DNA from: Pectobacterium peruviense
GTDB lineage: Bacteria > Pseudomonadota > Gammaproteobacteria > Enterobacterales > Enterobacteriaceae
Assembly: GCF_002847345.1 (NCBI RefSeq)
Contig: NZ_LXFV01000005.1
Coordinates: 248,001 to 312,000, forward strand
Length of the DNA stretch: 64,000 nt
Direction of reading: 5' to 3'
Position numbers and translations under genes: made by a program. Positions 1 through 64,000 of the stretch are shown one piece after another (positions within the stretch are counted from its first letter, which is position 1; the number at the start of each line of letters is the position of its first letter). The notes below the pieces were generated by a model. The model did not search any database, was not told where the DNA came from, and saw only the letters and a program-made list of their open reading frames with translations.

Positions 1-3000
1 ACCCGCAGCGGTCGCATCCTGCACTCTGCCGAAACCGACAACGACCTGAAAAGCCGCCACCCTTACAAAGAGTGGATGGAGAAAAACGTTAAGCGTCTGG
101 TGCCGTTTGAAGAGTTGCCAGACGATCAGGTCGGCAGTCGTGAATTCAACGATGAGCTGCTGGAAACCTACCAGAAACAGTACGGCTACAGCAGTGAAGA
201 GCTGGATCAGGTCATCCGCGTACTGGGCGAAAACGGTCAGGAGGCCACTGGCTCCATGGGCGATGACACACCGTTCGCCGTGCTGTCGAGCCGTCCGCGC
301 ATCATTTATGACTACTTCCGTCAGCAGTTCGCGCAGGTCACCAACCCGCCGATCGATCCGCTGCGCGAAGCACATGTAATGTCACTGGCGACCAGCATTG
401 GCCGTGAAATGAACGTCTTCTGTGAAGCAGAAGGTCAGGCTCACCGTCTGAGCTTTAAATCGCCCATCCTGCTTTACTCCGACTTCACACAGTTGACGTC
501 GCAGGATGAACTGCACTATCGCGCCGACACGCTGGATCTGACGTTTGATCCGTCGCAGCAAACGCTGCAACAGACTATCGAAAAACTGTGTGACGAAGCA
601 GAGAGCAAAGTCAGAGACGGTGCCGTTCTGCTGGTGCTGTCCGACCGTAGCATTAGCGAATCACGCTTGCCTGTCCCTGCGCCAATGGCCGTAGGTGCTG
701 TTCAGCGCCGTTTGGTAGAAAAGAGTCTGCGCTGCGATGCTAACATCATTGTTGAAACCGCCAGCGCACGCGACCCGCACCACTTTGCCGTGCTGTTAGG
801 CTTTGGTGCGACGGCTATCTATCCTTACCTCGCCTACGAAACGCTGGCACGGATGGTGGATAACCACACCATCGACAAACCTTATCGCGCCGTGATGCTG
901 AACTACCGTAACGGCATCAATAAAGGCCTGTACAAAATCATGTCCAAAATGGGCATCTCGACGATTGCATCCTATCGCTGCTCTAAGCTGTTTGAAGCTG
1001 TGGGTCTGCATAAAGATGTGTCGACGCAGTGCTTCCTGGGCGTAGTCAGCCGCATCGGCGGAGCAAACTACAGCGACTTTGAACAGGATCTGCTGAACCT
1101 GTCCAAACGTGCCTGGTTGAAGCGCAAAACGCTGGAACAGGGTGGCCTGCTGAAGTTTGTTCACGGCGGCGAATATCATGCCTATAACCCGGATGTCGTC
1201 ACGACGCTGCAAACTGCGGTGAAAACTGGCGAGTACAGCGATTACGAACAATACGCCAAACTGGTGAACGAGCGCCCAGCGGCAACATTACGCGACCTGC
1301 TGGCGCTAAAACCGCAAGAAGGCGCGGCCATCGCTATCGACAGCGTCGAACCGGCTTCTGAAATGTTCAAACGTTTCGATACCGCAGCGATGTCTATCGG
1401 TGCACTCAGCCCCGAAGCGCATGAATCGCTGGCAGAAGCGATGAACAGCCTAGGCGGTTTCTCCAACTCTGGTGAGGGTGGTGAAGATCCGGCGCGTTAC
1501 GGCACGAATAAAGTGTCCCGTATCAAGCAGGTTGCCTCTGGTCGTTTTGGTGTGACGCCAGCCTATCTGGTCAACGCCGATGTGATTCAGATTAAAGTGG
1601 CACAGGGTGCGAAACCGGGTGAAGGCGGTCAGTTACCGGGTGATAAAGTCACGCCGTACATTGCTCGTCTGCGCTATTCCGTACCGGGTGTGACGCTGAT
1701 TTCACCTCCGCCACACCACGATATTTACTCTATCGAAGACTTGGCGCAGTTGATTTTCGATCTTAAGCAGGTCAACCCGAAAGCGATGATTTCGGTAAAA
1801 CTGGTATCCGAGCCGGGCGTGGGTACTATCGCCACCGGCGTTGCCAAGGCGTATGCCGACCTGATAACCATCGCCGGTTACGACGGTGGTACGGGTGCAA
1901 GCCCGCTGTCTTCAGTGAAATATGCGGGTTGCCCGTGGGAACTGGGTCTGGTTGAAACACAGCAGGCTTTGGTATCCAACGGCCTGCGTCACAAAATTCG
2001 CCTTCAAGTGGACGGCGGCCTGAAAACCGGTCTGGATATCGTCAAAGCGGCGATTCTGGGTGCTGAAAGCTTCGGCTTCGGCACTGGACCAATGGTTGCG
2101 CTGGGCTGTAAATACCTGCGTATCTGCCACCTGAATAACTGTGCAACGGGTGTTGCAACGCAGGATGAGAAACTGCGCCGCGATCACTACCACGGCCTGC
2201 CTGAGCGTGTGACCAACTACTTTCACTTCATCGCACATGAAACCCGCGTGCTGATGGCAGAACTGGGCGTCAGCCATCTGGTGGATCTGATTGGCCGCAC
2301 CGACCTGCTGGTTGAGCTGGACGGTTTCAGTGCTAAACAGAACAAGCTGGATCTGTCGCCACTGCTGCACGCCGCACAGCCTCAGCCGGGCAAAGCGCTG
2401 TACTGCACTGAAAGCAATCTGTCGTTCGATAAAGGCTTGTTGAACAAAGAACTGCTGGCACAGGCACAGCCGCACATCGATGCGAAACAGGGCAAAGCGC
2501 TCTACTTCGATATCCGCAACACCGATCGTTCTGTCGGCGCGACGCTGTCTGGCGCGATTGCCGAGAAACATGGCGATCAAGGGCTCGCTGGCGATCCAAT
2601 CAAAGCTTACTTCTCCGGTACCGCAGGACAAAGCTTTGGCGTCTGGAACGCAGGTGGTCTGGAGTTGAAATTAACTGGCGATGCCAACGACTACGTGGGC
2701 AAAGGCATGGCGGGCGGTAGCATCTCCGTGCGTCCTCCGGTGGGTTCGGCCTTCCGCAGTCACGAAGCCAGCATCATCGGTAACACCTGCCTCTACGGTG
2801 CCACTGGTGGCAAGCTGTTTGCCGCAGGCCGTGCAGGTGAGCGTTTCGCCGTGCGTAACTCCGGCTGTATCACCGTGGTAGAAGGCATCGGCGATAACGG
2901 TTGTGAATACATGACGGGTGGTATCGTCTGCGTGTTGGGTCGTACCGGCGTGAACTTTGGCGCAGGCATGACCGGCGGGTTCGCCTACGTGCTGGATGAA

Positions 3001-3264
3001 GACGGTGAATTCCGCAAACGCGTTAACCCAGAGCTGGTAGAAGTGCTGGATGTGGAAGAGCTGGCTATTCATGAAGAGCATCTGCGTGGCCTGATCACCG
3101 AGCATGTACAGAATACCGGTTCACACCGCGGAGAAGAGATCCTCGCTAACTGGCCGACCTGGGCACCGAAATTTGCTCTGGTGAAACCGAAGTCAAGTGA
3201 TGTGAAGGCATTGTTGGGTCACCGTAGTCGTTCCGCAGCCGAGCTGCGGGTTCAGGCGCAGTAA
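1..3264 (+). CDS. gltB: Glutamate synthase (NADPH) large subunit, 5' truncated by window edge
   Basis: Large subunit of NADPH-glutamate synthase. It channels ammonia from glutamine to 2-oxoglutarate to make two glutamates, in the cytoplasm together with GltD. The reading frame is open from base 1 and gives 1087 residues. About 400 N-terminal residues, including the catalytic Cys of the class II glutaminase domain, lie outside the window. Visible parts are the central and FMN-binding synthase domains, with GEGGEDPARYG near window codon 487. A C-x5-C-x4-C [3Fe-4S] cluster sits at window codons 703, 709 and 714. The C-terminal part is a glycine-rich beta-helix. gltD follows after 9 bases, so the two are co-transcribed. 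Identity is near certain; the true start cannot be seen. Confidence 0.97.
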   Translation, partial: TRSGRILHSAETDNDLKSRHPYKEWMEKNVKRLVPFEELPDDQVGSREFNDELLETYQKQYGYSSEELDQVIRVLGENGQEATGSMGDDTPFAVLSSRPRIIYDYFRQQFAQVTNPPIDPLREAHVMSLATSIGREMNVFCEAEGQAHRLSFKSPILLYSDFTQLTSQDELHYRADTLDLTFDPSQQTLQQTIEKLCDEAESKVRDGAVLLVLSDRSISESRLPVPAPMAVGAVQRRLVEKSLRCDANIIVETASARDPHHFAVLLGFGATAIYPYLAYETLARMVDNHTIDKPYRAVMLNYRNGINKGLYKIMSKMGISTIASYRCSKLFEAVGLHKDVSTQCFLGVVSRIGGANYSDFEQDLLNLSKRAWLKRKTLEQGGLLKFVHGGEYHAYNPDVVTTLQTAVKTGEYSDYEQYAKLVNERPAATLRDLLALKPQEGAAIAIDSVEPASEMFKRFDTAAMSIGALSPEAHESLAEAMNSLGGFSNSGEGGEDPARYGTNKVSRIKQVASGRFGVTPAYLVNADVIQIKVAQGAKPGEGGQLPGDKVTPYIARLRYSVPGVTLISPPPHHDIYSIEDLAQLIFDLKQVNPKAMISVKLVSEPGVGTIATGVAKAYADLITIAGYDGGTGASPLSSVKYAGCPWELGLVETQQALVSNGLRHKIRLQVDGGLKTGLDIVKAAILGAESFGFGTGPMVALGCKYLRICHLNNCATGVATQDEKLRRDHYHGLPERVTNYFHFIAHETRVLMAELGVSHLVDLIGRTDLLVELDGFSAKQNKLDLSPLLHAAQPQPGKALYCTESNLSFDKGLLNKELLAQAQPHIDAKQGKALYFDIRNTDRSVGATLSGAIAEKHGDQGLAGDPIKAYFSGTAGQSFGVWNAGGLELKLTGDANDYVGKGMAGGSISVRPPVGSAFRSHEASIIGNTCLYGATGGKLFAAGRAGERFAVRNSGCITVVEGIGDNGCEYMTGGIVCVLGRTGVNFGAGMTGGFAYVLDEDGEFRKRVNPELVEVLDVEELAIHEEHLRGLITEHVQNTGSHRGEEILANWPTWAPKFALVKPKSSDVKALLGHRSRSAAELRVQAQ

Positions 3265-4692
<1,428 letters not shown>

Positions 4693-4712
4693 AAACGCAC
4701 CACGTCTCTTGA

Positions 4713-4740
4713 GGGCAGCGCTAGCTGCCCTTTTCTTTTT
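4713..4740 (+). terminator. Rho-independent terminator of gltBD
   Basis: GGGCAG and CTGCCC pair around a CGCTAG loop at 4713-4730 and are followed by TTTTCTTTTT. It lies 20 bases after the gltD stop. Confidence 0.9.
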
Positions 4741-4946
4741 CCAACTTTAACCTTAAGCGTCTGTTAGCAACCGACAATAACCACGCTATTTTTTTCTTTA
4801 GAATTTCACACCAGATGAGCTAATAAACTCTTCATCTTTCCACTTCGCTTTAAAGAACTTTTCGTAATAAATCCTGCAATATCACGCGAAAGGCCTACAC
4901 TTACCTCCGGCATTTACTTGTCTTTATTGAGATTGGATTTCATTAA

Positions 4947-5729
<783 letters not shown>

Positions 5730-5753
5730 CGGCATATTTTGCTAACGATACGA

Positions 5754-5783
5754 AATAAGAAAGGGCACCGCAGTGGTGCCCTT
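5754..5783 (-). terminator. Terminator of sspAB
   Basis: AAGGGCACC and GGTGCCCTT (5761-5783) form a 9-bp stem. On the minus strand it is followed by TCTTATTTCG, a T-rich tail. On the plus strand there is no T tract, so it mainly serves sspB and only shields against convergent budC. Confidence 0.8.
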
Positions 5784-5792
5784 AGGAACGGA

Positions 5793-6296
5793 TTATTTTA
5801 CGACCCGTAGAGAGGGTCTGCCACCTTTAGGCGGCTGTGGTGGTTCATCATCAGAACCGGAACCATCGTCAGGTGCTTCAGAATCAGGTGAGCTATCGAC
5901 AATCGACATGATCGTCCCTGAAGAGGGCGCGCCTTCCTGAAAGTCTTCATATTCACCTGCACCTTCGTAAGCAGGTTCGGACTCAAACATCGTTCCAGCC
6001 CCATTCTCACGAGCGTAGATCGCCATTACGGCCGCCATCGGCACATGAACCTGGCGCGGTACGCCGCCAAAACGGGCATTGAAACGAACGCTGTCATCAG
6101 CTAACTCAAGGCCACCAACAGCGCGCGGTGCGATATTCAGCACAATCTGGCCGTCACGGGCGAACTCCATTGGCACCATAACATCCGGCAGGGTCACATC
6201 GACCACCAGATGAGGCGTTAATTGGTTATCCAACAACCAATCATAAAAAGCCCGTAATAAATACGGACGACGCGGAGACAGTTGAGACAACGCCAT
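5793..6296 (-). CDS. sspB: ClpXP protease specificity-enhancing factor (stringent starvation protein B)
   Basis: Adaptor that binds ssrA-tagged nascent proteins and the RseA fragment and delivers them to the ClpXP protease. It has 167 residues. The N-terminal substrate-binding domain runs to about residue 112. A long acidic, low-complexity linker follows, and the tail ends in GGRPSLRVVK, the conserved ClpX-docking peptide. It starts five bases below sspA in the same operon. The linker differs from that of E. coli, as is usual. Together with degS further along the window this is a second player in sigma-E signalling, because SspB promotes RseA degradation after DegS cleavage (known biology). 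Confidence 0.97.
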   Translation of the reverse strand: MALSQLSPRRPYLLRAFYDWLLDNQLTPHLVVDVTLPDVMVPMEFARDGQIVLNIAPRAVGGLELADDSVRFNARFGGVPRQVHVPMAAVMAIYARENGAGTMFESEPAYEGAGEYEDFQEGAPSSGTIMSIVDSSPDSEAPDDGSGSDDEPPQPPKGGRPSLRVVK

Positions 6297-6301
6297 ACAA
6301 T

Positions 6302-6943
6302 TTAACCTCGGGTTTGCAAACGCATTTCACGTTCTACTTCCGTCAGGGAAGCCAGGAACGCATCACGCTCAAAGACGCGTGTCATATAGCCTTTCAGTTC
6401 TTTCGCGCCCGAACCACTCAGTTCAATGCCTAACTGCGGCAGACGCCACAGCAGCGGAGCCAGATAGCAATCCACCAGGCTGAACTCTTCACTCATGAAA
6501 TAAGGCGCTTCATTAAACACTGGGGCAATGGCCAGCAGTTCTTCACGCAGTTGCTTACGCGCTGCGTCCGCTTCCTGAGCGTTGCCATGCGTAATTTTCT
6601 TCAGCAAAGAATACCAGTCGCTCTCAATGCGATGCATCATCAGGCGGCTGTTACCACGTGCAACCGGATAGACTGGCATTAACGGCGGATGAGGGAAACG
6701 TTCATCCAGATACTCCATGATAATACGTGATTCATAGAGCGTCAGTTCGCGATCGACCAGCGTCGGCACAGAACCATAAGGATTGAGGTCAATAAGATCC
6801 TGAGGCAGATTATCCATGTCAACCTGCTCAATCTCGACACTCACACCTTTTTCCGCCAATACAATGCGGACCTGATGGCTAAAAATGTCGGACTGACCAG
6901 AAAACAGCGTCATTACCGAACGTTTGTTGGCAGCGACAGCCAT
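6302..6943 (-). CDS. sspA: Stringent starvation protein A
   Basis: RNA-polymerase-associated protein with a glutathione S-transferase fold and no transferase activity. It affects stationary-phase, acid-tolerance and phage-type promoters. The product has 213 residues: a thioredoxin-like N-terminal half (MTLFSG near 11-16, SVPTLVDREL) and a helical C-terminal half. The ATG at 6943 was chosen because GGAGG sits five bases upstream. A longer reading would need a TTG at 6955 that overlaps this ribosome site. It is the first gene of sspA-sspB and follows the rpsI terminator, as in other enterobacteria. Confidence 0.97.
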   Translation of the reverse strand: MAVAANKRSVMTLFSGQSDIFSHQVRIVLAEKGVSVEIEQVDMDNLPQDLIDLNPYGSVPTLVDRELTLYESRIIMEYLDERFPHPPLMPVYPVARGNSRLMMHRIESDWYSLLKKITHGNAQEADAARKQLREELLAIAPVFNEAPYFMSEEFSLVDCYLAPLLWRLPQLGIELSGSGAKELKGYMTRVFERDAFLASLTEVEREMRLQTRG

Positions 6944-7211
6944 GAAAACCTCCAAGTTTATTGAGAATAATATGGCGAATAACTACGCAGTGAATAACCT
7001 GCAAACCGCTATTCGAAATTCTGCTCGCCAATGTGTAAACGTCACCTGATAAAATCCATCGTTTTAAACGACTACGCGATAGCTGGCACACAGGCATAAA
7101 ATCGGCTAATAGCTTATCAGATTTTGTTCGTTTTGTGGGGGCATAAGCGCAATTTCATCGCTAACATACGGAAAGTAAAGCGTATATTTCGAGGAAATTA
7201 TTTTTAGACAT
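6944..7211. other. Intergenic region rpsI-sspA
   Basis: No gene is visible here. The stretch must hold the sspA promoter (minus strand), because the rpsI terminator lies just upstream of it. It is A+T-rich near 7100-7210. No promoter hexamers stood out enough to place. Confidence 0.5.
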
Positions 7212-7242
7212 AAAAAACCCGGTGACCAGCACCGGGTTTTTT
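7212..7242 (-). terminator. Terminator of rplM-rpsI
   Basis: CCCGGTG and CACCGGG pair around ACCAG, flanked by A6 and T6. The T run is present on both strands, so it can work in both directions. It lies 30 bases beyond the rpsI stop. Confidence 0.92.
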
Positions 7243-7272
7243 GCATTGATTTCGCTACAATGCAGCCAGAAA

Positions 7273-7668
<396 letters not shown>

Positions 7669-7680
7669 CTATAATCCCGA

Positions 7681-8127
<447 letters not shown>

Positions 8128-8276
8128 TTAGTTACACGTTGGTGAACACCCTAACGCTCGAAAACAGTTGAGGCTCACACGACCATCAAGTCCAGCAAAC
8201 CTACCCCTTCGAATAGCCATTGCCGGCACTATAAAGTTTTTGGGAAAAAAACTTTGTTGTAACGTGGGGTCGCAAG

Positions 8277-8282
8277 ATTATA
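8277..8282 (-). promoter_or_regulatory. Probable rplM promoter -10
   Basis: On the minus strand a perfect TATAAT is followed by CTTGCGACCCC, a G+C-rich discriminator as found at stringently controlled ribosomal promoters. No clear -35 was found at 16-18 bases. Placement is inference. Confidence 0.5.
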
Positions 8283-8344
8283 GAGAAGTCATTCTCAAAA
8301 ATCGACCTTTTTTCACACGCAAATGACGAAAACTGCAGCCTGCG

Positions 8345-9493
8345 TTATGCCAGATGTGGCTGTCGTAGGTACTCTTCGCTTTGCATTTCCTGTAAACGAG
8401 ATAAACAGCGCTGATATTCAAATTTCAAGTGCTCTCCCTGGTAGATATCAAACATCGATGCCTGTGCAGAAATAATCAATTTGATACGACGATCGTAGCA
8501 CTCATCTACCAGCGCCAGAAAACGGCGAGCGGTGTTCTCTTCTTTCGTGTCCATTACCGTCACATTGTGCAACAGCATCGTGTGGTAGAGCCGCGACAGC
8601 GCAATGTAATCATTCTGGCTGCGCGCTTCTGTACACAGCGTGTGGAAATCGACAGCCAGCACGCCGTCGCTCACGCCGAGTGTCGTTAACGGACGATGAT
8701 TGACCTCCAGCACCGGTCCCGGCGTCTGCCATTTTTTCCCCGTCAGGCGAGTGAACATCTGCTGCATCGCAGCACTCGTTTCTTCATTCAGCGGCGAAAG
8801 ATAAAGGTGCGCCTGTGTCAGCGTACGCAGACGATAATCGATACCGGCATCGACATTGCGCACTTCACAATGCTGTTTAATTAGCTCAATGGCGGGTAGA
8901 AAGCGTGCGCGTTGTAATCCATTGCGATAGAGATCGTCCGGCGGAATATTCGACGTCGCTACCAGCGCAATACCACGGGCAAACAGCGCACGCAGCAATT
9001 CAGCCAGCAGCATCGCATCGGTAATGTCAGAGACAAAAAACTCATCGAAACACAGTACATCGGTTTCGGCTTTGAAGCCGTCGGCCACTTTCTCCAGCGG
9101 ATTTTCTTGCCCCTGAAACTGATTCAGCTCTTCATGTACACGCAGCATAAAGCGATGAAAATGCAGACGCATCTTACGTTCGGCAGGCAGGCTATGAAAA
9201 AACATATCCATCAGCCAGGTTTTACCACGCCCGACGCCGCCCCACATATACAGCCCTTGAACCGGCGCTGATTCGCGTTTATCACGTAATCCCAGCCAAC
9301 TACGCCATTTCCCCCGGCCAGACGCTTCCGCATCACCATCCGCAGCACGTTCGCATAGCGCCTGATGTATGGCTTCCAGACGCACAACGGTTTGCCGCTG
9401 CACCTCGTCCGGTTGATATTCGCCGGCGGAAAGTGCCTGTTGGTAAAGCGCCAAGGGTGTTGTTTGCTGCCGTGTTGCCTGTGGAGTAGCCAT
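8345..9493 (-). CDS. zapE: Cell division protein ZapE (AFG1-type ATPase)
   Basis: ATPase of the AFG1 family. ZapE acts at the division ring under stress and in E. coli affects FtsZ polymer stability. It has 382 residues. Walker A GGVGRGKT is at 85-92 and Walker B LCFDEF at 147-152, with sensor motifs further on (ATSNIPPD). It is transcribed toward rplM with its own upstream region, and is divergent from zapG. The ATG is supported by conservation; its ribosome site (AGGGA) is modest. Confidence 0.95.
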   Translation of the reverse strand: MATPQATRQQTTPLALYQQALSAGEYQPDEVQRQTVVRLEAIHQALCERAADGDAEASGRGKWRSWLGLRDKRESAPVQGLYMWGGVGRGKTWLMDMFFHSLPAERKMRLHFHRFMLRVHEELNQFQGQENPLEKVADGFKAETDVLCFDEFFVSDITDAMLLAELLRALFARGIALVATSNIPPDDLYRNGLQRARFLPAIELIKQHCEVRNVDAGIDYRLRTLTQAHLYLSPLNEETSAAMQQMFTRLTGKKWQTPGPVLEVNHRPLTTLGVSDGVLAVDFHTLCTEARSQNDYIALSRLYHTMLLHNVTVMDTKEENTARRFLALVDECYDRRIKLIISAQASMFDIYQGEHLKFEYQRCLSRLQEMQSEEYLRQPHLA

Positions 9494-9709
9494 CGCAATC
9501 CCTGAGAAAAAAGTTAGTCGTGTTTTGCTGTGTGTTGCCGTCGATTTAAGCCGTAATCGTCGCAGTTAACAACCTTGATGTCTGCGGTGAATCAACATTC
9601 CCTTCAGTCATCGAGCATCAGGATTCCACTCAGGCAAGGTTAACGGTTATAGTGACTATTATTAAGTGAAAAATCCCTACGGGACAACGACGTCAAAATA
9701 GGAGCGATT

Positions 9710-10114
9710 ATGACTTGGGAGTATGCGCTGATAGGTTTAGTTGTCGGTATTATTATTGGTGCTGTAGCCATGCGCTTTGGTAACCGTAAGCTGCGGCAAC
9801 AGCAGGTATTGCAAAATGAGCTGGAGAAAAGCAAAACCGAACTGGAAGACTATCGTCAGGAATTGGTCGGACACTTCGCCCGCAGTGCGGAGTTGTTGGA
9901 TAACATGGCGGATGACTATCGTCAGCTTTATCAGCACATGGCGAAAAGCTCCAATAACCTGTTACCTAACGTTCCCGGCCAGGATAATCCATTTAAATAC
10001 CGTCTGACCGAGTCAGAAGCGGATAATGATCAGGCACCGGTGAACATGCCACCACGCGATTATTCCGATGGTGCGTCAGGTTTGCTGCGGGGCGAGCGCC
10101 CGATCCGTAAATAA
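9710..10114 (+). CDS. zapG: Z-ring associated inner-membrane protein ZapG (YhcB, DUF1043)
   Basis: Inner-membrane protein of 134 residues. A single N-terminal transmembrane helix (about residues 4-22) contains small-residue motifs. A coiled coil follows (about 28-85), rich in Glu, Lys and Gln. The tail is proline-rich and disordered and ends in RGERPIRK. YhcB/ZapG links cell division with envelope synthesis in E. coli (known). An AGGAG ribosome site precedes the ATG. It is divergent from zapE. Confidence 0.94.
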   Translation: MTWEYALIGLVVGIIIGAVAMRFGNRKLRQQQVLQNELEKSKTELEDYRQELVGHFARSAELLDNMADDYRQLYQHMAKSSNNLLPNVPGQDNPFKYRLTESEADNDQAPVNMPPRDYSDGASGLLRGERPIRK

Positions 10115-10124
10115 TATCAACTAA

Positions 10125-10253
10125 TTATACCCTAAATAATTCGAGTTGCATGAAGGCGGCAAGAGAGGGAATCCCGATGAGCTTACCCAAGTAAGTGATT
10201 CGGGTGAGTAAACGCAGCCAACATACATGCAGCTTGAAGTATGACGGGTATAA
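10125..10253. repeat. ERIC element, copy 1
   Basis: A 129-bp imperfect palindrome with terminal inverted repeats TTATACCC and GGGTATAA. Its core holds GAGCTTAC...AAGTAAGTGATT, the pair that defines enterobacterial repetitive intergenic consensus elements. It lies directly after zapG and is non-coding. Confidence 0.92.
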
Positions 10254-10280
10254 CGTGAGGCTTTCTGGCCTCACGCTTTC
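10254..10280 (+). terminator. Probable zapG terminator
   Basis: CGTGAGGC and GCCTCACG pair over a 6-base loop at 10254-10275, followed by a C/T-rich tail. It abuts the ERIC element. Confidence 0.55.
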
Positions 10281-10481
10281 CCTCCCTTGTTCTACGCTTA
10301 TTAAGACGCACACCGCAGGCTGTCATCACCCGATCACGCGCCATAAAAAGCGATAGTTACAATCTGCTGACGAAACAGCAGTGAACTTTACACATTGATC
10401 GCCAGTCTGACTCTTCACCGTGTCTTTAAGTTTATATATCATCGTTTTATTCATCCGCAGGCCGTGAGAGAGTTAATAACA

Positions 10482-11852
10482 ATGAAAAAAACGTCATTAT
10501 TATTTAGTGCACTGGCAATGAGTATAGGTTTGACCCTGTCCACGCTTCCCGTAGCGAATGCTGCGCTGCCTGCCGTGGTTCAAGGGCAACAAACGCCAAG
10601 CCTGGCCCCGATGCTGGAAAAAGTCTTGCCAGCCGTCGTCAGCGTGCATGTTGAAGGTACACAGGTACAGCGTCAGCGCGTACCGGAAGAGTTCAAGTTC
10701 TTCTTTGGCCCGAACTTCCCGACGGACAAACAAAATTCTCGTCCGTTTGAAGGGCTGGGTTCTGGCGTGATTATTGATGCAGCAAAAGGTTATGTGCTCA
10801 CCAACAATCACGTTATTAATAACGCCGACAAAATCCGCGTCCAACTTAATGACGGGCGTGAATATGATGCGAAGCTGATTGGTCGCGACGAGCAGACCGA
10901 TATTGCTCTGCTACAGTTGAACGACGCCAAAAATCTGGTCGCCGTGAAAATGGCGGATTCCGATCAGTTGCGCGTCGGTGACTTTGCCGTTGCCGTGGGT
11001 AACCCATTCGGCCTCGGTCAAACTGCAACATCCGGCATTATCTCCGCACTGGGTCGTAGCGGCCTGAATCTTGAAGGGCTGGAAAACTTCATCCAGACCG
11101 ATGCTTCTATCAACCGCGGTAACTCCGGCGGTGCGCTGGTTAACCTTAACGGCGAACTGATCGGTATCAATACCGCGATTCTGGCTCCAGGCGGCGGAAA
11201 CATCGGTATCGGTTTCGCCATCCCTAGCAACATGGCTCAGAATCTGTCGCAGCAATTGGTTGAATTTGGCGAGGTAAAACGCGGACTGCTCGGTATTAAA
11301 GGCAGCGAGATGACGTCTGAGATGGCGAAAGCCTTCAACGTCGACGCACAGCGTGGCGCTTTCGTCAGCGAAGTCTTACCGAAATCTGCTGCGTCTAAAG
11401 CGGGTATCAAAGCGGGTGACGTGTTGACTACGCTGGATGGTAAACCGATCAGTAGCTTTGCAGAACTGCGAGCCAAAGTCGGCACCACCGCGCCGGGCAA
11501 GACCGTGAAAATCGGCCTGCTGCGCGATGGTAAACCGCAGGAAGTTTCCGTCGTGTTGGATAACAGCACTTCGGAATCAACCAGCGCCGAAACACTTTCA
11601 CCGTCATTGCAGGGTGCATCGCTGACCAATGGCCAATTGAAAGACGGCAGCAAAGGCGTGCAGATTGATAACGTTGCTAAGAACACACCTGCAGCGCAGG
11701 TTGGTCTGCAAAAAGGCGATATCATCATCGGCGTAAACCGCGAGCGTATTGAAAACATCACACAACTGCGCAAACTGCTGGAAGCGAAACCTTCCGTTCT
11801 GGCACTGAATATCGTCCGGGGCGAAGAAACGATCTATCTGCTGCTACGTTAA
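10482..11852 (+). CDS. degQ: Periplasmic serine endoprotease DegQ (HtrA family)
   Basis: Periplasmic HtrA protease and chaperone that degrades misfolded envelope proteins. It has 456 residues. The signal peptide covers 1-27 (cleavage after VANA). The catalytic triad is H110, D140 and S215 (GNSGGAL), and two PDZ domains follow (about 260-345 and 365-456). The start MKKTSLLFS was chosen for its classic signal sequence; an upstream in-frame ATG at 10395 would bury it. It could be read as the paralogue degP, but the length and pairing with degS fit degQ. degS follows after 214 bases. Confidence 0.95.
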   Translation: MKKTSLLFSALAMSIGLTLSTLPVANAALPAVVQGQQTPSLAPMLEKVLPAVVSVHVEGTQVQRQRVPEEFKFFFGPNFPTDKQNSRPFEGLGSGVIIDAAKGYVLTNNHVINNADKIRVQLNDGREYDAKLIGRDEQTDIALLQLNDAKNLVAVKMADSDQLRVGDFAVAVGNPFGLGQTATSGIISALGRSGLNLEGLENFIQTDASINRGNSGGALVNLNGELIGINTAILAPGGGNIGIGFAIPSNMAQNLSQQLVEFGEVKRGLLGIKGSEMTSEMAKAFNVDAQRGAFVSEVLPKSAASKAGIKAGDVLTTLDGKPISSFAELRAKVGTTAPGKTVKIGLLRDGKPQEVSVVLDNSTSESTSAETLSPSLQGASLTNGQLKDGSKGVQIDNVAKNTPAAQVGLQKGDIIIGVNRERIENITQLRKLLEAKPSVLALNIVRGEETIYLLLR

Positions 11853-11857
11853 TCGCT

Positions 11858-11874
11858 TGTCGTTTTTTACGACA
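11858..11874. other. Short hairpin after degQ
   Basis: TGTCGT and ACGACA pair around five T bases. A second, A+T-rich inverted repeat lies at 11901-11930 (GTTAAAAAATTTC with GAAATTTTTAAC). Either could reduce read-through into degS. Neither is a textbook terminator. Confidence 0.4.
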
Positions 11875-12066
11875 GCCTAACCAGCCAGAAAATCGCTGAT
11901 GTTAAAAAATTTCCGGGAGAAATTTTTAACGTTGTATCAGCAACGGCCCGTAAGGGGGGCGGCCAGGGATGGCACGCCATAAAAAATCGGACACCGAGCC
12001 ATGCGGTGTCCGAACTTCTCGTGATATCCTCCCCTTATCTCCCTTTTTCCACAGTAAATCGCAGCC

Positions 12067-13164
12067 ATGCTTGCTAAGTTATTACGTTCAGCGCTATTTG
12101 GTGCCCTCGTTGCCGGTATTATTCTGGCCGTACTCCCATTCATCGGGTCTGGCACGTCATTTCTGAAAAACAATGACAGAAATACTGATGGCTCGCCCGT
12201 AAGCTACCATCAGGGCGTCAACCGTGCGGCTCCTGCTGTGGTTAATATTTATAATCGGGTTTCCAATGCGGAAAAACCCAATGAAGTCGCTATTCACCCT
12301 CTGGGCTCTGGCGTCATCATGAACGATAAAGGGTATATTTTAACCAATAAGCATGTGATTAATAACGTGCAGCAGATCCAGATAGAGCTATCAGATGGCA
12401 GGCTGTACGAAGCCCGCGTCATCGGCTCTGATTCCCTAACCGATCTAGCTGTGCTGCAAATTGATGGCGTCAATCTGCCCGTTATTCCCATGAATCCAGA
12501 CCGTCTCCCGCACGTCGGCGATGTCGTGATGGCGATCGGCAACCCGTATAATTTGGGGCAAACCGTCACGCAGGGCGTCATCAGCGCCACTGGCCGCGTC
12601 AGCCTCAGCGCTTACGGCCAACAAAGAAGCCAGGTAGGACGCCAAAATCTGCTGCAAACCGATGCGTCAATTAACCACGGGAACTCCGGCGGTGCGCTGG
12701 TCAATACGCTCGGTGAACTCGTTGGTATTAATACCCTTTCTTTTGATAAGAGCAGCAATGGCGAAACGCCGGAAGGTATTAGCTTCGCCATCCCCGTGGC
12801 GCTAGCCACCAAGGTGATGGGCAAGCTGATTCGCGATGGTCGCGTGGTGCGCGGCTATATTGGCGTCAACGGTGTACAGCTCGAAAAAATTGAGAACAGT
12901 ACGTTAACCAACAATCCTGATGTACAGGGTAGATTAAGCGGTATTCTGGTTCAGACTATCGATCCTGGCGGCCCTGCGGATAAAGCCGGGATCCACATCG
13001 AAGATGTCATTCTAAGCGTAAACAATAAGCCCGCACGCTCGATTATTGAAACCATGGAACAGGTGTCGGAAATACGCCCCGGTACCGTCATCCCCGTCAC
13101 GGTTGAGCGTGATAAAAAGCAATTCACATTACAAATGACAATTCAGGAATTCCCGACCCAATAG
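12067..13164 (+). CDS. degS: Outer-membrane stress sensor protease DegS
   Basis: Inner-membrane-anchored HtrA protease. When outer-membrane porin C-termini bind its PDZ domain it cuts RseA and starts the sigma-E envelope stress response. It has 365 residues. The N-terminal membrane anchor is about residues 7-26. The triad is H96, D126 and S207 (GNSGGALV), with one PDZ domain from about 270 to 360. It is slightly longer than E. coli DegS (355). The first ATG fits the hydrophobic anchor. It lies next to degQ, as in related genera. Confidence 0.97.
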   Translation: MLAKLLRSALFGALVAGIILAVLPFIGSGTSFLKNNDRNTDGSPVSYHQGVNRAAPAVVNIYNRVSNAEKPNEVAIHPLGSGVIMNDKGYILTNKHVINNVQQIQIELSDGRLYEARVIGSDSLTDLAVLQIDGVNLPVIPMNPDRLPHVGDVVMAIGNPYNLGQTVTQGVISATGRVSLSAYGQQRSQVGRQNLLQTDASINHGNSGGALVNTLGELVGINTLSFDKSSNGETPEGISFAIPVALATKVMGKLIRDGRVVRGYIGVNGVQLEKIENSTLTNNPDVQGRLSGILVQTIDPGGPADKAGIHIEDVILSVNNKPARSIIETMEQVSEIRPGTVIPVTVERDKKQFTLQMTIQEFPTQ

Positions 13165-13199
13165 CGGCATGCAAAGTCGGTTGATAAAAGTGACGTCGA

Positions 13200-13234
13200 C
13201 AGACAAACAAGAAACCGGGCGGGAACCCACCCGG
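13200..13234 (-). terminator. Terminator of murA
   Basis: An inverted repeat at 13215-13234 (CCGGGC and, across GGGAACCCAC, the matching CCCGG). On the minus strand it is followed by TTTCTTGTTTGTCT. It sits between convergent degS and murA. Confidence 0.75.
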
Positions 13235-13271
13235 CTAACAAACATAATATGAAGAGAAACAGGCGAAGCGC

Positions 13272-14570
<1,299 letters not shown>

Positions 14571-14614
14571 TCACACTGATACCAGCAGTTTATTCCCTCT
14601 CGTACAGGGAATAC

Positions 14615-14869
14615 TTAGAAGCCGTTCAGTTTACGGTCGCGTTGCCACTCTTCCGGCGTATAGGCCTTGATCGACAATGCATGAATACGGTTATCCGCGA
14701 TGTACTCCATCAGCGGCGCATAAACAGCCTGCTGTTTTTTTACTCGGCTCATTCCAGCAAAAAGTCCGCCCACTACGATGACTTGAAAATGGCTGCCATC
14801 ACCAGAAACATGGGCTTCTTCCAGTGCTAATGCGTTCATCAGCACGTCTTTAATTTCGTTATTTTCCAT
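14615..14869 (-). CDS. ibaG: Acid stress protein IbaG (BolA family)
   Basis: BolA-like protein of 84 residues, thought to work with monothiol glutaredoxins in iron-sulfur handling and acid tolerance. The family motif [15 protein letters not shown] and the ending DRKLNGF are present. It follows the mla terminator and precedes murA. Confidence 0.95.
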
Positions 14870-14941
14870 CGCTCTCGATTTCTATGTCAGGGGGAGATGA
14901 TTTACAGGGAGGTATCTTAGATGAATATGGCGCTATCTTAA

Positions 14942-14980
14942 ACAAAGAATGCGCCCCTTCAGACGATGCCTAAAGGGGCG
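14942..14980 (-). terminator. Terminator of the mlaFEDCB operon
   Basis: CGCCCCTT and AAGGGGCG form an 8-bp stem (14952-14980). On the minus strand it is followed by CATTCTTTGTTT. It separates mlaB from ibaG-murA, which therefore probably have their own promoter. Confidence 0.75.
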
Positions 14981-15003
14981 AATCCGGCAATCAGCATTGC
15001 CGT

Positions 15004-15294
15004 TTAAGACACAGGAATGATTTCATTCAGGTTATAGAGCGCAATGAGCGTTTTTAGCCGATCGCTGGCACCGACAATCGTTATCTCACCGCCTGAAGAC
15101 GGCTGCTGATAAACATGCATCAGCAATGCCAACCCAGCAGAATCAACACGGTTTAATCCAGACACATCCAGCGTGATTTTACCCGCCAGCAACGATTCAC
15201 GCTGCTGCCAGAACGGTAACAGCGTTTCACGATCGAGATCGCCCGTTAATGCCAGCGTTGATTCCAGAGCCTGCCAGTTCAATGCGTTCGCCAT
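15004..15294 (-). CDS. mlaB: Phospholipid ABC transporter STAS protein MlaB
   Basis: Small cytoplasmic STAS-domain protein of 96 residues that binds MlaF and stabilises the MlaFEDB transporter complex. The conserved region DVSGLNRVDSAGLALLMH carries the STAS helix. The ATG at 15294 was chosen; a TTG at 15306 would add four residues and abut the mlaC stop. Sequence similarity to E. coli MlaB is lower than for the rest of the operon, as is common for this subunit. It is the last gene of mlaFEDCB. Confidence 0.92.
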   Translation of the reverse strand: MANALNWQALESTLALTGDLDRETLLPFWQQRESLLAGKITLDVSGLNRVDSAGLALLMHVYQQPSSGGEITIVGASDRLKTLIALYNLNEIIPVS

Positions 15295-15307
15295 ATTCGT
15301 ACCCAAA

Positions 15308-15937
15308 TTACTTTTTCTGATCCAACGTGATGGTCTGCTTAGCCGAAGATTCTAGCTGTTGAGTCAGGCCATCAACGCCTTTCTGGCGCAATATTGTCGC
15401 CCACTCGTTCTGCTTAGTGGTGATCATACTGACACCTTCGGCAATCATGTCGTACGCCTGCCAGTTACCGGTTTTGCTGTTCTTACGCCATTGGAAATCC
15501 AGACGTATAGGAGGACGGCCGCCGTTATCTACGATGGTGACACGAATGGAAACAATGTCGGCATTGCCCAGCGGCTGTTCAGGGGCGATTTGATAGTTCT
15601 GCCCGTTATACATCGCCAGAGCCTGACCGTAAGCCTGCTCCAGATAGGCTTCAAACGCTTTGAAATAGGCATCACGCTGTGCTGGCGTCGAATCTTTGTA
15701 GTAACGACCGAGAACCAGCGCACCGGCATATCTCACCTGAACATACGGCAGCAGCTCTTCACGCACGACGGTACGCAAATAGTCAGGGTTTTGCTTGATT
15801 TTTGGCTGCTCGTTCTTCAAACGATCGAAAGTTTTTTCCGCCGTTTCGTTCATTAAACGATAGGGATTCGTTTGATCCGCCGCGTTGGCTAATGGCGCGA
15901 CCACCAGTAAAGCCACCATCAGTAAACGTTTAAACAT
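15308..15937 (-). CDS. mlaC: Periplasmic phospholipid-binding protein MlaC
   Basis: Periplasmic carrier that moves phospholipid between the outer-membrane MlaA complex and the inner-membrane MlaFEDB complex. It has 209 residues, with a signal peptide of about 19 residues ending in PLANA. The mature part carries the family pattern [16 protein letters not shown]. Twelve bases separate it from mlaD. The length is normal. Confidence 0.97.
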
Positions 15938-15949
15938 GCAGATATCCTC

Positions 15950-16516
15950 TTATGGATGTGAAGGAACAGATTCGTTGTTGTGCTCAGGCATGGCCGCAGG
16001 ATCGGCACCAGGTTCCGTACCCGATTGACCGGCATTATCCTCGCTATTGCCACCGCTCTTATATAGGAATTGCCCGATGAGGTCTTCAAGCACCATGGCC
16101 GACTTGGTGTCCTGAATCACACCACCGTCTTTCAGAATCGTCGTGCCCATATCCTCATCTTCAAACCCGATGTTCAATGCCAGATACTGCTCGCCCAGCA
16201 AGCCAGAGGTACGAATAGCCAGAGAACTGGTATCGGGAATATGATCGTAACGCTGCTGAATATCCATTGCCACACGCGGAAGGTAGGTTTTCTCGTCCAG
16301 CGAGATATCCGCCACGCGGCCAATAACCACGCCACCAATTCGGATCGGAGAACGCGCTTTCAATCCGCCAATGTTGTCAAATGTCGCGTACAGGCGGTAC
16401 GTTGGCTCACTACCGATCGACTTGAGATCGGCCACTTTCAGACATAAAAAGAGGATGGCAGCCAGCGCGATCAACATAAACACACCAACCCAGACTTCAG
16501 TTTTCTTTGTTTGCAT
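15950..16516 (-). CDS. mlaD: Phospholipid transport MCE protein MlaD
   Basis: Inner-membrane-anchored MCE-domain subunit that forms the periplasmic hexameric ring of the Mla transporter. It has 188 residues: one transmembrane helix (about 8-25), then the MCE domain (about 38-115) with SPIRIGGVVIGRV, and a hydrophobic-helix region. The disordered C-terminal tail is rich in Asn, Gly, Ser and Pro. The ATG at 16516 follows the mlaE stop by four bases; a TTG further up lies inside mlaE and was not used. Confidence 0.97.
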   Translation of the reverse strand: MQTKKTEVWVGVFMLIALAAILFLCLKVADLKSIGSEPTYRLYATFDNIGGLKARSPIRIGGVVIGRVADISLDEKTYLPRVAMDIQQRYDHIPDTSSLAIRTSGLLGEQYLALNIGFEDEDMGTTILKDGGVIQDTKSAMVLEDLIGQFLYKSGGNSEDNAGQSGTEPGADPAAMPEHNNESVPSHP

Positions 16517-16520
16517 CGAC

Positions 16521-17303
16521 TCAGTTCCCAAACATCAGTGCTGTCAGCACAAAATCCAATCCCAGTACCGCTAACGACGAGTGCACGACGGTTCGGGTCG
16601 TTGCACGGCTAATCCCCTCAGACGTCGGGATCGCGTCATAGCCGTTAAACAGTGCAATCCAGGTCACGGTAATCGCAAATACGATACTTTTAATCACGCA
16701 GTTCAACACATCCTGACGCCAGTCAACCGCGCCCTGCATGGCAGACCAAAAGAACCCGCTGTCAATACCTTTCCAATCCACACCGACCAGCGCGCCTCCC
16801 CAGATCCCCACAGCGACAAAAATCACCGCCAGCAGCGGCATGCTGATTAACCCCGCCCAAAAGCGCGGCGCGACAACGCGGCGCAGTGGGTCAACCGCCA
16901 TCATCTCCATGCTGGAAAGCTGCTCAGTTGCCTTCATCAAGCCGATTTCCGCCGTCAACGCGGAACCGGCACGCCCAGCGAACAGCAGTGCCGTCACCAC
17001 CGGACCAAGCTCACGCAGCAGCGACAGCGCCACCATCATGCCCAAACTGGCCTCGGCACTGTAAGTCGTCAGGATGAGATAACCCTGTAACCCCAGCACC
17101 ATGCCGATGAACAGACCGGAAACCATGATGATAAGTAACGACTGCACGCCAACGCTGTAAAGCTGTTTCACCAACAGCGGCCACTGCTTTCTAAATTCGG
17201 GTTTACCCACCAGCGCATTAAACAGCATCAGCCCAGCGCGCCCAAACGAGGCACTGGCGGAGATTCCCTGACGTCCTAGCGACGCCAACGTCCGTAATAA
17301 CAT
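16521..17303 (-). CDS. mlaE: Phospholipid ABC transporter permease MlaE
   Basis: Integral membrane permease of the Mla transporter, 260 residues with five to six hydrophobic segments. The family signature [26 protein letters not shown] region is present around residues 95-120. It follows mlaF by seven bases. The protein is well conserved. Confidence 0.97.
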
Positions 17304-17310
17304 GACTGCG

Positions 17311-18123
17311 TTAACCCCCTGAGCCTAGCAGCGACGTTTTATAGTCACCAGCAGGAAAACGGAAAGGCACTGGCCCATCGGCGATGCCATCCAGAAACTG
17401 ACGAACCTGTGGGTCAGTATTTGCCCTGAGCTGATCCGCAGTCCCTTCTGCTATCACCCGTTTGTCGGCCACGATATACGCATAATCGGCGATGCTCATC
17501 ACCTCCGGTACATCGTGAGAAACCACAATGCAGGTCACACCCAATGCATGGTTTAACTCATCGATGAGCTTCACCAAGGTCCCCAGCGTGATCGGATCCT
17601 GCCCCACAAAAGGCTCATCGAACATAATCAGCTGCGGGTCGAGCGCAATGGATCTCGCCAGTGCCGCGCGCCGCGCCATTCCGCCGGAAAGTTCCGCTGG
17701 CATCAGCTCGGCAGCTCCACGTAGCCCCACGGCTTCCAACTTCATCATCACAATGCTATGCAGCAGCGATTCCGGTAGTTGGGTATGTTCGCGCAGCGGC
17801 CAGGCGACATTATCAAACACGTTCAAATCGGTGAATAGCGCACCAGACTGAAACAACATGCTCATTTTCTTGCGCGCGTTGTACAGTTCGCTGCGCGACA
17901 GCACAGGGATATTCTCGCCATCAAACCAAATTTCACCGCTGTCCGGCGATAGTTGCCCGCCAATAAGACGCAGCAACGTGGTTTTACCAATACCGGAAGG
18001 CCCCATGATCGCAGTGACCTTGCCTTTAGGTACGTTCAACGTGATGTCTGTAAAAATCTCTCGCTCTCCGCGCCGAAAGCTAAGACCACGGATCTCGACC
18101 AGATTAGTTGCCTCATGGTTCAT
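17311..18123 (-). CDS. mlaF: Phospholipid ABC transporter ATP-binding protein MlaF
   Basis: ATPase that powers phospholipid transfer between inner membrane and MlaC. It has 270 residues with Walker [10 protein letters not shown] at 41-49, signature LSGGMARR and Walker B LIMFDEP. The C-terminal extension [13 protein letters not shown] contacts MlaB or the dimer partner in known structures. The ATG at 18123 was preferred to one nine bases upstream (18132), because AAGGA directly abuts the upstream ATG but is well spaced for this one. It is the first gene of mlaFEDCB. Confidence 0.96.
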
Positions 18124-18387
18124 TATTTCCATTCCTTACCAATCAGTACGCTTATAGAGGTCTTTCACTCCAGCCTAACGGCTGGCTTTTATGCAAGTGA
18201 GAGTTTTACAAAAACTTACCGTAAGTTCTTGTCCAAAATGGCGGCATAAACCGTTATCGGGTTTTACTTATCGCGACAGGTTTTACTTTTTCGCCAAGCA
18301 CCGTCAGAATTAGCACTCATCACAGAAAAATGCTTTTTGTGCGAAATTCGTCCAGGAATACTGACTTATTCGACAACAAGCTGGTGA
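18124..18387. other. Intergenic region mlaF-yrbG
   Basis: No gene is seen. A hairpin CCAGCC-TAAC-GGCTGG is at 18170-18185, in the mlaF leader (minus strand). The promoter of mlaFEDCB and possibly that of yrbG must lie here; no convincing hexamer pair was placed. An ERIC element follows. Confidence 0.45.
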
Positions 18388-18514
18388 TTATACACTAAAT
18401 AATTCGAGTTGCAGGACGGCGGCGGCGCAGCGAGTCTCTGGGAACTTACACCAGTAAGTGACTGGGGTGAGCAAGAAAAACCAACGCACATGCAGCTTGA
18501 AGTATGATCCTATT
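18388..18514. repeat. ERIC element, copy 2
   Basis: About 126 bp with the ERIC core (GAACTTACACCAGTAAGTGACT). The left end TTATACAC is kept but the right terminal repeat is degraded (GATCCTATTAA in place of GACGGGTATAA). It ends about 12 bases before the yrbG ATG and runs into its ribosome site. Confidence 0.88.
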
Positions 18515-18526
18515 AAAGGACGCTGC

Positions 18527-19492
18527 ATGCTTTTTGCAACACTACTCTTGTTCGTTGGTTTGCTATTACTGGTCTACGGTGCCGATCGTCTTGTCTATGG
18601 CGCTGCCGTGCTTGCGCGTTCTCTTGGCTTACCTCCTTTCGTCATCGGCATCACCATTGTCGGCTTCGGCACCTCGCTACCTGAGCTGATTGTTTCTGTT
18701 ACCGCCGCCTTAAACGATCAAAACGATATGGCCGTCGGTAATGTTATCGGCTCCAATATCACCAATATTTTACTCATTCTCGGCGGCGCAGCGCTCATTC
18801 GTCCACTCACCGTACATTCGGCCATACTGCGCCGGGAATTGCCGCTCATGTTGTCGGTCACTTTATTGTGTGGCGTTTTACTGCATGATAGCTACCTGAG
18901 CCGCGCCGACGGCATGATGCTGCTCTTTGCTGCCATTCTGTGTCTGGTGTTGATACTTCGCATGGCACAACAGGCGCAGCGGGAAGGTGGTGATAGCCTG
19001 ACTCGCGAACAGTTGGCGGAACTTCCACAGGACGACAGTAACCAGATGGTCGCCGTACTGTGGTTGATTCTCGGCATGATTATTTTACCCATGGCGGCCC
19101 GTATGGTGGTGGATAACGCGACCGTCATTGCACGTTACTTTGATGTCAGCGAATTGACGATTGGGCTGACGATATTGGCGATTGGCACCAGTCTGCCTGA
19201 GCTCGCTACCGCTATCGTCGGGACGTTGAAGAAAGAAGATGATATCGCGCTGGGTAACCTGATTGGCTCGAACATTTTTAATATCGCGATTGTGCTGGGC
19301 GTACCCGCGCTGCTTTCGCCGGGCGCGCTAAATCCTCAGATTTTTCAGCGCGACTATTGGGTCATGCTGGCGGCGAGCGTGCTGTTAACTGCACTGTGCC
19401 TCAGCAAAAAACGCCGAATAGGACAGGGGGCAGGCGCATTATTATGCTGCGCGTTTATCGCCTACCTTACGGTGCTGTTCTGTTTTTCATAA
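18527..19492 (+). CDS. yrbG: Calcium/sodium antiporter YrbG (CaCA family)
   Basis: Inner-membrane cation/proton or cation/sodium exchanger of the CaCA family, 321 residues and about ten hydrophobic segments. Two inverted alpha repeats carry the signature GFGTSLPELIVS (47-58) with GNVIGSNITNI, and AIGTSLPELATA with GNLIGSNIFNI. The substrate in vivo is not established. The ATG at 18527 has AAAGGA six bases upstream; a longer reading would begin inside the ERIC repeat. It is the first gene of the yrbG-kdsD-kdsC-lptCAB-rpoN cluster. Confidence 0.93.
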   Translation: MLFATLLLFVGLLLLVYGADRLVYGAAVLARSLGLPPFVIGITIVGFGTSLPELIVSVTAALNDQNDMAVGNVIGSNITNILLILGGAALIRPLTVHSAILRRELPLMLSVTLLCGVLLHDSYLSRADGMMLLFAAILCLVLILRMAQQAQREGGDSLTREQLAELPQDDSNQMVAVLWLILGMIILPMAARMVVDNATVIARYFDVSELTIGLTILAIGTSLPELATAIVGTLKKEDDIALGNLIGSNIFNIAIVLGVPALLSPGALNPQIFQRDYWVMLAASVLLTALCLSKKRRIGQGAGALLCCAFIAYLTVLFCFS

Positions 19493-19553
19493 TACGCAGT
19501 TCTGTTTCTCACAATATATTGTTCCGTTTTTCATCATAATCAGGACTATTGGT

Positions 19554-20591
19554 ATGTCACAGTTTGAACAAGACGCTCACCTAAAACAGCAGTCTGACCG
19601 TGCACTATCCGAACATAGACTACAGCCAGATTTCGACTTCCAGCAGGCGGGTAAGCAAGTATTGAGTATCGAGCGCGATGGGCTTGCGCAGTTAGACCAG
19701 TACATTGATGACAATTTTACCCTCGCCTGCAAAAAGATCTTTCACTGCCAGGGAAAAGTCGTGGTAATGGGGATGGGCAAGTCCGGCCATATCGGCTGCA
19801 AGATTGCCGCAACCTTCGCCAGCACCGGTACTCCCGCTTTTTTTGTTCATCCAGGCGAAGCCAGCCACGGCGACCTCGGCATGGTGACACCGCACGATAT
19901 CGTGATCGCCATTTCTAATTCTGGTGAATCGCATGAAATTCTCTCGCTGATTCCCGTTCTGAAACGCCAGAAAGTGTTCCTGATCTGCATGACTAGCGCA
20001 CCAGACAGTACGATGGGTAAAGCGGCGGATATTCACCTGTGCGTCCATGTCCCACAGGAAGCCTGCCCGCTCGGTCTGGCTCCCACCACCAGCACCACGG
20101 CGACGCTGGTCATGGGCGACGCACTAGCCGTAGCCTTGCTACAGGCGCGTGGCTTTACCGCCGAAGATTTCGCCCTTTCTCACCCCGGTGGCGCACTCGG
20201 CCGCAAACTTTTACTGCGCGTCAGCGATATCATGCATTCGGGTGACGAGATTCCCCATGTCCCACACGATGCGTCGCTGCGTGATGCGCTGGTGGAAATT
20301 ACGCGCAAAAATCTGGGTATGACGGTAATCTGCGAGGCGGATATGAAAATTCAGGGCATCTTCACTGATGGTGACCTGCGCCGCATCTTCGACATGAATA
20401 TAGACTTGAACAGCGCGCGCATTGCTGATGTGATGACCGCAGGCGGCATCCGGGTCGCACCGCAAACGCTGGCGGTGGATGCACTGAACCTGATGCAGTC
20501 GCGCCACATCACCTCGGTGCTAGTGGCAGAAAACGATCGTCTGGTCGGTATTGTCCATATGCACGATATGTTGCGGGCTGGCGTGGTTTAA
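19554..20591 (+). CDS. kdsD: D-arabinose 5-phosphate isomerase KdsD
   Basis: Converts ribulose 5-phosphate to arabinose 5-phosphate, the first step toward Kdo for LPS. It has 345 residues: an SIS domain with GMGKSGHIG at 73-81 and a tandem CBS pair in the C-terminal third (about 220-345). The N-terminus is about 17 residues longer than in E. coli (328). An AGGA site precedes this ATG by seven bases, so the extension looks genuine. It is followed by kdsC, the phosphatase later in the same pathway. Confidence 0.97.
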   Translation: MSQFEQDAHLKQQSDRALSEHRLQPDFDFQQAGKQVLSIERDGLAQLDQYIDDNFTLACKKIFHCQGKVVVMGMGKSGHIGCKIAATFASTGTPAFFVHPGEASHGDLGMVTPHDIVIAISNSGESHEILSLIPVLKRQKVFLICMTSAPDSTMGKAADIHLCVHVPQEACPLGLAPTTSTTATLVMGDALAVALLQARGFTAEDFALSHPGGALGRKLLLRVSDIMHSGDEIPHVPHDASLRDALVEITRKNLGMTVICEADMKIQGIFTDGDLRRIFDMNIDLNSARIADVMTAGGIRVAPQTLAVDALNLMQSRHITSVLVAENDRLVGIVHMHDMLRAGVV

Positions 20592-20610
20592 AAAGAAAGG
20601 ATAATTGTGA

Positions 20611-21177
20611 ATGAGTGAAACCAGGGCGCAAACCGATACCTGTTATGGACCGGTCGATCAGCAGGTACTGGATAAAGCCCGTGAAGTTCGCCTGTTAATC
20701 TGCGACGTTGACGGCGTGATGTCCGATGGTCTGATTTACATGGGTAACCACGGTGAAGAGCTGAAAGCCTTTAACGTCCGTGACGGCTATGGCATTCGCT
20801 GCTTGCTGACATCTGACATTGAGGTTGCCATCATTACCGGGCGTTCCGCTAAATTGCTGGAAGATCGCTGTAAAACGCTGGGTATTAACCATCTTTATCA
20901 GGGGCAATCGGATAAGGTTTTGGCCTTCAACGATCTGTTAGATAAACTGTCCGTAACAGCCAATCAGGTCGCGTATATCGGCGACGACATGATCGACTGG
21001 CCAGTGATGGCACAGGTCGGGCTGAGCGTTGCCGTGGCAGATGCACACCCGCTGCTGTTACCGCGCGCAGATTATGTCACCCGCATTGCGGGAGGGCGTG
21101 GCGCAGTACGTGAGCTATGTGATTTGATTCTATTTTCGCAGGACAAGCTGGAGCATGCCAAAGGGTTGTCAATATGA
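20611..21177 (+). CDS. kdsC: 3-deoxy-D-manno-octulosonate 8-phosphate phosphatase
   Basis: HAD-family phosphatase that removes phosphate from Kdo-8-P to give Kdo. It has 188 residues. The nucleophile motif DVDGVMSDG puts D32 and D34 at the active site. The downstream HAD motifs ITGRS and YIGDDMIDWPV are present. Its TGA overlaps the lptC ATG (ATGA), so the two are translationally coupled. Confidence 0.98.
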   Translation: MSETRAQTDTCYGPVDQQVLDKAREVRLLICDVDGVMSDGLIYMGNHGEELKAFNVRDGYGIRCLLTSDIEVAIITGRSAKLLEDRCKTLGINHLYQGQSDKVLAFNDLLDKLSVTANQVAYIGDDMIDWPVMAQVGLSVAVADAHPLLLPRADYVTRIAGGRGAVRELCDLILFSQDKLEHAKGLSI

Positions 21178-21740
21178 GTAAAACCAAGCGTTGGCTGACC
21201 GCTTTTCTGGCACTATTGGTGCTTATCCTCATTGGCTGGAATATTGCGGATGACAACACGGTAACGGCACCGGATGCCAACGATCCCGCCGTGCCAGTCT
21301 ATACCAGCGAAAAGACCAACACGCAGGTATATAGCCCTGCCGGTAAACTGAGCTACAGACTGATTTCGGAAAAAGCAGAATATTTCAACGACGAGCAGTT
21401 AAGTTGGTTTACGACCCCTGTTGCCACGCTGTTCAATGAACAGGGCACGGCAACCTGGTCAGTACGCGCCGATCGCGCCAAGCTGACAAAAGACAAGATG
21501 CTCTATCTGTACGGCCACGTCGAGGTAAATAGCCTGACGAAGGACGCACAGCTTCAGCGCATCACAACAAATAATGCCCAAGTGAATCTGGTCACGCAGG
21601 ACGTCTCTTCCGATGATGAAGTCACCCTGTACGGCACCAGCTTTACCTCAAGCGGAATGAAAATGCGCGGAAATCTGCGTAACAAAACGGCCGAGTTGAT
21701 CGAAAAGGTAAAAACCTCTTATGAAATCCAAAACCAATAA
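21174..21740 (+). CDS. lptC: LPS export protein LptC
   Basis: Bitopic inner-membrane subunit of the Lpt bridge that receives LPS from LptB2FG and hands it to LptA. It has 188 residues, with a single N-terminal membrane helix at about 7-23 and a periplasmic beta-jellyroll. It overlaps kdsC by four bases and lptA by 20 bases. It is well conserved. Confidence 0.97.
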   Translation: MSKTKRWLTAFLALLVLILIGWNIADDNTVTAPDANDPAVPVYTSEKTNTQVYSPAGKLSYRLISEKAEYFNDEQLSWFTTPVATLFNEQGTATWSVRADRAKLTKDKMLYLYGHVEVNSLTKDAQLQRITTNNAQVNLVTQDVSSDDEVTLYGTSFTSSGMKMRGNLRNKTAELIEKVKTSYEIQNQ

Positions 21741-22293
21741 CCTGATGCGTAACACCCTGATCGCCAGCTCGCTGTTTGCCGTCAGCGTTTCCGCTTTTGC
21801 CGTCACTGGCGATAGCAACCAACCTATTCACATTGATTCAGCACAGCAATCTCTGGACATGCAGGGCAACACGGTGACGTTCACCGGCAACGTTGTCGTC
21901 AAGCAAGGGACGATTGAAGTGAAAGCCGACAAGGTCGTCGTGACGCGTCCACAGGGCGCGCAAGGCAGTGAAGTGGTGGAAGGTTACGGTAACCCTGTGA
22001 CGTTCTACCAGATGCAGGACAACGGCAAACCGGTAAAAGGTCACGCGCAGAAAATCCGCTACGAGCTGGCCACTGACTTTCTGGTGCTGACAGGCAATGC
22101 CTATCTGGAACAGCAGGACAGCAATGTAAAAGGCGATCGCATCACTTATCTGGTGAAACAACAGCAGATGGAAGCGACCAGCGACAAAGGAAAACGCGTG
22201 ACGACGGTGTTAGTCCCCTCTCAGCTTCAGGAGAAAGAGAACAAGAACCAGCCTTCTCGTTCTCAACAACCGCAACCACGGGTCACTGAATAA
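21721..22293 (+). CDS. lptA: LPS export periplasmic protein LptA
   Basis: Periplasmic beta-jellyroll protein that polymerises into the LPS bridge between LptC and LptD. It has 190 residues, with a signal peptide of about 27 residues ending in SAFA. The repeated motif QGNTVTFTGNVVVKQG is typical. It starts 20 bases inside lptC. The charged, Gln-rich tail is variable. lptB follows three bases after its stop. Confidence 0.98.
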   Translation: MKSKTNNLMRNTLIASSLFAVSVSAFAVTGDSNQPIHIDSAQQSLDMQGNTVTFTGNVVVKQGTIEVKADKVVVTRPQGAQGSEVVEGYGNPVTFYQMQDNGKPVKGHAQKIRYELATDFLVLTGNAYLEQQDSNVKGDRITYLVKQQQMEATSDKGKRVTTVLVPSQLQEKENKNQPSRSQQPQPRVTE

Positions 22294-22296
22294 GTT

Positions 22297-23022
22297 ATGG
22301 CAACATTAACCGCAGAAAATCTGGCCAAGGCGTACAAAGGCCGTAAGGTCGTGGAAAACGTCAGCCTCACCGTCAATTCCGGTGAAATCGTCGGCCTGCT
22401 CGGGCCGAACGGGGCAGGTAAAACGACCACGTTCTACATGGTCGTCGGCATCGTCCCGCGTGATGAAGGCCGCATCGTCATTGACGACGATGACATCAGC
22501 CTGCTTCCCCTGCACGAACGTGCCCTGCGTGGCATCGGTTATTTGCCGCAGGAAGCCTCTATTTTCCGTCGCTTAAGCGTCTATGACAATCTGATGGCGG
22601 TGTTACAGATCCGTAAAGATCTGACGACCGAGCAGCAGGAAGATCGTGCTAATGAACTGATGGAAGAATTCCATATTATTCATTTGCGCGATAGTCTGGG
22701 ACAATCGCTGTCCGGTGGGGAAAGACGCCGCGTAGAGATTGCGCGCGCGCTGGCAGCAAATCCGAAATTCATCCTGCTGGATGAACCGTTTGCGGGCGTA
22801 GACCCGATCTCCGTACTGGATATTAAAAAAATCATTGAGCATCTGCGTGACAGCGGGCTTGGCGTGTTGATTACCGATCATAACGTCCGCGAAACGCTTG
22901 ATGTCTGTGAACGAGCCTATATCGTGAGTCAGGGAAACCTGATCGCCCACGGTTCACCGACCGAAATTTTGGCCGATGAACAGGTGAAACGCGTCTATCT
23001 GGGCGAAGGCTTCCGACTCTGA
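22297..23022 (+). CDS. lptB: LPS export ABC transporter ATPase LptB
   Basis: Cytoplasmic ATPase of the LptB2FG LPS extractor, 241 residues. Walker A GPNGAGKT is at 36-43, the signature is [15 protein letters not shown] and Walker B is [13 protein letters not shown]. It forms a tight block with lptC and lptA. The membrane parts lptF and lptG are not in this window. Confidence 0.98.
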
Positions 23023-23071
23023 TAGGGTAATATTTTCTCTTTGCAGTACTTATGGGACGTTAGCGCGATTT

Positions 23072-24505
23072 ATGAAGCAAGGTTTGCAACTCAGGCTTAG
23101 CCAGCAACTGGCCATGACTCCACAGCTCCAACAGGCGATCCGCCTGTTGCAACTGTCCACGCTTGAATTGCAACAGGAGATTCAACTGGCGCTGGAAAGC
23201 AATCCGTTGCTCGAACAAACGGATCAGCACGACGAAATCGAGTCATTTGAAAAGGCAGATAGCGATTCACTGGATACCGGTGAAGCCCTTGAGCAAAGGG
23301 ACATGCCGGAAGAATTGCCGCTCGATGCCACCTGGGATGAGATCTACTCCGCAGGGACACCGTCGGGCACTGGCACTGACTATCGCGATGAAGAACTTCC
23401 TATTTATCAAGGTGAAACCACGCAGACACTTCAGGATTACCTGATGTGGCAGGTTGAACTGACGCCGTTTTCAGATACCGATGCAGCCATCGCGACCTCG
23501 ATTGTCGATGCCGTGGACAATACTGGCTACCTGACCGTGCCGCTGGGAGACATTCTTGAAAGCATCGGTGACGATGAGGTGACGCTGGAAGAAGTCGAAG
23601 CTGTGCTTAAGCGCGTTCAACGCTTCGATCCCGTTGGCGTCGCCGCCCGCGATCTGCGTGATTGTTTGCTGGTACAGCTTTCCCAATTTGATGACAGCAC
23701 ACCACGTCTGGCCGAAGCTCGCCTGATCGTCAGCGATCATCTCGATCTATTAGCCAACCATGATTTCCGTAGCCTGATCCGCGTTACTCGTCTGAAAGAA
23801 GAGGTGCTGAAAGAAGCGCTGGCGCTGATCCAATCGCTCGATCCACGTCCTGGGCAGTCGATCAACACGGGTGAATCCGAATACGTGATCCCTGATGTGC
23901 TAGTGCGCAAAGTTCAGGGCGTCTGGGCCGTTGAACTGAATACTGACAGCGTTCCCCGCTTGCAGATTAATCAGCAATACGCGGCGTTGGGTAACAGCTC
24001 GCGCAACGACAGCGACGGCCAATTTATTCGTAGCAACCTGCAAGAAGCGCGTTGGCTCATCAAAAGCCTGGAAAGTCGCAATGACACGCTGCTGAAAGTA
24101 ACCCGCTGTATCGTCGAGCAACAGCAGGATTTCTTCGAGCAGGGTGAAGAATTCATGAAGCCCATGGTACTGGCAGACATCGCGCAGGCGGTGGATATGC
24201 ATGAATCCACTATCTCACGCGTGACGACACAGAAGTTCCTGCACAGTCCACGCGGCATTTTTGAGCTAAAATATTTCTTCTCTAGCCACGTAAATACCGA
24301 TAGCGGCGGAGAAGCCTCATCAACGGCAATTCGCGCGCTGGTGAAGAAGCTTATTGCAGCGGAAAACCCCGTGAAGCCACTCAGCGATAGCAAGCTTACT
24401 GCCTTGCTTTCCGAGCAGGGCATCATCGTGGCGCGCCGTACCGTTGCAAAATACCGAGAGTCTTTATCTATCCCACCATCAAATCAGCGTAAACAACTGA
24501 TTTGA
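23072..24505 (+). CDS. rpoN: RNA polymerase sigma-54 factor
   Basis: Alternative sigma factor for nitrogen, formate, motility and (in plant pathogens) type III secretion genes. It needs AAA+ activators. It has 477 residues: the Gln/Leu-rich region I (1-50), an acidic region II, a core-binding domain, an HTH, and the RpoN box [10 protein letters not shown] at 454-463. It lies downstream of lptB and upstream of hpf, a conserved cluster. Its stop overlaps no real gene. Confidence 0.98.
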
Positions 24506-24528
24506 TCTCAACAGAGAAGGAAGACACT

Positions 24529-24816
24529 ATGCAGCTCAACATTACCGGACACCACATCGAGATCACTGAACCGCTGCGTGATTTTGTGAATGGAAAATTT
24601 GCCAAATTAGAGCAGTATTTTGACCGGATTAATCAGGTCAATGTGGTATTGAGAGTGGAAAAAGTTCAGCAAATTGCCGAGGCCACGCTCCACGTTAATG
24701 GTGGGGAGCTGCATGCAACCTCTGAAGCGGAAGATATGTATGCCGCGATAGATTTATTGATTGATAAGCTGGCGAGACAGCTTAATAAGCATAAAGATAA
24801 ACTTAAGCAGCACTAA
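24529..24816 (+). CDS. hpf: Ribosome hibernation promoting factor HPF
   Basis: Short HPF of 95 residues that binds the 30S decoding region and with RMF makes 100S hibernating ribosomes. The start MQLNITGHHIEITEPL at 24529 has GAAGGAAG upstream and matches the family length; a longer reading would overlap rpoN. It sits between rpoN and ptsN. Confidence 0.97.
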   Translation: MQLNITGHHIEITEPLRDFVNGKFAKLEQYFDRINQVNVVLRVEKVQQIAEATLHVNGGELHATSEAEDMYAAIDLLIDKLARQLNKHKDKLKQH

Positions 24817-24912
24817 TTTTCTCCTTTGCCGTTTGGTAAAGGAACAAACTCGGCCCATCGAACAGGTGGGTCGGGATCACCAGAAGTGAAAGCGTCGTTA
24901 AGTGAAAATAAA

Positions 24913-25386
24913 ATGAGCCACGATCCCGTATTGCAACTCAGCACCGTTTTACGTCCTGAGTGCACCCGAAGCACCGTCCACTGCCAGAGTAAGAAACGGG
25001 CATTGGAAATTATCAGTGAGCTGGCCGCTAAGCAGCTCAATATTCCTTCACAGATTATCTTCGATGCCATTCTCACCCGGGAACGTATGGGCAGTACGGG
25101 AATCGGCGGCGGCATTGCCATTCCTCACGGTAAGCTGGAAGACGATAATGCGCTGGGCGCCATCGGTGTTTTCATTCAGTTAGAGCAACCGATCGCTTTC
25201 GATGCCATTGATAATCAGGCCGTTGATCTGCTTTTTGCCTTGCTGGTTCCCGCGGAACAATGTAAAACCCATTTACATACCCTGTCGCTTGTTGCCAAGC
25301 GGCTGGCGGATAAAACGGTTTGCCGACGCCTGCGTGCGGCGCAAAGCGATGAAGAGCTGTACCAGATTATGACGGAAGCCGGTTGA
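24913..25386 (+). CDS. ptsN: Nitrogen-PTS enzyme IIA(Ntr)
   Basis: EIIA-type regulator phosphorylated by NPr. It controls potassium transport and other targets rather than importing sugar. It has 157 residues, with the phospho-acceptor H72 in GIAIPHGKL. The start MSHDPVLQLSTVL at 24913 is supported by alignment with the E. coli protein from memory. Its ribosome site is weak, and an in-frame start 87 bases upstream is possible but would add an unusual leader. rapZ and ptsO follow. Confidence 0.95.
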   Translation: MSHDPVLQLSTVLRPECTRSTVHCQSKKRALEIISELAAKQLNIPSQIIFDAILTRERMGSTGIGGGIAIPHGKLEDDNALGAIGVFIQLEQPIAFDAIDNQAVDLLFALLVPAEQCKTHLHTLSLVAKRLADKTVCRRLRAAQSDEELYQIMTEAG

Positions 25387-25546
25387 ACCGGATAATCGTC
25401 ATATTCACGATGACGGGCAATTCGCTGTAGAGTCAGAGAATGCTTGCAATCCGTGCGCTAAGCCGTCATTTTTTTAGCTATACATCACTTTATAAAAACA
25501 GCGGCAATGAAAATTCGCCATCACATTGCCAGAGGGGAGTCGTCAG

Positions 25547-26404
25547 ATGGTGCTGATGATTGTCAGTGGTCGCTCAGGTTCAGGGAAATCTGTCGCCCTG
25601 CGCGCATTGGAAGATATGGGGTTCTACTGCGTAGATAATCTACCCGTGGTGCTACTGCCAGAACTGGCTAATACGCTTGCGGCACGTAACATTTCCGCAG
25701 CGGTCAGCATTGACGTGCGCAATATGCCGGAATCGCCGGAAATCTTTGAGCACGCCATGGAGCAACTGCCACCAAGTTTCTCACCTCAACTACTGTTTCT
25801 GGATGCCGATCGCAATACGTTGATCCGTCGTTACAGTGACACCCGTCGTCTACACCCGCTATCCAGCAAGAATCTGTCGCTGGAAAGCGCGATTGATGAA
25901 GAAAGTGATCTGTTGGAACCGCTGCGTTCGCGCGCCGATCTGATTATCGACACCTCAGAGATGTCAGTACACGAACTGGCCGAAATGCTGCGTACGCGAC
26001 TACTCGGCAAGCGAGAGCGTGAACTCACCATGGTGTTCGAATCGTTCGGCTTCAAGCATGGCATTCCTATCGATGCCGATTACGTCTTTGACGTGCGCTT
26101 CCTGCCAAACCCGCACTGGGATCCGAAACTGCGCCCGATGACGGGTCTGGATAAGCCCGTTGCGTCCTTCCTCGACCGACATACCGAAGTTCACAATTTC
26201 ATCTACCAGACTCGCAGCTATCTCGAACTGTGGCTGCCGATGCTGGAAACCAATAACCGTAGCTATCTGACTGTCGCTATTGGCTGTACTGGCGGTAAAC
26301 ACCGTTCGGTGTATGTCGCTGAGCAGTTGGCTGACTACTTCCGCTCACGCGGTAAAAACGTGCAGTCACGCCACCGTACGCTGGAAAAGCGGAAACCCTC
26401 GTGA
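25547..26404 (+). CDS. rapZ: RNase adapter protein RapZ
   Basis: RNA-binding adaptor that directs RNase E to the sRNA GlmZ and senses glucosamine 6-phosphate. It thereby tunes GlmS and cell-wall precursor supply. It has 285 residues. Walker A GRSGSGKS is at 8-15, and the C-terminal RNA-binding domain ends in the basic stretch [10 protein letters not shown]. The start at MVLMIVSG follows GAGGGGAG. It is embedded between ptsN and ptsO. Confidence 0.97.
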
Positions 26405-26435
26405 TAGTCGGCAAACCAGCACAGCCAGGTAACCC

Positions 26436-26708
26436 ATGACAGTTCGGCAAACGGTTGAAATTAAAAACAAGCTGGGTATGCATGCCCGCCCAGCGATGAA
26501 GTTGTTTGAGCTGGTGCAGAGCTTTGATGCGGAAGTGATACTGCGTAATGACAGCGGCACCGAAGCGGAAGCTAGCAGCGTCATTGCCATGCTGATGCTG
26601 GACTCGGCCAAAGGTCGCCTCATCGAAGTAGAAGCCACTGGTCAAGACGAAGAACAGGCGCTTGCTGCCGTCATCGGGCTATTCGAAGCGGGGTTCGACG
26701 AAGACTAG
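26436..26708 (+). CDS. ptsO: Nitrogen-PTS phosphocarrier NPr
   Basis: HPr-like phosphocarrier that accepts phosphate from PtsP and passes it to PtsN. It has 90 residues, with the phospho-acceptor H16 in [10 protein letters not shown]. It is the last gene of the rpoN cluster, 31 bases after rapZ. In E. coli mtgA and arcB lie further on, but here rnk follows after a terminator. Confidence 0.97.
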
Positions 26709-26794
26709 CTATTTCCTTAGCAGGCTATCTGTAGACCTTAGTGCTTCACTTTCCCTTCCGAACCTCCTACTATCCCTAATATCATATTTTCTTA

Positions 26795-26830
26795 TACCCC
26801 CTGCTCCTCTGGGCGCGGGGGGTTATTTTT
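26795..26830 (+). terminator. Terminator after ptsO
   Basis: ACCCCC and GGGGGT pair across a loop of about 15 bases (26796-26823) and are followed by TATTTTT. It lies 86 bases beyond the ptsO stop. Confidence 0.75.
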
Positions 26831-26862
26831 ATATCATCTGAAAACATCAACTGGAGAGGAGT

Positions 26863-27273
26863 ATGACGAAACCTAACCTGACAATCAGTGAATTGGATGC
26901 AGAACGTCTGGATAAGTTATTGGAGCAGCCCGCCTTTGCGGACAGCGATATCGCACAGGCGTTGAATGAAGAACTGGATCGCGCAGAAATTCTGCCTTCA
27001 GCATCGATTCCCTCACATGTCGTCACCATGAATAGTCGGGTGCGTTTCCGCGATCTGAATACCAACGAAGAGCATATCCGCACGCTGGTTTATCCATCTG
27101 CAGTGAAGGACAGTAAAGAACCGCTGTCGGTGATGGCTCCGCTGGGCGCAGCACTATTGGGAATGCATGTGGGAAACGCTATCACCTGGCAACTGCCAAA
27201 CGGTGAAGAAACGCGAATTGAAGTATTAGAACTACTCTATCAGCCAGAAGCCGCAGGCGAGTACCACCGCTAA
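26863..27273 (+). CDS. rnk: Nucleoside diphosphate kinase regulator Rnk
   Basis: GreA/GreB-like protein that binds RNA polymerase and in some bacteria restores Ndk levels. It has 136 residues: an N-terminal coiled coil, shorter than in Gre factors, and a C-terminal FKBP-like domain with PLGAALLGMHVGN. Strong GGAGAGGAG precedes the ATG. It is a single-gene unit convergent with pmbA. Confidence 0.94.
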   Translation: MTKPNLTISELDAERLDKLLEQPAFADSDIAQALNEELDRAEILPSASIPSHVVTMNSRVRFRDLNTNEEHIRTLVYPSAVKDSKEPLSVMAPLGAALLGMHVGNAITWQLPNGEETRIEVLELLYQPEAAGEYHR

Positions 27274-27298
27274 GCCAGAGAAATGCGATAGAGTAACA

Positions 27299-27320
27299 GC
27301 CGTCGGACACTGCCGACGGC
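27299..27320. terminator. Hairpin between convergent rnk and pmbA
   Basis: GCCGTCGG and CCGACGGC pair around ACACTG. Neither side has a good T run, so termination strength is uncertain. Confidence 0.45.
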
Positions 27321-27344
27321 GACGGTTACTCATGCAAGCCAGGT

Positions 27345-28685
27345 TTATTCCCCTGCGATCTTCATCTCTGGTAGCAACACGGAACCACACTGGATATTGC
27401 TTCGGGTTTCGATATCGTTCCCTAGCGTCACAATATTACGCAGCATGTCTTTCAGGTTACCCGCGATCGTAATCTCGCTGACCGGATACTGAATTTCGCC
27501 GTTTTCGACCCAGAAACCGGATGCCCCGCGGGAATAATCCCCCGTTACACCGCTCACGCCTTGCCCCATCAGTTCGGTCACCAACAGGCCTTTGCCCATC
27601 TGTTTCAACATACCGTTGAAATCCAAACCTTGTCCGGCAATCCGCCAGTTGTGGATACCCCCAGCGTGGCCGGTGCTCTGCATCCCCAGCTTACGTGCGG
27701 AGTAGCTCGTCATCAGCCAGGTCTGCAGCACGCCAGCCTTCACAATGTCACGCGCCTGCGTCCGCACACCTTCACTATCGAACGGCGTAGAGGCCAGCCC
27801 TTTCAGCAGATGCGGATGTTCTTCAATCGTCAGCCACTCTGGCAGAATCTGTTGACCGAGCTTATCCAGCAGGAAAGTGGATTTACGATAAACGCTGCCG
27901 CCGCTGATGGCACCAACCAAATGACCAAACAGACCCGTCGCCACTTCCGCAGAAAACATCACCGGTGCCTGCATGGTTGGCAATTTACGCGGTGACAGGC
28001 GGGATAACGTCCGACGCGCGCACTCTTCACCCACCCATTCTGGGCTAAGTAAATCTTCCAGCGCACGACCGACGGTGTAAGCATAATCCCGTTCCATATC
28101 GCCATTCACTTCAGCAATCACGCAGCTGGACATGGAATGACGGCTGGAGCAGTAGCTTTTCAGTAGGCCGTGGCTATTGCCGAACACCTTAACGCCATAG
28201 TGGCTGTTAAAGCTGCCGCCTTCGGTGTTGGTGATACGCTTGTCAGCCTGTAATGCAGCCTGCTCTGCGCGAGCGGCTAACTCAATGCCACGATCCGCAT
28301 CAAGCTCAGTCGGATGGAACAGATCCAGATCCGGCGCGTCAAACGCCAGAAGATCGCGATCCGCTGGGCCCGCAAAAGGATCGACAGAGGTATAACGCGC
28401 AATATCCAGCGCGGCCTGTACGGTACGTGCTATCGCATCTGGACTGAGATCGGTAGACGATGCGCTGCCTTTACGCTGTTGATGATAAACCGTGATGCCC
28501 AAGGCACCATCACTGTTGAATTCAACATTTTCAACGTCACCATAACGGGTACTGACGCTAATGCCCGTCGTTTTTGACACCGCGACTTCTGCCGCATCAG
28601 AGCCGGCACGCGCCAGTTCCAACGCCTGAGCAACCGCGAGTTCCAGCGCTTTACGCTGCTCTGCAACCTGAGTAGTTATCGTCAT
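27345..28685 (-). CDS. pmbA: Metalloprotease subunit TldE (PmbA)
   Basis: One half of the TldD/TldE heterodimeric protease that trims unfolded peptides, including microcin B17 precursor and the CcdA antitoxin. It has 446 residues. TldE lacks the metal motif found in TldD, and none is seen here. The start [15 protein letters not shown] at 28685 was chosen because an upstream TTG reading would begin inside an ERIC repeat. Its partner tldD is at 36903-38348 in this window, on the same strand. Confidence 0.96.
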
Positions 28686-28753
28686 TGTTCTGCCATAATG
28701 AGTGGAAGAAAGCTCACCATCATCCCCACTCGAAAAATATGAGTAGAGAGAAA

Positions 28754-28880
<127 letters not shown>

Positions 28881-29051
28881 AAAAGGTGTAGCATAATGCT
28901 TTCTAGTCTAACAGGATCTACGGACAATTTCGCACAAAGCCCAAACCTGTTAGTATCAGCCTCTTTTTTCTGGTGGGCGCGCTGTTCACCATCCCGGAGC
29001 CGCTACGCGTTGCGTTAAGCATTGCTCCTGGACACTTTTTAGGAGCCAACC
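28881..29051. other. Upstream region of darP
   Basis: No gene was seen. Both the darP and pmbA promoters must lie within 28686-29051, most of which is taken by the ERIC copy. A TTAGGAG ribosome site for darP is at its end. Confidence 0.4.
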
Positions 29052-29603
29052 ATGAAACAAAAACCCGAAGACTGGCTGAATGACGTCCCGGATAATCAAG
29101 AAGACGACGAAGATGATGAAATTATCTGGGTCAGTAAAAGCGAAATAAAGCGTGACGCCGAAGCGCTGAAAGATCTCGGTGCGGAACTGGTTGATCTGGG
29201 TAAAAATGCCCTGGAGAAGATCCCGTTGGACGACGATCTGCGTGCGGCAGTGGAACTGGCGCAGAGGATCAAGAAAGAAGGCCGCCGCCGTCAGCTACAG
29301 CTGATTGGTAAAATGTTGCGCGCCCGCGATCCAGAACCGATCCAAACCGCGCTGGATAAGCTGAACAACCGTCATAACCAGCAGGTGGCGTTATTCCACA
29401 AACTGGAACAGCTGCGCGACCGCCTGATTGCCGAAGGAGACGATGTGGTTCCAGAGATTCTGGCGCTGTATCCACATGCCGACCGTCAGCAGCTGCGTTC
29501 TCTGGTGCGCAATGCCCAAAAAGAGAAAGCCGCGAACAAACCGCCGAAAGCCACCCGCCAGATCTTCCAGTATCTGCGTGAGCTAGCTGAAACCACAGAT
29601 TAA
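29052..29603 (+). CDS. darP: Dual-action ribosomal maturation protein DarP (YjgA)
   Basis: Protein of late 50S subunit assembly, thought to help peptidyl-transferase centre folding. It has 183 residues. A strongly acidic N-terminus (about 10-25) is followed by an all-helical, highly charged body and a basic C-terminal third. GGAG precedes the ATG by eight bases. It is divergent from pmbA, its usual neighbour. Confidence 0.95.
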
Positions 29604-29611
29604 CGGCGATA

Positions 29612-29640
29612 ACGGGATGAGGAGTAATCACTCATCCCGT
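29612..29640 (+). terminator. Terminator after darP
   Basis: ACGGGATGAG and CTCATCCCGT form a perfect 10-bp stem with a 9-base loop. The downstream T run is short (GCTTTACC). It lies between convergent darP and gabD and may serve both. Confidence 0.7.
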
Positions 29641-29697
29641 GCTTTACCCGTATCTCATTGCGTTCACGATCAATTCAGATCGCAACATTCATTCAGA

Positions 29698-31152
29698 TCA
29701 CAGCCCGCCTAGATGCCAGGTTTTCACTTCCAGAAATTCGTCCAGCCCCAGCACAGAGCCTTCACGACCTAATCCCGATTCTTTCACGCCGCCAAAGGGT
29801 GCCAGCTCGGTCGAAACAGCACATTCGTTAATGCCAATCATGCCGCTCTCCAGCGCTTCTGCCACACGGAACACACGCTGCAAATTCTGGCTGTAGAAGT
29901 AAGCCGCTAGGCCAAATGGCGTATTGTTGGCGCGTTCAATGACCTCTTCTTCCGTTTTGAAACGAAAACATGGAGCGACTGGGCCAAAGGTTTCTTCCTG
30001 CGCAAGCAGCATCGCTTCGTTAGCATCAACAATCACTGTCGGTTCAAAAAAGCTGTGGCCCAGCTTGTGTCGTTTACCGCCAACAAGCACCTTTCCGCCT
30101 TTTTCCACCGCGTCATTGACGTGTTTTTCCACCTTATCGACGGCGGCATCATCAATCAGTGGACCAAGCTCTACACCGTCATCCATACCGTTTCCGACCT
30201 TCAGCTTTTTCACCTCTTCTGCAAGCTGGGAAACAAACGCCTCGTAGACGCCGTCCTGAATATAAAATCGGTTGGCACTGACGCAAACCTGACCCGCATT
30301 GCGGAAGCGGTTAGCCATCGCGCCTTTCACAGCGGCCTGAATATCCGCATCATCAAATACGATATAAGGCGCGTTGCCGCCCAGTTCCATCGACACTTTC
30401 TTCATGGTGTCGGCCGCGTTGCGCACCAGCGTTTTCCCTACCTCTGTTGAGCCGGTGAAGGAAATTTTGCGCACTTTATCGCTCGCCATGACGGTATCGC
30501 TAATCGCCTGCGTATCGCCCGCAACGCCGTTGAGTACGCCATCCGGCACACCCGCCTGCTGTGCCAGCGCCAACAGCGCAAACGCAGACAGCGGCGTGTT
30601 GTTCGCGGGTTTGATGACACCGGTACACCCCGCCGCCAGCGCGGGCCCTAACTTACGCGTCAACATCGCCAGCGGGAAATTCCACGGTGTAATCGCCACA
30701 ACGACACCAACCGGTTCACGCGTGGCATAAATCTTCGAGCCGGGCTTGGCGGGAGGAATAATTTCGCCGTTGACACGTTTTCCCTGCTCGGCAAACCACT
30801 GGATGAAATTCGCCGCGTAAACGACTTCTCCCTCGGCTTCCTGCACCGGTTTGCCCTGCTCTGCGGTCATCAACTCTGCCAGATAGCGTTTATTCTCCAG
30901 AATCAGCTCATACCAGCGATACAGAATTTCAGAACGTTCCTTCGCGGTTTTACGCTTCCAGGCAGGGAATGCGGCATGAGCAGCGTCAATCGCCGCCTGC
31001 GTCTCTTTCTTTCCTGCTTTCGCTACGCTGGCAATAGACTCACCCGTCGCCGGATTCACCACCTCGAAAGTGGTTCCGCCCTGCTGCCATTTCCCCGCAA
31101 CGAAGTAGCCCGTTTTAAACAGTTCATGATCCTGCAAATGGTGTCCTGACAT
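29698..31152 (-). CDS. gabD: NADP-dependent succinate-semialdehyde dehydrogenase
   Basis: Aldehyde dehydrogenase of 484 residues that most closely resembles GabD, which oxidises succinate semialdehyde to succinate at the end of GABA breakdown. Catalytic C290 (NAGQVCVSANR) and E256 (MELGGNAP) are present, as is the NADP-fold motif FTGSTEVGK. A very good GGAGGT ribosome site precedes the ATG. No gabT, gabP or gabR is next to it, so a role in GABA or another semialdehyde route is inferred from the protein alone. Confidence 0.88.
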   Translation of the reverse strand: MSGHHLQDHELFKTGYFVAGKWQQGGTTFEVVNPATGESIASVAKAGKKETQAAIDAAHAAFPAWKRKTAKERSEILYRWYELILENKRYLAELMTAEQGKPVQEAEGEVVYAANFIQWFAEQGKRVNGEIIPPAKPGSKIYATREPVGVVVAITPWNFPLAMLTRKLGPALAAGCTGVIKPANNTPLSAFALLALAQQAGVPDGVLNGVAGDTQAISDTVMASDKVRKISFTGSTEVGKTLVRNAADTMKKVSMELGGNAPYIVFDDADIQAAVKGAMANRFRNAGQVCVSANRFYIQDGVYEAFVSQLAEEVKKLKVGNGMDDGVELGPLIDDAAVDKVEKHVNDAVEKGGKVLVGGKRHKLGHSFFEPTVIVDANEAMLLAQEETFGPVAPCFRFKTEEEVIERANNTPFGLAAYFYSQNLQRVFRVAEALESGMIGINECAVSTELAPFGGVKESGLGREGSVLGLDEFLEVKTWHLGGL

Positions 31153-31292
31153 CGTGTTACCTCCTGAAAATGGTCATATCCCATGACGTTCTGAGGGAAG
31201 CTCTGGATAATTCAGTATAGGAGTGATGGGCACGACCTGCGCCACTCTAGGATTAATCGTTAGGTTGGCTGCGCCGTCTCATCCACAGATGA

Positions 31293-33284
31293 TTAGTTGC
31301 TCAGCGCATGCTGATAATCACGTAGGATCCCAGTCAATCGACCCACGGGCGCAGTCACGCTCGGCGGAAGCTGCTGTTCTGTCAGCATCTGCTGATAACG
31401 CTCAAGCTCATCCAACAGCTGTGTAAAATAGCGGCTGCGCGTAGCATCGCGCCGAGCTGAAATCACCTGCTCTGCCGTCGCACGAATCTGGCGATGAAAG
31501 GCAGACAGTGTCGCATTTTGCGGAATATCCAGCGTTCTCAGACGTTGGTGCATGATGATCAGCCACAGTGCGAGGCGATATTTGGCAATATCGTCAGGGA
31601 AGCGGCTCAGCAGCAGGAAAAGCTGTTGGTAAAGCGCTGGCAGGTGATTCTCTTTTCGTCGCGCCCTGTTGGTGGTCAACGCCGAAACCGCACCATACAC
31701 AAAGCGGTTCAATAACGTTCTCCCCGTGTGCGCCTTGGTGTTATCCCGAATCAGCAGGATCACCATCAGCGCCAGAAAACAGCCGATGATCTGGCCGATC
31801 GCGCTGTCCAGAAACTGGCTAACGTTGAACGTCATCGGGTTGTCCAGTACCAGAATATTGATCGTACTGGCCAATGCACCCAGCGAACCCAGCCGACGTT
31901 TTTGTACTTCAAGCCCGAGAAAGAAAGCCATCACCCCCAGGCTCAGACACAGCAGCAACATACTTTGCTGCGTCGACGGCATGATAAACATGAACATCAG
32001 CGCCCCTAGTGGCAGCGCGTAGATCGTCCCAAAAAGAAAATCCTTCGCCATCATCTGTGGATTCGGCAAACGCATGGCAAGCGACGTCACCACCGCAATC
32101 ATCACCATACACACGCTGCCGGACGTCCAGCCAGTGCTGAGCCAGAACAGGCAACCCAGCGCCGTCGCCACACCGGTGCGTAAGCCGTTGATCATGGCAT
32201 GATGGGTTTCCGCCGAGGGCGCTTTAATTTCTACATCACTGTTCAACACATCAGCTTCTATCGTGTTGATGCGTCCGTTGGTCTGCACGCCCTTCGCCAT
32301 CAGCAGATAACGCGTCGCCGCACCAACCCAGTCGATCAGCGTAGGCGGTACGGTACGGCTGTCAGCCGCAATCAGGTGGCGCAATGCTTTCACACGACAA
32401 TGCACATCACGGAACGACTCAACAGGCTGATCCAACACCAGCTTCAGACTGCTTTTTATAGGGGTCGGTGCATCCTGCAAAATCAGGTAAGTTTCACACG
32501 CCTGAGTGATCATCATGAGCGATTGCGTATGCAATGACATTAAGCGGCGATTGCTGTTCTGCCAGCGCGAGGACTCCAGCATCAGGCTGCTGCGCATGCC
32601 GCTGAGCGCAGTCGTTTTGCGCACCAGTGCGTGCCATGCCGCATCTATCACTTCTTTCTCCGCCCCGCTCATGCTGAGTTGCAGTAACCGATACTGATCC
32701 ACCAGCAGTTCACCGATACTGCGGTCAACATCCTGTTTGATCGATCGTGGTGAGAACAGCAAATCTGCCAGAATGGCACAGACGATGCCCAGCACAATCT
32801 CGCTACAGCGCTCCACGGCAAACTGCGGCGTCAGCAGCGGCGTTCCCTGCGTCGACACAATAATAATCAGCGCGGTATAGCCCGCCAGCCCAAATATATA
32901 GGCGTTTTCAACTTTAACCAGCGAGGAAACCCAGGTGCAGAGGCCAGCCCAAATACAGCACAGCATCAGCATTACCACAGGCGCACGAACAGTAGCGATA
33001 ATGATAACAAGCGCACCAATACAGCCAATAAACGTCCCGATAATACGTAATATGCCACGATGGCGAATTGCACCGGAAAACGGCTCGCCGCCCGCCGCGA
33101 ATGCGGGGCCAGCAGCGACAATCGCCGCCGTCAGAACCGACCAGCGCGGCGTTTCCAACTGTAGGTGGAACCCCAGAAACAGGGACAGTACAATCGCAAA
33201 GCTCAGTTTGAAAGCAAAGCGAAGGCGAGCAAATTTCGGTGTCGTAAAGAACATAGAGCCTGTCAACGACGAAGTTTTCATCAT
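31293..33284 (-). CDS. aaeB: p-Hydroxybenzoic acid efflux pump subunit AaeB
   Basis: Inner-membrane pump of the FUSC/ArAE family for aromatic carboxylic acids, 663 residues. It has two blocks of hydrophobic helices (about 20-160 and 370-510), each followed by a cytoplasmic helical domain. It works with the membrane-fusion protein AaeA, nine bases upstream. Two adjacent ATG codons follow GTGAGGCG; either may start. In a plant-associated host such a pump would plausibly export phenolic acids (inference). Confidence 0.94.
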
Positions 33285-33292
33285 CGCCTCAC

Positions 33293-34258
33293 TTAGCCAA
33301 ACTCACGCAGGCGATAAAGCAGGCGGATAAGCGGCGACGGCTTTTTGTCATTGTTGACCTGCTCGCCAGTAACCACCACCGTCGCCGTCGTGCCCGCTGG
33401 GTAGAGGTCACCCATTTGCCGATCGAGGCGGATTTTTACCGGTACGCGCTGCGCTAAACGCACCCACTCCAGATTGGAATCTACGTTAGCCAGGCCCTTA
33501 GTGTTCGCACTGTTGCTGCTGTTATTTATCCCAGCCGCCACGCTATCAACGGTGCCGTAAAATATCTTTTCGCTACCCAGCGGGGTAATTTCCGCACGAT
33601 AGCCACGGCGAACGCCTTCAAGCTTGGTCTCTTCCATGTACGCCAGCAGGTAAAACGAATCCTTCTTCACCAGCGCTACCGCTGTATTACCGCGTTCAAT
33701 GAACTCGCCGCTTTGCACATGCAGGTTGGTGACCCAGCCGTCGGCAGGCGCGCGTACCACGGTGCGATCCAGCTCCAATTTTGCCAGTGACAATACCGCC
33801 TGCGCTTTAGCAAGCTGGTGCGTTGCGGTTTCTAGCGCATTGCTGGACTGATCGATATTTTCCTGTGACATCGCACTGACGCCCAGCCGCGCACGACGTC
33901 CTGATTCCCGGCGTTTTTCCGTCACCAGCGCCTGATAGTAAGCAACATCGGCTTCCGCCTGTGCCACAGCCTGGTGGTAACGAGGTTGGTCGATGACAAA
34001 TAACACGTCACCTTTGTTCACCAGTTGATTGTCCGTGACGCGAACGTCAGTCAGCAACCCGCTGACGTCCGGTGCTATCGCCACCACATCCGCCGTGAAT
34101 TTGGCATCACGCGTCCAGGGCGATTCGGTGTAAAACGCCCAAACACGAAAAATGGCCACAATTGCACACAGCACAATCACCAGCGTGATGACTACACGGC
34201 TCAGCTTTTTGATCAGTACGGCCTGCTGCCTAAACAAGGTTAAAAAGAAACTTTTCAC
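33293..34258 (-). CDS. aaeA: p-Hydroxybenzoic acid efflux pump subunit AaeA
   Basis: Membrane-fusion (HlyD-type) partner of AaeB, 321 residues from a GTG start. One N-terminal transmembrane helix (about 20-40) is followed by the lipoyl/barrel-sandwich halves [12 protein letters not shown] and [13 protein letters not shown] with a helical hairpin between them. The GTG at 34258 was chosen because TGAGG, which includes the aaeX stop, lies seven bases upstream. The length is close to the E. coli protein (310). Confidence 0.92.
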
Positions 34259-34265
34259 AGACGCC

Positions 34266-34469
34266 TCACAGACCGTAACGGAATAATAAATAGAACAAGC
34301 AGCAGAACAGCGCGCTGTTAAACAGCGCCGGATGCCAGACAAAGTCATAGATACCCGTCGGTTGCAGCAGGCGGTTCACGACAAAAAACAGGGTCAGCGA
34401 CACCAGTAAGACGAAAAATACGGGGGGAAATGACAGCCCGAACAGCACCATAACCGGGAGTGAACTCAT
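34266..34469 (-). CDS. aaeX: Small membrane protein AaeX (DUF1656)
   Basis: Small hydrophobic protein of 67 residues with two predicted transmembrane helices (about 8-32 and 46-64). It is always the first gene of aaeXAB; its function is unknown. The motif LPPVFF-like FPPVFFVLL near 14-22 is typical. The stop overlaps the aaeA ribosome site. Confidence 0.92.
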
Positions 34470-34694
34470 CCTCTTTTCCTTTTTCTATTAGGTAGCGGCA
34501 GCGAGCAGGTGTGCTACCGGATGGTAAATTATGTCGTGCGATAGCGCAGCGTAGTGCTGACGTTCAACAGCGACAAAAGCGCTTCATCCCGCAGGCTGGC
34601 GGCCAACGGATGGGATAGCGGTAAACTGATGAGTAGCGATGTCAGTAGGGACTGACTAACGATGGGAAATCAGCGTATTACTCTCTATTGGGTA

Positions 34695-34710
34695 AATAAT
34701 TATAATTATT
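34695..34710. promoter_or_regulatory. Perfect palindrome, possible AaeR operator
   Basis: AATAATTATAATTATT is fully self-complementary and fits the T-N11-A symmetry liked by LysR-type regulators. It lies between the divergent aae genes. Binding by AaeR is inference. Confidence 0.35.
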
Positions 34711-34794
34711 GGGGAGCCTTGAGCGGACAATGTTCCACTCGGCATCACCGGATAGGCTATATTATGGATGCTTATTATCACCTTATCTACATAG

Positions 34795-34810
34795 TGTGAT
34801 CTAAATCACT
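34795..34810. promoter_or_regulatory. CRP-like binding site upstream of aaeR
   Basis: TGTGATCTAAATCACT has both half-sites TGTGA and TCACT with the six-base spacer of the CRP consensus. Its right edge is 18 bases before the aaeR ATG. So close to the gene it would more easily repress aaeR, or act as a distant activator for aaeXAB. Confidence 0.6.
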
Positions 34811-34828
34811 TTTAAGCCAGAGTGAATA

Positions 34829-35764
34829 ATGGAAAGACTAAAGAGTATGTCAGTGTTTGCCCGCGTGGTGGAATGTGGTTCTTTTACCGCCGCCGCACGC
34901 CAGTTGCAAATGAGCGTATCCGCCGTCAGCCAGACCGTCAGCAAGCTTGAAGATGAGCTACAGATTAAGCTGCTGAACCGCAGTACGCGCAGCATTGGTC
35001 TGACGGAAGCAGGGAAAATTTACTATCACGGCTGTCGCCGGATGCTGCATGAAGCGCATGAGGTACACGAACAGCTTTATGCCTTCAACAACACGCCGAT
35101 CGGCACGCTGCGCATTGGTAGCTCGTCCACCATGGCGCAGAATGTGTTGTCCACCATGACGGCTGCGATGCTGAAGGAATATCCCGGTTTGTCCGTCAAT
35201 CTGGTTACCGGAATTCCGGCTCCCGACCTGATCGCCGACGGGCTGGATATCGTTATCCGCGTCGGCGCACTACAGGATTCGAGCCTGTTCTCGAAACGCT
35301 TAGGCTCAATGCCGATGGTGATCTGTGCCGCAAAAAGCTATCTGGCGCAGCACGGCACGCCGGATAAGCCAGCAGATATGGTGAACTTTTCCTGGCTGGA
35401 ATACAGCGTGCGTCCCGACAGCGAATTTGAGCTGATCGCACCGGAAGGCATCTCGACCCGCGTCACACCACAAGGGCGCTTTGTCACTAACGACCCACAA
35501 ACGCTGGTACGCTGGCTCAAGGCCGGAGCAGGTATCGCGTACGTTCCGCTTATGTGGATCGTGGAGGAAATCAATCGCGGCGAAATCGAGATTCTGTTCA
35601 ATCGCTATCACTCCGATCCGCGCCCGGTCTACGCGCTCTACACCCGCAAAGACAACCTGCCGCTGAAAGTCCAAGTCTGCATTAATTATCTGACGGAATA
35701 CTTCAAAGACGTCGCCCTGACCTATCAAGGCTATCGGCAGGATCATGGCGAGGAAAAAAAGTAG
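34829..35764 (+). CDS. aaeR: LysR-type regulator AaeR of aromatic acid efflux
   Basis: LysR-family activator of 311 residues. The N-terminal winged helix-turn-helix (about 1-60) has SFTAAARQLQMSVSAVSQTVSKL region features. The C-terminal ligand domain is from about 90 to 300. It is divergent from aaeXAB, as in E. coli, where AaeR answers to p-hydroxybenzoate and related acids. The start ATG lies in a weak ribosome-site context (CAGAGTGAATA). Assignment rests on gene context and the HTH. Confidence 0.92.
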   Translation: MERLKSMSVFARVVECGSFTAAARQLQMSVSAVSQTVSKLEDELQIKLLNRSTRSIGLTEAGKIYYHGCRRMLHEAHEVHEQLYAFNNTPIGTLRIGSSSTMAQNVLSTMTAAMLKEYPGLSVNLVTGIPAPDLIADGLDIVIRVGALQDSSLFSKRLGSMPMVICAAKSYLAQHGTPDKPADMVNFSWLEYSVRPDSEFELIAPEGISTRVTPQGRFVTNDPQTLVRWLKAGAGIAYVPLMWIVEEINRGEIEILFNRYHSDPRPVYALYTRKDNLPLKVQVCINYLTEYFKDVALTYQGYRQDHGEEKK

Positions 35765-35872
35765 GTTTTGCAAAGAGAAAATGCGAAGCGTTTTCCTCTT
35801 TCATATAAAACGCATCCCCATCCCGGCATCCGTGCGTTATACCTCTTTCTTCGTTCAGGAAAGTAAAATCAC

Positions 35873-36211
35873 ATGGATAACGTACGAATAAATTCGTACA
35901 GTACGAGTGAGAGGATGGGGTTCAAGAATGCAAAAAAGCAGCTTATCGTCTGTCTGCAGTCAGGTAATGTGCTGCATGAAGCCAGAGGGAATATCAGCAC
36001 GAAGAATTTTCTGGCAATCGGACAAATACCAATAACATAACTAATTGATATTATTTATAAATAAACAGGGACATCCTACTCTTCTTCACCCCATCATTTT
36101 GCAGCACATGTTGATGTTCATATCATCCGTTGCCGCTATCGGGGGGTACCGTGGTATATCAAGTGGTACTTTACCGAGCCGGATTGTGTCTTTATTAGCG
36201 TCCACCATTGA
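35873..36211 (+). pseudogene. Broken toxin-like gene with two in-frame TAA codons
   Basis: One reading frame runs 112 codons from ATG 35873 to TGA 36211 but is cut by TAA at codon 56 (36038-36040) and codon 64 (36062-36064). The pieces before, between and after read as protein-like in the same frame. The first piece includes KKQLIVCLQSGNVLHEARGN. The last includes SSPHHFAAHVDVH and ends WYIKWYF...VFISVHH. The frame ends nine bases before an intact zinc-ribbon gene, the usual spacing of a toxin-antitoxin pair with toxin first. Both stops would be CAA (Gln) codons after one C-to-T change each, so decay by point mutation is the simplest reading. An AGGAAAG site lies upstream. No family is recognised with confidence. 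The toxin role is inferred from size, order and neighbour. Confidence 0.55.
35882..35899. promoter_or_regulatory. Palindrome at the start of the toxin-like gene, possible operator
   Basis: GTACGAAT-AA-ATTCGTAC has perfect 8-bp arms. It lies at codons 4-9 of the broken gene. Antitoxins of MqsA type repress their own operon by binding palindromes near the start (known). Use here is inference. Confidence 0.4.
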
Positions 36212-36220
36212 GGCGATGAC

Positions 36221-36814
36221 ATGAAAATTTTCAAAGTCGGCGATACACAGGGAGCGCTCTGTAATACCTGCCAGTCATATGAAACAGCGACGTTTCAACT
36301 TAAAGACGTCCCATTCAGTGATAACCGTGGCGTGGTGAGACAGGTTCTGGTTGGCGTTTGCGATCGCTGCGGGAATGTTGCCATAATCCCCCATCAGTCC
36401 ACCCCCATGATTAAGAAAGCACTAGATGTGCAGCGTAAAGCGCTGGAAAGTAGAGTCCCCGCGCACATGATAGACATCCTAAATATGGCAAGCTGCGAAT
36501 TAGGTGGGGAACCCGATTTTATTCCCACTCTGATGAAATACTATCTTCACACTCTGGCGGCTGACCACACAGCGGCAAAAGATATCCCGCGTTTTCTACA
36601 AAGTGAGTTGGCAAAAGGAAAATCCGAGAAGCGCCTTTCTCTTAAAGGCAGACATGTTGCAACAGACATTGACGTACTAAAAACCACGACAAACATCTCC
36701 AGTACAACAGACCTATTAAAAGGTATTGTTCTCAAAATTAAGGAAGATGTTTTGGTACAGCGGGATGAAATACACATCAAGCAGCTCAAATCGATTATTG
36801 CTGCCGTATCCTGA
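36221..36814 (+). CDS. Zinc-ribbon, MqsA/YgiT-like antitoxin-type protein
   Basis: Protein of 197 residues whose function is not recognised for certain. The N-terminus has a C-x2-C pair (CNTC, 14-17) and a second pair CDRC (47-50) after QVLVGV. This is the layout of the zinc-binding domain of MqsA/YgiT-type antitoxins. The rest is helical, with no clear helix-turn-helix and a Lys-rich end. It follows the broken toxin-like gene by nine bases. The reading frame is intact. Base composition looks more A+T-rich than in its neighbours, and it is absent between aaeR and tldD in E. coli (from memory), which suggests gain by transfer. It could instead be a stand-alone regulator. Confidence 0.6.
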   Translation: MKIFKVGDTQGALCNTCQSYETATFQLKDVPFSDNRGVVRQVLVGVCDRCGNVAIIPHQSTPMIKKALDVQRKALESRVPAHMIDILNMASCELGGEPDFIPTLMKYYLHTLAADHTAAKDIPRFLQSELAKGKSEKRLSLKGRHVATDIDVLKTTTNISSTTDLLKGIVLKIKEDVLVQRDEIHIKQLKSIIAAVS

Positions 36815-36844
36815 TTTTTTGCTCCGTTACATAACGCCCTCTGG

Positions 36845-36871
36845 AAAAAAACCGCGCTGATAAAAGCGCGG
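36845..36871 (-). terminator. Terminator of tldD
   Basis: CCGCGCT and AGCGCGG pair around six bases. On the minus strand T7 follows directly. It also sits 30 bases after the plus-strand antitoxin-like gene and may act in both directions. Confidence 0.85.
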
Positions 36872-36902
36872 TTTCAAAGGGGATTCAGAACATCATAACG
36901 AA

Positions 36903-38348
36903 TTACGCGGTGCCGCCGACAGTTAAGCTTTCCAGCTTCAGCGTAGGCTGACCAACGCCGACTGGCAGGCTTTGCCCTTCTTTGCCGCACACGCCAACGC
37001 CTTTATCCAACGCCAGATCGTTGCCGACCATAGAGATCTGCTGCATCGCTTCAATGCCGGATCCAATCAGCGTCGCGCCCTTGACTGGCGTGGTGATACG
37101 CCCTTTTTCGATCAGGTACGCTTCGGATGTCGAGAAGACGAATTTGCCAGAGGTGATATCAACCTGACCGCCACCAAAGTTTGGCGCATACAGGCCGTAT
37201 TCAACGCTCGAGATAATCTCTTCCGGCGTGGATTTTCCAGCCAGCATATAGGTGTTCGTCATACGCGGCATCGGCAGATGCGCATAAGATTCGCGACGAC
37301 CATTGCCCGTTGGCGCAACGCCCATCAGACGAGCATTCAGCTTGTCCTGCATGTAGCCTTTCAGAATACCGTTTTCGATCAGGACATTGTATTGCCCCGG
37401 AACGCCCTCATCATCCATCGAGATAGAGCCACGACGTCCACTCAACGTGCCATCGTCCACCACCGTACACAGCTCTGACGCAACGAGTTTGCCCATCTGT
37501 CCGCTGAATACTGACGTACCGCGACGGTTAAAATCACCTTCCAGCCCATGACCGACCGCTTCATGCAGCAACACGCCCGGCCAGCCTGCGCCCAGTACCA
37601 CAGGCATAGGCCCTGCCGGAGCAGCCACAGCAGACAGATTAACCAGCGCCATACGCACCGCTTCTTTCGCCCAGGCGTCAACGCGAGGTTCGCCGTCCGT
37701 CACTTCCCAGAAATACTCATAGCCGCCACGCGTGCCGCCGCCGCCGCTACCGCGCTCACGTTTACCTTCCGCTTCGACCAGCACGCTGACCGACAGACGA
37801 ACCAACGGGCGCACATCCGCCGCCAGCGTACCGTCCGTCGCAGCCACCAACACCAGTTCATACACACCGGTCAGGCTGGCAGAGACTTCCTGCACCCGCG
37901 TATCCGCAGCACGTGCAACCGTATCCGCACGTTGCAACAGAGCAATCTTATCTTCACGCGTCAGGCTATCCAGCGGATTCAACGATGGATAGAGCGCACG
38001 ATGCGACACTGCACCCAGCGTGCGCGCCGTACCAGTGCCTTGTTCCCGCACAATACTGCGTGCTGCCTGCGCGCTCTGATGCAATGCATTCAGCGTGATC
38101 TGATCGGCATACGCAAACCCGGTTTTTTCACCGTCAATCGCACGGATACCCACGCCCTGATCGATGTTATAGGAACCGTCTTTGATGATGCGATCTTCCA
38201 GCACCCAGGACTCATGGTAGCTGGATTGGAAATACAGGTCGGCATAATCCAGTCGACGTTCATTAAGTGACCCCAGCACAGCGGCGAGATCGTCAAGATT
38301 CAATTTGTTAGCGGTGAGTAACTGCTCACTGACAAACGAAAGGCTCAT
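36903..38348 (-). CDS. tldD: Metalloprotease TldD
   Basis: Catalytic half of the TldD/TldE protease that matures microcin B17 and degrades unfolded peptides. It has 481 residues. The metal motif [11 protein letters not shown] at 262-272 supplies the zinc ligands. The glycine-rich segment near 200-210 is also typical. It is downstream of yhdP in the same direction, 56 bases away. The partner gene pmbA lies about 8 kb away on the same strand. Confidence 0.98.
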
Positions 38349-38404
38349 AGTTTTTCACTCTTTATCAGATAATCGGCTGAGTACGCTGCGCTGCCCTAAC
38401 GGCA

Positions 38405-41400
38405 TTATTCGCCTTTCTTCTTGTTCGGCTCACGCAGCACTTCCTGAATCTTTGGCTGATCGAGGCTACCGGAAATCTGGTAGCGAATCAGCGAAATCTT
38501 GTTCCATAGCGGTGCCAGTACTTTACTGGCAGCAAATACTGCGGCCCCCACAACCGGATTGACGGCAAATGCAGTCGCCACGCCCACCGTCGCAGAAATT
38601 TCCGGGGCGATAACCGCTTCCATATTGACCTGTCGCTTAGCGAGGTCGAGATCGCCTTTCATCGCGATGTCTGCCTCCAACCCGTCGATCAGCATATCAT
38701 CAGTATGCAGCACGCCGTCTTTAATCCATGCGGTGCTGCTAATCGAGTCGAAGTAGAACCCACGGCCAAACGTATCACTAAAATCGAACCGCAGCTTACG
38801 CATCAGCGCATCGAAGCTCAATAAACGCAGCAATTGACCCGCTTGACCGGCACCGACTTCAGCAATTTCACCTTTACCAATGCGCGTGTGCAATATTCCA
38901 CTCAGGCTGGCAATATCCGGCGCCCAAGGCGTCCCGCGCCAATACAGATCGTAATCTACATCGAAAGAACCTGCCTTCAACGGCGAATCGACGCCAAACC
39001 AGTTAGCGTTCTGCTCCAGACTGTCCCCCGTCAGACGGCCTTTTAGCGCAGTCCGCACGCCTTCTGCGTTTTCTTGCCAAGAACCATTTACCGTCAGACG
39101 AGCCTTACCTGTATCAATGATACCGTCCGTCAGCGTTAATTTTTCCTTTTCTGGCAGCATCGTTCCCTGAATACGTCCCATATTCTGCCCGACAATCCAG
39201 CACTGACGGCAGTTAACCGCCAGCGACGGCCAGTCCTCAAAGCTGATACTCGGGTCGTTCAGAGGCGATTTTTTCTCCGCCAGCGCCACCGGGTTGGTCG
39301 CTTCGTTACCTTTCCACTGAGGATTGTAGTAGAGATAATTGATGTCGCTGCGCCACATGCCGCGATTGGGTATCTCAACCTTTCCGTCAATTTCACGTCC
39401 TTTCGCCTGCACTTCACTGCCGCTAAGCGTATTTTTTCGCGTAATTTCCAGATCGTGCCACTGTTGCCCTAACAATTGCAGCTCAGGCGTTCGCAGCGTC
39501 ACCGCCTCAGGGAAACGCAGAGAGCTACGCACTTTTTTCCCTCCTGCCGACGCATTCCCTTCCGCCATAGTAGAGGTACGCAGCGATGGCAGAAGCCCCA
39601 GCCAGCTTTCTGCATCCAGCGGTGGGAGATCGAGCACCAAAGCGGAGTCTTCTGGTAATGCTGGTGCCGTTGTTGCCGCATTCTGCCAACTTGCCCGCGC
39701 CAGCGTCACGGTGTCGCCTTTCAGCAGCCATTGGCTATTGAAACGGTTATCTTTGCCCACTCGCCCCTGCATAGTAAAACCATTCAGGTCACCGCTGGCT
39801 TTGACTTCTAGCGGCAAGTTCTCACCAGCAGGCTTATTCAGCGGGTTAGGTAAGTGACTACTTACTTTATTTAAATCAGCTTGTACATCAACATCGTAGG
39901 TTGTTTTACCCGAGTGTGGCAGGTTGACAGCAACCGTACTTTTCCAGTTCGCCGCGCCGGACAGCGCTTTGCTTGCCGATGCCGGTAAACCTGGCAATAG
40001 CGCTGGCTGCCAGTCGCCCTGCAAGCCCACATTCACCAAAAAAGCTTTAGCCTGCTCTTCCGTCGTGAAATTGACCGCCATCGGCTGATTCAGCCAATTC
40101 GCCTGTAGCGTTTCACTACGTAAATTGCCGTTTTCATAACGGAACTTACCCGTGAGATTCTTAATCGTGGTATCCAGCGGTTTTATATACAAACTGTTAT
40201 TATTCAGCGCAATATCGCCACTGGCACGGACATCATCACCGACAAGCGGAATATCCAAATGCAGCGTGCCTTTCACCGGCCCACCAATTTTCAGCTCATC
40301 CAGCGCGGTACCCAGCGAGGATTTCAGCGGCGTCTGATGAAAATAGTTGCCTACTTCAGGCCCAGGACCATCCAGTTCGCCATCAATAAGCAGCATCTCT
40401 TTTTCATAATCAGGAATGACCGCGCTAATATTTTTGCCTTCCACCTTACCTAGCCAGATTTGCGGCGCAAGCATCCACAGACCGTTATTAGCGAAATCCA
40501 GATTGATATCCAGCGGCGTTAGCGCAGGCCAGCCCGGCTGGAACTCAAAGGTGGCATCCTTAACCGGCACCCAGACTTCAAACTGACCTTCATTATGGGT
40601 AAACGGGAAATGCTGCGGATTACCGGCAAAGATCAGTGTCGCATTATCGACGCGGCCGCCTTTCAGCGCACCGCTCAGGTAATCCACCAGCTCAGTGCCC
40701 ATAAACAGTTCGGGATAATAGCGCCAGGCATCTGCCGCATCGGTCAGCCGGATTCCCGCCAGAATATCCAGTTTCGGTTCCTGCTTAGCGGGCTGTTCGT
40801 AACGGAAATCACCGTTAGCCCACAGTGATTTCGCCTGTACGTCCAGCCCATGGCTCCAGAGCGATAGGCCTTGCGCGTCATTACGCCAGTCTATCGTGCC
40901 GCTGGCCTGCTTGATTTCCAGCGGCGCGCGGAACATATCCACATAGGGTAACGTGCTCTGCTTTAACGCTACGCTGACCTGACCACGCTCAACGCTGCCG
41001 CGGGCAGAACCGGAGAAGTGATCGACGCCCGGCAGCAATTTCCACTGCTTCCAGCTCACATCCTGCCAGTTGGCGTGAAAGCGGCTTCTTTCTGGCTGTT
41101 GCAGAGGGATATCGACGGCAACGGAATTCAATGTGCCCGTCGGTTGCAGCTCATCCCAGCGCGCTTTCAAGGCTGGCGTCGTGCCGGACAGCAGTGGAAG
41201 CAGCGTGTTTACCCGCTCCAGCGCCAAATTACTGGCTCGAATACGTAGCTCTTCCTGCCGATCGGGCCCCAGCATGTGTTCATTTTTTGGCAACCACAGG
41301 GCAGAGAGCCTGCCTTTCGGCCAAGCGACACCATCCGTTGCCAGATTCAACGTGGGAACATCCACCTGCCAGCCATTTTCCTGACGGCTGACATGTAGCG

Positions 41401-42253
41401 TCATGTCATCCACATTCAGACGATGCGCGTCACTTCCCTCACCCCAGTTTGCCGTCCCCTGATTAAGGCGTACATCACCACTGTGGATGCCACCATCACG
41501 GACGTTGAGCCACGCCGCCAGACTAAAATCTGCGCTTTCTAGCCCCGTGTTGTTTTTCATCCAGCGGCTGAGCCACGGCTTCATATCGATATTGTCAGCT
41601 TGCAGGTAGAACGTACCGTTGCCAAGTAGGCCCTGCTCATCGCGCAGATCCATGCGCATCTGCACCACACCGTGCTGGCCGTTAAAACTCGACAGGCTGA
41701 TCAAACCTTCTGCGCGGTGACGTTTGTCGGAGTTCAACCAGGTCAGTTGAGGAATACTCAGCTCCGCTCGGGAACCGGAAGGGGTAAGAAAGGTAATCTG
41801 GCTATCACGCAGGTCAAAGTGGTCAAACTGGCGCAGGAAAAGATCGCTGACCTTTCCTGACTCCATCAGTTTGTTATCCTGCTGCTGCCCATTAAGTTGG
41901 CTATTAAGATCGAGCTTTAACTGATGAAACGTGAGATCGCGGAACTGCCAGCGCCCATGCAACAGCGACTGCCACACATCCAGCGCCAGCGTAATGCGAT
42001 CAACCTGCCAGTCCGATTCCGGCAGCGATGTGCGAAATTTTTCAATTTCCAGCGTGGGGCCAAAGGACTCCCATCGCCCCGTCATTGAGCCGATTTCTAA
42101 CGGAACGCCAGCAGCAGACTGCGCCCAGGCCACCAGCTGTGGCCGGAAATGATCGAGCTGTGGCAGCACCAGTCTTAAGCCGCTGACCAACAGCGCAACC
42201 ATCACGACAAGAGTGGCACCCGTGATGACTAATATTCCGGGCAGTCGCCTCAC
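38405..42253 (-). CDS. yhdP: AsmA-like phospholipid transport protein YhdP
   Basis: Very large inner-membrane-anchored protein of the AsmA/TamB-like group, 1282 residues. It has one N-terminal transmembrane helix (about 7-28) and a long periplasmic beta-rich groove, ending in the conserved C-terminal AsmA-like domain (about 1080-1260). With TamB and YdbH it carries phospholipid to the outer membrane (known for E. coli). The start is GTG, with AAGGAG seven bases before it. It lies between rng and tldD. Confidence 0.96.
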   Translation of the reverse strand: MRRLPGILVITGATLVVMVALLVSGLRLVLPQLDHFRPQLVAWAQSAAGVPLEIGSMTGRWESFGPTLEIEKFRTSLPESDWQVDRITLALDVWQSLLHGRWQFRDLTFHQLKLDLNSQLNGQQQDNKLMESGKVSDLFLRQFDHFDLRDSQITFLTPSGSRAELSIPQLTWLNSDKRHRAEGLISLSSFNGQHGVVQMRMDLRDEQGLLGNGTFYLQADNIDMKPWLSRWMKNNTGLESADFSLAAWLNVRDGGIHSGDVRLNQGTANWGEGSDAHRLNVDDMTLHVSRQENGWQVDVPTLNLATDGVAWPKGRLSALWLPKNEHMLGPDRQEELRIRASNLALERVNTLLPLLSGTTPALKARWDELQPTGTLNSVAVDIPLQQPERSRFHANWQDVSWKQWKLLPGVDHFSGSARGSVERGQVSVALKQSTLPYVDMFRAPLEIKQASGTIDWRNDAQGLSLWSHGLDVQAKSLWANGDFRYEQPAKQEPKLDILAGIRLTDAADAWRYYPELFMGTELVDYLSGALKGGRVDNATLIFAGNPQHFPFTHNEGQFEVWVPVKDATFEFQPGWPALTPLDINLDFANNGLWMLAPQIWLGKVEGKNISAVIPDYEKEMLLIDGELDGPGPEVGNYFHQTPLKSSLGTALDELKIGGPVKGTLHLDIPLVGDDVRASGDIALNNNSLYIKPLDTTIKNLTGKFRYENGNLRSETLQANWLNQPMAVNFTTEEQAKAFLVNVGLQGDWQPALLPGLPASASKALSGAANWKSTVAVNLPHSGKTTYDVDVQADLNKVSSHLPNPLNKPAGENLPLEVKASGDLNGFTMQGRVGKDNRFNSQWLLKGDTVTLARASWQNAATTAPALPEDSALVLDLPPLDAESWLGLLPSLRTSTMAEGNASAGGKKVRSSLRFPEAVTLRTPELQLLGQQWHDLEITRKNTLSGSEVQAKGREIDGKVEIPNRGMWRSDINYLYYNPQWKGNEATNPVALAEKKSPLNDPSISFEDWPSLAVNCRQCWIVGQNMGRIQGTMLPEKEKLTLTDGIIDTGKARLTVNGSWQENAEGVRTALKGRLTGDSLEQNANWFGVDSPLKAGSFDVDYDLYWRGTPWAPDIASLSGILHTRIGKGEIAEVGAGQAGQLLRLLSFDALMRKLRFDFSDTFGRGFYFDSISSTAWIKDGVLHTDDMLIDGLEADIAMKGDLDLAKRQVNMEAVIAPEISATVGVATAFAVNPVVGAAVFAASKVLAPLWNKISLIRYQISGSLDQPKIQEVLREPNKKKGE

Positions 42254-42294
42254 TAATTTCTCCTTCTTTCGTCGCCGACGACGAGCGCACGAAT

Positions 42295-43764
42295 TTACAT
42301 CATTACGACGTCAAACTGCTCCTGGCTATACAGGGGTTCGATTTGTACTTTGACCTGCTTGCCGACGAAAATTTCAACCTCAGCTAACGCGTGCGATTCT
42401 TCACTTCTCAGTGCTTCCCCGACAGCCGGTGAGGCATAAACAAGGAAACGGTCGGTGTCATAAGCGTGGTGGACGCGCACGATTTCACGCATGATTTCAT
42501 AACAGACGCTTTCTACCGTCTTCACGGTGCCACGACCATGACACGTCGGGCATTCATGACACAACACGTGTTCAATACTCTCACGCGTGCGTTTGCGCGT
42601 CATCTCTACTAATCCTAGTTGAGAGAAGCCGTTAATACTGGTTTTGACCCGATCTTTACTCAGCGCCTGCTCCAGTGAATGCAGCACCCGCCGACGGTGA
42701 TCTTCGTTATTCATATCAATGAAATCGATAATGATGATGCCGCCGAGGTTACGCAGGCGCAGCTGTCGTGCAATAGCCTGTGTCGCTTCGGTATTGGTAT
42801 TGAAAATGGTTTCATCCAGATTGCGGTGGCCGACGAACGCCCCCGTATTGATATCGACAGTCGTCATGGCTTCAGTCTGATCGATGATCAAATAGCCACC
42901 GGACTTCAACTCAACCTTTCTGTCCAGTGAACGCTGGATCTCATTTTCCACATCAAACAGGTCAAAAATCGGCTGCTTACCCGCATAGTGTTCGAGTTTG
43001 CGCGTCATCTCTGGGATATATTCGGAGGTAAACTCCAGCAGCGCTTCATACGTCAGTCGGGAGTCAATCCGAATACGATCCAGCGCAGCGCCTGCAAAAT
43101 CACGCAAAATTCGCTGTGCGAGCGCCACTTCACCGTAGAGCTTACATTTGCTCTGGTTACGCTTTTTGCGCTCCATCACCTTGCCCCACAGGCGCTTCAG
43201 GAACGCCGCATCCTGCGAGAGTTCTTCTTCACCGATCCCTTCCGCTGCGGTACGAATAATGAAACCACCGTCATCATCGCAATAGTCGGCGACCGTTTTC
43301 TTTAAGCGATCGCGTTCCGCTTCACTCTCAATGCGCTGTGATACACCAACGTGCGATGCACCGGGCATGAACACCAGATAGCGCGACGGTAGCGTGATGT
43401 CGGTAGTCAGACGCGCACCTTTAGTTCCCAGCGGATCTTTGACCACCTGAACCATAAGGTCCTGTCCCTGACGCACCAGCTCGGCGATATCACGGACGTG
43501 AAAATTCTTTTGTTCGTCACCGGCAACGCATTCGGTGTGCGGCATAATATCGGACGCATGTAGGAACGCGGCTTTATCCAGACCGATATCCACAAACGCC
43601 GCCTGCATGCCCGGCAGGACGCGGCTCACGCGGCCTTTATAAATGTTGCCGACAATACCGCGTTTCGCATCACGCTCAATATGAATCTCTTGCAGAATAC
43701 CGCCGTCGATATAGGCAACGCGCGTTTCTGACGGTGTAACGTTTACCAGTAACTCAGCAGTCAT
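42295..43764 (-). CDS. rng: Ribonuclease G
   Basis: Endoribonuclease that trims the 5' end of 16S rRNA and decays some mRNAs, such as adhE. It has 489 residues: an S1 domain near 35-125, a catalytic domain with [12 protein letters not shown], and the zinc-link C-x2-C (CPTC) near residue 405. The ATG at 43764 begins [11 protein letters not shown] as in the family. It overlaps the end of yhdE by 11 bases. Confidence 0.98.
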
Positions 43765-44347
43765 GTTTTCCTCTTGCGCTCCGCAATGCAGCAAAATTAC
43801 TGAATAGCTCATGGGTTTCTACCAGCGGCAGCCCAACGACCGCGTAATAGCTCCCGTTAAGCAACCGGACAAAGCATCCACCTTTGCCCTGAATACCATA
43901 AGCCCCGGCTTTATCCATCGGCTCACCGCTAGCGATATACCGTTCGATGTCCTGCTGCGAGAGCGGACGAAAGACGACATCGGTTATCACCAGACAGCTC
44001 AAGATATCGTCTTTATCTGCCAGCGCGACGGCAGTCATCACCTGATGTTGTTTTCCAGACAGCTGACTCAGCATCTCTGCCGCATGAGTTTCGTCCTGCG
44101 GTTTTTCCAATACCTGACCGTTCAGCACCACGATGGTATCCGCACCCAGAACGGGTAAATCGGACGGTGCAGCCGCGACACCTGCGCTCGCTTTTTCATG
44201 CGCCAGACGCCGGACGTAAATCTCCGCTGCTTCCCCTGGTAAACATTGTTCTTCCACCGCGACATTCAGCACAGAAAAAGGAATGTCGAGCTGCGTGAGC
44301 AGTTCGCGACGACGGGGAGAAGCGGAGGCCAGATAAAGCTGGGTCAT
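43754..44347 (-). CDS. yhdE: dTTP/UTP pyrophosphatase (Maf family)
   Basis: House-cleaning nucleotide pyrophosphatase acting on dTTP, UTP and modified pyrimidine nucleotides. It has 197 residues. The N-terminal [10 protein letters not shown] (8-17) and GADTIV motifs form the active site. The C-terminus overlaps the rng start by 11 bases. It lies between mreD and rng, the normal enterobacterial order. Confidence 0.96.
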
Positions 44348-44355
44348 GAATCACC

Positions 44356-44844
44356 TTATTGCACAGTAAACTGACGACGAATTTTACGCATCAGCAGGAA
44401 CAGCCACGGCCAGAGTACGCCATCAACAACACTATTCCAGAATGTTTCCGGCCGGAAAGAGACATTAATAACTAAAAATTCTGCCCAGAACACCGTGAGA
44501 TCCATCAGCAGCGACAGTAGCATGACGATTAATGCCTGCTGCCATAGCGCCATATTTCGGAACAGCTGGAATTTAAAGGCGACCAGATAAGCAACAATGC
44601 TAAGTGCCAGCGCCCGTACTCCCAGTGTAGACCCAAGAATCAGGTCCATAATCAGGCCCAACACAAATCCGGTGCCGACATTCACGCGATGTGGCAAAGC
44701 CATCACCCAGTAAATCAGAAACAGTGTCAGCCAGGAGGGGCGAAACATGTAGATTTCATCCGGCCACGGCATAATCTGCAAGACCATCGCGATCAGAAAA
44801 GAAAGCCAGATAATCCAGTTGCCATGCCTGCGATAACGGTTCAT
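44356..44844 (-). CDS. mreD: Rod-shape protein MreD
   Basis: Integral membrane protein of the elongasome, 162 residues with five to six transmembrane segments. It binds MreC and helps position lateral wall synthesis. It overlaps the mreC stop by four bases, so it is translationally coupled. It is fully normal. Confidence 0.97.
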
Positions 44845-45824
44845 TGGCGGCCTCTCTGCGGCTCAGCGACGGGCGCGGCGGCATCAGGTGGAAGCGGCGG
44901 CCCCATTTCGTCAGGCGATGGTAAAACCTGCGGCATCATCTGCATCAGACGCTCATTAGCAACCCGGTGCACTTCCGCTGGCGGCAGCGACGTAGTGGAG
45001 TTGTTTTCCACGCCCCACAGTAATAACAGGTAGCGTAAGCGTTGTAGCCCCGCCGTCGGACGCGCTTGAATAATCGTATAGGCCCGCTGCGTATCCTCTT
45101 TAACCGATGATACGACTGCGACCGGATACCCTTCGGGGAAACGTCCACCCAGACCCGATGTGACCAGCACGTCACCCACTCGGATGTCGGTATTATTAGG
45201 AAGGTGCTCTAGTTGCAGATCGTCAGTGCAGCCATTACCGGCGGCAATCACGCGAATATCATTGCGTAGCACCTGAATCGGCAACGCGTGGGAAACATCA
45301 CAAATCAACAAAACTCGGCTGGTAAACTGACCAACCGCCACAACCTGACCGACCACGCCTTTATCGCTGATGACCGGCTGCCCTTCATACACGCCGTTCG
45401 CCTGACCTTTATCAATCACAACCTGATCGCTATAAGGGTCAGTTCCGGCGGACATCACCTGTGTCACCATCTTCTGCTCATCCTGACGCAGCGGCGAGCC
45501 CAGTAGTTCACGTAACCGCGCATTTTCCTGCTTAAGCTGGCCCAGCAGCAAAAGGTCACTGTTTTTCATCAACAGTTCCTGGCGCAGTGCGGTGTTTTCA
45601 AGACCTAATTGCTCACGGGTTGCCAGTGATGCAGACATATTGTCCAGAGCCTGACGGGGCCCATTCGCCAGAAAATAGAATGGGCTGACAGTGGTGTCCA
45701 TGTACGTTCTGATTTTGACGAACGAACCGAGCCGACTGTCCGCAACGATCACGACAATCGCGGTAACGACAGCAAGAAAAAGTCGTAATTGCAGGGAAGG
45801 CCCCCTGCTAAAAAGCGGCTTCAT
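44841..45824 (-). CDS. mreC: Rod-shape protein MreC
   Basis: Bitopic elongasome protein, 327 residues. A transmembrane helix is at about 12-30 and a coiled coil at about 65-110 ([17 protein letters not shown] region), followed by two beta-barrel domains. The Pro-rich tail is shorter than in E. coli (367). The ATG at 45824 matches [14 protein letters not shown]; the upstream in-frame reading is not conserved. It follows mreB by 172 bases, which contain hairpins. Confidence 0.97.
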
Positions 45825-45854
45825 AGAATTTGCGTATTCCTCGACAGCAACCTC

Positions 45855-45904
45855 AAATCGCCTTTGGCGATTTTTAACGTCACAAAGCAGCACCCTGTAG
45901 GGTG
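45855..45904 (-). other. Two hairpins in the mreB-mreC gap
   Basis: AAATCGCC-TTT-GGCGATTT at 45855-45873 and CACCCT-GT-AGGGTG at 45891-45904. In the minus-strand transcript they lie between the mreB stop and the mreC start. They could tune the amount of MreC relative to MreB by processing or partial termination (inference). Confidence 0.5.
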
Positions 45905-45996
45905 AGTTTCATTGAGCAGGCAAATAAAAAAGGGGTAACCACGAGAGATGAAAAACGCAGGCGTTCATCCATCCGGTCCCCCTTTTCCAGACAGGA

Positions 45997-47356
<1,360 letters not shown>

Positions 47357-49294
47357 CTAAACACGATGCTGCGGTGAATATTTTTTCAGCTCATCTGTTA
47401 CAAGGACTGATGTGGCAAAAAAATCGCCTTGCCCACCATAAACTCCCTTGCCCAACAGCATCCGCCACTCCTCTTTGGTACGCACACCCGCGGCAAACAC
47501 CCGCGTTTGCGTTCCTTTACACGCCTCGGTCAGGCTTTGTACAAAAAGCTGATTTTCTGGACGACGTTCAAGGCTGCGCACCAAACCGGGATGAAGCTTG
47601 ATGATCTCCACGGGAAGTGACTTGATATACGTCGTGCTGACCAGCGTCAAACCCGCCTGCGTAACTGCCAGACGACAGCCTAATCCCAGGATCAAATTGA
47701 GAACCGGACGCAGACGGCCGATATATTGACAAACATCTGCCTCTGCAAGTTCAAATAAAATGCACTGCCGCTGCGTTTTAGGACATTGCAGCAATATTTC
47801 TTTCAGCCAACGCAAAAAAGGTTTTTGCAAAAGTGAGTCCACACTTACCGGTAGAGCCAGTGTTTCTCCGGGCCAGTTCGCTGACAAATCAACAATTCGT
47901 GCAACTAGCTGCCGATCATAACTGGTCGCTAGTCCCAGTTGTTGCACCAGAGGCATATACTCGGCTGCGAGCAGTTCCTGTTCTCCGTCATAAATCCGGC
48001 TCATCATTTCACGATGATGTACAACACCCTCTTTTGTGACCGCAGGCTTTTGATACAGTCGCGGGCCGCCGCGCGCCAACGTCTGTTCCAACAAAGTTCG
48101 CCATTTTACGCTGCCGCGACTCTTGTCTGGCACTTGCCTGTCAAACACGCACCAGCTGTTACCGCCCTGCAATACCGCATTGCGCGTTGCATCTTCCACA
48201 CTTTCCATCACCTGCTCGGCGCTTTGCCCACCACGGTAGGCACAGATACCAATGTGGAGAACCTCCTCCCGATCGATCAACGGGCAGGCAGGAAGAATAT
48301 CGATGGCTTTCACCAGTTGCGTGGCAATTGCATTGGCTTCTTTTAGCGTACGGTGGGGGAGTAATACAGTGAAATCGCTGCTGAAATAACGCGCCAGCAG
48401 CGCAGAGGGATAACGCATGACAAATGTCGACAGCAGGTTTACCAGCGTAAAACGATACTCCTGAAGCACATTGCTATAGCCGTGCGTTTCCTGCAACGTT
48501 TCAAAATCTGGCACACGGATCATCATGACAATGCCGTGCGTCCCCACCCCTTCGCCATCTTCCAACTGGGTGGTCAGCTGATTATCAAAAAACAGACGAT
48601 TGCTCAGCCCAGTTTCGGCATCCTGCGCGGCGAAAGCACGGATTAAGGTATCAACCCGCCCACGCTCCTCCCGCGCTTCCACTAAATCTGACAACAGCTG
48701 ATCGAGTGCTCCGCTGGTATTAACCGGCCATTCACGTACCGATCCCTGCATAACCGATTCACGCTCGCCTTTGAGAATACGCTGTGCGCGCTTTTCCAAC
48801 TCTTCCTGTCCGGCTGCCTGATGGCGTAACCAGCGGATGGAGAAGTACAGCATCAGGAGCATCAGTCCCGCCGCCAGCAACACCGACAGCGTCGACACCA
48901 CGAAGCGCGGTAAACCAATCAGCGGATCGACATATTTTAAGGCGATCTCCATATTCATATGGTGCATCAGTGGGAATTCGACCTCATGGTAGAGGTGCGT
49001 GCGTTCCCAGCTGGCCTCGGGCAGTTGTATTGAGTAGAGCGGCGAATCGTTATCCTGAATCTCCAGCGCGACAATGCCTGCCGTTTTCATCATTCCCGGC
49101 AGCCAATATTGGATGTTTTCGGGCGATTGCACTAATAATGCCTGATCGATACTGGCCGTGACCTCACGCAACTGTTGCTCGGTCCGCAACTGGCTATAAT
49201 AACAGAGGCTAAATATGCTACTGAAAAGCATAAGAAAAATGGCGAGAACCGTCAGCAATACTATGAGTATCGAGAATCTGGTCGTAAATCCCAT
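47357..49294 (-). CDS. csrD: RNase E specificity factor CsrD
   Basis: Membrane protein needed for RNase E-dependent decay of the CsrB/CsrC (RsmB) regulatory RNAs. It has 645 residues: two transmembrane helices (about 8-32 and 132-153), a HAMP-like coiled segment, a degenerate GGDEF domain with FSSDF at 304-308, and a degenerate EAL domain with EMM at 429-431. Both catalytic motifs are lost, as expected for CsrD, which does not handle c-di-GMP as an enzyme. It is upstream of mreB, the usual order. In soft-rot bacteria the Csr/Rsm system controls plant-wall-degrading enzymes. Confidence 0.95.
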   Translation of the reverse strand: MGFTTRFSILIVLLTVLAIFLMLFSSIFSLCYYSQLRTEQQLREVTASIDQALLVQSPENIQYWLPGMMKTAGIVALEIQDNDSPLYSIQLPEASWERTHLYHEVEFPLMHHMNMEIALKYVDPLIGLPRFVVSTLSVLLAAGLMLLMLYFSIRWLRHQAAGQEELEKRAQRILKGERESVMQGSVREWPVNTSGALDQLLSDLVEAREERGRVDTLIRAFAAQDAETGLSNRLFFDNQLTTQLEDGEGVGTHGIVMMIRVPDFETLQETHGYSNVLQEYRFTLVNLLSTFVMRYPSALLARYFSSDFTVLLPHRTLKEANAIATQLVKAIDILPACPLIDREEVLHIGICAYRGGQSAEQVMESVEDATRNAVLQGGNSWCVFDRQVPDKSRGSVKWRTLLEQTLARGGPRLYQKPAVTKEGVVHHREMMSRIYDGEQELLAAEYMPLVQQLGLATSYDRQLVARIVDLSANWPGETLALPVSVDSLLQKPFLRWLKEILLQCPKTQRQCILFELAEADVCQYIGRLRPVLNLILGLGCRLAVTQAGLTLVSTTYIKSLPVEIIKLHPGLVRSLERRPENQLFVQSLTEACKGTQTRVFAAGVRTKEEWRMLLGKGVYGGQGDFFATSVLVTDELKKYSPQHRV

Positions 49295-49478
49295 CCCTGC
49301 GTCCTATTCCAAATAATTGTCATTTCTGCGAGTTTGTTGTTTTTTATCAGTTCGCATAAATCAGCTACAACGCATAGTACCAGTACTAGCGAAGGTAACT
49401 GTATTAACAAATAGTATCTGTAATAACTATAGTCGTTAATGACCGCCTAATCTTTAATCCTGCTACAGGAGATAGCCC

Positions 49479-50456
49479 ATGCAGGCTTTAGTTCTTGAAC
49501 AGTCAGACGGACTGACCCACGCTCAGATTCGCGAGATTGACGCGGAGCAGCTTCCCGCCGGGGATGTGACTGTTGATATCAGTTGGTCCAGTATTAATTA
49601 TAAAGATGCGCTTGCCATTACAGGCAAAGGCAAAATTATTCGTAACTTTCCAATGGTTCCAGGGATCGATTTTGTCGGGACTGTGCACCACAGTGACAGC
49701 GATCGGTTTGCCGTCGGTCAGCCCGTCATCCTCACCGGTTGGGGCGTAGGCGAAAACCATTGGGGTGGACTGGCACAACAGGCACGCGTGAAGAGCAATT
49801 GGCTGGTACCGCTACCAACGTCGCTGGATGCACGTAACGCCATGATTCTTGGCACCGCAGGCTTTACCGCGATGTTGTGTGTGATGGCGCTGGAAGACGG
49901 TGGTATCACTCCGGAAAGCGGCGACATTATTGTGACAGGGGCCAGCGGTGGCGTCGGTAGCACGGCTGTCGCCCTGCTTGCAGAGCTAGGCTATCAGGTT
50001 ACCGCCGTCAGCGGTCGTGCTGACAACACCGATTATCTGAAAAAGCTGGGTGCCAAACAGGTGCTGGATCGCAGCGAATTCAGCGCAAGCCCTCGTCCGT
50101 TAGAAAAACAACGTTGGGCTGGCGCGGTTGATACCGTCGGCGACAACGTGCTGGCAACGCTGCTGGCACAGATGGACTACAACGCCACGGTTGCTGCGTG
50201 CGGTCTGGCGGGCGGTATCGCGCTACCAACTACCGTGATGCCATTTATTTTACGTAATGTTCGCCTGCAAGGCGTAGATTCCGTCATGGCACCGTTGGCT
50301 CGTCGTCAGCAAGCGTGGGATCGTCTGGCTGCCATCCTGCCTGAATCGTTCTACCAGCAGGTGACACAGGAAATCGGGTTGGAAGACGTACCCGCCGTCG
50401 CCGCTGCACTGCTGGACAACAAAGTCACCGGCCGCACGCTGGTGAAAATCAGCTAA
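49479..50456 (+). CDS. acuI: Acrylyl-CoA reductase AcuI (YhdH-type MDR)
   Basis: Medium-chain reductase of the quinone-oxidoreductase-like group, 325 residues. The nucleotide-binding motif is GASGGVGS near 158-165. The protein matches YhdH/AcuI, which reduces acryloyl-CoA to propionyl-CoA with NADPH and protects from acrylate. CAGGAG precedes the ATG. It is divergent from csrD, the usual order. Confidence 0.93.
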   Translation: MQALVLEQSDGLTHAQIREIDAEQLPAGDVTVDISWSSINYKDALAITGKGKIIRNFPMVPGIDFVGTVHHSDSDRFAVGQPVILTGWGVGENHWGGLAQQARVKSNWLVPLPTSLDARNAMILGTAGFTAMLCVMALEDGGITPESGDIIVTGASGGVGSTAVALLAELGYQVTAVSGRADNTDYLKKLGAKQVLDRSEFSASPRPLEKQRWAGAVDTVGDNVLATLLAQMDYNATVAACGLAGGIALPTTVMPFILRNVRLQGVDSVMAPLARRQQAWDRLAAILPESFYQQVTQEIGLEDVPAVAAALLDNKVTGRTLVKIS

Positions 50457-50492
50457 CGTATTTCGTTGATGCACCAATTTACGGAACGAAAA

Positions 50493-50597
50493 CGATGATA
50501 ATGGAATAGAAGAGTAAAGCGTCCGCGACAGGGATGTCGCGGCTCGAGCGTACAAGGATGTATTCACAGCGTCTTTACGATCTATCCATTATCATCG
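50493..50597 (+). repeat. Structured inverted-repeat element with two CsrA/RsmA-type hairpins
   Basis: Outer arms CGATGATAATGGAATAGA (50493-50510) and TCTATCCATTATCATCG (50581-50597) pair with one bulge, continued by GTAAAG with CTTTAC. Inside are two hairpins. CCGCGACA-GGGA-TGTCGCGG is at 50523-50542, and TACA-AGGA-TGTA is at 50551-50562. The second lies in GTACAAGGATGT (50550-50561), an exact match to the CsrA SELEX consensus RUACARGGAUGU. The first matches its last ten positions. It is in sense with acuI and msrP. It looks like a copy of a dispersed enterobacterial repeat; its RNA role is inference. Confidence 0.65.
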
Positions 50598-50770
50598 CTC
50601 GGCGCACTATCAGTAACATAGGGTACCTGCGGGTGGCTGTTACACCCTGCAAAAAAGTATTTCATCTCTCCTATCGCGGTTTTTACCGCAACTCATCTAT
50701 AACTAAGTGAACGGTAACCATTAAAAACGCCACCTTGCGTCAACAATAATAATGACTGGCGGGAGTTCAC

Positions 50771-51772
50771 ATGCACAAACATCGCAAGCTCACAGAAGCC
50801 GACGTTACCCCGGAATCCCTCTTCTATCAGCGTCGGCGCGTATTAAAAGCGTTGGGTATTTCTGTAGCGGCACTCTCATTGCCGCTTTCCGCACAGGCCG
50901 ACCTGCTTGCCTGGTTTAAAGGCAGCGATAAACCTAAAGCCCCACCGAGTAAACCACTCACGTTTAGCCAACCCGCTGACTGGAAGCTCGATCTGCCACT
51001 CACGCCGGAAGATAAGGTCACGGGCTATAACAACTTCTATGAATTCGGCTTGGACAAAGCCGATCCGGCGGCCAATGCAGGCGGGTTAAAAACCGACGGC
51101 TGGATTATCAAGATAGACGGTGATGTCGCCAAACCTCTCACGCTGGATATCGACGATTTGCTAAAACGCTTTCCGCTGGAAGAGCGGATCTACCGTTTTC
51201 GCTGCGTCGAGGCGTGGTCGATGGTGATTCCGTGGGTCGGGTTTGAATTAGCCAAGCTGATTAAATTCGCCGAACCCACCAGCAACGCGCGCTACGTGGC
51301 ATTTCAGACACTTAACGATCCAGAGCAAATGCCGGGGCAAAAAGATCGCTTTATGGGCGGCGGGTTGGAGTACCCCTATGTAGAAGGACTACGGATGGAT
51401 GAAGCCATGAACCCCTTGGCACTGCTGGCTGTCGGTGTTTATGGCAAAACACTGCCGCCGCAGAACGGTGCGCCCATCCGGTTAGTTACACCGTGGAAAT
51501 ACGGCTTCAAAAACATTAAATCCATCGTACATATCCGGATCACCCGTGAACAGCCACCCTGCACGTGGAATCTGGCTGCACCGGATGAGTACGGCTTCTA
51601 TGCCAACGTTAACCCGCATGTGGATCATCCGCGCTGGTCGCAGGCGACAGAGCGCGTCATCGGATCAGGTGGGCTGCTTAACGTTGAGCGTCAACCTACG
51701 CTGCTGTTCAACGGCTATGCAGAACAGGTCGCCTCGCTGTATCGCGGTCTGAACCTGCGCGACAACTTCTAG
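50771..51772 (+). CDS. msrP: Periplasmic methionine-sulfoxide reductase catalytic subunit MsrP
   Basis: Molybdopterin enzyme that repairs oxidised methionine in periplasmic proteins. It has 333 residues. The twin-arginine signal SxRRRVLK-like (RRR at 21-23) is followed by a hydrophobic stretch and cleavage near AQA (41-43). The molybdenum ligand is C145 in [13 protein letters not shown] precedes the ATG. It forms a pair with the haem membrane partner msrQ. Confidence 0.96.
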
Positions 51773-51808
51773 CGATAGCATCCTGTCAGGATAGGAATCT
51801 ACATCAGC

Positions 51809-52408
51809 ATGAGACTGACGTTACAACACATTAATCGGCTAAAAGTGCTACTCCATCTGGCTGGTTTTCTGCCGCTGTTGTGGCTGATATTGTCAGTCGA
51901 CCAAGGGTGGTTCAGCGCTGACCCAGCCAAAGATATCCAGCATTTTACCGGCCGAATGGCGCTGAAATTGCTGTTGGCGACGCTGTTGGTCACGCCACTG
52001 GCGCGCTATGGTAAACAACCGCTACTGATTCGCTGCCGACGTCTCCTCGGGCTGTGGTGTTTTTTCTGGGCGACGTTACATCTGGTGAGCTATGCGCTGC
52101 TGGAGTTGGGTTTGGATCATCTGGCGCTGCTGGGCAAAGAGCTGATATCCCGGCCGTATTTAACGCTGGGTATCATAAGCTGGCTGATTTTGCTGGCGCT
52201 GGCAGTCACTTCGCCACAGATAATGATGCGTAAGTTGGGATCGCAATGGCAAAAACTGCATAATTTCGTCTATTTAGTCGCCATCCTTGCGCCTATCCAC
52301 TATCTTTGGTCAGTTAAAACGCTGTCCCCGCAGCCTATTTTGTATGCGCTAGCGGCGCTGATATTGCTGCTACTACGTTATAAGAAATTTCGTCAATGGT
52401 GGCGCTAA
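51809..52408 (+). CDS. msrQ: Haem-binding membrane subunit MsrQ
   Basis: Inner-membrane b-type haem protein that passes quinol electrons to MsrP. It has 199 residues and six hydrophobic helices. Conserved haem-ligand histidines are in [13 protein letters not shown] and [11 protein letters not shown]. It lies 36 bases after msrP in the same operon. Confidence 0.95.
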
Positions 52409-52662
52409 ACGCCGCAGTAACACAGGAAAAACCGGTTGTTCGCAGCAGTAAGGCTCATGCCTTTTCACGATCTGGCGTAGGAATATCTCCGCTGATAAGA
52501 CCAGTATTTAGCTGCGAATTGCCACGATATGGTTATAATGCTCGACTTTAATTTCTCGGGCCGGACAATTTGCGTCACGAAAGGTGACAAACGAATAGCT
52601 TCGCGCTATTTTGTGCGACACTGTTTTTGCAATCTTGGTCAATCGCGGGAGATAGCAGCATA

Positions 52663-53115
52663 ATGGCAGAAAATTTTCGCATTTTGCTCTTGAATGGTCC
52701 AAACCTGAATCTGCTAGGTACCCGAGAGCCCGACAAATACGGTAGCACGACGTTAGCAGACATTGTCAGCGAACTGGAAACACAGGCGCAGGCATTGAAC
52801 GTGAAGTTTTCCCATCTGCAATCCAATGCGGAACATGTTCTGATCGATACCATCCATCAGGCCAGAGGAAACACAGACTTCATTCTGATTAACCCGGCGG
52901 CATTTACCCACACCAGCGTTGCGCTGCGTGATGCCCTGCTGGCAGTCGCGATTCCGTTTATCGAAATTCATCTGTCCAACGTGCATGCACGTGAGCCTTT
53001 TCGTCATCATTCCTATCTTTCTGATGTTGCGGTAGGCGTGATATGTGGCCTGGGGGCAGATGGTTATCAGTATGCTTTACAGACGGCAGTAAAACGCCTG
53101 TCAACTTCCAATTAA
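52663..53115 (+). CDS. aroQ: 3-dehydroquinate dehydratase, type II
   Basis: Third step of the shikimate route, dehydroquinate to dehydroshikimate. It has 150 residues of the type II fold. The active-site loop [18 protein letters not shown] carries R21 and Y26; the pair [14 protein letters not shown] follows. E. coli uses the unrelated AroD, so AroQ upstream of accBC is a lineage marker. The ATG at 52663 has GGGAGA upstream. accB follows after 24 bases. Confidence 0.97.
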
Positions 53116-53139
53116 ACAAAAGAGTACGGAACCACATCC

Positions 53140-53607
53140 ATGGATATTCGTAAAATCAAAAAACTGATCGAACTGGTTGAAGAGTCCGGCATCGCCGAAC
53201 TGGAAATTTCTGAAGGTGAAGAATCAGTACGTATCAGTCGTGCCCCAGCAGCGGTTAACTACCCGATGATGCAACAGGCTTACGCTACGCCAATGATGCA
53301 GCCACAGCCTGCTCTGGCTGCCGCCGTTGCACCAGCGCCAGTGGAAGCAGTTGCAGCACCGGCTGCCATCAGTGGACACATCGTTCGTTCTCCAATGGTT
53401 GGAACCTTCTACCGCACCCCAAGCCCGGATGCTAAGTCTTTCGTGGAAGTGGGTCAGCGCGTCAACGTCGGCGATACCCTGTGCATCGTCGAAGCCATGA
53501 AAATGATGAACCAGATCGAAGCCGACAAAGCAGGCGTGGTTAAAGCCATCCTGGTCGAAAACGGCCAACCGGTCGAATTTGACGAGCCACTGGTTGTCAT
53601 CGAATAA
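53140..53607 (+). CDS. accB: Biotin carboxyl carrier protein of acetyl-CoA carboxylase
   Basis: Biotin carrier for the first step of fatty-acid synthesis. It has 155 residues: an N-terminal helical part, an Ala/Pro-rich linker (about 55-78), and the biotinyl domain with the acceptor K121 in EAMKMM. It is followed by accC after 11 bases. In E. coli AccB represses its own operon (known). Confidence 0.99.
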
Positions 53608-53618
53608 CGAGGCTTATC

Positions 53619-54962
53619 ATGCTAGATAAAATCGTTATCGCTAACCGCGGAGAAATTGCGCTGCGTATTTTGCGTGCCTGTAAAGAACTGGGCATCAAAA
53701 CCGTCGCCGTTCACTCCAGCGCGGATCGCGATTTGAAACACGTATTGCTGGCGGACGAAACCGTGTGTATCGGCCCGGCGCCGTCAACAAAAAGCTATCT
53801 GAATATCCCAGCGATTATTTCCGCTGCGGAAATCACGGGTGCCGTCGCGATTCACCCTGGCTACGGCTTCCTGTCCGAAAATGCCGATTTTGCCGAGCAG
53901 GTTGAACGCTCCGGCTTTATCTTCATCGGCCCGAAAGCCGACACGATTCGCCTGATGGGCGACAAAGTGTCTGCCATCACCGCAATGAAAAAAGCGGGTG
54001 TTCCAACCGTACCTGGCTCTGATGGCCCTCTGACCGATGATATGGACGCTAACCGTGTTCATGCAAAACGCATCGGCTATCCGGTCATCATCAAAGCCTC
54101 TGGCGGCGGCGGTGGTCGTGGGATGCGCGTCGTGCGCAGCGACAAAGAGCTGGAACAATCCATCAACATGACCCGTGCGGAAGCCAAAGCGGCTTTCAAC
54201 AACGACATGGTCTACATGGAAAAATATCTGGAAAACCCACGTCACGTGGAAATTCAGATTCTGGCTGATGGTCAGGGCCACGCCGTCTATCTGGCCGAAC
54301 GTGACTGCTCCATGCAGCGTCGCCACCAGAAAGTGGTGGAAGAAGCGCCAGCACCGGGCATTACAGACGAACTGCGTCGCAATATCGGTGAACGCTGCGC
54401 CAAAGCCTGTATCGATATCAACTATCGTGGTGCGGGTACGTTCGAATTCCTGTACGAAAACAGTGAGTTCTATTTCATTGAAATGAACACCCGTATTCAG
54501 GTGGAGCATCCGGTAACCGAGATGATTACCGGTGTGGATCTGATCAAAGAGCAGCTGCGTATTGCTGCCGGTCAACCACTGTCCATCAAGCAGAAAGACG
54601 TCAAGGTTCGCGGCCATGCGGTGGAATGCCGTATCAACGCGGAAGATCCGAATACGTTCCTGCCAAGCCCGGGTAAAATTACGCGTTTCCACGCGCCGGG
54701 CGGCTTTGGTGTCCGTTGGGAATCGCATATTTACGCCGGTTATACCGTACCGCCGTATTACGATTCCATGATCGGCAAGCTGATCACCTACGGCGAAACC
54801 CGCGAAATCGCGATTTCCCGTATGAAGAACGCGCTGGCTGAACTGATCATCGATGGCATCAAAACCAACATCGAACTTCAGATGAAAATCATGAGCGACG
54901 AAAACTTCCAGAGAGGTGGCACTAACATCCACTATCTGGAGAAGAAACTCGGCTTGCAGTAA
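53619..54962 (+). CDS. accC: Biotin carboxylase of acetyl-CoA carboxylase
   Basis: ATP-grasp enzyme that carboxylates biotin on AccB. It has 447 residues, with the glycine-rich ATP loop GGGGRGM near 163-169 and the active-site region [15 protein letters not shown]. The length and sequence are standard. A strong terminator follows. Confidence 0.99.
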
Positions 54963-54982
54963 ACGCTACGCAATCGAGTCAA

Positions 54983-55011
54983 AAGGCCAGCATATGCTGG
55001 CCTTTGTTATT
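54983..55011 (+). terminator. Terminator of accBC
   Basis: AAAGGCCAGC and GCTGGCCTTT pair around ATAT (54983-55006), followed by GTTATTT. It lies 20 bases past the accC stop. Confidence 0.85.
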
Positions 55012-55120
55012 TATGCCTTCGAGTCGTCATGCAGTTCGCAAACGCTTACTAGCACAAGCAGCCCGCAAGTAAACGAGGTAGGATATATCGTCTTTTTTAG
55101 GATGAGATGGTGGTTGCAGA

Positions 55121-55882
55121 GTGACAAGACAATCCGATTTTGATTTCTCGTGCAGACCATTAATTCCGTACGCCCACAACTATAATCACGGGGATTATGA
55201 AAGCTGGCACACTCACAGTTGCGCTCAGTTAATTCATACGCTTAGTGGGGTTATTCGGGTTGAAACCCAACAGGGAATCTGGGTGGTTCCACCTTCGCGT
55301 GGGGTATGGATACCCGCAGATATTCCACATGCCTTGCATATTGTGGGTGAAGTTAAGGCCAGAGTACTTTTTGTCGAACCGCTTGCCAGAGCAGACCTCC
55401 CTGTTATCTGTCAGGTCGTGGGGATCACACCTTTATTACGAGAACTCATCATTGATGTCCTGAAACTTCCCGCTAATTATGAGCCAGGAAGTCGGACCGA
55501 ACGTATTTATGAACTTATCCTTGATGAAATACGTTTGATGAATACGCTTCCTTTTTGTCTTCCTGAGCCGATTTCTGAGCGCCTGAAATTATTATGCAAC
55601 GCCGTCCGTCAGGCCCCCTATGAGGCCTGGACTGTGGCCAACGCTGCCGAGCAAGCCAATGTCAGCGTAAGAACGCTCAGCCGACATTTTTATCAGCAAA
55701 CCGGTATGCAATTTAGTGAGTGGGTTCGTCGTGCACGTTTGCTGATTGCGCTAACGCGCCTGGCACAGGGCGAACAAGTCACCCGAGTGGCGCTGGATTT
55801 AGGCTATGCCAACCCGGGAGCCTTCAGTGCCATGTTTCGCAGAGTCATGGGCGTAACGCCCGGCAATTACTTCAACCCATAA
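55121..55882 (+). CDS. AraC-family transcription regulator with N-terminal cupin
   Basis: Regulator of 253 residues: an N-terminal cupin sensor domain (about 15-110, with WHTHSCAQLI) and a C-terminal pair of helix-turn-helix motifs (about 165-253, with ANVSVRTLSRHFYQQTG and VALDLGYANPGAFSAMF). The start is GTG at 55121. It belongs to the NimR/YeaM-like group by look, which often controls a neighbouring export or metabolic gene. It converges on the 2-isopropylmalate synthase gene and their 3' ends overlap by 11 bases. The target is not known; the neighbour is the first candidate. Confidence 0.85.
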   Translation: MTRQSDFDFSCRPLIPYAHNYNHGDYESWHTHSCAQLIHTLSGVIRVETQQGIWVVPPSRGVWIPADIPHALHIVGEVKARVLFVEPLARADLPVICQVVGITPLLRELIIDVLKLPANYEPGSRTERIYELILDEIRLMNTLPFCLPEPISERLKLLCNAVRQAPYEAWTVANAAEQANVSVRTLSRHFYQQTGMQFSEWVRRARLLIALTRLAQGEQVTRVALDLGYANPGAFSAMFRRVMGVTPGNYFNP

Positions 55883-57542
55883 TCAAACGCCCTGCGGCAT
55901 TCAACATCGCTTGCAAAGAGGCTCGGGTAACATCGCTGTCAATGCTAACACCCCATGCACACTCACCCGCATGGTTCTGACAGCACACATAAGCCACAGA
56001 ACGACTGTCACTACGCTGGCCTAACGTGTGTTCCTGATAGCTCACAATATTAAGGTCTGCTTTCACCTCTCGGCAGAGAGCCGTCATGCCCGCAGAGAGA
56101 AAACCGTTTCCTGCGCCCTTCAAATTCAGTCTTTTTTCACGGAAAATGATTTCAGCTGAAAGCGTTGTGTTCTGCCCAAGCTGATTATCGCAGGTATATT
56201 TAGTTAACCGAATCAGCGGTAATTCGACTAAACCGTAAGCCTCACGAAATAGCATCCAGACAGCCATCTGCGACATCTCTTTCCCCTCAGATTCAGACGC
56301 TTTCTGTACCAGCAGACTGAATGCCTTCTGAAGTTGACGAGGCAAGATGAGGCCATGATTTTGCTCAAGCAACCAGGCAGCACCACTTTTCCCTGACTGG
56401 CTGTTTACGCGGATAACGGCCTCATAACTGCAACCGATGTCTTCCGGATCGAGCGGAAGATAGGGAATCTCCCATAATGGCGAGGCCGAATGCTGTCGTG
56501 CTGCAAACCCTTTTTTAATCGCATCTTGATGCGATCCGGAAAAAGCCGTAAAAGCGAGTTCTCCGGCATAAGGGTGACGTGGTGCGACGGGGAGTTGATT
56601 ACACTCCTCAACCACCTCCACCACCTTCTTCATGTGGCTGAAATCGAGTTCAGGGGAGATTCCCTGCGTATAAAGATTAAGTGCCAGCGTCACTAAATCG
56701 ACATTACCGGTACGCTCTCCATTGCCAAACAGGCAGCCCTCAACTCTTTCAGCACCAGCCAGTAAAGCAAGTTCAGCGCAGGCAATACCTGTACCGCGGT
56801 CATTATGCGGATGCACACTGATACAGACCTTATCTCTACGGGAAAAATGTCGGCAAAAATATTCTATCTGATCGGCATACACATTAGGCGTGTTGACCTC
56901 AACGGTCGCGGGAAGATTGATGATCATGGGACGGCACGCATCAGGCTCCCAGACATCGGCGACAGCCTCGCAAATCTCAAGCGCGAAATCTGGCTCGGTA
57001 AAGCAGAACGTTTCCGGTGAATATTGAAAGGACCAGTCAGTCTCCTGCGCCTCAGCACATAACTGACGGATCTGCTTCGTCGCATTGACCGCAAGCTGAA
57101 TAATTTCATCGCGTGTCTGACGGAACACCACCTCCCTGAAAATCGGTGCAGTCGCGTTGTATAAGTGAACAGTGGCGCGATGTACGCCACTCAGCGATTC
57201 AAATGTACGTGCAATCAAATCTTCTCGCGCCTGCGTTAAAACCTGAATTGTCACATTCTGCGGAATACGCTTTTCTTCAATCAATAAGCGAACAAAATTA
57301 AAATCAGTTTGGGAAGCAGACGGAAAAGCGACCTCAATCTCTCTGAATCCGCAGGCAATCAGCAGATCCCAAAATTTCAGTTTACGCATTTCATTCATCG
57401 GCTCAGCAAGAGCCTGATTACCGTCCCGTAAATCCGTGGAAAGCCAACGTGGGGGTTGGGTTAATGTCTTGTCAGGCCATTGCCGATCTTTTAGGCCAAT
57501 CGGTGGATACGCTTTGTATTTCGATGAAGGGTTATTCAACAT
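55872..57542 (-). CDS. leuA: 2-isopropylmalate synthase, class II (LeuA2 type)
   Basis: Condenses 2-ketoisovalerate with acetyl-CoA, the first step of leucine synthesis, or a related 2-keto acid. It has 556 residues, the longer form seen in Corynebacterium and Pseudomonas, unlike the 523-residue enzyme of the leuABCD operon. DLRDGNQ is at 37-43, the metal ligands are in HPHND (244-248), GNGERTGN is at 273-280, and a C-terminal LeuA allosteric domain follows. The rest of the leu operon is not near. AAAAGGAG lies seven bases before the ATG. It may be a second isozyme with a special role, such as a keto-acid chain extension. Function beyond the family is inference. Confidence 0.85.
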   Translation of the reverse strand: MLNNPSSKYKAYPPIGLKDRQWPDKTLTQPPRWLSTDLRDGNQALAEPMNEMRKLKFWDLLIACGFREIEVAFPSASQTDFNFVRLLIEEKRIPQNVTIQVLTQAREDLIARTFESLSGVHRATVHLYNATAPIFREVVFRQTRDEIIQLAVNATKQIRQLCAEAQETDWSFQYSPETFCFTEPDFALEICEAVADVWEPDACRPMIINLPATVEVNTPNVYADQIEYFCRHFSRRDKVCISVHPHNDRGTGIACAELALLAGAERVEGCLFGNGERTGNVDLVTLALNLYTQGISPELDFSHMKKVVEVVEECNQLPVAPRHPYAGELAFTAFSGSHQDAIKKGFAARQHSASPLWEIPYLPLDPEDIGCSYEAVIRVNSQSGKSGAAWLLEQNHGLILPRQLQKAFSLLVQKASESEGKEMSQMAVWMLFREAYGLVELPLIRLTKYTCDNQLGQNTTLSAEIIFREKRLNLKGAGNGFLSAGMTALCREVKADLNIVSYQEHTLGQRSDSRSVAYVCCQNHAGECAWGVSIDSDVTRASLQAMLNAAGRLIMG

Positions 57543-57596
57543 GATCGGGCTCCTTTTAATGGAACCCCAGTGTTATCCAGAGAGCCATGAGCACGC

Positions 57597-57638
57597 TCAT
57601 CCGGAGGTGACAACTAATGACGCAAAAGTGACAATCAT
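57597..57638 (-). CDS. Possible leader peptide upstream of leuA2
   Basis: ATG 57638 to TGA 57597 would encode MIVTFASLVVTSG, 13 residues rich in branched-chain amino acids. AAAGGAG lies 12 bases before the ATG, rather far. The stop codon falls in an ATGAGC-GT-GCTCAT hairpin. It could be an attenuator leader, but only one Leu codon is present and no terminator hairpin with T run follows. Speculative. Confidence 0.25.
   Translation of the reverse strand: MIVTFASLVVTSG
57607..57634. promoter_or_regulatory. Direct repeat GTGACAA x2, candidate AraC-type operator
   Basis: GTGACAA at 57607-57613 and again at 57628-57634, start to start 21 bases, which is two turns of the helix. This is the spacing expected for an AraC-family protein with two HTH motifs. 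Such a protein is encoded next door at 55121. Binding is inference. Confidence 0.4.
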
Positions 57639-57873
57639 TAAACCGTTCGGCTCCTTTTCCGAGTTTTTCACTCTGAAAAAACCGTCATGTTCACTCCCTG
57701 TTGGCGCTCGGAGTAAAATGTTCTCGCGTCAAATAATGCGTACCCCACGGCTGGCTTTTACGCTGATGACGTAATTCTTACTAGTCAATTTTCCCACATG
57801 CCGTAAAATTCCCGCTTTCGTCATCACGACGCTCATAACAATACCTATGCTCCCATTTACGGTGGAGAAGAAC

Positions 57874-58116
57874 ATGGATACACGCTTTCCTCAGGCGCAT
57901 AAAGAGGCCCGCTGGGCTTTAGGCCTGACGCTGGTTTATTTAGTGGCCTGGGCGCTTGCCGCCTATTTGCCTGACAACACACAAGGGATAACCGGCCTCC
58001 CACACTGGTTTGAGATGGCCTGTCTGCTGCTGCCGCTCGTGTTTACGCTGCTATGCTGGCTAATGGTGCGCGTTATTTTCCGCGATCTCTCACTGGAGAG
58101 TGACGATGCAAATTGA
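57874..58116 (+). CDS. yhdT: Small inner-membrane protein YhdT
   Basis: Protein of 80 residues with two transmembrane helices (about 13-32 and 45-68). It is always next to panF, and its role is not known. The ATG at 57874 has GGAGAAG upstream. Its stop overlaps the panF start by 11 bases, so the two are coupled. Confidence 0.92.
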   Translation: MDTRFPQAHKEARWALGLTLVYLVAWALAAYLPDNTQGITGLPHWFEMACLLLPLVFTLLCWLMVRVIFRDLSLESDDAN

Positions 58117-59557
58117 AATTTTATTGCCGCTGATTGGCTATTTGCTACTGGTCTTCGGGCTGTCGGTCTATGCGTACCGTCGCCGTCAGGCGGGTAACTT
58201 TCTTAACGAGTATTTCCTCGGTGGCCGCTCAATGGGCGGGTTTGTACTGGCGATGACGCTCATCGGTACCTACGTTAGCGCCAGCTCTTTTATTGGCGGG
58301 CCGGGTGCCGCTTATAAATACGGACTGGGCTGGGTGCTGCTTTCGATGATCCAGCTTCCCACGATGCTGCTATCGCTGGGCATTCTGGGGAAAAAATTTG
58401 CTATTTTGGCTCGGCGCTATAACGCCATCACGCTGAATGACATGCTGTTCGCCCGCTACAACAGCCCGCTGCTGGTGTGGTTCGCTAGCATTAGCCTGCT
58501 GGTCGCGTTTATCGGTGCTATGGCCGTGCAGTTCATCGGCGGCGCGCGCCTGCTCGAAACCGCCGCGAACATTCCTTATGACATCGGTCTGCTGATTTTC
58601 GGCGTCACTATCGCGCTGTACACCACGTTTGGCGGCTTCCGCGCCAGCGTGCTCAATGATGCGATGCAGGGCATCGTGATGTTGATTGGTACCGTCATCC
58701 TGCTGGTCGGCGTGATTTATGCCGCTGGTGGTTTGCATAGCGCAGTGGATAAGCTGCAACAGATCGACCCGATGCTGGTATCGCCACAGGGCAGCGGCGG
58801 CATTCTGTCGATGCCGTTTATGGCCTCATTCTGGGTGCTGGTCTGCTTCGGCGTCATCGGCCTGCCGAACACCGCCGTTCGCTGTATCTCTTATCGCGAC
58901 AGCAAAGCGCTGCACCGTGGAATTATCATCGGCACAATCGTCATCGGTATTCTGATGCTCGGCATGCATCTGGCCGGTGCGCTAGGGCGCGCGGTTATGC
59001 CAAACCTGACGATTCCCGATCAGGTTTTACCCGCGCTGATGGTCACGGTGCTGCCGCCGCTGGCCGCAGGGATCTTTCTCGCCGCGCCAATGGCCGCTAT
59101 CATGTCGAACATTAATGCGCATTTGCTTCAGGCGTCTGCCACGATCATTAAGGATCTCTATCTCAGCGTCCGCCCTGAGCAGATCCATAACGAACGCCGC
59201 ATTAAGATCCTGTCCAGCGTGACAACCCTGCTGTTGGGGCTGCTGGTGCTGCTGGCCTCCTTACGGCCGCCGGAGATGATTATCTGGCTGAACCTGCTGG
59301 CGTTTGGCGGGCTGGAAGCGGTGTTCCTGTGGCCGCTGGTGCTGGGTCTGTATTGGGAGCGCGCGAATGCTGCGGGTGCGCTTAGCGCCATGTTCACCGG
59401 TGCCATTTGCTATACCTTACTGGCCAGCTTCAATCTTCAGTTAGCTGGATATCACCCAATTGTGCCATCGCTGTTACTCAGCCTGATGGCGTTTATTATT
59501 GGCAACCGCTTTGGTCATAACCCACCAGCGCCGGTTGCCGCTTCATCTTCACTTTAA
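58106..59557 (+). CDS. panF: Sodium/pantothenate symporter PanF
   Basis: Solute:sodium symporter family protein for pantothenate uptake, 483 residues and about 13 transmembrane segments. The motifs [13 protein letters not shown] and [15 protein letters not shown] are typical. The ATG at 58106 was chosen because MQIEILLPL matches the family; a GTG two codons upstream is possible. It follows yhdT and precedes prmA, the conserved order. Confidence 0.96.
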
Positions 59558-59574
59558 ATGTAATAGAGACTGCT

Positions 59575-60462
59575 ATGCCGTGGATTCAACTGAAAATAAA
59601 CACCTCAGGAAAAGTTGCTGAACAACTGGGTGACACCATGATAGAAAGCGGTGCGGTATCCGTTACGTTTCAGGATACGCACGATACTCCCGTGTTTGAA
59701 CCGCTGCCGGGCGAGACTCGCCTGTGGGGCGATACCGACGCGATTGCGCTGTACGATGCCGAAACCGACATGAATGCGGTTATCGCCATGCTGGAGCAAG
59801 AGCCGCTGCTGGGCGTGGGTTTTAAGCACAAGATCGAACAGTTGGAAGACAAAGACTGGGAACGCGAGTGGATGGATAACTTCCACCCGATGCAGTTCGG
59901 CAAACGTCTGTGGATTTGCCCAAGCTGGCGTGAAATTCCTGATCCGAGCGCTGTCAACGTGATGCTCGATCCCGGCCTGGCGTTCGGCACCGGTACCCAC
60001 CCAACGACGTCACTGTGCCTGCAATGGCTAGATGGGCTGGATCTGGAAGGGAAAACCATCATCGATTTCGGCTGCGGCTCCGGCATTCTGGCAATTGCCG
60101 CCCTGAAACTGGGTGCAGCACGCGCTATCGGGATTGATATCGATCCGCAGGCGATTCAGGCCAGCCGCGACAACGCACAGCGCAACGGCGTTTCTGAGCG
60201 TCTTGAGCTTTACCTGCCGAAAGACCAACCTGCCGACCTGTCTGCCGATGTTGTCGTCGCCAACATCCTCGCTGGCCCACTGCGCGAACTGGCACCGCTG
60301 ATTAGCGATCTGCCGAAAGCTGGGGGTCACCTCGGCCTATCCGGCGTACTGTCCACCCAGGCCGATGGCGTCGCAGAAGCGTACGCAGACAAGTTCACGC
60401 TCGATCCCGTCGCTGAACGCGAAGAATGGTGCCGTATTACCGGCCAACGCCGCGCATCGTAA
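59575..60462 (+). CDS. prmA: Ribosomal protein L11 methyltransferase
   Basis: SAM-dependent enzyme that trimethylates L11. It has 295 residues: an N-terminal L11-recognition domain (1-60), then a Rossmann domain with [26 protein letters not shown] (motif I) and VANILAGPL (motif IV). It is 17 bases after panF. A terminator-like hairpin follows. Confidence 0.98.
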
Positions 60463-60497
60463 TAACGTTCTCTTTTAATAACATTCCCTTTTAGCCC

Positions 60498-60535
60498 CGC
60501 CCACCGTGTACGCAACGGTGGGCGAGCTCCTTCTT
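60498..60535 (+). terminator. Probable terminator after prmA
   Basis: CGCCCACCGT and ACGGTGGGCG form a 10-bp stem over seven bases (60498-60524), followed by AGCTCCTTCTTGTT. It shows that prmA and the carbonic anhydrase gene are separate units. Confidence 0.65.
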
Positions 60536-60654
60536 GTTATACCTCATGATTTATCCCGATAAGCTGGCGTATTATGCTGGCCGGCAAGTGACCGAGTGCA
60601 TCACCTGCGCCCGGCGCTCAACGATGCCACATCATTATTTTTAAGGGATGAAAA

Positions 60655-61389
60655 ATGAAAGGTAAACTCTCTATCGCACTTATGCTGTCGGTCTGCTTTT
60701 CCGCATCGGCAGCAGACTCGGTTCACTGGGGCTACGAAGGCAACGGCGATCCGGCGCACTGGGGAAAACTCTCCCCAGACTTCTCGCTGTGTGAAACGGG
60801 GAAAAATCAATCTCCAGTCAATATCCGGCAAGCACTAAACGCCCAGCACGATCCCCTACAGTTGGCTTTCCAGTCTGGAGCACAGCAGATTATCAACAAC
60901 GGGCATACCATTCAGGTTAACGTCAGTTCGGGGAATACGCTGCTGCTGGATAACGAGACATTCGCCTTGCAGCAATTCCACTTTCACGCACCGAGTGAAA
61001 ATGAAATTGATGGTAAACAATTTCCGTTGGAAGGCCACTTTGTCTATAAAAACGCGGATGGCGCGCTCACCGTTATTGCGCTGATGTTTCAGGAGGGAGC
61101 AGCCAATCCACAGTTAGCCACGGCATGGCAGCAGATTCCGGCTCGCGTCGATCAGGCGGAGGACGTGCGCACGCCGATTGCAATTCAGGCCTTGTTACCG
61201 ACGTCATTAAACTACTATCGATTCAGTGGGTCACTCACTACGCCACCGTGCTCAGAAGGCATCCGCTGGCTGGTGCTGGATCATCCCGTCACCGCCTCTG
61301 CTGAACAAATAAGCCAGTTCAGCTCGGTCATGCATCACGCCAATAATCGCCCCATACAGCCGCTTAATGGTCGAATCATCATCCATTAA
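60655..61389 (+). CDS. cah: Periplasmic alpha-carbonic anhydrase
   Basis: Zinc enzyme that interconverts CO2 and bicarbonate in the periplasm. It has 244 residues, with a signal peptide of about 19 residues ending in SASA. The zinc ligands are H109 and H111 (QFHFHAPSE) and H128 (EGHFVY). C46 and a Cys near 205 in TPPCSEG would form the usual disulfide. E. coli has no alpha class enzyme at this place, where dusB follows prmA directly (from memory). It is a single-gene insertion that also occurs in other soft-rot species (inference). Confidence 0.93.
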   Translation: MKGKLSIALMLSVCFSASAADSVHWGYEGNGDPAHWGKLSPDFSLCETGKNQSPVNIRQALNAQHDPLQLAFQSGAQQIINNGHTIQVNVSSGNTLLLDNETFALQQFHFHAPSENEIDGKQFPLEGHFVYKNADGALTVIALMFQEGAANPQLATAWQQIPARVDQAEDVRTPIAIQALLPTSLNYYRFSGSLTTPPCSEGIRWLVLDHPVTASAEQISQFSSVMHHANNRPIQPLNGRIIIH

Positions 61390-61680
61390 GCCACTCCCCG
61401 AGGCTGGTCAGAGCATTTGCCGGCCAGCCTAAGGTAAATTGGCGCCCTTTTTTTGTAGCATTAACCAAAGCATTTCACTGATAAAACATTGCTAGCCTGT
61501 TGTATCTCCAGTAAAAACGACCACGCTTACAGATAAAATTCTGTAAGAAGATGAATATTTTACAGAGCAAAAAACCAACACAAAAATATAACACACTGTT
61601 AAATATGAATAATATTTTCATATACCTCTACGAACTGCATTTTCATTGATCGATAGCCGTAAATTGGTCAAAGTTTGGCC
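61390..61680. other. Upstream region of dusB-fis
   Basis: No gene. A weak inverted repeat AGGCTGG...CCAGCCT is at 61401-61430, after cah, without a T run. From about 61540 the sequence is strongly A+T-rich, as in the E. coli fis upstream region, which holds Fis, CRP and IHF sites; individual sites were not assigned. Confidence 0.5.
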
Positions 61681-61709
61681 TTTCATCTGACGTAAAAAAT
61701 GCGTAATAT
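61681..61709 (+). promoter_or_regulatory. Main dusB-fis promoter
   Basis: TTTCAT (61681-61686) and TAATAT (61704-61709) are 17 bases apart and followed by ACGCGCCCTTGC, a G+C-rich discriminator. The order and bases match the E. coli fis promoter closely, which is under growth-rate and ppGpp control (known). Confidence 0.8.
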
Positions 61710-61747
61710 ACGCGCCCTTGCAGGCACAGTATGGTCAATTTTTGTCT

Positions 61748-62713
61748 ATGCACATTGGACAATTTCAGCTTACCAATCGTTTGATAGCAGCCCCAATGGC
61801 TGGTATTAGCGATCGCCCATTTAGAGCACTCTGTCATGCGATGGGCGCTGGAATGACCGTGTCTGAAATGCTGTCTTCCAATCCGGAAGTCTGGCGTTCA
61901 GACAAGTCGCGTTTGCGAATGGTACATAGTGATGAACCGGGTATCAGGGCCGTGCAGATTGCCGGTTGTGACCCCGATGAGATGGCGGCGGCAGCGAGAA
62001 TCAACGCTGATTCCGGCGCGCAGATCATTGACATCAATATGGGCTGTCCGGCGAAGAAGGTGAACCGCAAGATGGCAGGATCTGCGTTGTTGCAGTATCC
62101 GGATTTGGTCAAACAGATCCTCTCTACGGTAGTGAAAGCGGTAGACGTACCGGTAACACTGAAGATCCGTACCGGTTGGGCACCAGAGCACCGCAACTGT
62201 GTAGAAATTGCCAAATTGGCTGAAGACTGTGGCATTCAGGCGCTAACTATTCACGGACGCACTCGTGCGTGCCTGTTCAATGGTTTCGCCGAATACGACA
62301 GTATTCGGGCAGTTAAGCAGGCCGTTTCCATTCCTATTATTGCGAATGGCGACATTACAGACCCGCATAAAGCCAGAGCGGTTCTTGACTACACTGGGGC
62401 TGACGCCCTGATGATAGGACGAGCCGCTCAGGGAAGACCCTGGATCTTTCGGGAAATCCAGCATTATCTGGACACAGGGGAGTTGCTGGCACCACTGCCT
62501 TTGGTAGAGGTCAAGCGCTTGTTGATCGAGCACATACGGGAATTGCACGACTTTTATGGTCCAGGCAAGGGATTTCGTATCGCTCGTAAGCACGTATCCT
62601 GGTATCTCCAGGAGCACGCCCCAAACGACCAGTTTAGGCGCACATTCAACGCCATTGAGGATGCCAGCGAGCAGCTGGAGGCGTTGAAGGCATATTTTGA
62701 AAATCTTGCGTAA
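61748..62713 (+). CDS. dusB: tRNA-dihydrouridine synthase B
   Basis: Flavoenzyme that reduces U17 in tRNA. It has 321 residues in an FMN-binding TIM barrel. The catalytic C100 is in [12 protein letters not shown], with FMN motifs GNADITDPH-like ANGDITDPH and LMIGRAAQG. The ATG at 61748 matches MHIGQFQL of the family. It is co-transcribed with fis, 23 bases downstream, and dusB translation supports fis expression in E. coli (known). Confidence 0.97.
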
Positions 62714-62736
62714 ACAGAAAAAGAGCTGACAGAACT

Positions 62737-63033
62737 ATGTTCGAACAACGCGTGAATTCTGACGTACTGACCGTTTCCACTGTAAACTCTCAGGCTCAGG
62801 TAACCCAAAAACCCCTGCGCGACTCGGTTAAACAGGCACTGAAGAACTATTTTGCTCAATTGAACGGTCAGGATGTAAGTGACCTGTATGAGCTGGTACT
62901 GGCTGAAGTTGAACAGCCACTGTTGGACATGGTGATGCAATACACCCGCGGTAACCAAACCCGCGCAGCCCTGATGATGGGCATCAACCGTGGTACTCTG
63001 CGTAAGAAATTGAAAAAATACGGCATGAACTGA
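62737..63033 (+). CDS. fis: DNA-binding nucleoid protein Fis
   Basis: Factor for inversion stimulation: nucleoid protein that bends DNA and activates rRNA promoters in early log phase. It has 98 residues. The C-terminal helix-turn-helix [20 protein letters not shown] is as in E. coli. In soft-rot bacteria Fis also controls pectinase genes. It ends with a strong terminator. Confidence 0.99.
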
Positions 63034-63054
63034 TACTAATCAGTTAAGCATTTG

Positions 63055-63095
63055 AAAAAAGGCGCTTTACCTCTTGGGTTAAGCGCCTTTTTCTT
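63055..63095 (+). terminator. Terminator of dusB-fis
   Basis: AAAGGCGCTT and AAGCGCCTTT pair around a 13-base loop, with A-rich left flank and TTCTTT right flank. It lies about 25 bases past the fis stop. Confidence 0.9.
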
Positions 63096-63288
63096 TGCCA
63101 TTTTTCAGGGCAGCAGCAGCCATAGCGTGGAAAACTTGAGCGGATGGGCACATGAAAGAGTCGGTGCAGATTATTCAGCCGTTCCGCTATCCATGATCGG
63201 TTTACAGAAAATGGTCGTCTGATTTTCGGTTGTGAGAGTGTCGTAGGGTGTTCAAGATTAATCCTGTATATCGTAAAAGGAGATAATC

Positions 63289-64000
63289 ATGGACTTTACC
63301 GAGCTTCATCATCAAAACGCACCATTACTCATCGCCAATGTCTGGGATGCTAGCAGCGCGATTACAGCTCAACAGGCAGGCTACCAAGCTCTGGGAACAT
63401 CAAGCGCAGCAATTGCCGCAATGCTAGGTTATGAGGACGGGGAAGCAATGTCATTTGATGAATTGCTCTATATCGTCACTCGTATCAAGTCTGCCAGTCA
63501 CCTGCCATTAAGCGTTGATGTTGAAGCAGGTTTTGGTAAAACAGCAAACGAGATAGCCGCTAATTTTAAGCGTCTCGCCCTGCTCGGGGTTGTGGGTGTA
63601 AACCTTGAGGATAGCCGAGTGATTAATGGTGTCAGACAACTTGATGATGCAGTCATATTTGCCAGTAGGTTAAAAGAGATTCGTAGCACGTTGACCACAG
63701 AGAATTATCCATTATTTTTTAATATTCGTACCGATACTTTTCTTCTTAGTCATGAGCAGGCATTGCAGGAAACGCTATTGCGCGGTCGATTATACGAAGA
63801 GGCTGGTGCAGATGGTCTTTTTGTTCCATGCCTAACGTCTGAAAATGATATTGAGATCATTTCTCGGGAAGTTAATTTGCCACTAAACGTCATGTGCATG
63901 CCAAACCTCCCTGCTTTTGACAGGCTGAAAAAACTAGGCGTAAGTCGCCTCTCTATGGGTAATTTTGTTCATTCAGCCATGCAATCGAAGTTTAAGAACT
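63289..64000 (+). CDS. PEP mutase / isocitrate lyase family protein, 3' truncated by window edge
   Basis: The frame is open from ATG 63289, with AAAAGGAG seven bases upstream, to the end of the window (237 residues seen; such proteins are usually 250-290). It belongs to the ICL/PEPM superfamily. NVWDASSA (17-24), LSVDVEAGFG (metal-binding Asp/Glu) and GVNLEDS are present. The usual KKCGH-type lyase loop is not seen, so it is not an isocitrate lyase. It resembles the oxaloacetate decarboxylase/PEP-mutase-like group of unknown substrate. It follows the fis terminator and must have its own promoter. Confidence 0.82.
   Translation, partial: MDFTELHHQNAPLLIANVWDASSAITAQQAGYQALGTSSAAIAAMLGYEDGEAMSFDELLYIVTRIKSASHLPLSVDVEAGFGKTANEIAANFKRLALLGVVGVNLEDSRVINGVRQLDDAVIFASRLKEIRSTLTTENYPLFFNIRTDTFLLSHEQALQETLLRGRLYEEAGADGLFVPCLTSENDIEIISREVNLPLNVMCMPNLPAFDRLKKLGVSRLSMGNFVHSAMQSKFKN

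Follow-up and report, generated by a model that had tools for sequence, protein, structure and literature searches.

A tandem site with a 21-bp period upstream of leuA2 in Pectobacterium peruviense is a probable operator of the convergently encoded AraC-family regulator

A direct repeat with a period of 21 bp lies upstream of leuA2, a gene for a class II 2-isopropylmalate synthase, in the 64,000-nt stretch of the Pectobacterium peruviense genome that we analysed (the window), and its core, spacing and position relative to a promoter -10 region are conserved at orthologous loci. The repeat is very probably the docking site through which the AraC-family regulator encoded at 55121 controls leuA2. 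We consider it probable that a dimer of this protein binds the repeat as the leuA2 operator and activates transcription in the class II manner, that regulator, operator and enzyme gene travel as one convergent mobile cassette, and that leuA2 is likely the only target of the regulator in its own genome. Specifically, the dimer would occupy two head-to-tail half-sites, each about TTGTCnnTTTnGCGnnAG and 21 bp apart, with each monomer using its two helix-turn-helix (HTH) motifs to contact both boxes of a single half-site. The cupin domain would sense a small molecule that triggers activation, and the bound protein would most likely recruit RNA polymerase to a leuA2 promoter without a good -35 element. 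The product would be a second isopropylmalate synthase, made beside the housekeeping class I LeuA.

LeuA2 (556 aa; 55872–57542, reverse strand; ATG start codon at 57542) is of the fungal/actinobacterial type. It scores 772 bits against TIGR00970 (cut-off 697), which places it among class II 2-isopropylmalate synthases, contains HMGL-like, IPMS_D2 and LeuA_dimer domains (PF08502, 5e-18), and is a relative of structure 1sr9. Its predicted activity is that of a class II isopropylmalate synthase. The regulator gene (55121–55882, forward strand) encodes a 253-aa protein with an N-terminal cupin (AraC_binding, 2.9e-7) and a C-terminal AraC-type HTH, the presumed operator binder, which matches HTH_18 at 1.4e-23 (83 bits, cut-off 33.6) and HTH_AraC at 8.9e-12 (45 bits, two stretches) and is thus of the AraC/XylS type. 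The 3′ ends of the two genes overlap by 11 bases (55872–55882). The domain matches and the gene layout confirm a preliminary description of this DNA, which had placed an AraC-family regulator directly past leuA2, convergent with it and overlapping it by 11 bases.

The same description had reported a GTGACAA repeat in front of the enzyme gene, and both copies are present without a mismatch at 57607–57613 and 57628–57634, 21 bp apart from start to start. Read on the leuA2 strand, both are TTGTCAC, at -92 and -71. Judged on the window by itself, this pair is hardly beyond chance. Single GTGACAA heptamers occur 9 times against a shuffle mean of 8.6 (49 of 100 shuffles reach 9), spaced pairs with up to two mismatches occur twice against a mean of 0.37 (5 of 100 shuffles reach 2), and two further 7-bp direct repeats lie within the same 338 bp. 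These near-chance numbers favor the reading that the repeat is accidental, or a promoter element whose TTGTCA resembles a -35 box and which needs no dedicated regulator, and by themselves they could not exclude chance. The significance of the repeat therefore derives from conservation across loci and not from window statistics.

We compared the 200 bp 5′ of leuA2 at 35 loci, leaving out the duplicates L001, L074, L050 and L072. An exact TTGTC-21-TTGTC arrangement is found in 20 of the 35 regions and, with the three loci of the window's genus left out, in 17 of 32, whereas at each of the other spacings between 8 and 44 a TTGTC pair is found in 0–2 loci. A 16-letter pattern is matched at 12 or more positions in all 35 loci, compared with 0.9% of 3500 dinucleotide shuffles; the pattern was built from the same loci, making this test partly circular, which the TTGTC spacing test is not. 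The upstream comparison thus upheld the 21-bp spacing with a TTGTC core, and the non-conservation that had been named beforehand as evidence against the site did not come true. The full heptamer did not extend as far, being present at both places in the window's genus only; the sixth base is A or C. An accidental repeat is rejected on this conservation, and the exact 21-bp register in loci outside the genus makes either form of the chance or promoter-element reading extremely improbable. TTGTCA as a -35 box is also rejected on distance, with ~32 nt between the second TTGTC and the -10, which is far too long.

An alignment of 33 loci (the 35 without L058 and L073; the site start of L053 was set by hand to -94, its best automatic match being the second half-site) contains ~0.1 bit in flanking columns and up to 2 bits in core site columns. 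The T, G and C of both TTGTC cores are invariant, as is a G at column 38 (33/33). Downstream of the first TTGTC lie TTT, GCG and A boxes. The conserved unit is therefore larger than the heptamer, with a core formed by the TTGTC pentamer (GACAA on the forward strand) and further boxes, and comprises two half-sites reading roughly TTGTCnnTTTnGCGnnAG towards leuA2. In five loci (L053, L054, L056, L061 and L063) one core is degenerate by a strict scan. In the window, distal half-site 1 (57617–57634, reverse strand; columns 0–17) contains TTGTC (57634–57630) and a TTTTGCG box and starts 92 nt 5′ of the leuA2 ATG, and proximal half-site 2 (57596–57613, reverse strand; columns 21–38) runs from TTGTC (57613–57609) to AG (57597–57596). 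At L058 (genome G096), whose leuA2 start was placed by extrapolating a partial match in the 35-locus comparison, the leuA2 N-terminus does not align, yet the tandem site remains, at 5611. Upstream of araC, the regulator gene, no site is conserved among 34 pair loci, where one weak match (11/16, L059) was found within 300 nt; autoregulation of araC was rejected on this ground.

The promoter keeps a constant geometry relative to the tandem site. The distance from the site start to the leuA2 ATG is 85–100 nt in most loci and 113–130 nt in three. In all 33 loci the best TATAAT match starts between columns 57 and 64, at column 59 in 17 of them (counted without a shuffled control), and in this -10 region column 60 is A in 30 loci and column 64 is T in 26. 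In the window, the candidate -10 box is GATAAC (57572–57577, reverse strand), with AACACT (57574–57569, reverse strand) as an alternative; transcription would start at about 57565, and AGGAG (57550–57554, reverse strand) is the ribosome-binding site of leuA2. A 17-bp spacer would put the -35 hexamer on columns 36–41, but a TTGACA match starting at columns 35–37 reaches at most 3 of 6 positions in every one of the 33 loci, leaving no good -35 box. From the -10 register and these poor TTGACA matches it follows that half-site 2 lies over the -35 position, in a promoter lacking a proper -35.

The mode of action proposed for the leuA2 site is familiar in kind. With GATAAC (57577–57572) as the -10, the half-sites in the window would begin near -69 and -48, which we take to be the starts of araI1 and araI2, themselves presumably spaced by 21 bp. 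Like araI1-araI2 at araBAD, the leuA2 site consists of two head-to-tail half-sites, the proximal one at the -35 region, and would bind an AraC-family dimer. The fixed 21-bp register, the proximal half-site on a poor -35 and the -10 in register are all features of an araI-like class II site. The 21-bp repeat suits a dimer that contacts two half-sites, each with two boxes about one turn apart. The fit to an AraC double-HTH protein suggested earlier thus survives as an AraC-type tandem site, with the repeat assigned to two monomers of a dimer rather than to the two HTHs of one protein. The leuA2 site differs from araI1-araI2 in half-site sequence, in that no distant loop site was found, in the position of its regulator, which is convergent and 3′ of the target, and in the target itself, a biosynthetic enzyme. 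For AraC at araBAD, binding to the adjacent sites araI1-araI2 goes with activation according to passages in PMC4760080 and PMC7499043.

A relative in E. coli points to the opposite sign of control. E. coli NimR, 31% identical to the window regulator and of the same architecture, has a TTGTC-21-TTGTC site in the nimR-nimT gap that reads towards nimT and is reached by 0 of 300 shuffles. A passage in PMC8249747 lists NimR as a single-target regulator. NimR is divergent from the exporter gene and annotated as a 'transcriptional repressor'. The window regulator could accordingly use the same operator to repress leuA2 until a ligand relieves it, as annotated for NimR/nimT, a reading that we consider unlikely. 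The leuA2 site sits 5′ of the -35 position and extends over it, in a promoter with no good -35 box and a -10 in register, as expected of activator-dependent transcription, and the E. coli nimT promoter differs by eye, with no -10 seen in the leuA2 register. Activation as the sign of control is thus inferred from geometry, against the NimR annotation. Since its neighbour is leuA2 and not an exporter gene, the window regulator is a relative of NimR rather than a NimR.

The regulator and leuA2 are tightly linked. Of 149 genomes sampled from the family, with a single genome for each genus, 23 contain a full-length regulator (52–100% identity), and leuA2 adjoins it in convergent orientation in all 23. 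Class II LeuA is found in 28 of these genomes, the 23 pair carriers and five others, two of which carry another AraC gene in divergent orientation. At 34 of 35 pair loci the 3′ ends overlap, by 4 to 80 bases. The nearest named relative is Pectobacterium brasiliense (99%). Outside the family, the regulators found in a phylum sample of 398 genomes did not exceed 48% identity, and at 22 fetched loci from it no leuA2 was found within 1.5 kb of the regulator relative. All 26 tested genomes with an intact pair carry class I leuA as well, making leuA2 a second enzyme. Distances among the regulators are correlated with those among the enzymes (r 0.90, 0/999 permutations, n 32), as would also be expected from joint vertical descent.

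This linkage bears on whether the neighbouring regulator gene is a bystander and another AraC-type protein of the genome binds the site. Candidates exist, as the genome encodes other, lower-identity homologues (13 matches with E values of 0.001 or below), and one of them (C1:111633–112334) is directly preceded by a weak TTGTC/TTGGC repeat. The 23/23 linkage and the correlated divergence of regulator and leuA2 argue against such a protein, as does the finding that the site type tracks the regulator subfamily outside leuA2 too (see below), and we regard a bystander role as very improbable. Two loci look degraded. At L042 (1489–1923, genome G078) only an N-terminal regulator piece remains (57% identical, residues 10–150) and no class II leuA was found in G078 at E up to 1e-100, consistent with joint decay of regulator and leuA2. 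In Enterobacter sp. EA-1 (L012) the pair looks damaged, with leuA2 and araC each matching in several overlapping pieces, and the tandem site is kept.

The leuA2 site is the sole zero-mismatch site in its own genome, where other sites start at two mismatches (three sites). With up to three mismatches the motif has 61 matches in this genome compared with 118 for a reversed-pattern control; across the 149 genomes, 35 matches with at most one mismatch, 8 of them at leuA2, compare with about 58 for the control. Only two zero-mismatch matches occur in the 149 genomes, both at leuA2. The motif is not specific enough for a genome-wide regulon definition. A wider regulon was rejected because own-genome matches beyond leuA2 do not exceed the control, and we infer a single target. 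A one-mismatch site in genome G106 was taken as chance, lying inside an amtB-like reading frame. A weak TTGTC/TTGGC repeat with 21-bp spacing (G000:C1:112367–112392) directly precedes a paralogous AraC gene of the window's own genome (29% identical; L109), and no nimT-like gene was found at this locus.

By its distribution, the araC-leuA2 pair behaves as a mobile unit. It is present in 4 of 25 genomes of the genus, and its closest relatives lie across families, in Erwinia, Chimaeribacter, Pantoea, Superficieibacter, Duffyella and Kosakonia. Plasmid records carry the pair in three genera (Pantoea piersonii, Duffyella gerundensis and Chimaeribacter arupi), and a Klebsiella pair lies between luxS and emrB on a record labelled plasmid whose genes look chromosomal. 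Among 5,426 E. coli genomes, no similar DNA was detected. The earlier suggestion that regulator and enzyme gene had travelled together agrees with their sporadic presence in the genus, the empty sites and the plasmid records, as well as with the convergent, overlapping layout retained across carriers. Within the genus, the accC-yhdT gap (window 54963–57780; loci L161–L185) is a variable insertion site. The junction is a compact gap of 62–75 bp in five pair-less genomes and holds other inserts of about 0.5–1.1 kb in eight genus genomes; in eight genus genomes its far side is beyond the fetched 1.5 kb.

Tandem sites also occur beside relatives of the regulator that have other neighbours. We sampled 30 regulators, 36–48% identical and without leuA2, leaving out the partial genes L015, L016 and L042. 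Fourteen have a tandem site in the 21-bp layout beside the gene, each reached by 0 of 200 shuffles, although the fourteen are not independent and include close kin (L100/L101 and L085/L090/L091); the other 16 of these 30 distant relatives have no site at the 0/200 level. Among ten typed neighbour genes, seven are MFS, two EamA and one DUF815. Nine of the ten loci belong to the group of 14 with a site; at the tenth, L096, the site is reached by 1 of 200 shuffles. A different kind of tandem site, TTGGCCCAAT.. / ATGGCCCAAT.. in which a second TTGACC or ATGACC stands at 21 bp, is shared by L096, L044 and L087 and may reflect a sister specificity. In P. aeruginosa (L154), a 50% identical regulator has a tandem site (0/300 shuffles) 96 nt before the first gene of an operon with which, like the window regulator and leuA2, it is convergent; this target is an MFS-HlyD-TolC export operon, not leuA2.

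In the regulator tree, the leuA2-linked proteins form one clade (SH-aLRT 97), nearest to the P. aeruginosa protein and two MFS-linked ones. The tandem sites beside the relatives, at L154 and at nimR indicate that the motif follows the regulator family and not only the enzyme, and together with the tree they assign the layout to a mostly exporter-facing subfamily in which leuA2 is an unusual target. An exporter-type regulator thus seems to have been recruited for a second isopropylmalate synthase, one of class II. Another AraC-family protein acts on a leuA2 promoter in Streptomyces avermitilis, where SAV742 binds it and represses leuA2, as described in a passage of PMC5107987; SAV742 is a global regulator with many targets rather than a dedicated neighbour. 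A leuA mutant of Pectobacterium is described in PMC3749726, and among open-licence PMC papers we found no literature on the araC-leuA2 pair.

A second, divergent arrangement exists in the genus. Another leuA2, of 52–53% identity, occurs in 5 of the 25 genomes, a set that does not overlap with the four carrying the convergent pair. At the one genus locus read (L160) and two from other genera (L147 and L149), a divergent AraC gene is accompanied by a tandem TTGTC/TGTC site at 21 bp, with TAATAT in the same -10 register as at the window leuA2; the scores of these sites are modest, with between 1 and 3 of 300 shuffles reaching them, and the three loci are related to one another. In the tree, the regulators of these loci fall with two EamA-linked proteins (98) and not with the window's clade, and their LeuA2 is sister to the window's LeuA2 clade (98, with a long-branch warning). 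A common origin of both arrangements, with the regulators as one clade, was rejected (AU p 0.0004), in a test whose regulator group was chosen after tree inspection and which includes long branches. Either two recruitments or a regulator swap would account for this pattern.

More speculatively, regulators of an export (detoxification) subfamily may have been recruited twice to a spare, mobile isopropylmalate synthase, with LeuA2 serving as an inducible bypass or sink rather than a housekeeping enzyme, an idea that we hold to be distinctly unlikely. If true, LeuA2 would be made on meeting a compound that relatives would pump out, such as an antimetabolite of leucine or a 2-oxo acid, and the spare enzyme and its switch would have spread jointly between genera. 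For this unstudied regulator, the analysis predicts an operator, a single target and a promoter geometry, and it raises the question of why many enterobacteria keep a second, movable isopropylmalate synthase under an exporter-type regulator. The 21-bp tandem logic may also be used to predict operators of other regulators of the subfamily.

The leaders of the divergent leuA2 genes contain a conserved GGTCGGGGTC...GACCCCGACC inverted repeat (L147 1160–1489, L149 1160–1489 and L160), which at L160 lies on the reverse strand about 330 nt before leuA2. At L147 a short leucine-rich reading frame is located 5′ of this repeat, which is possibly a leucine attenuator.
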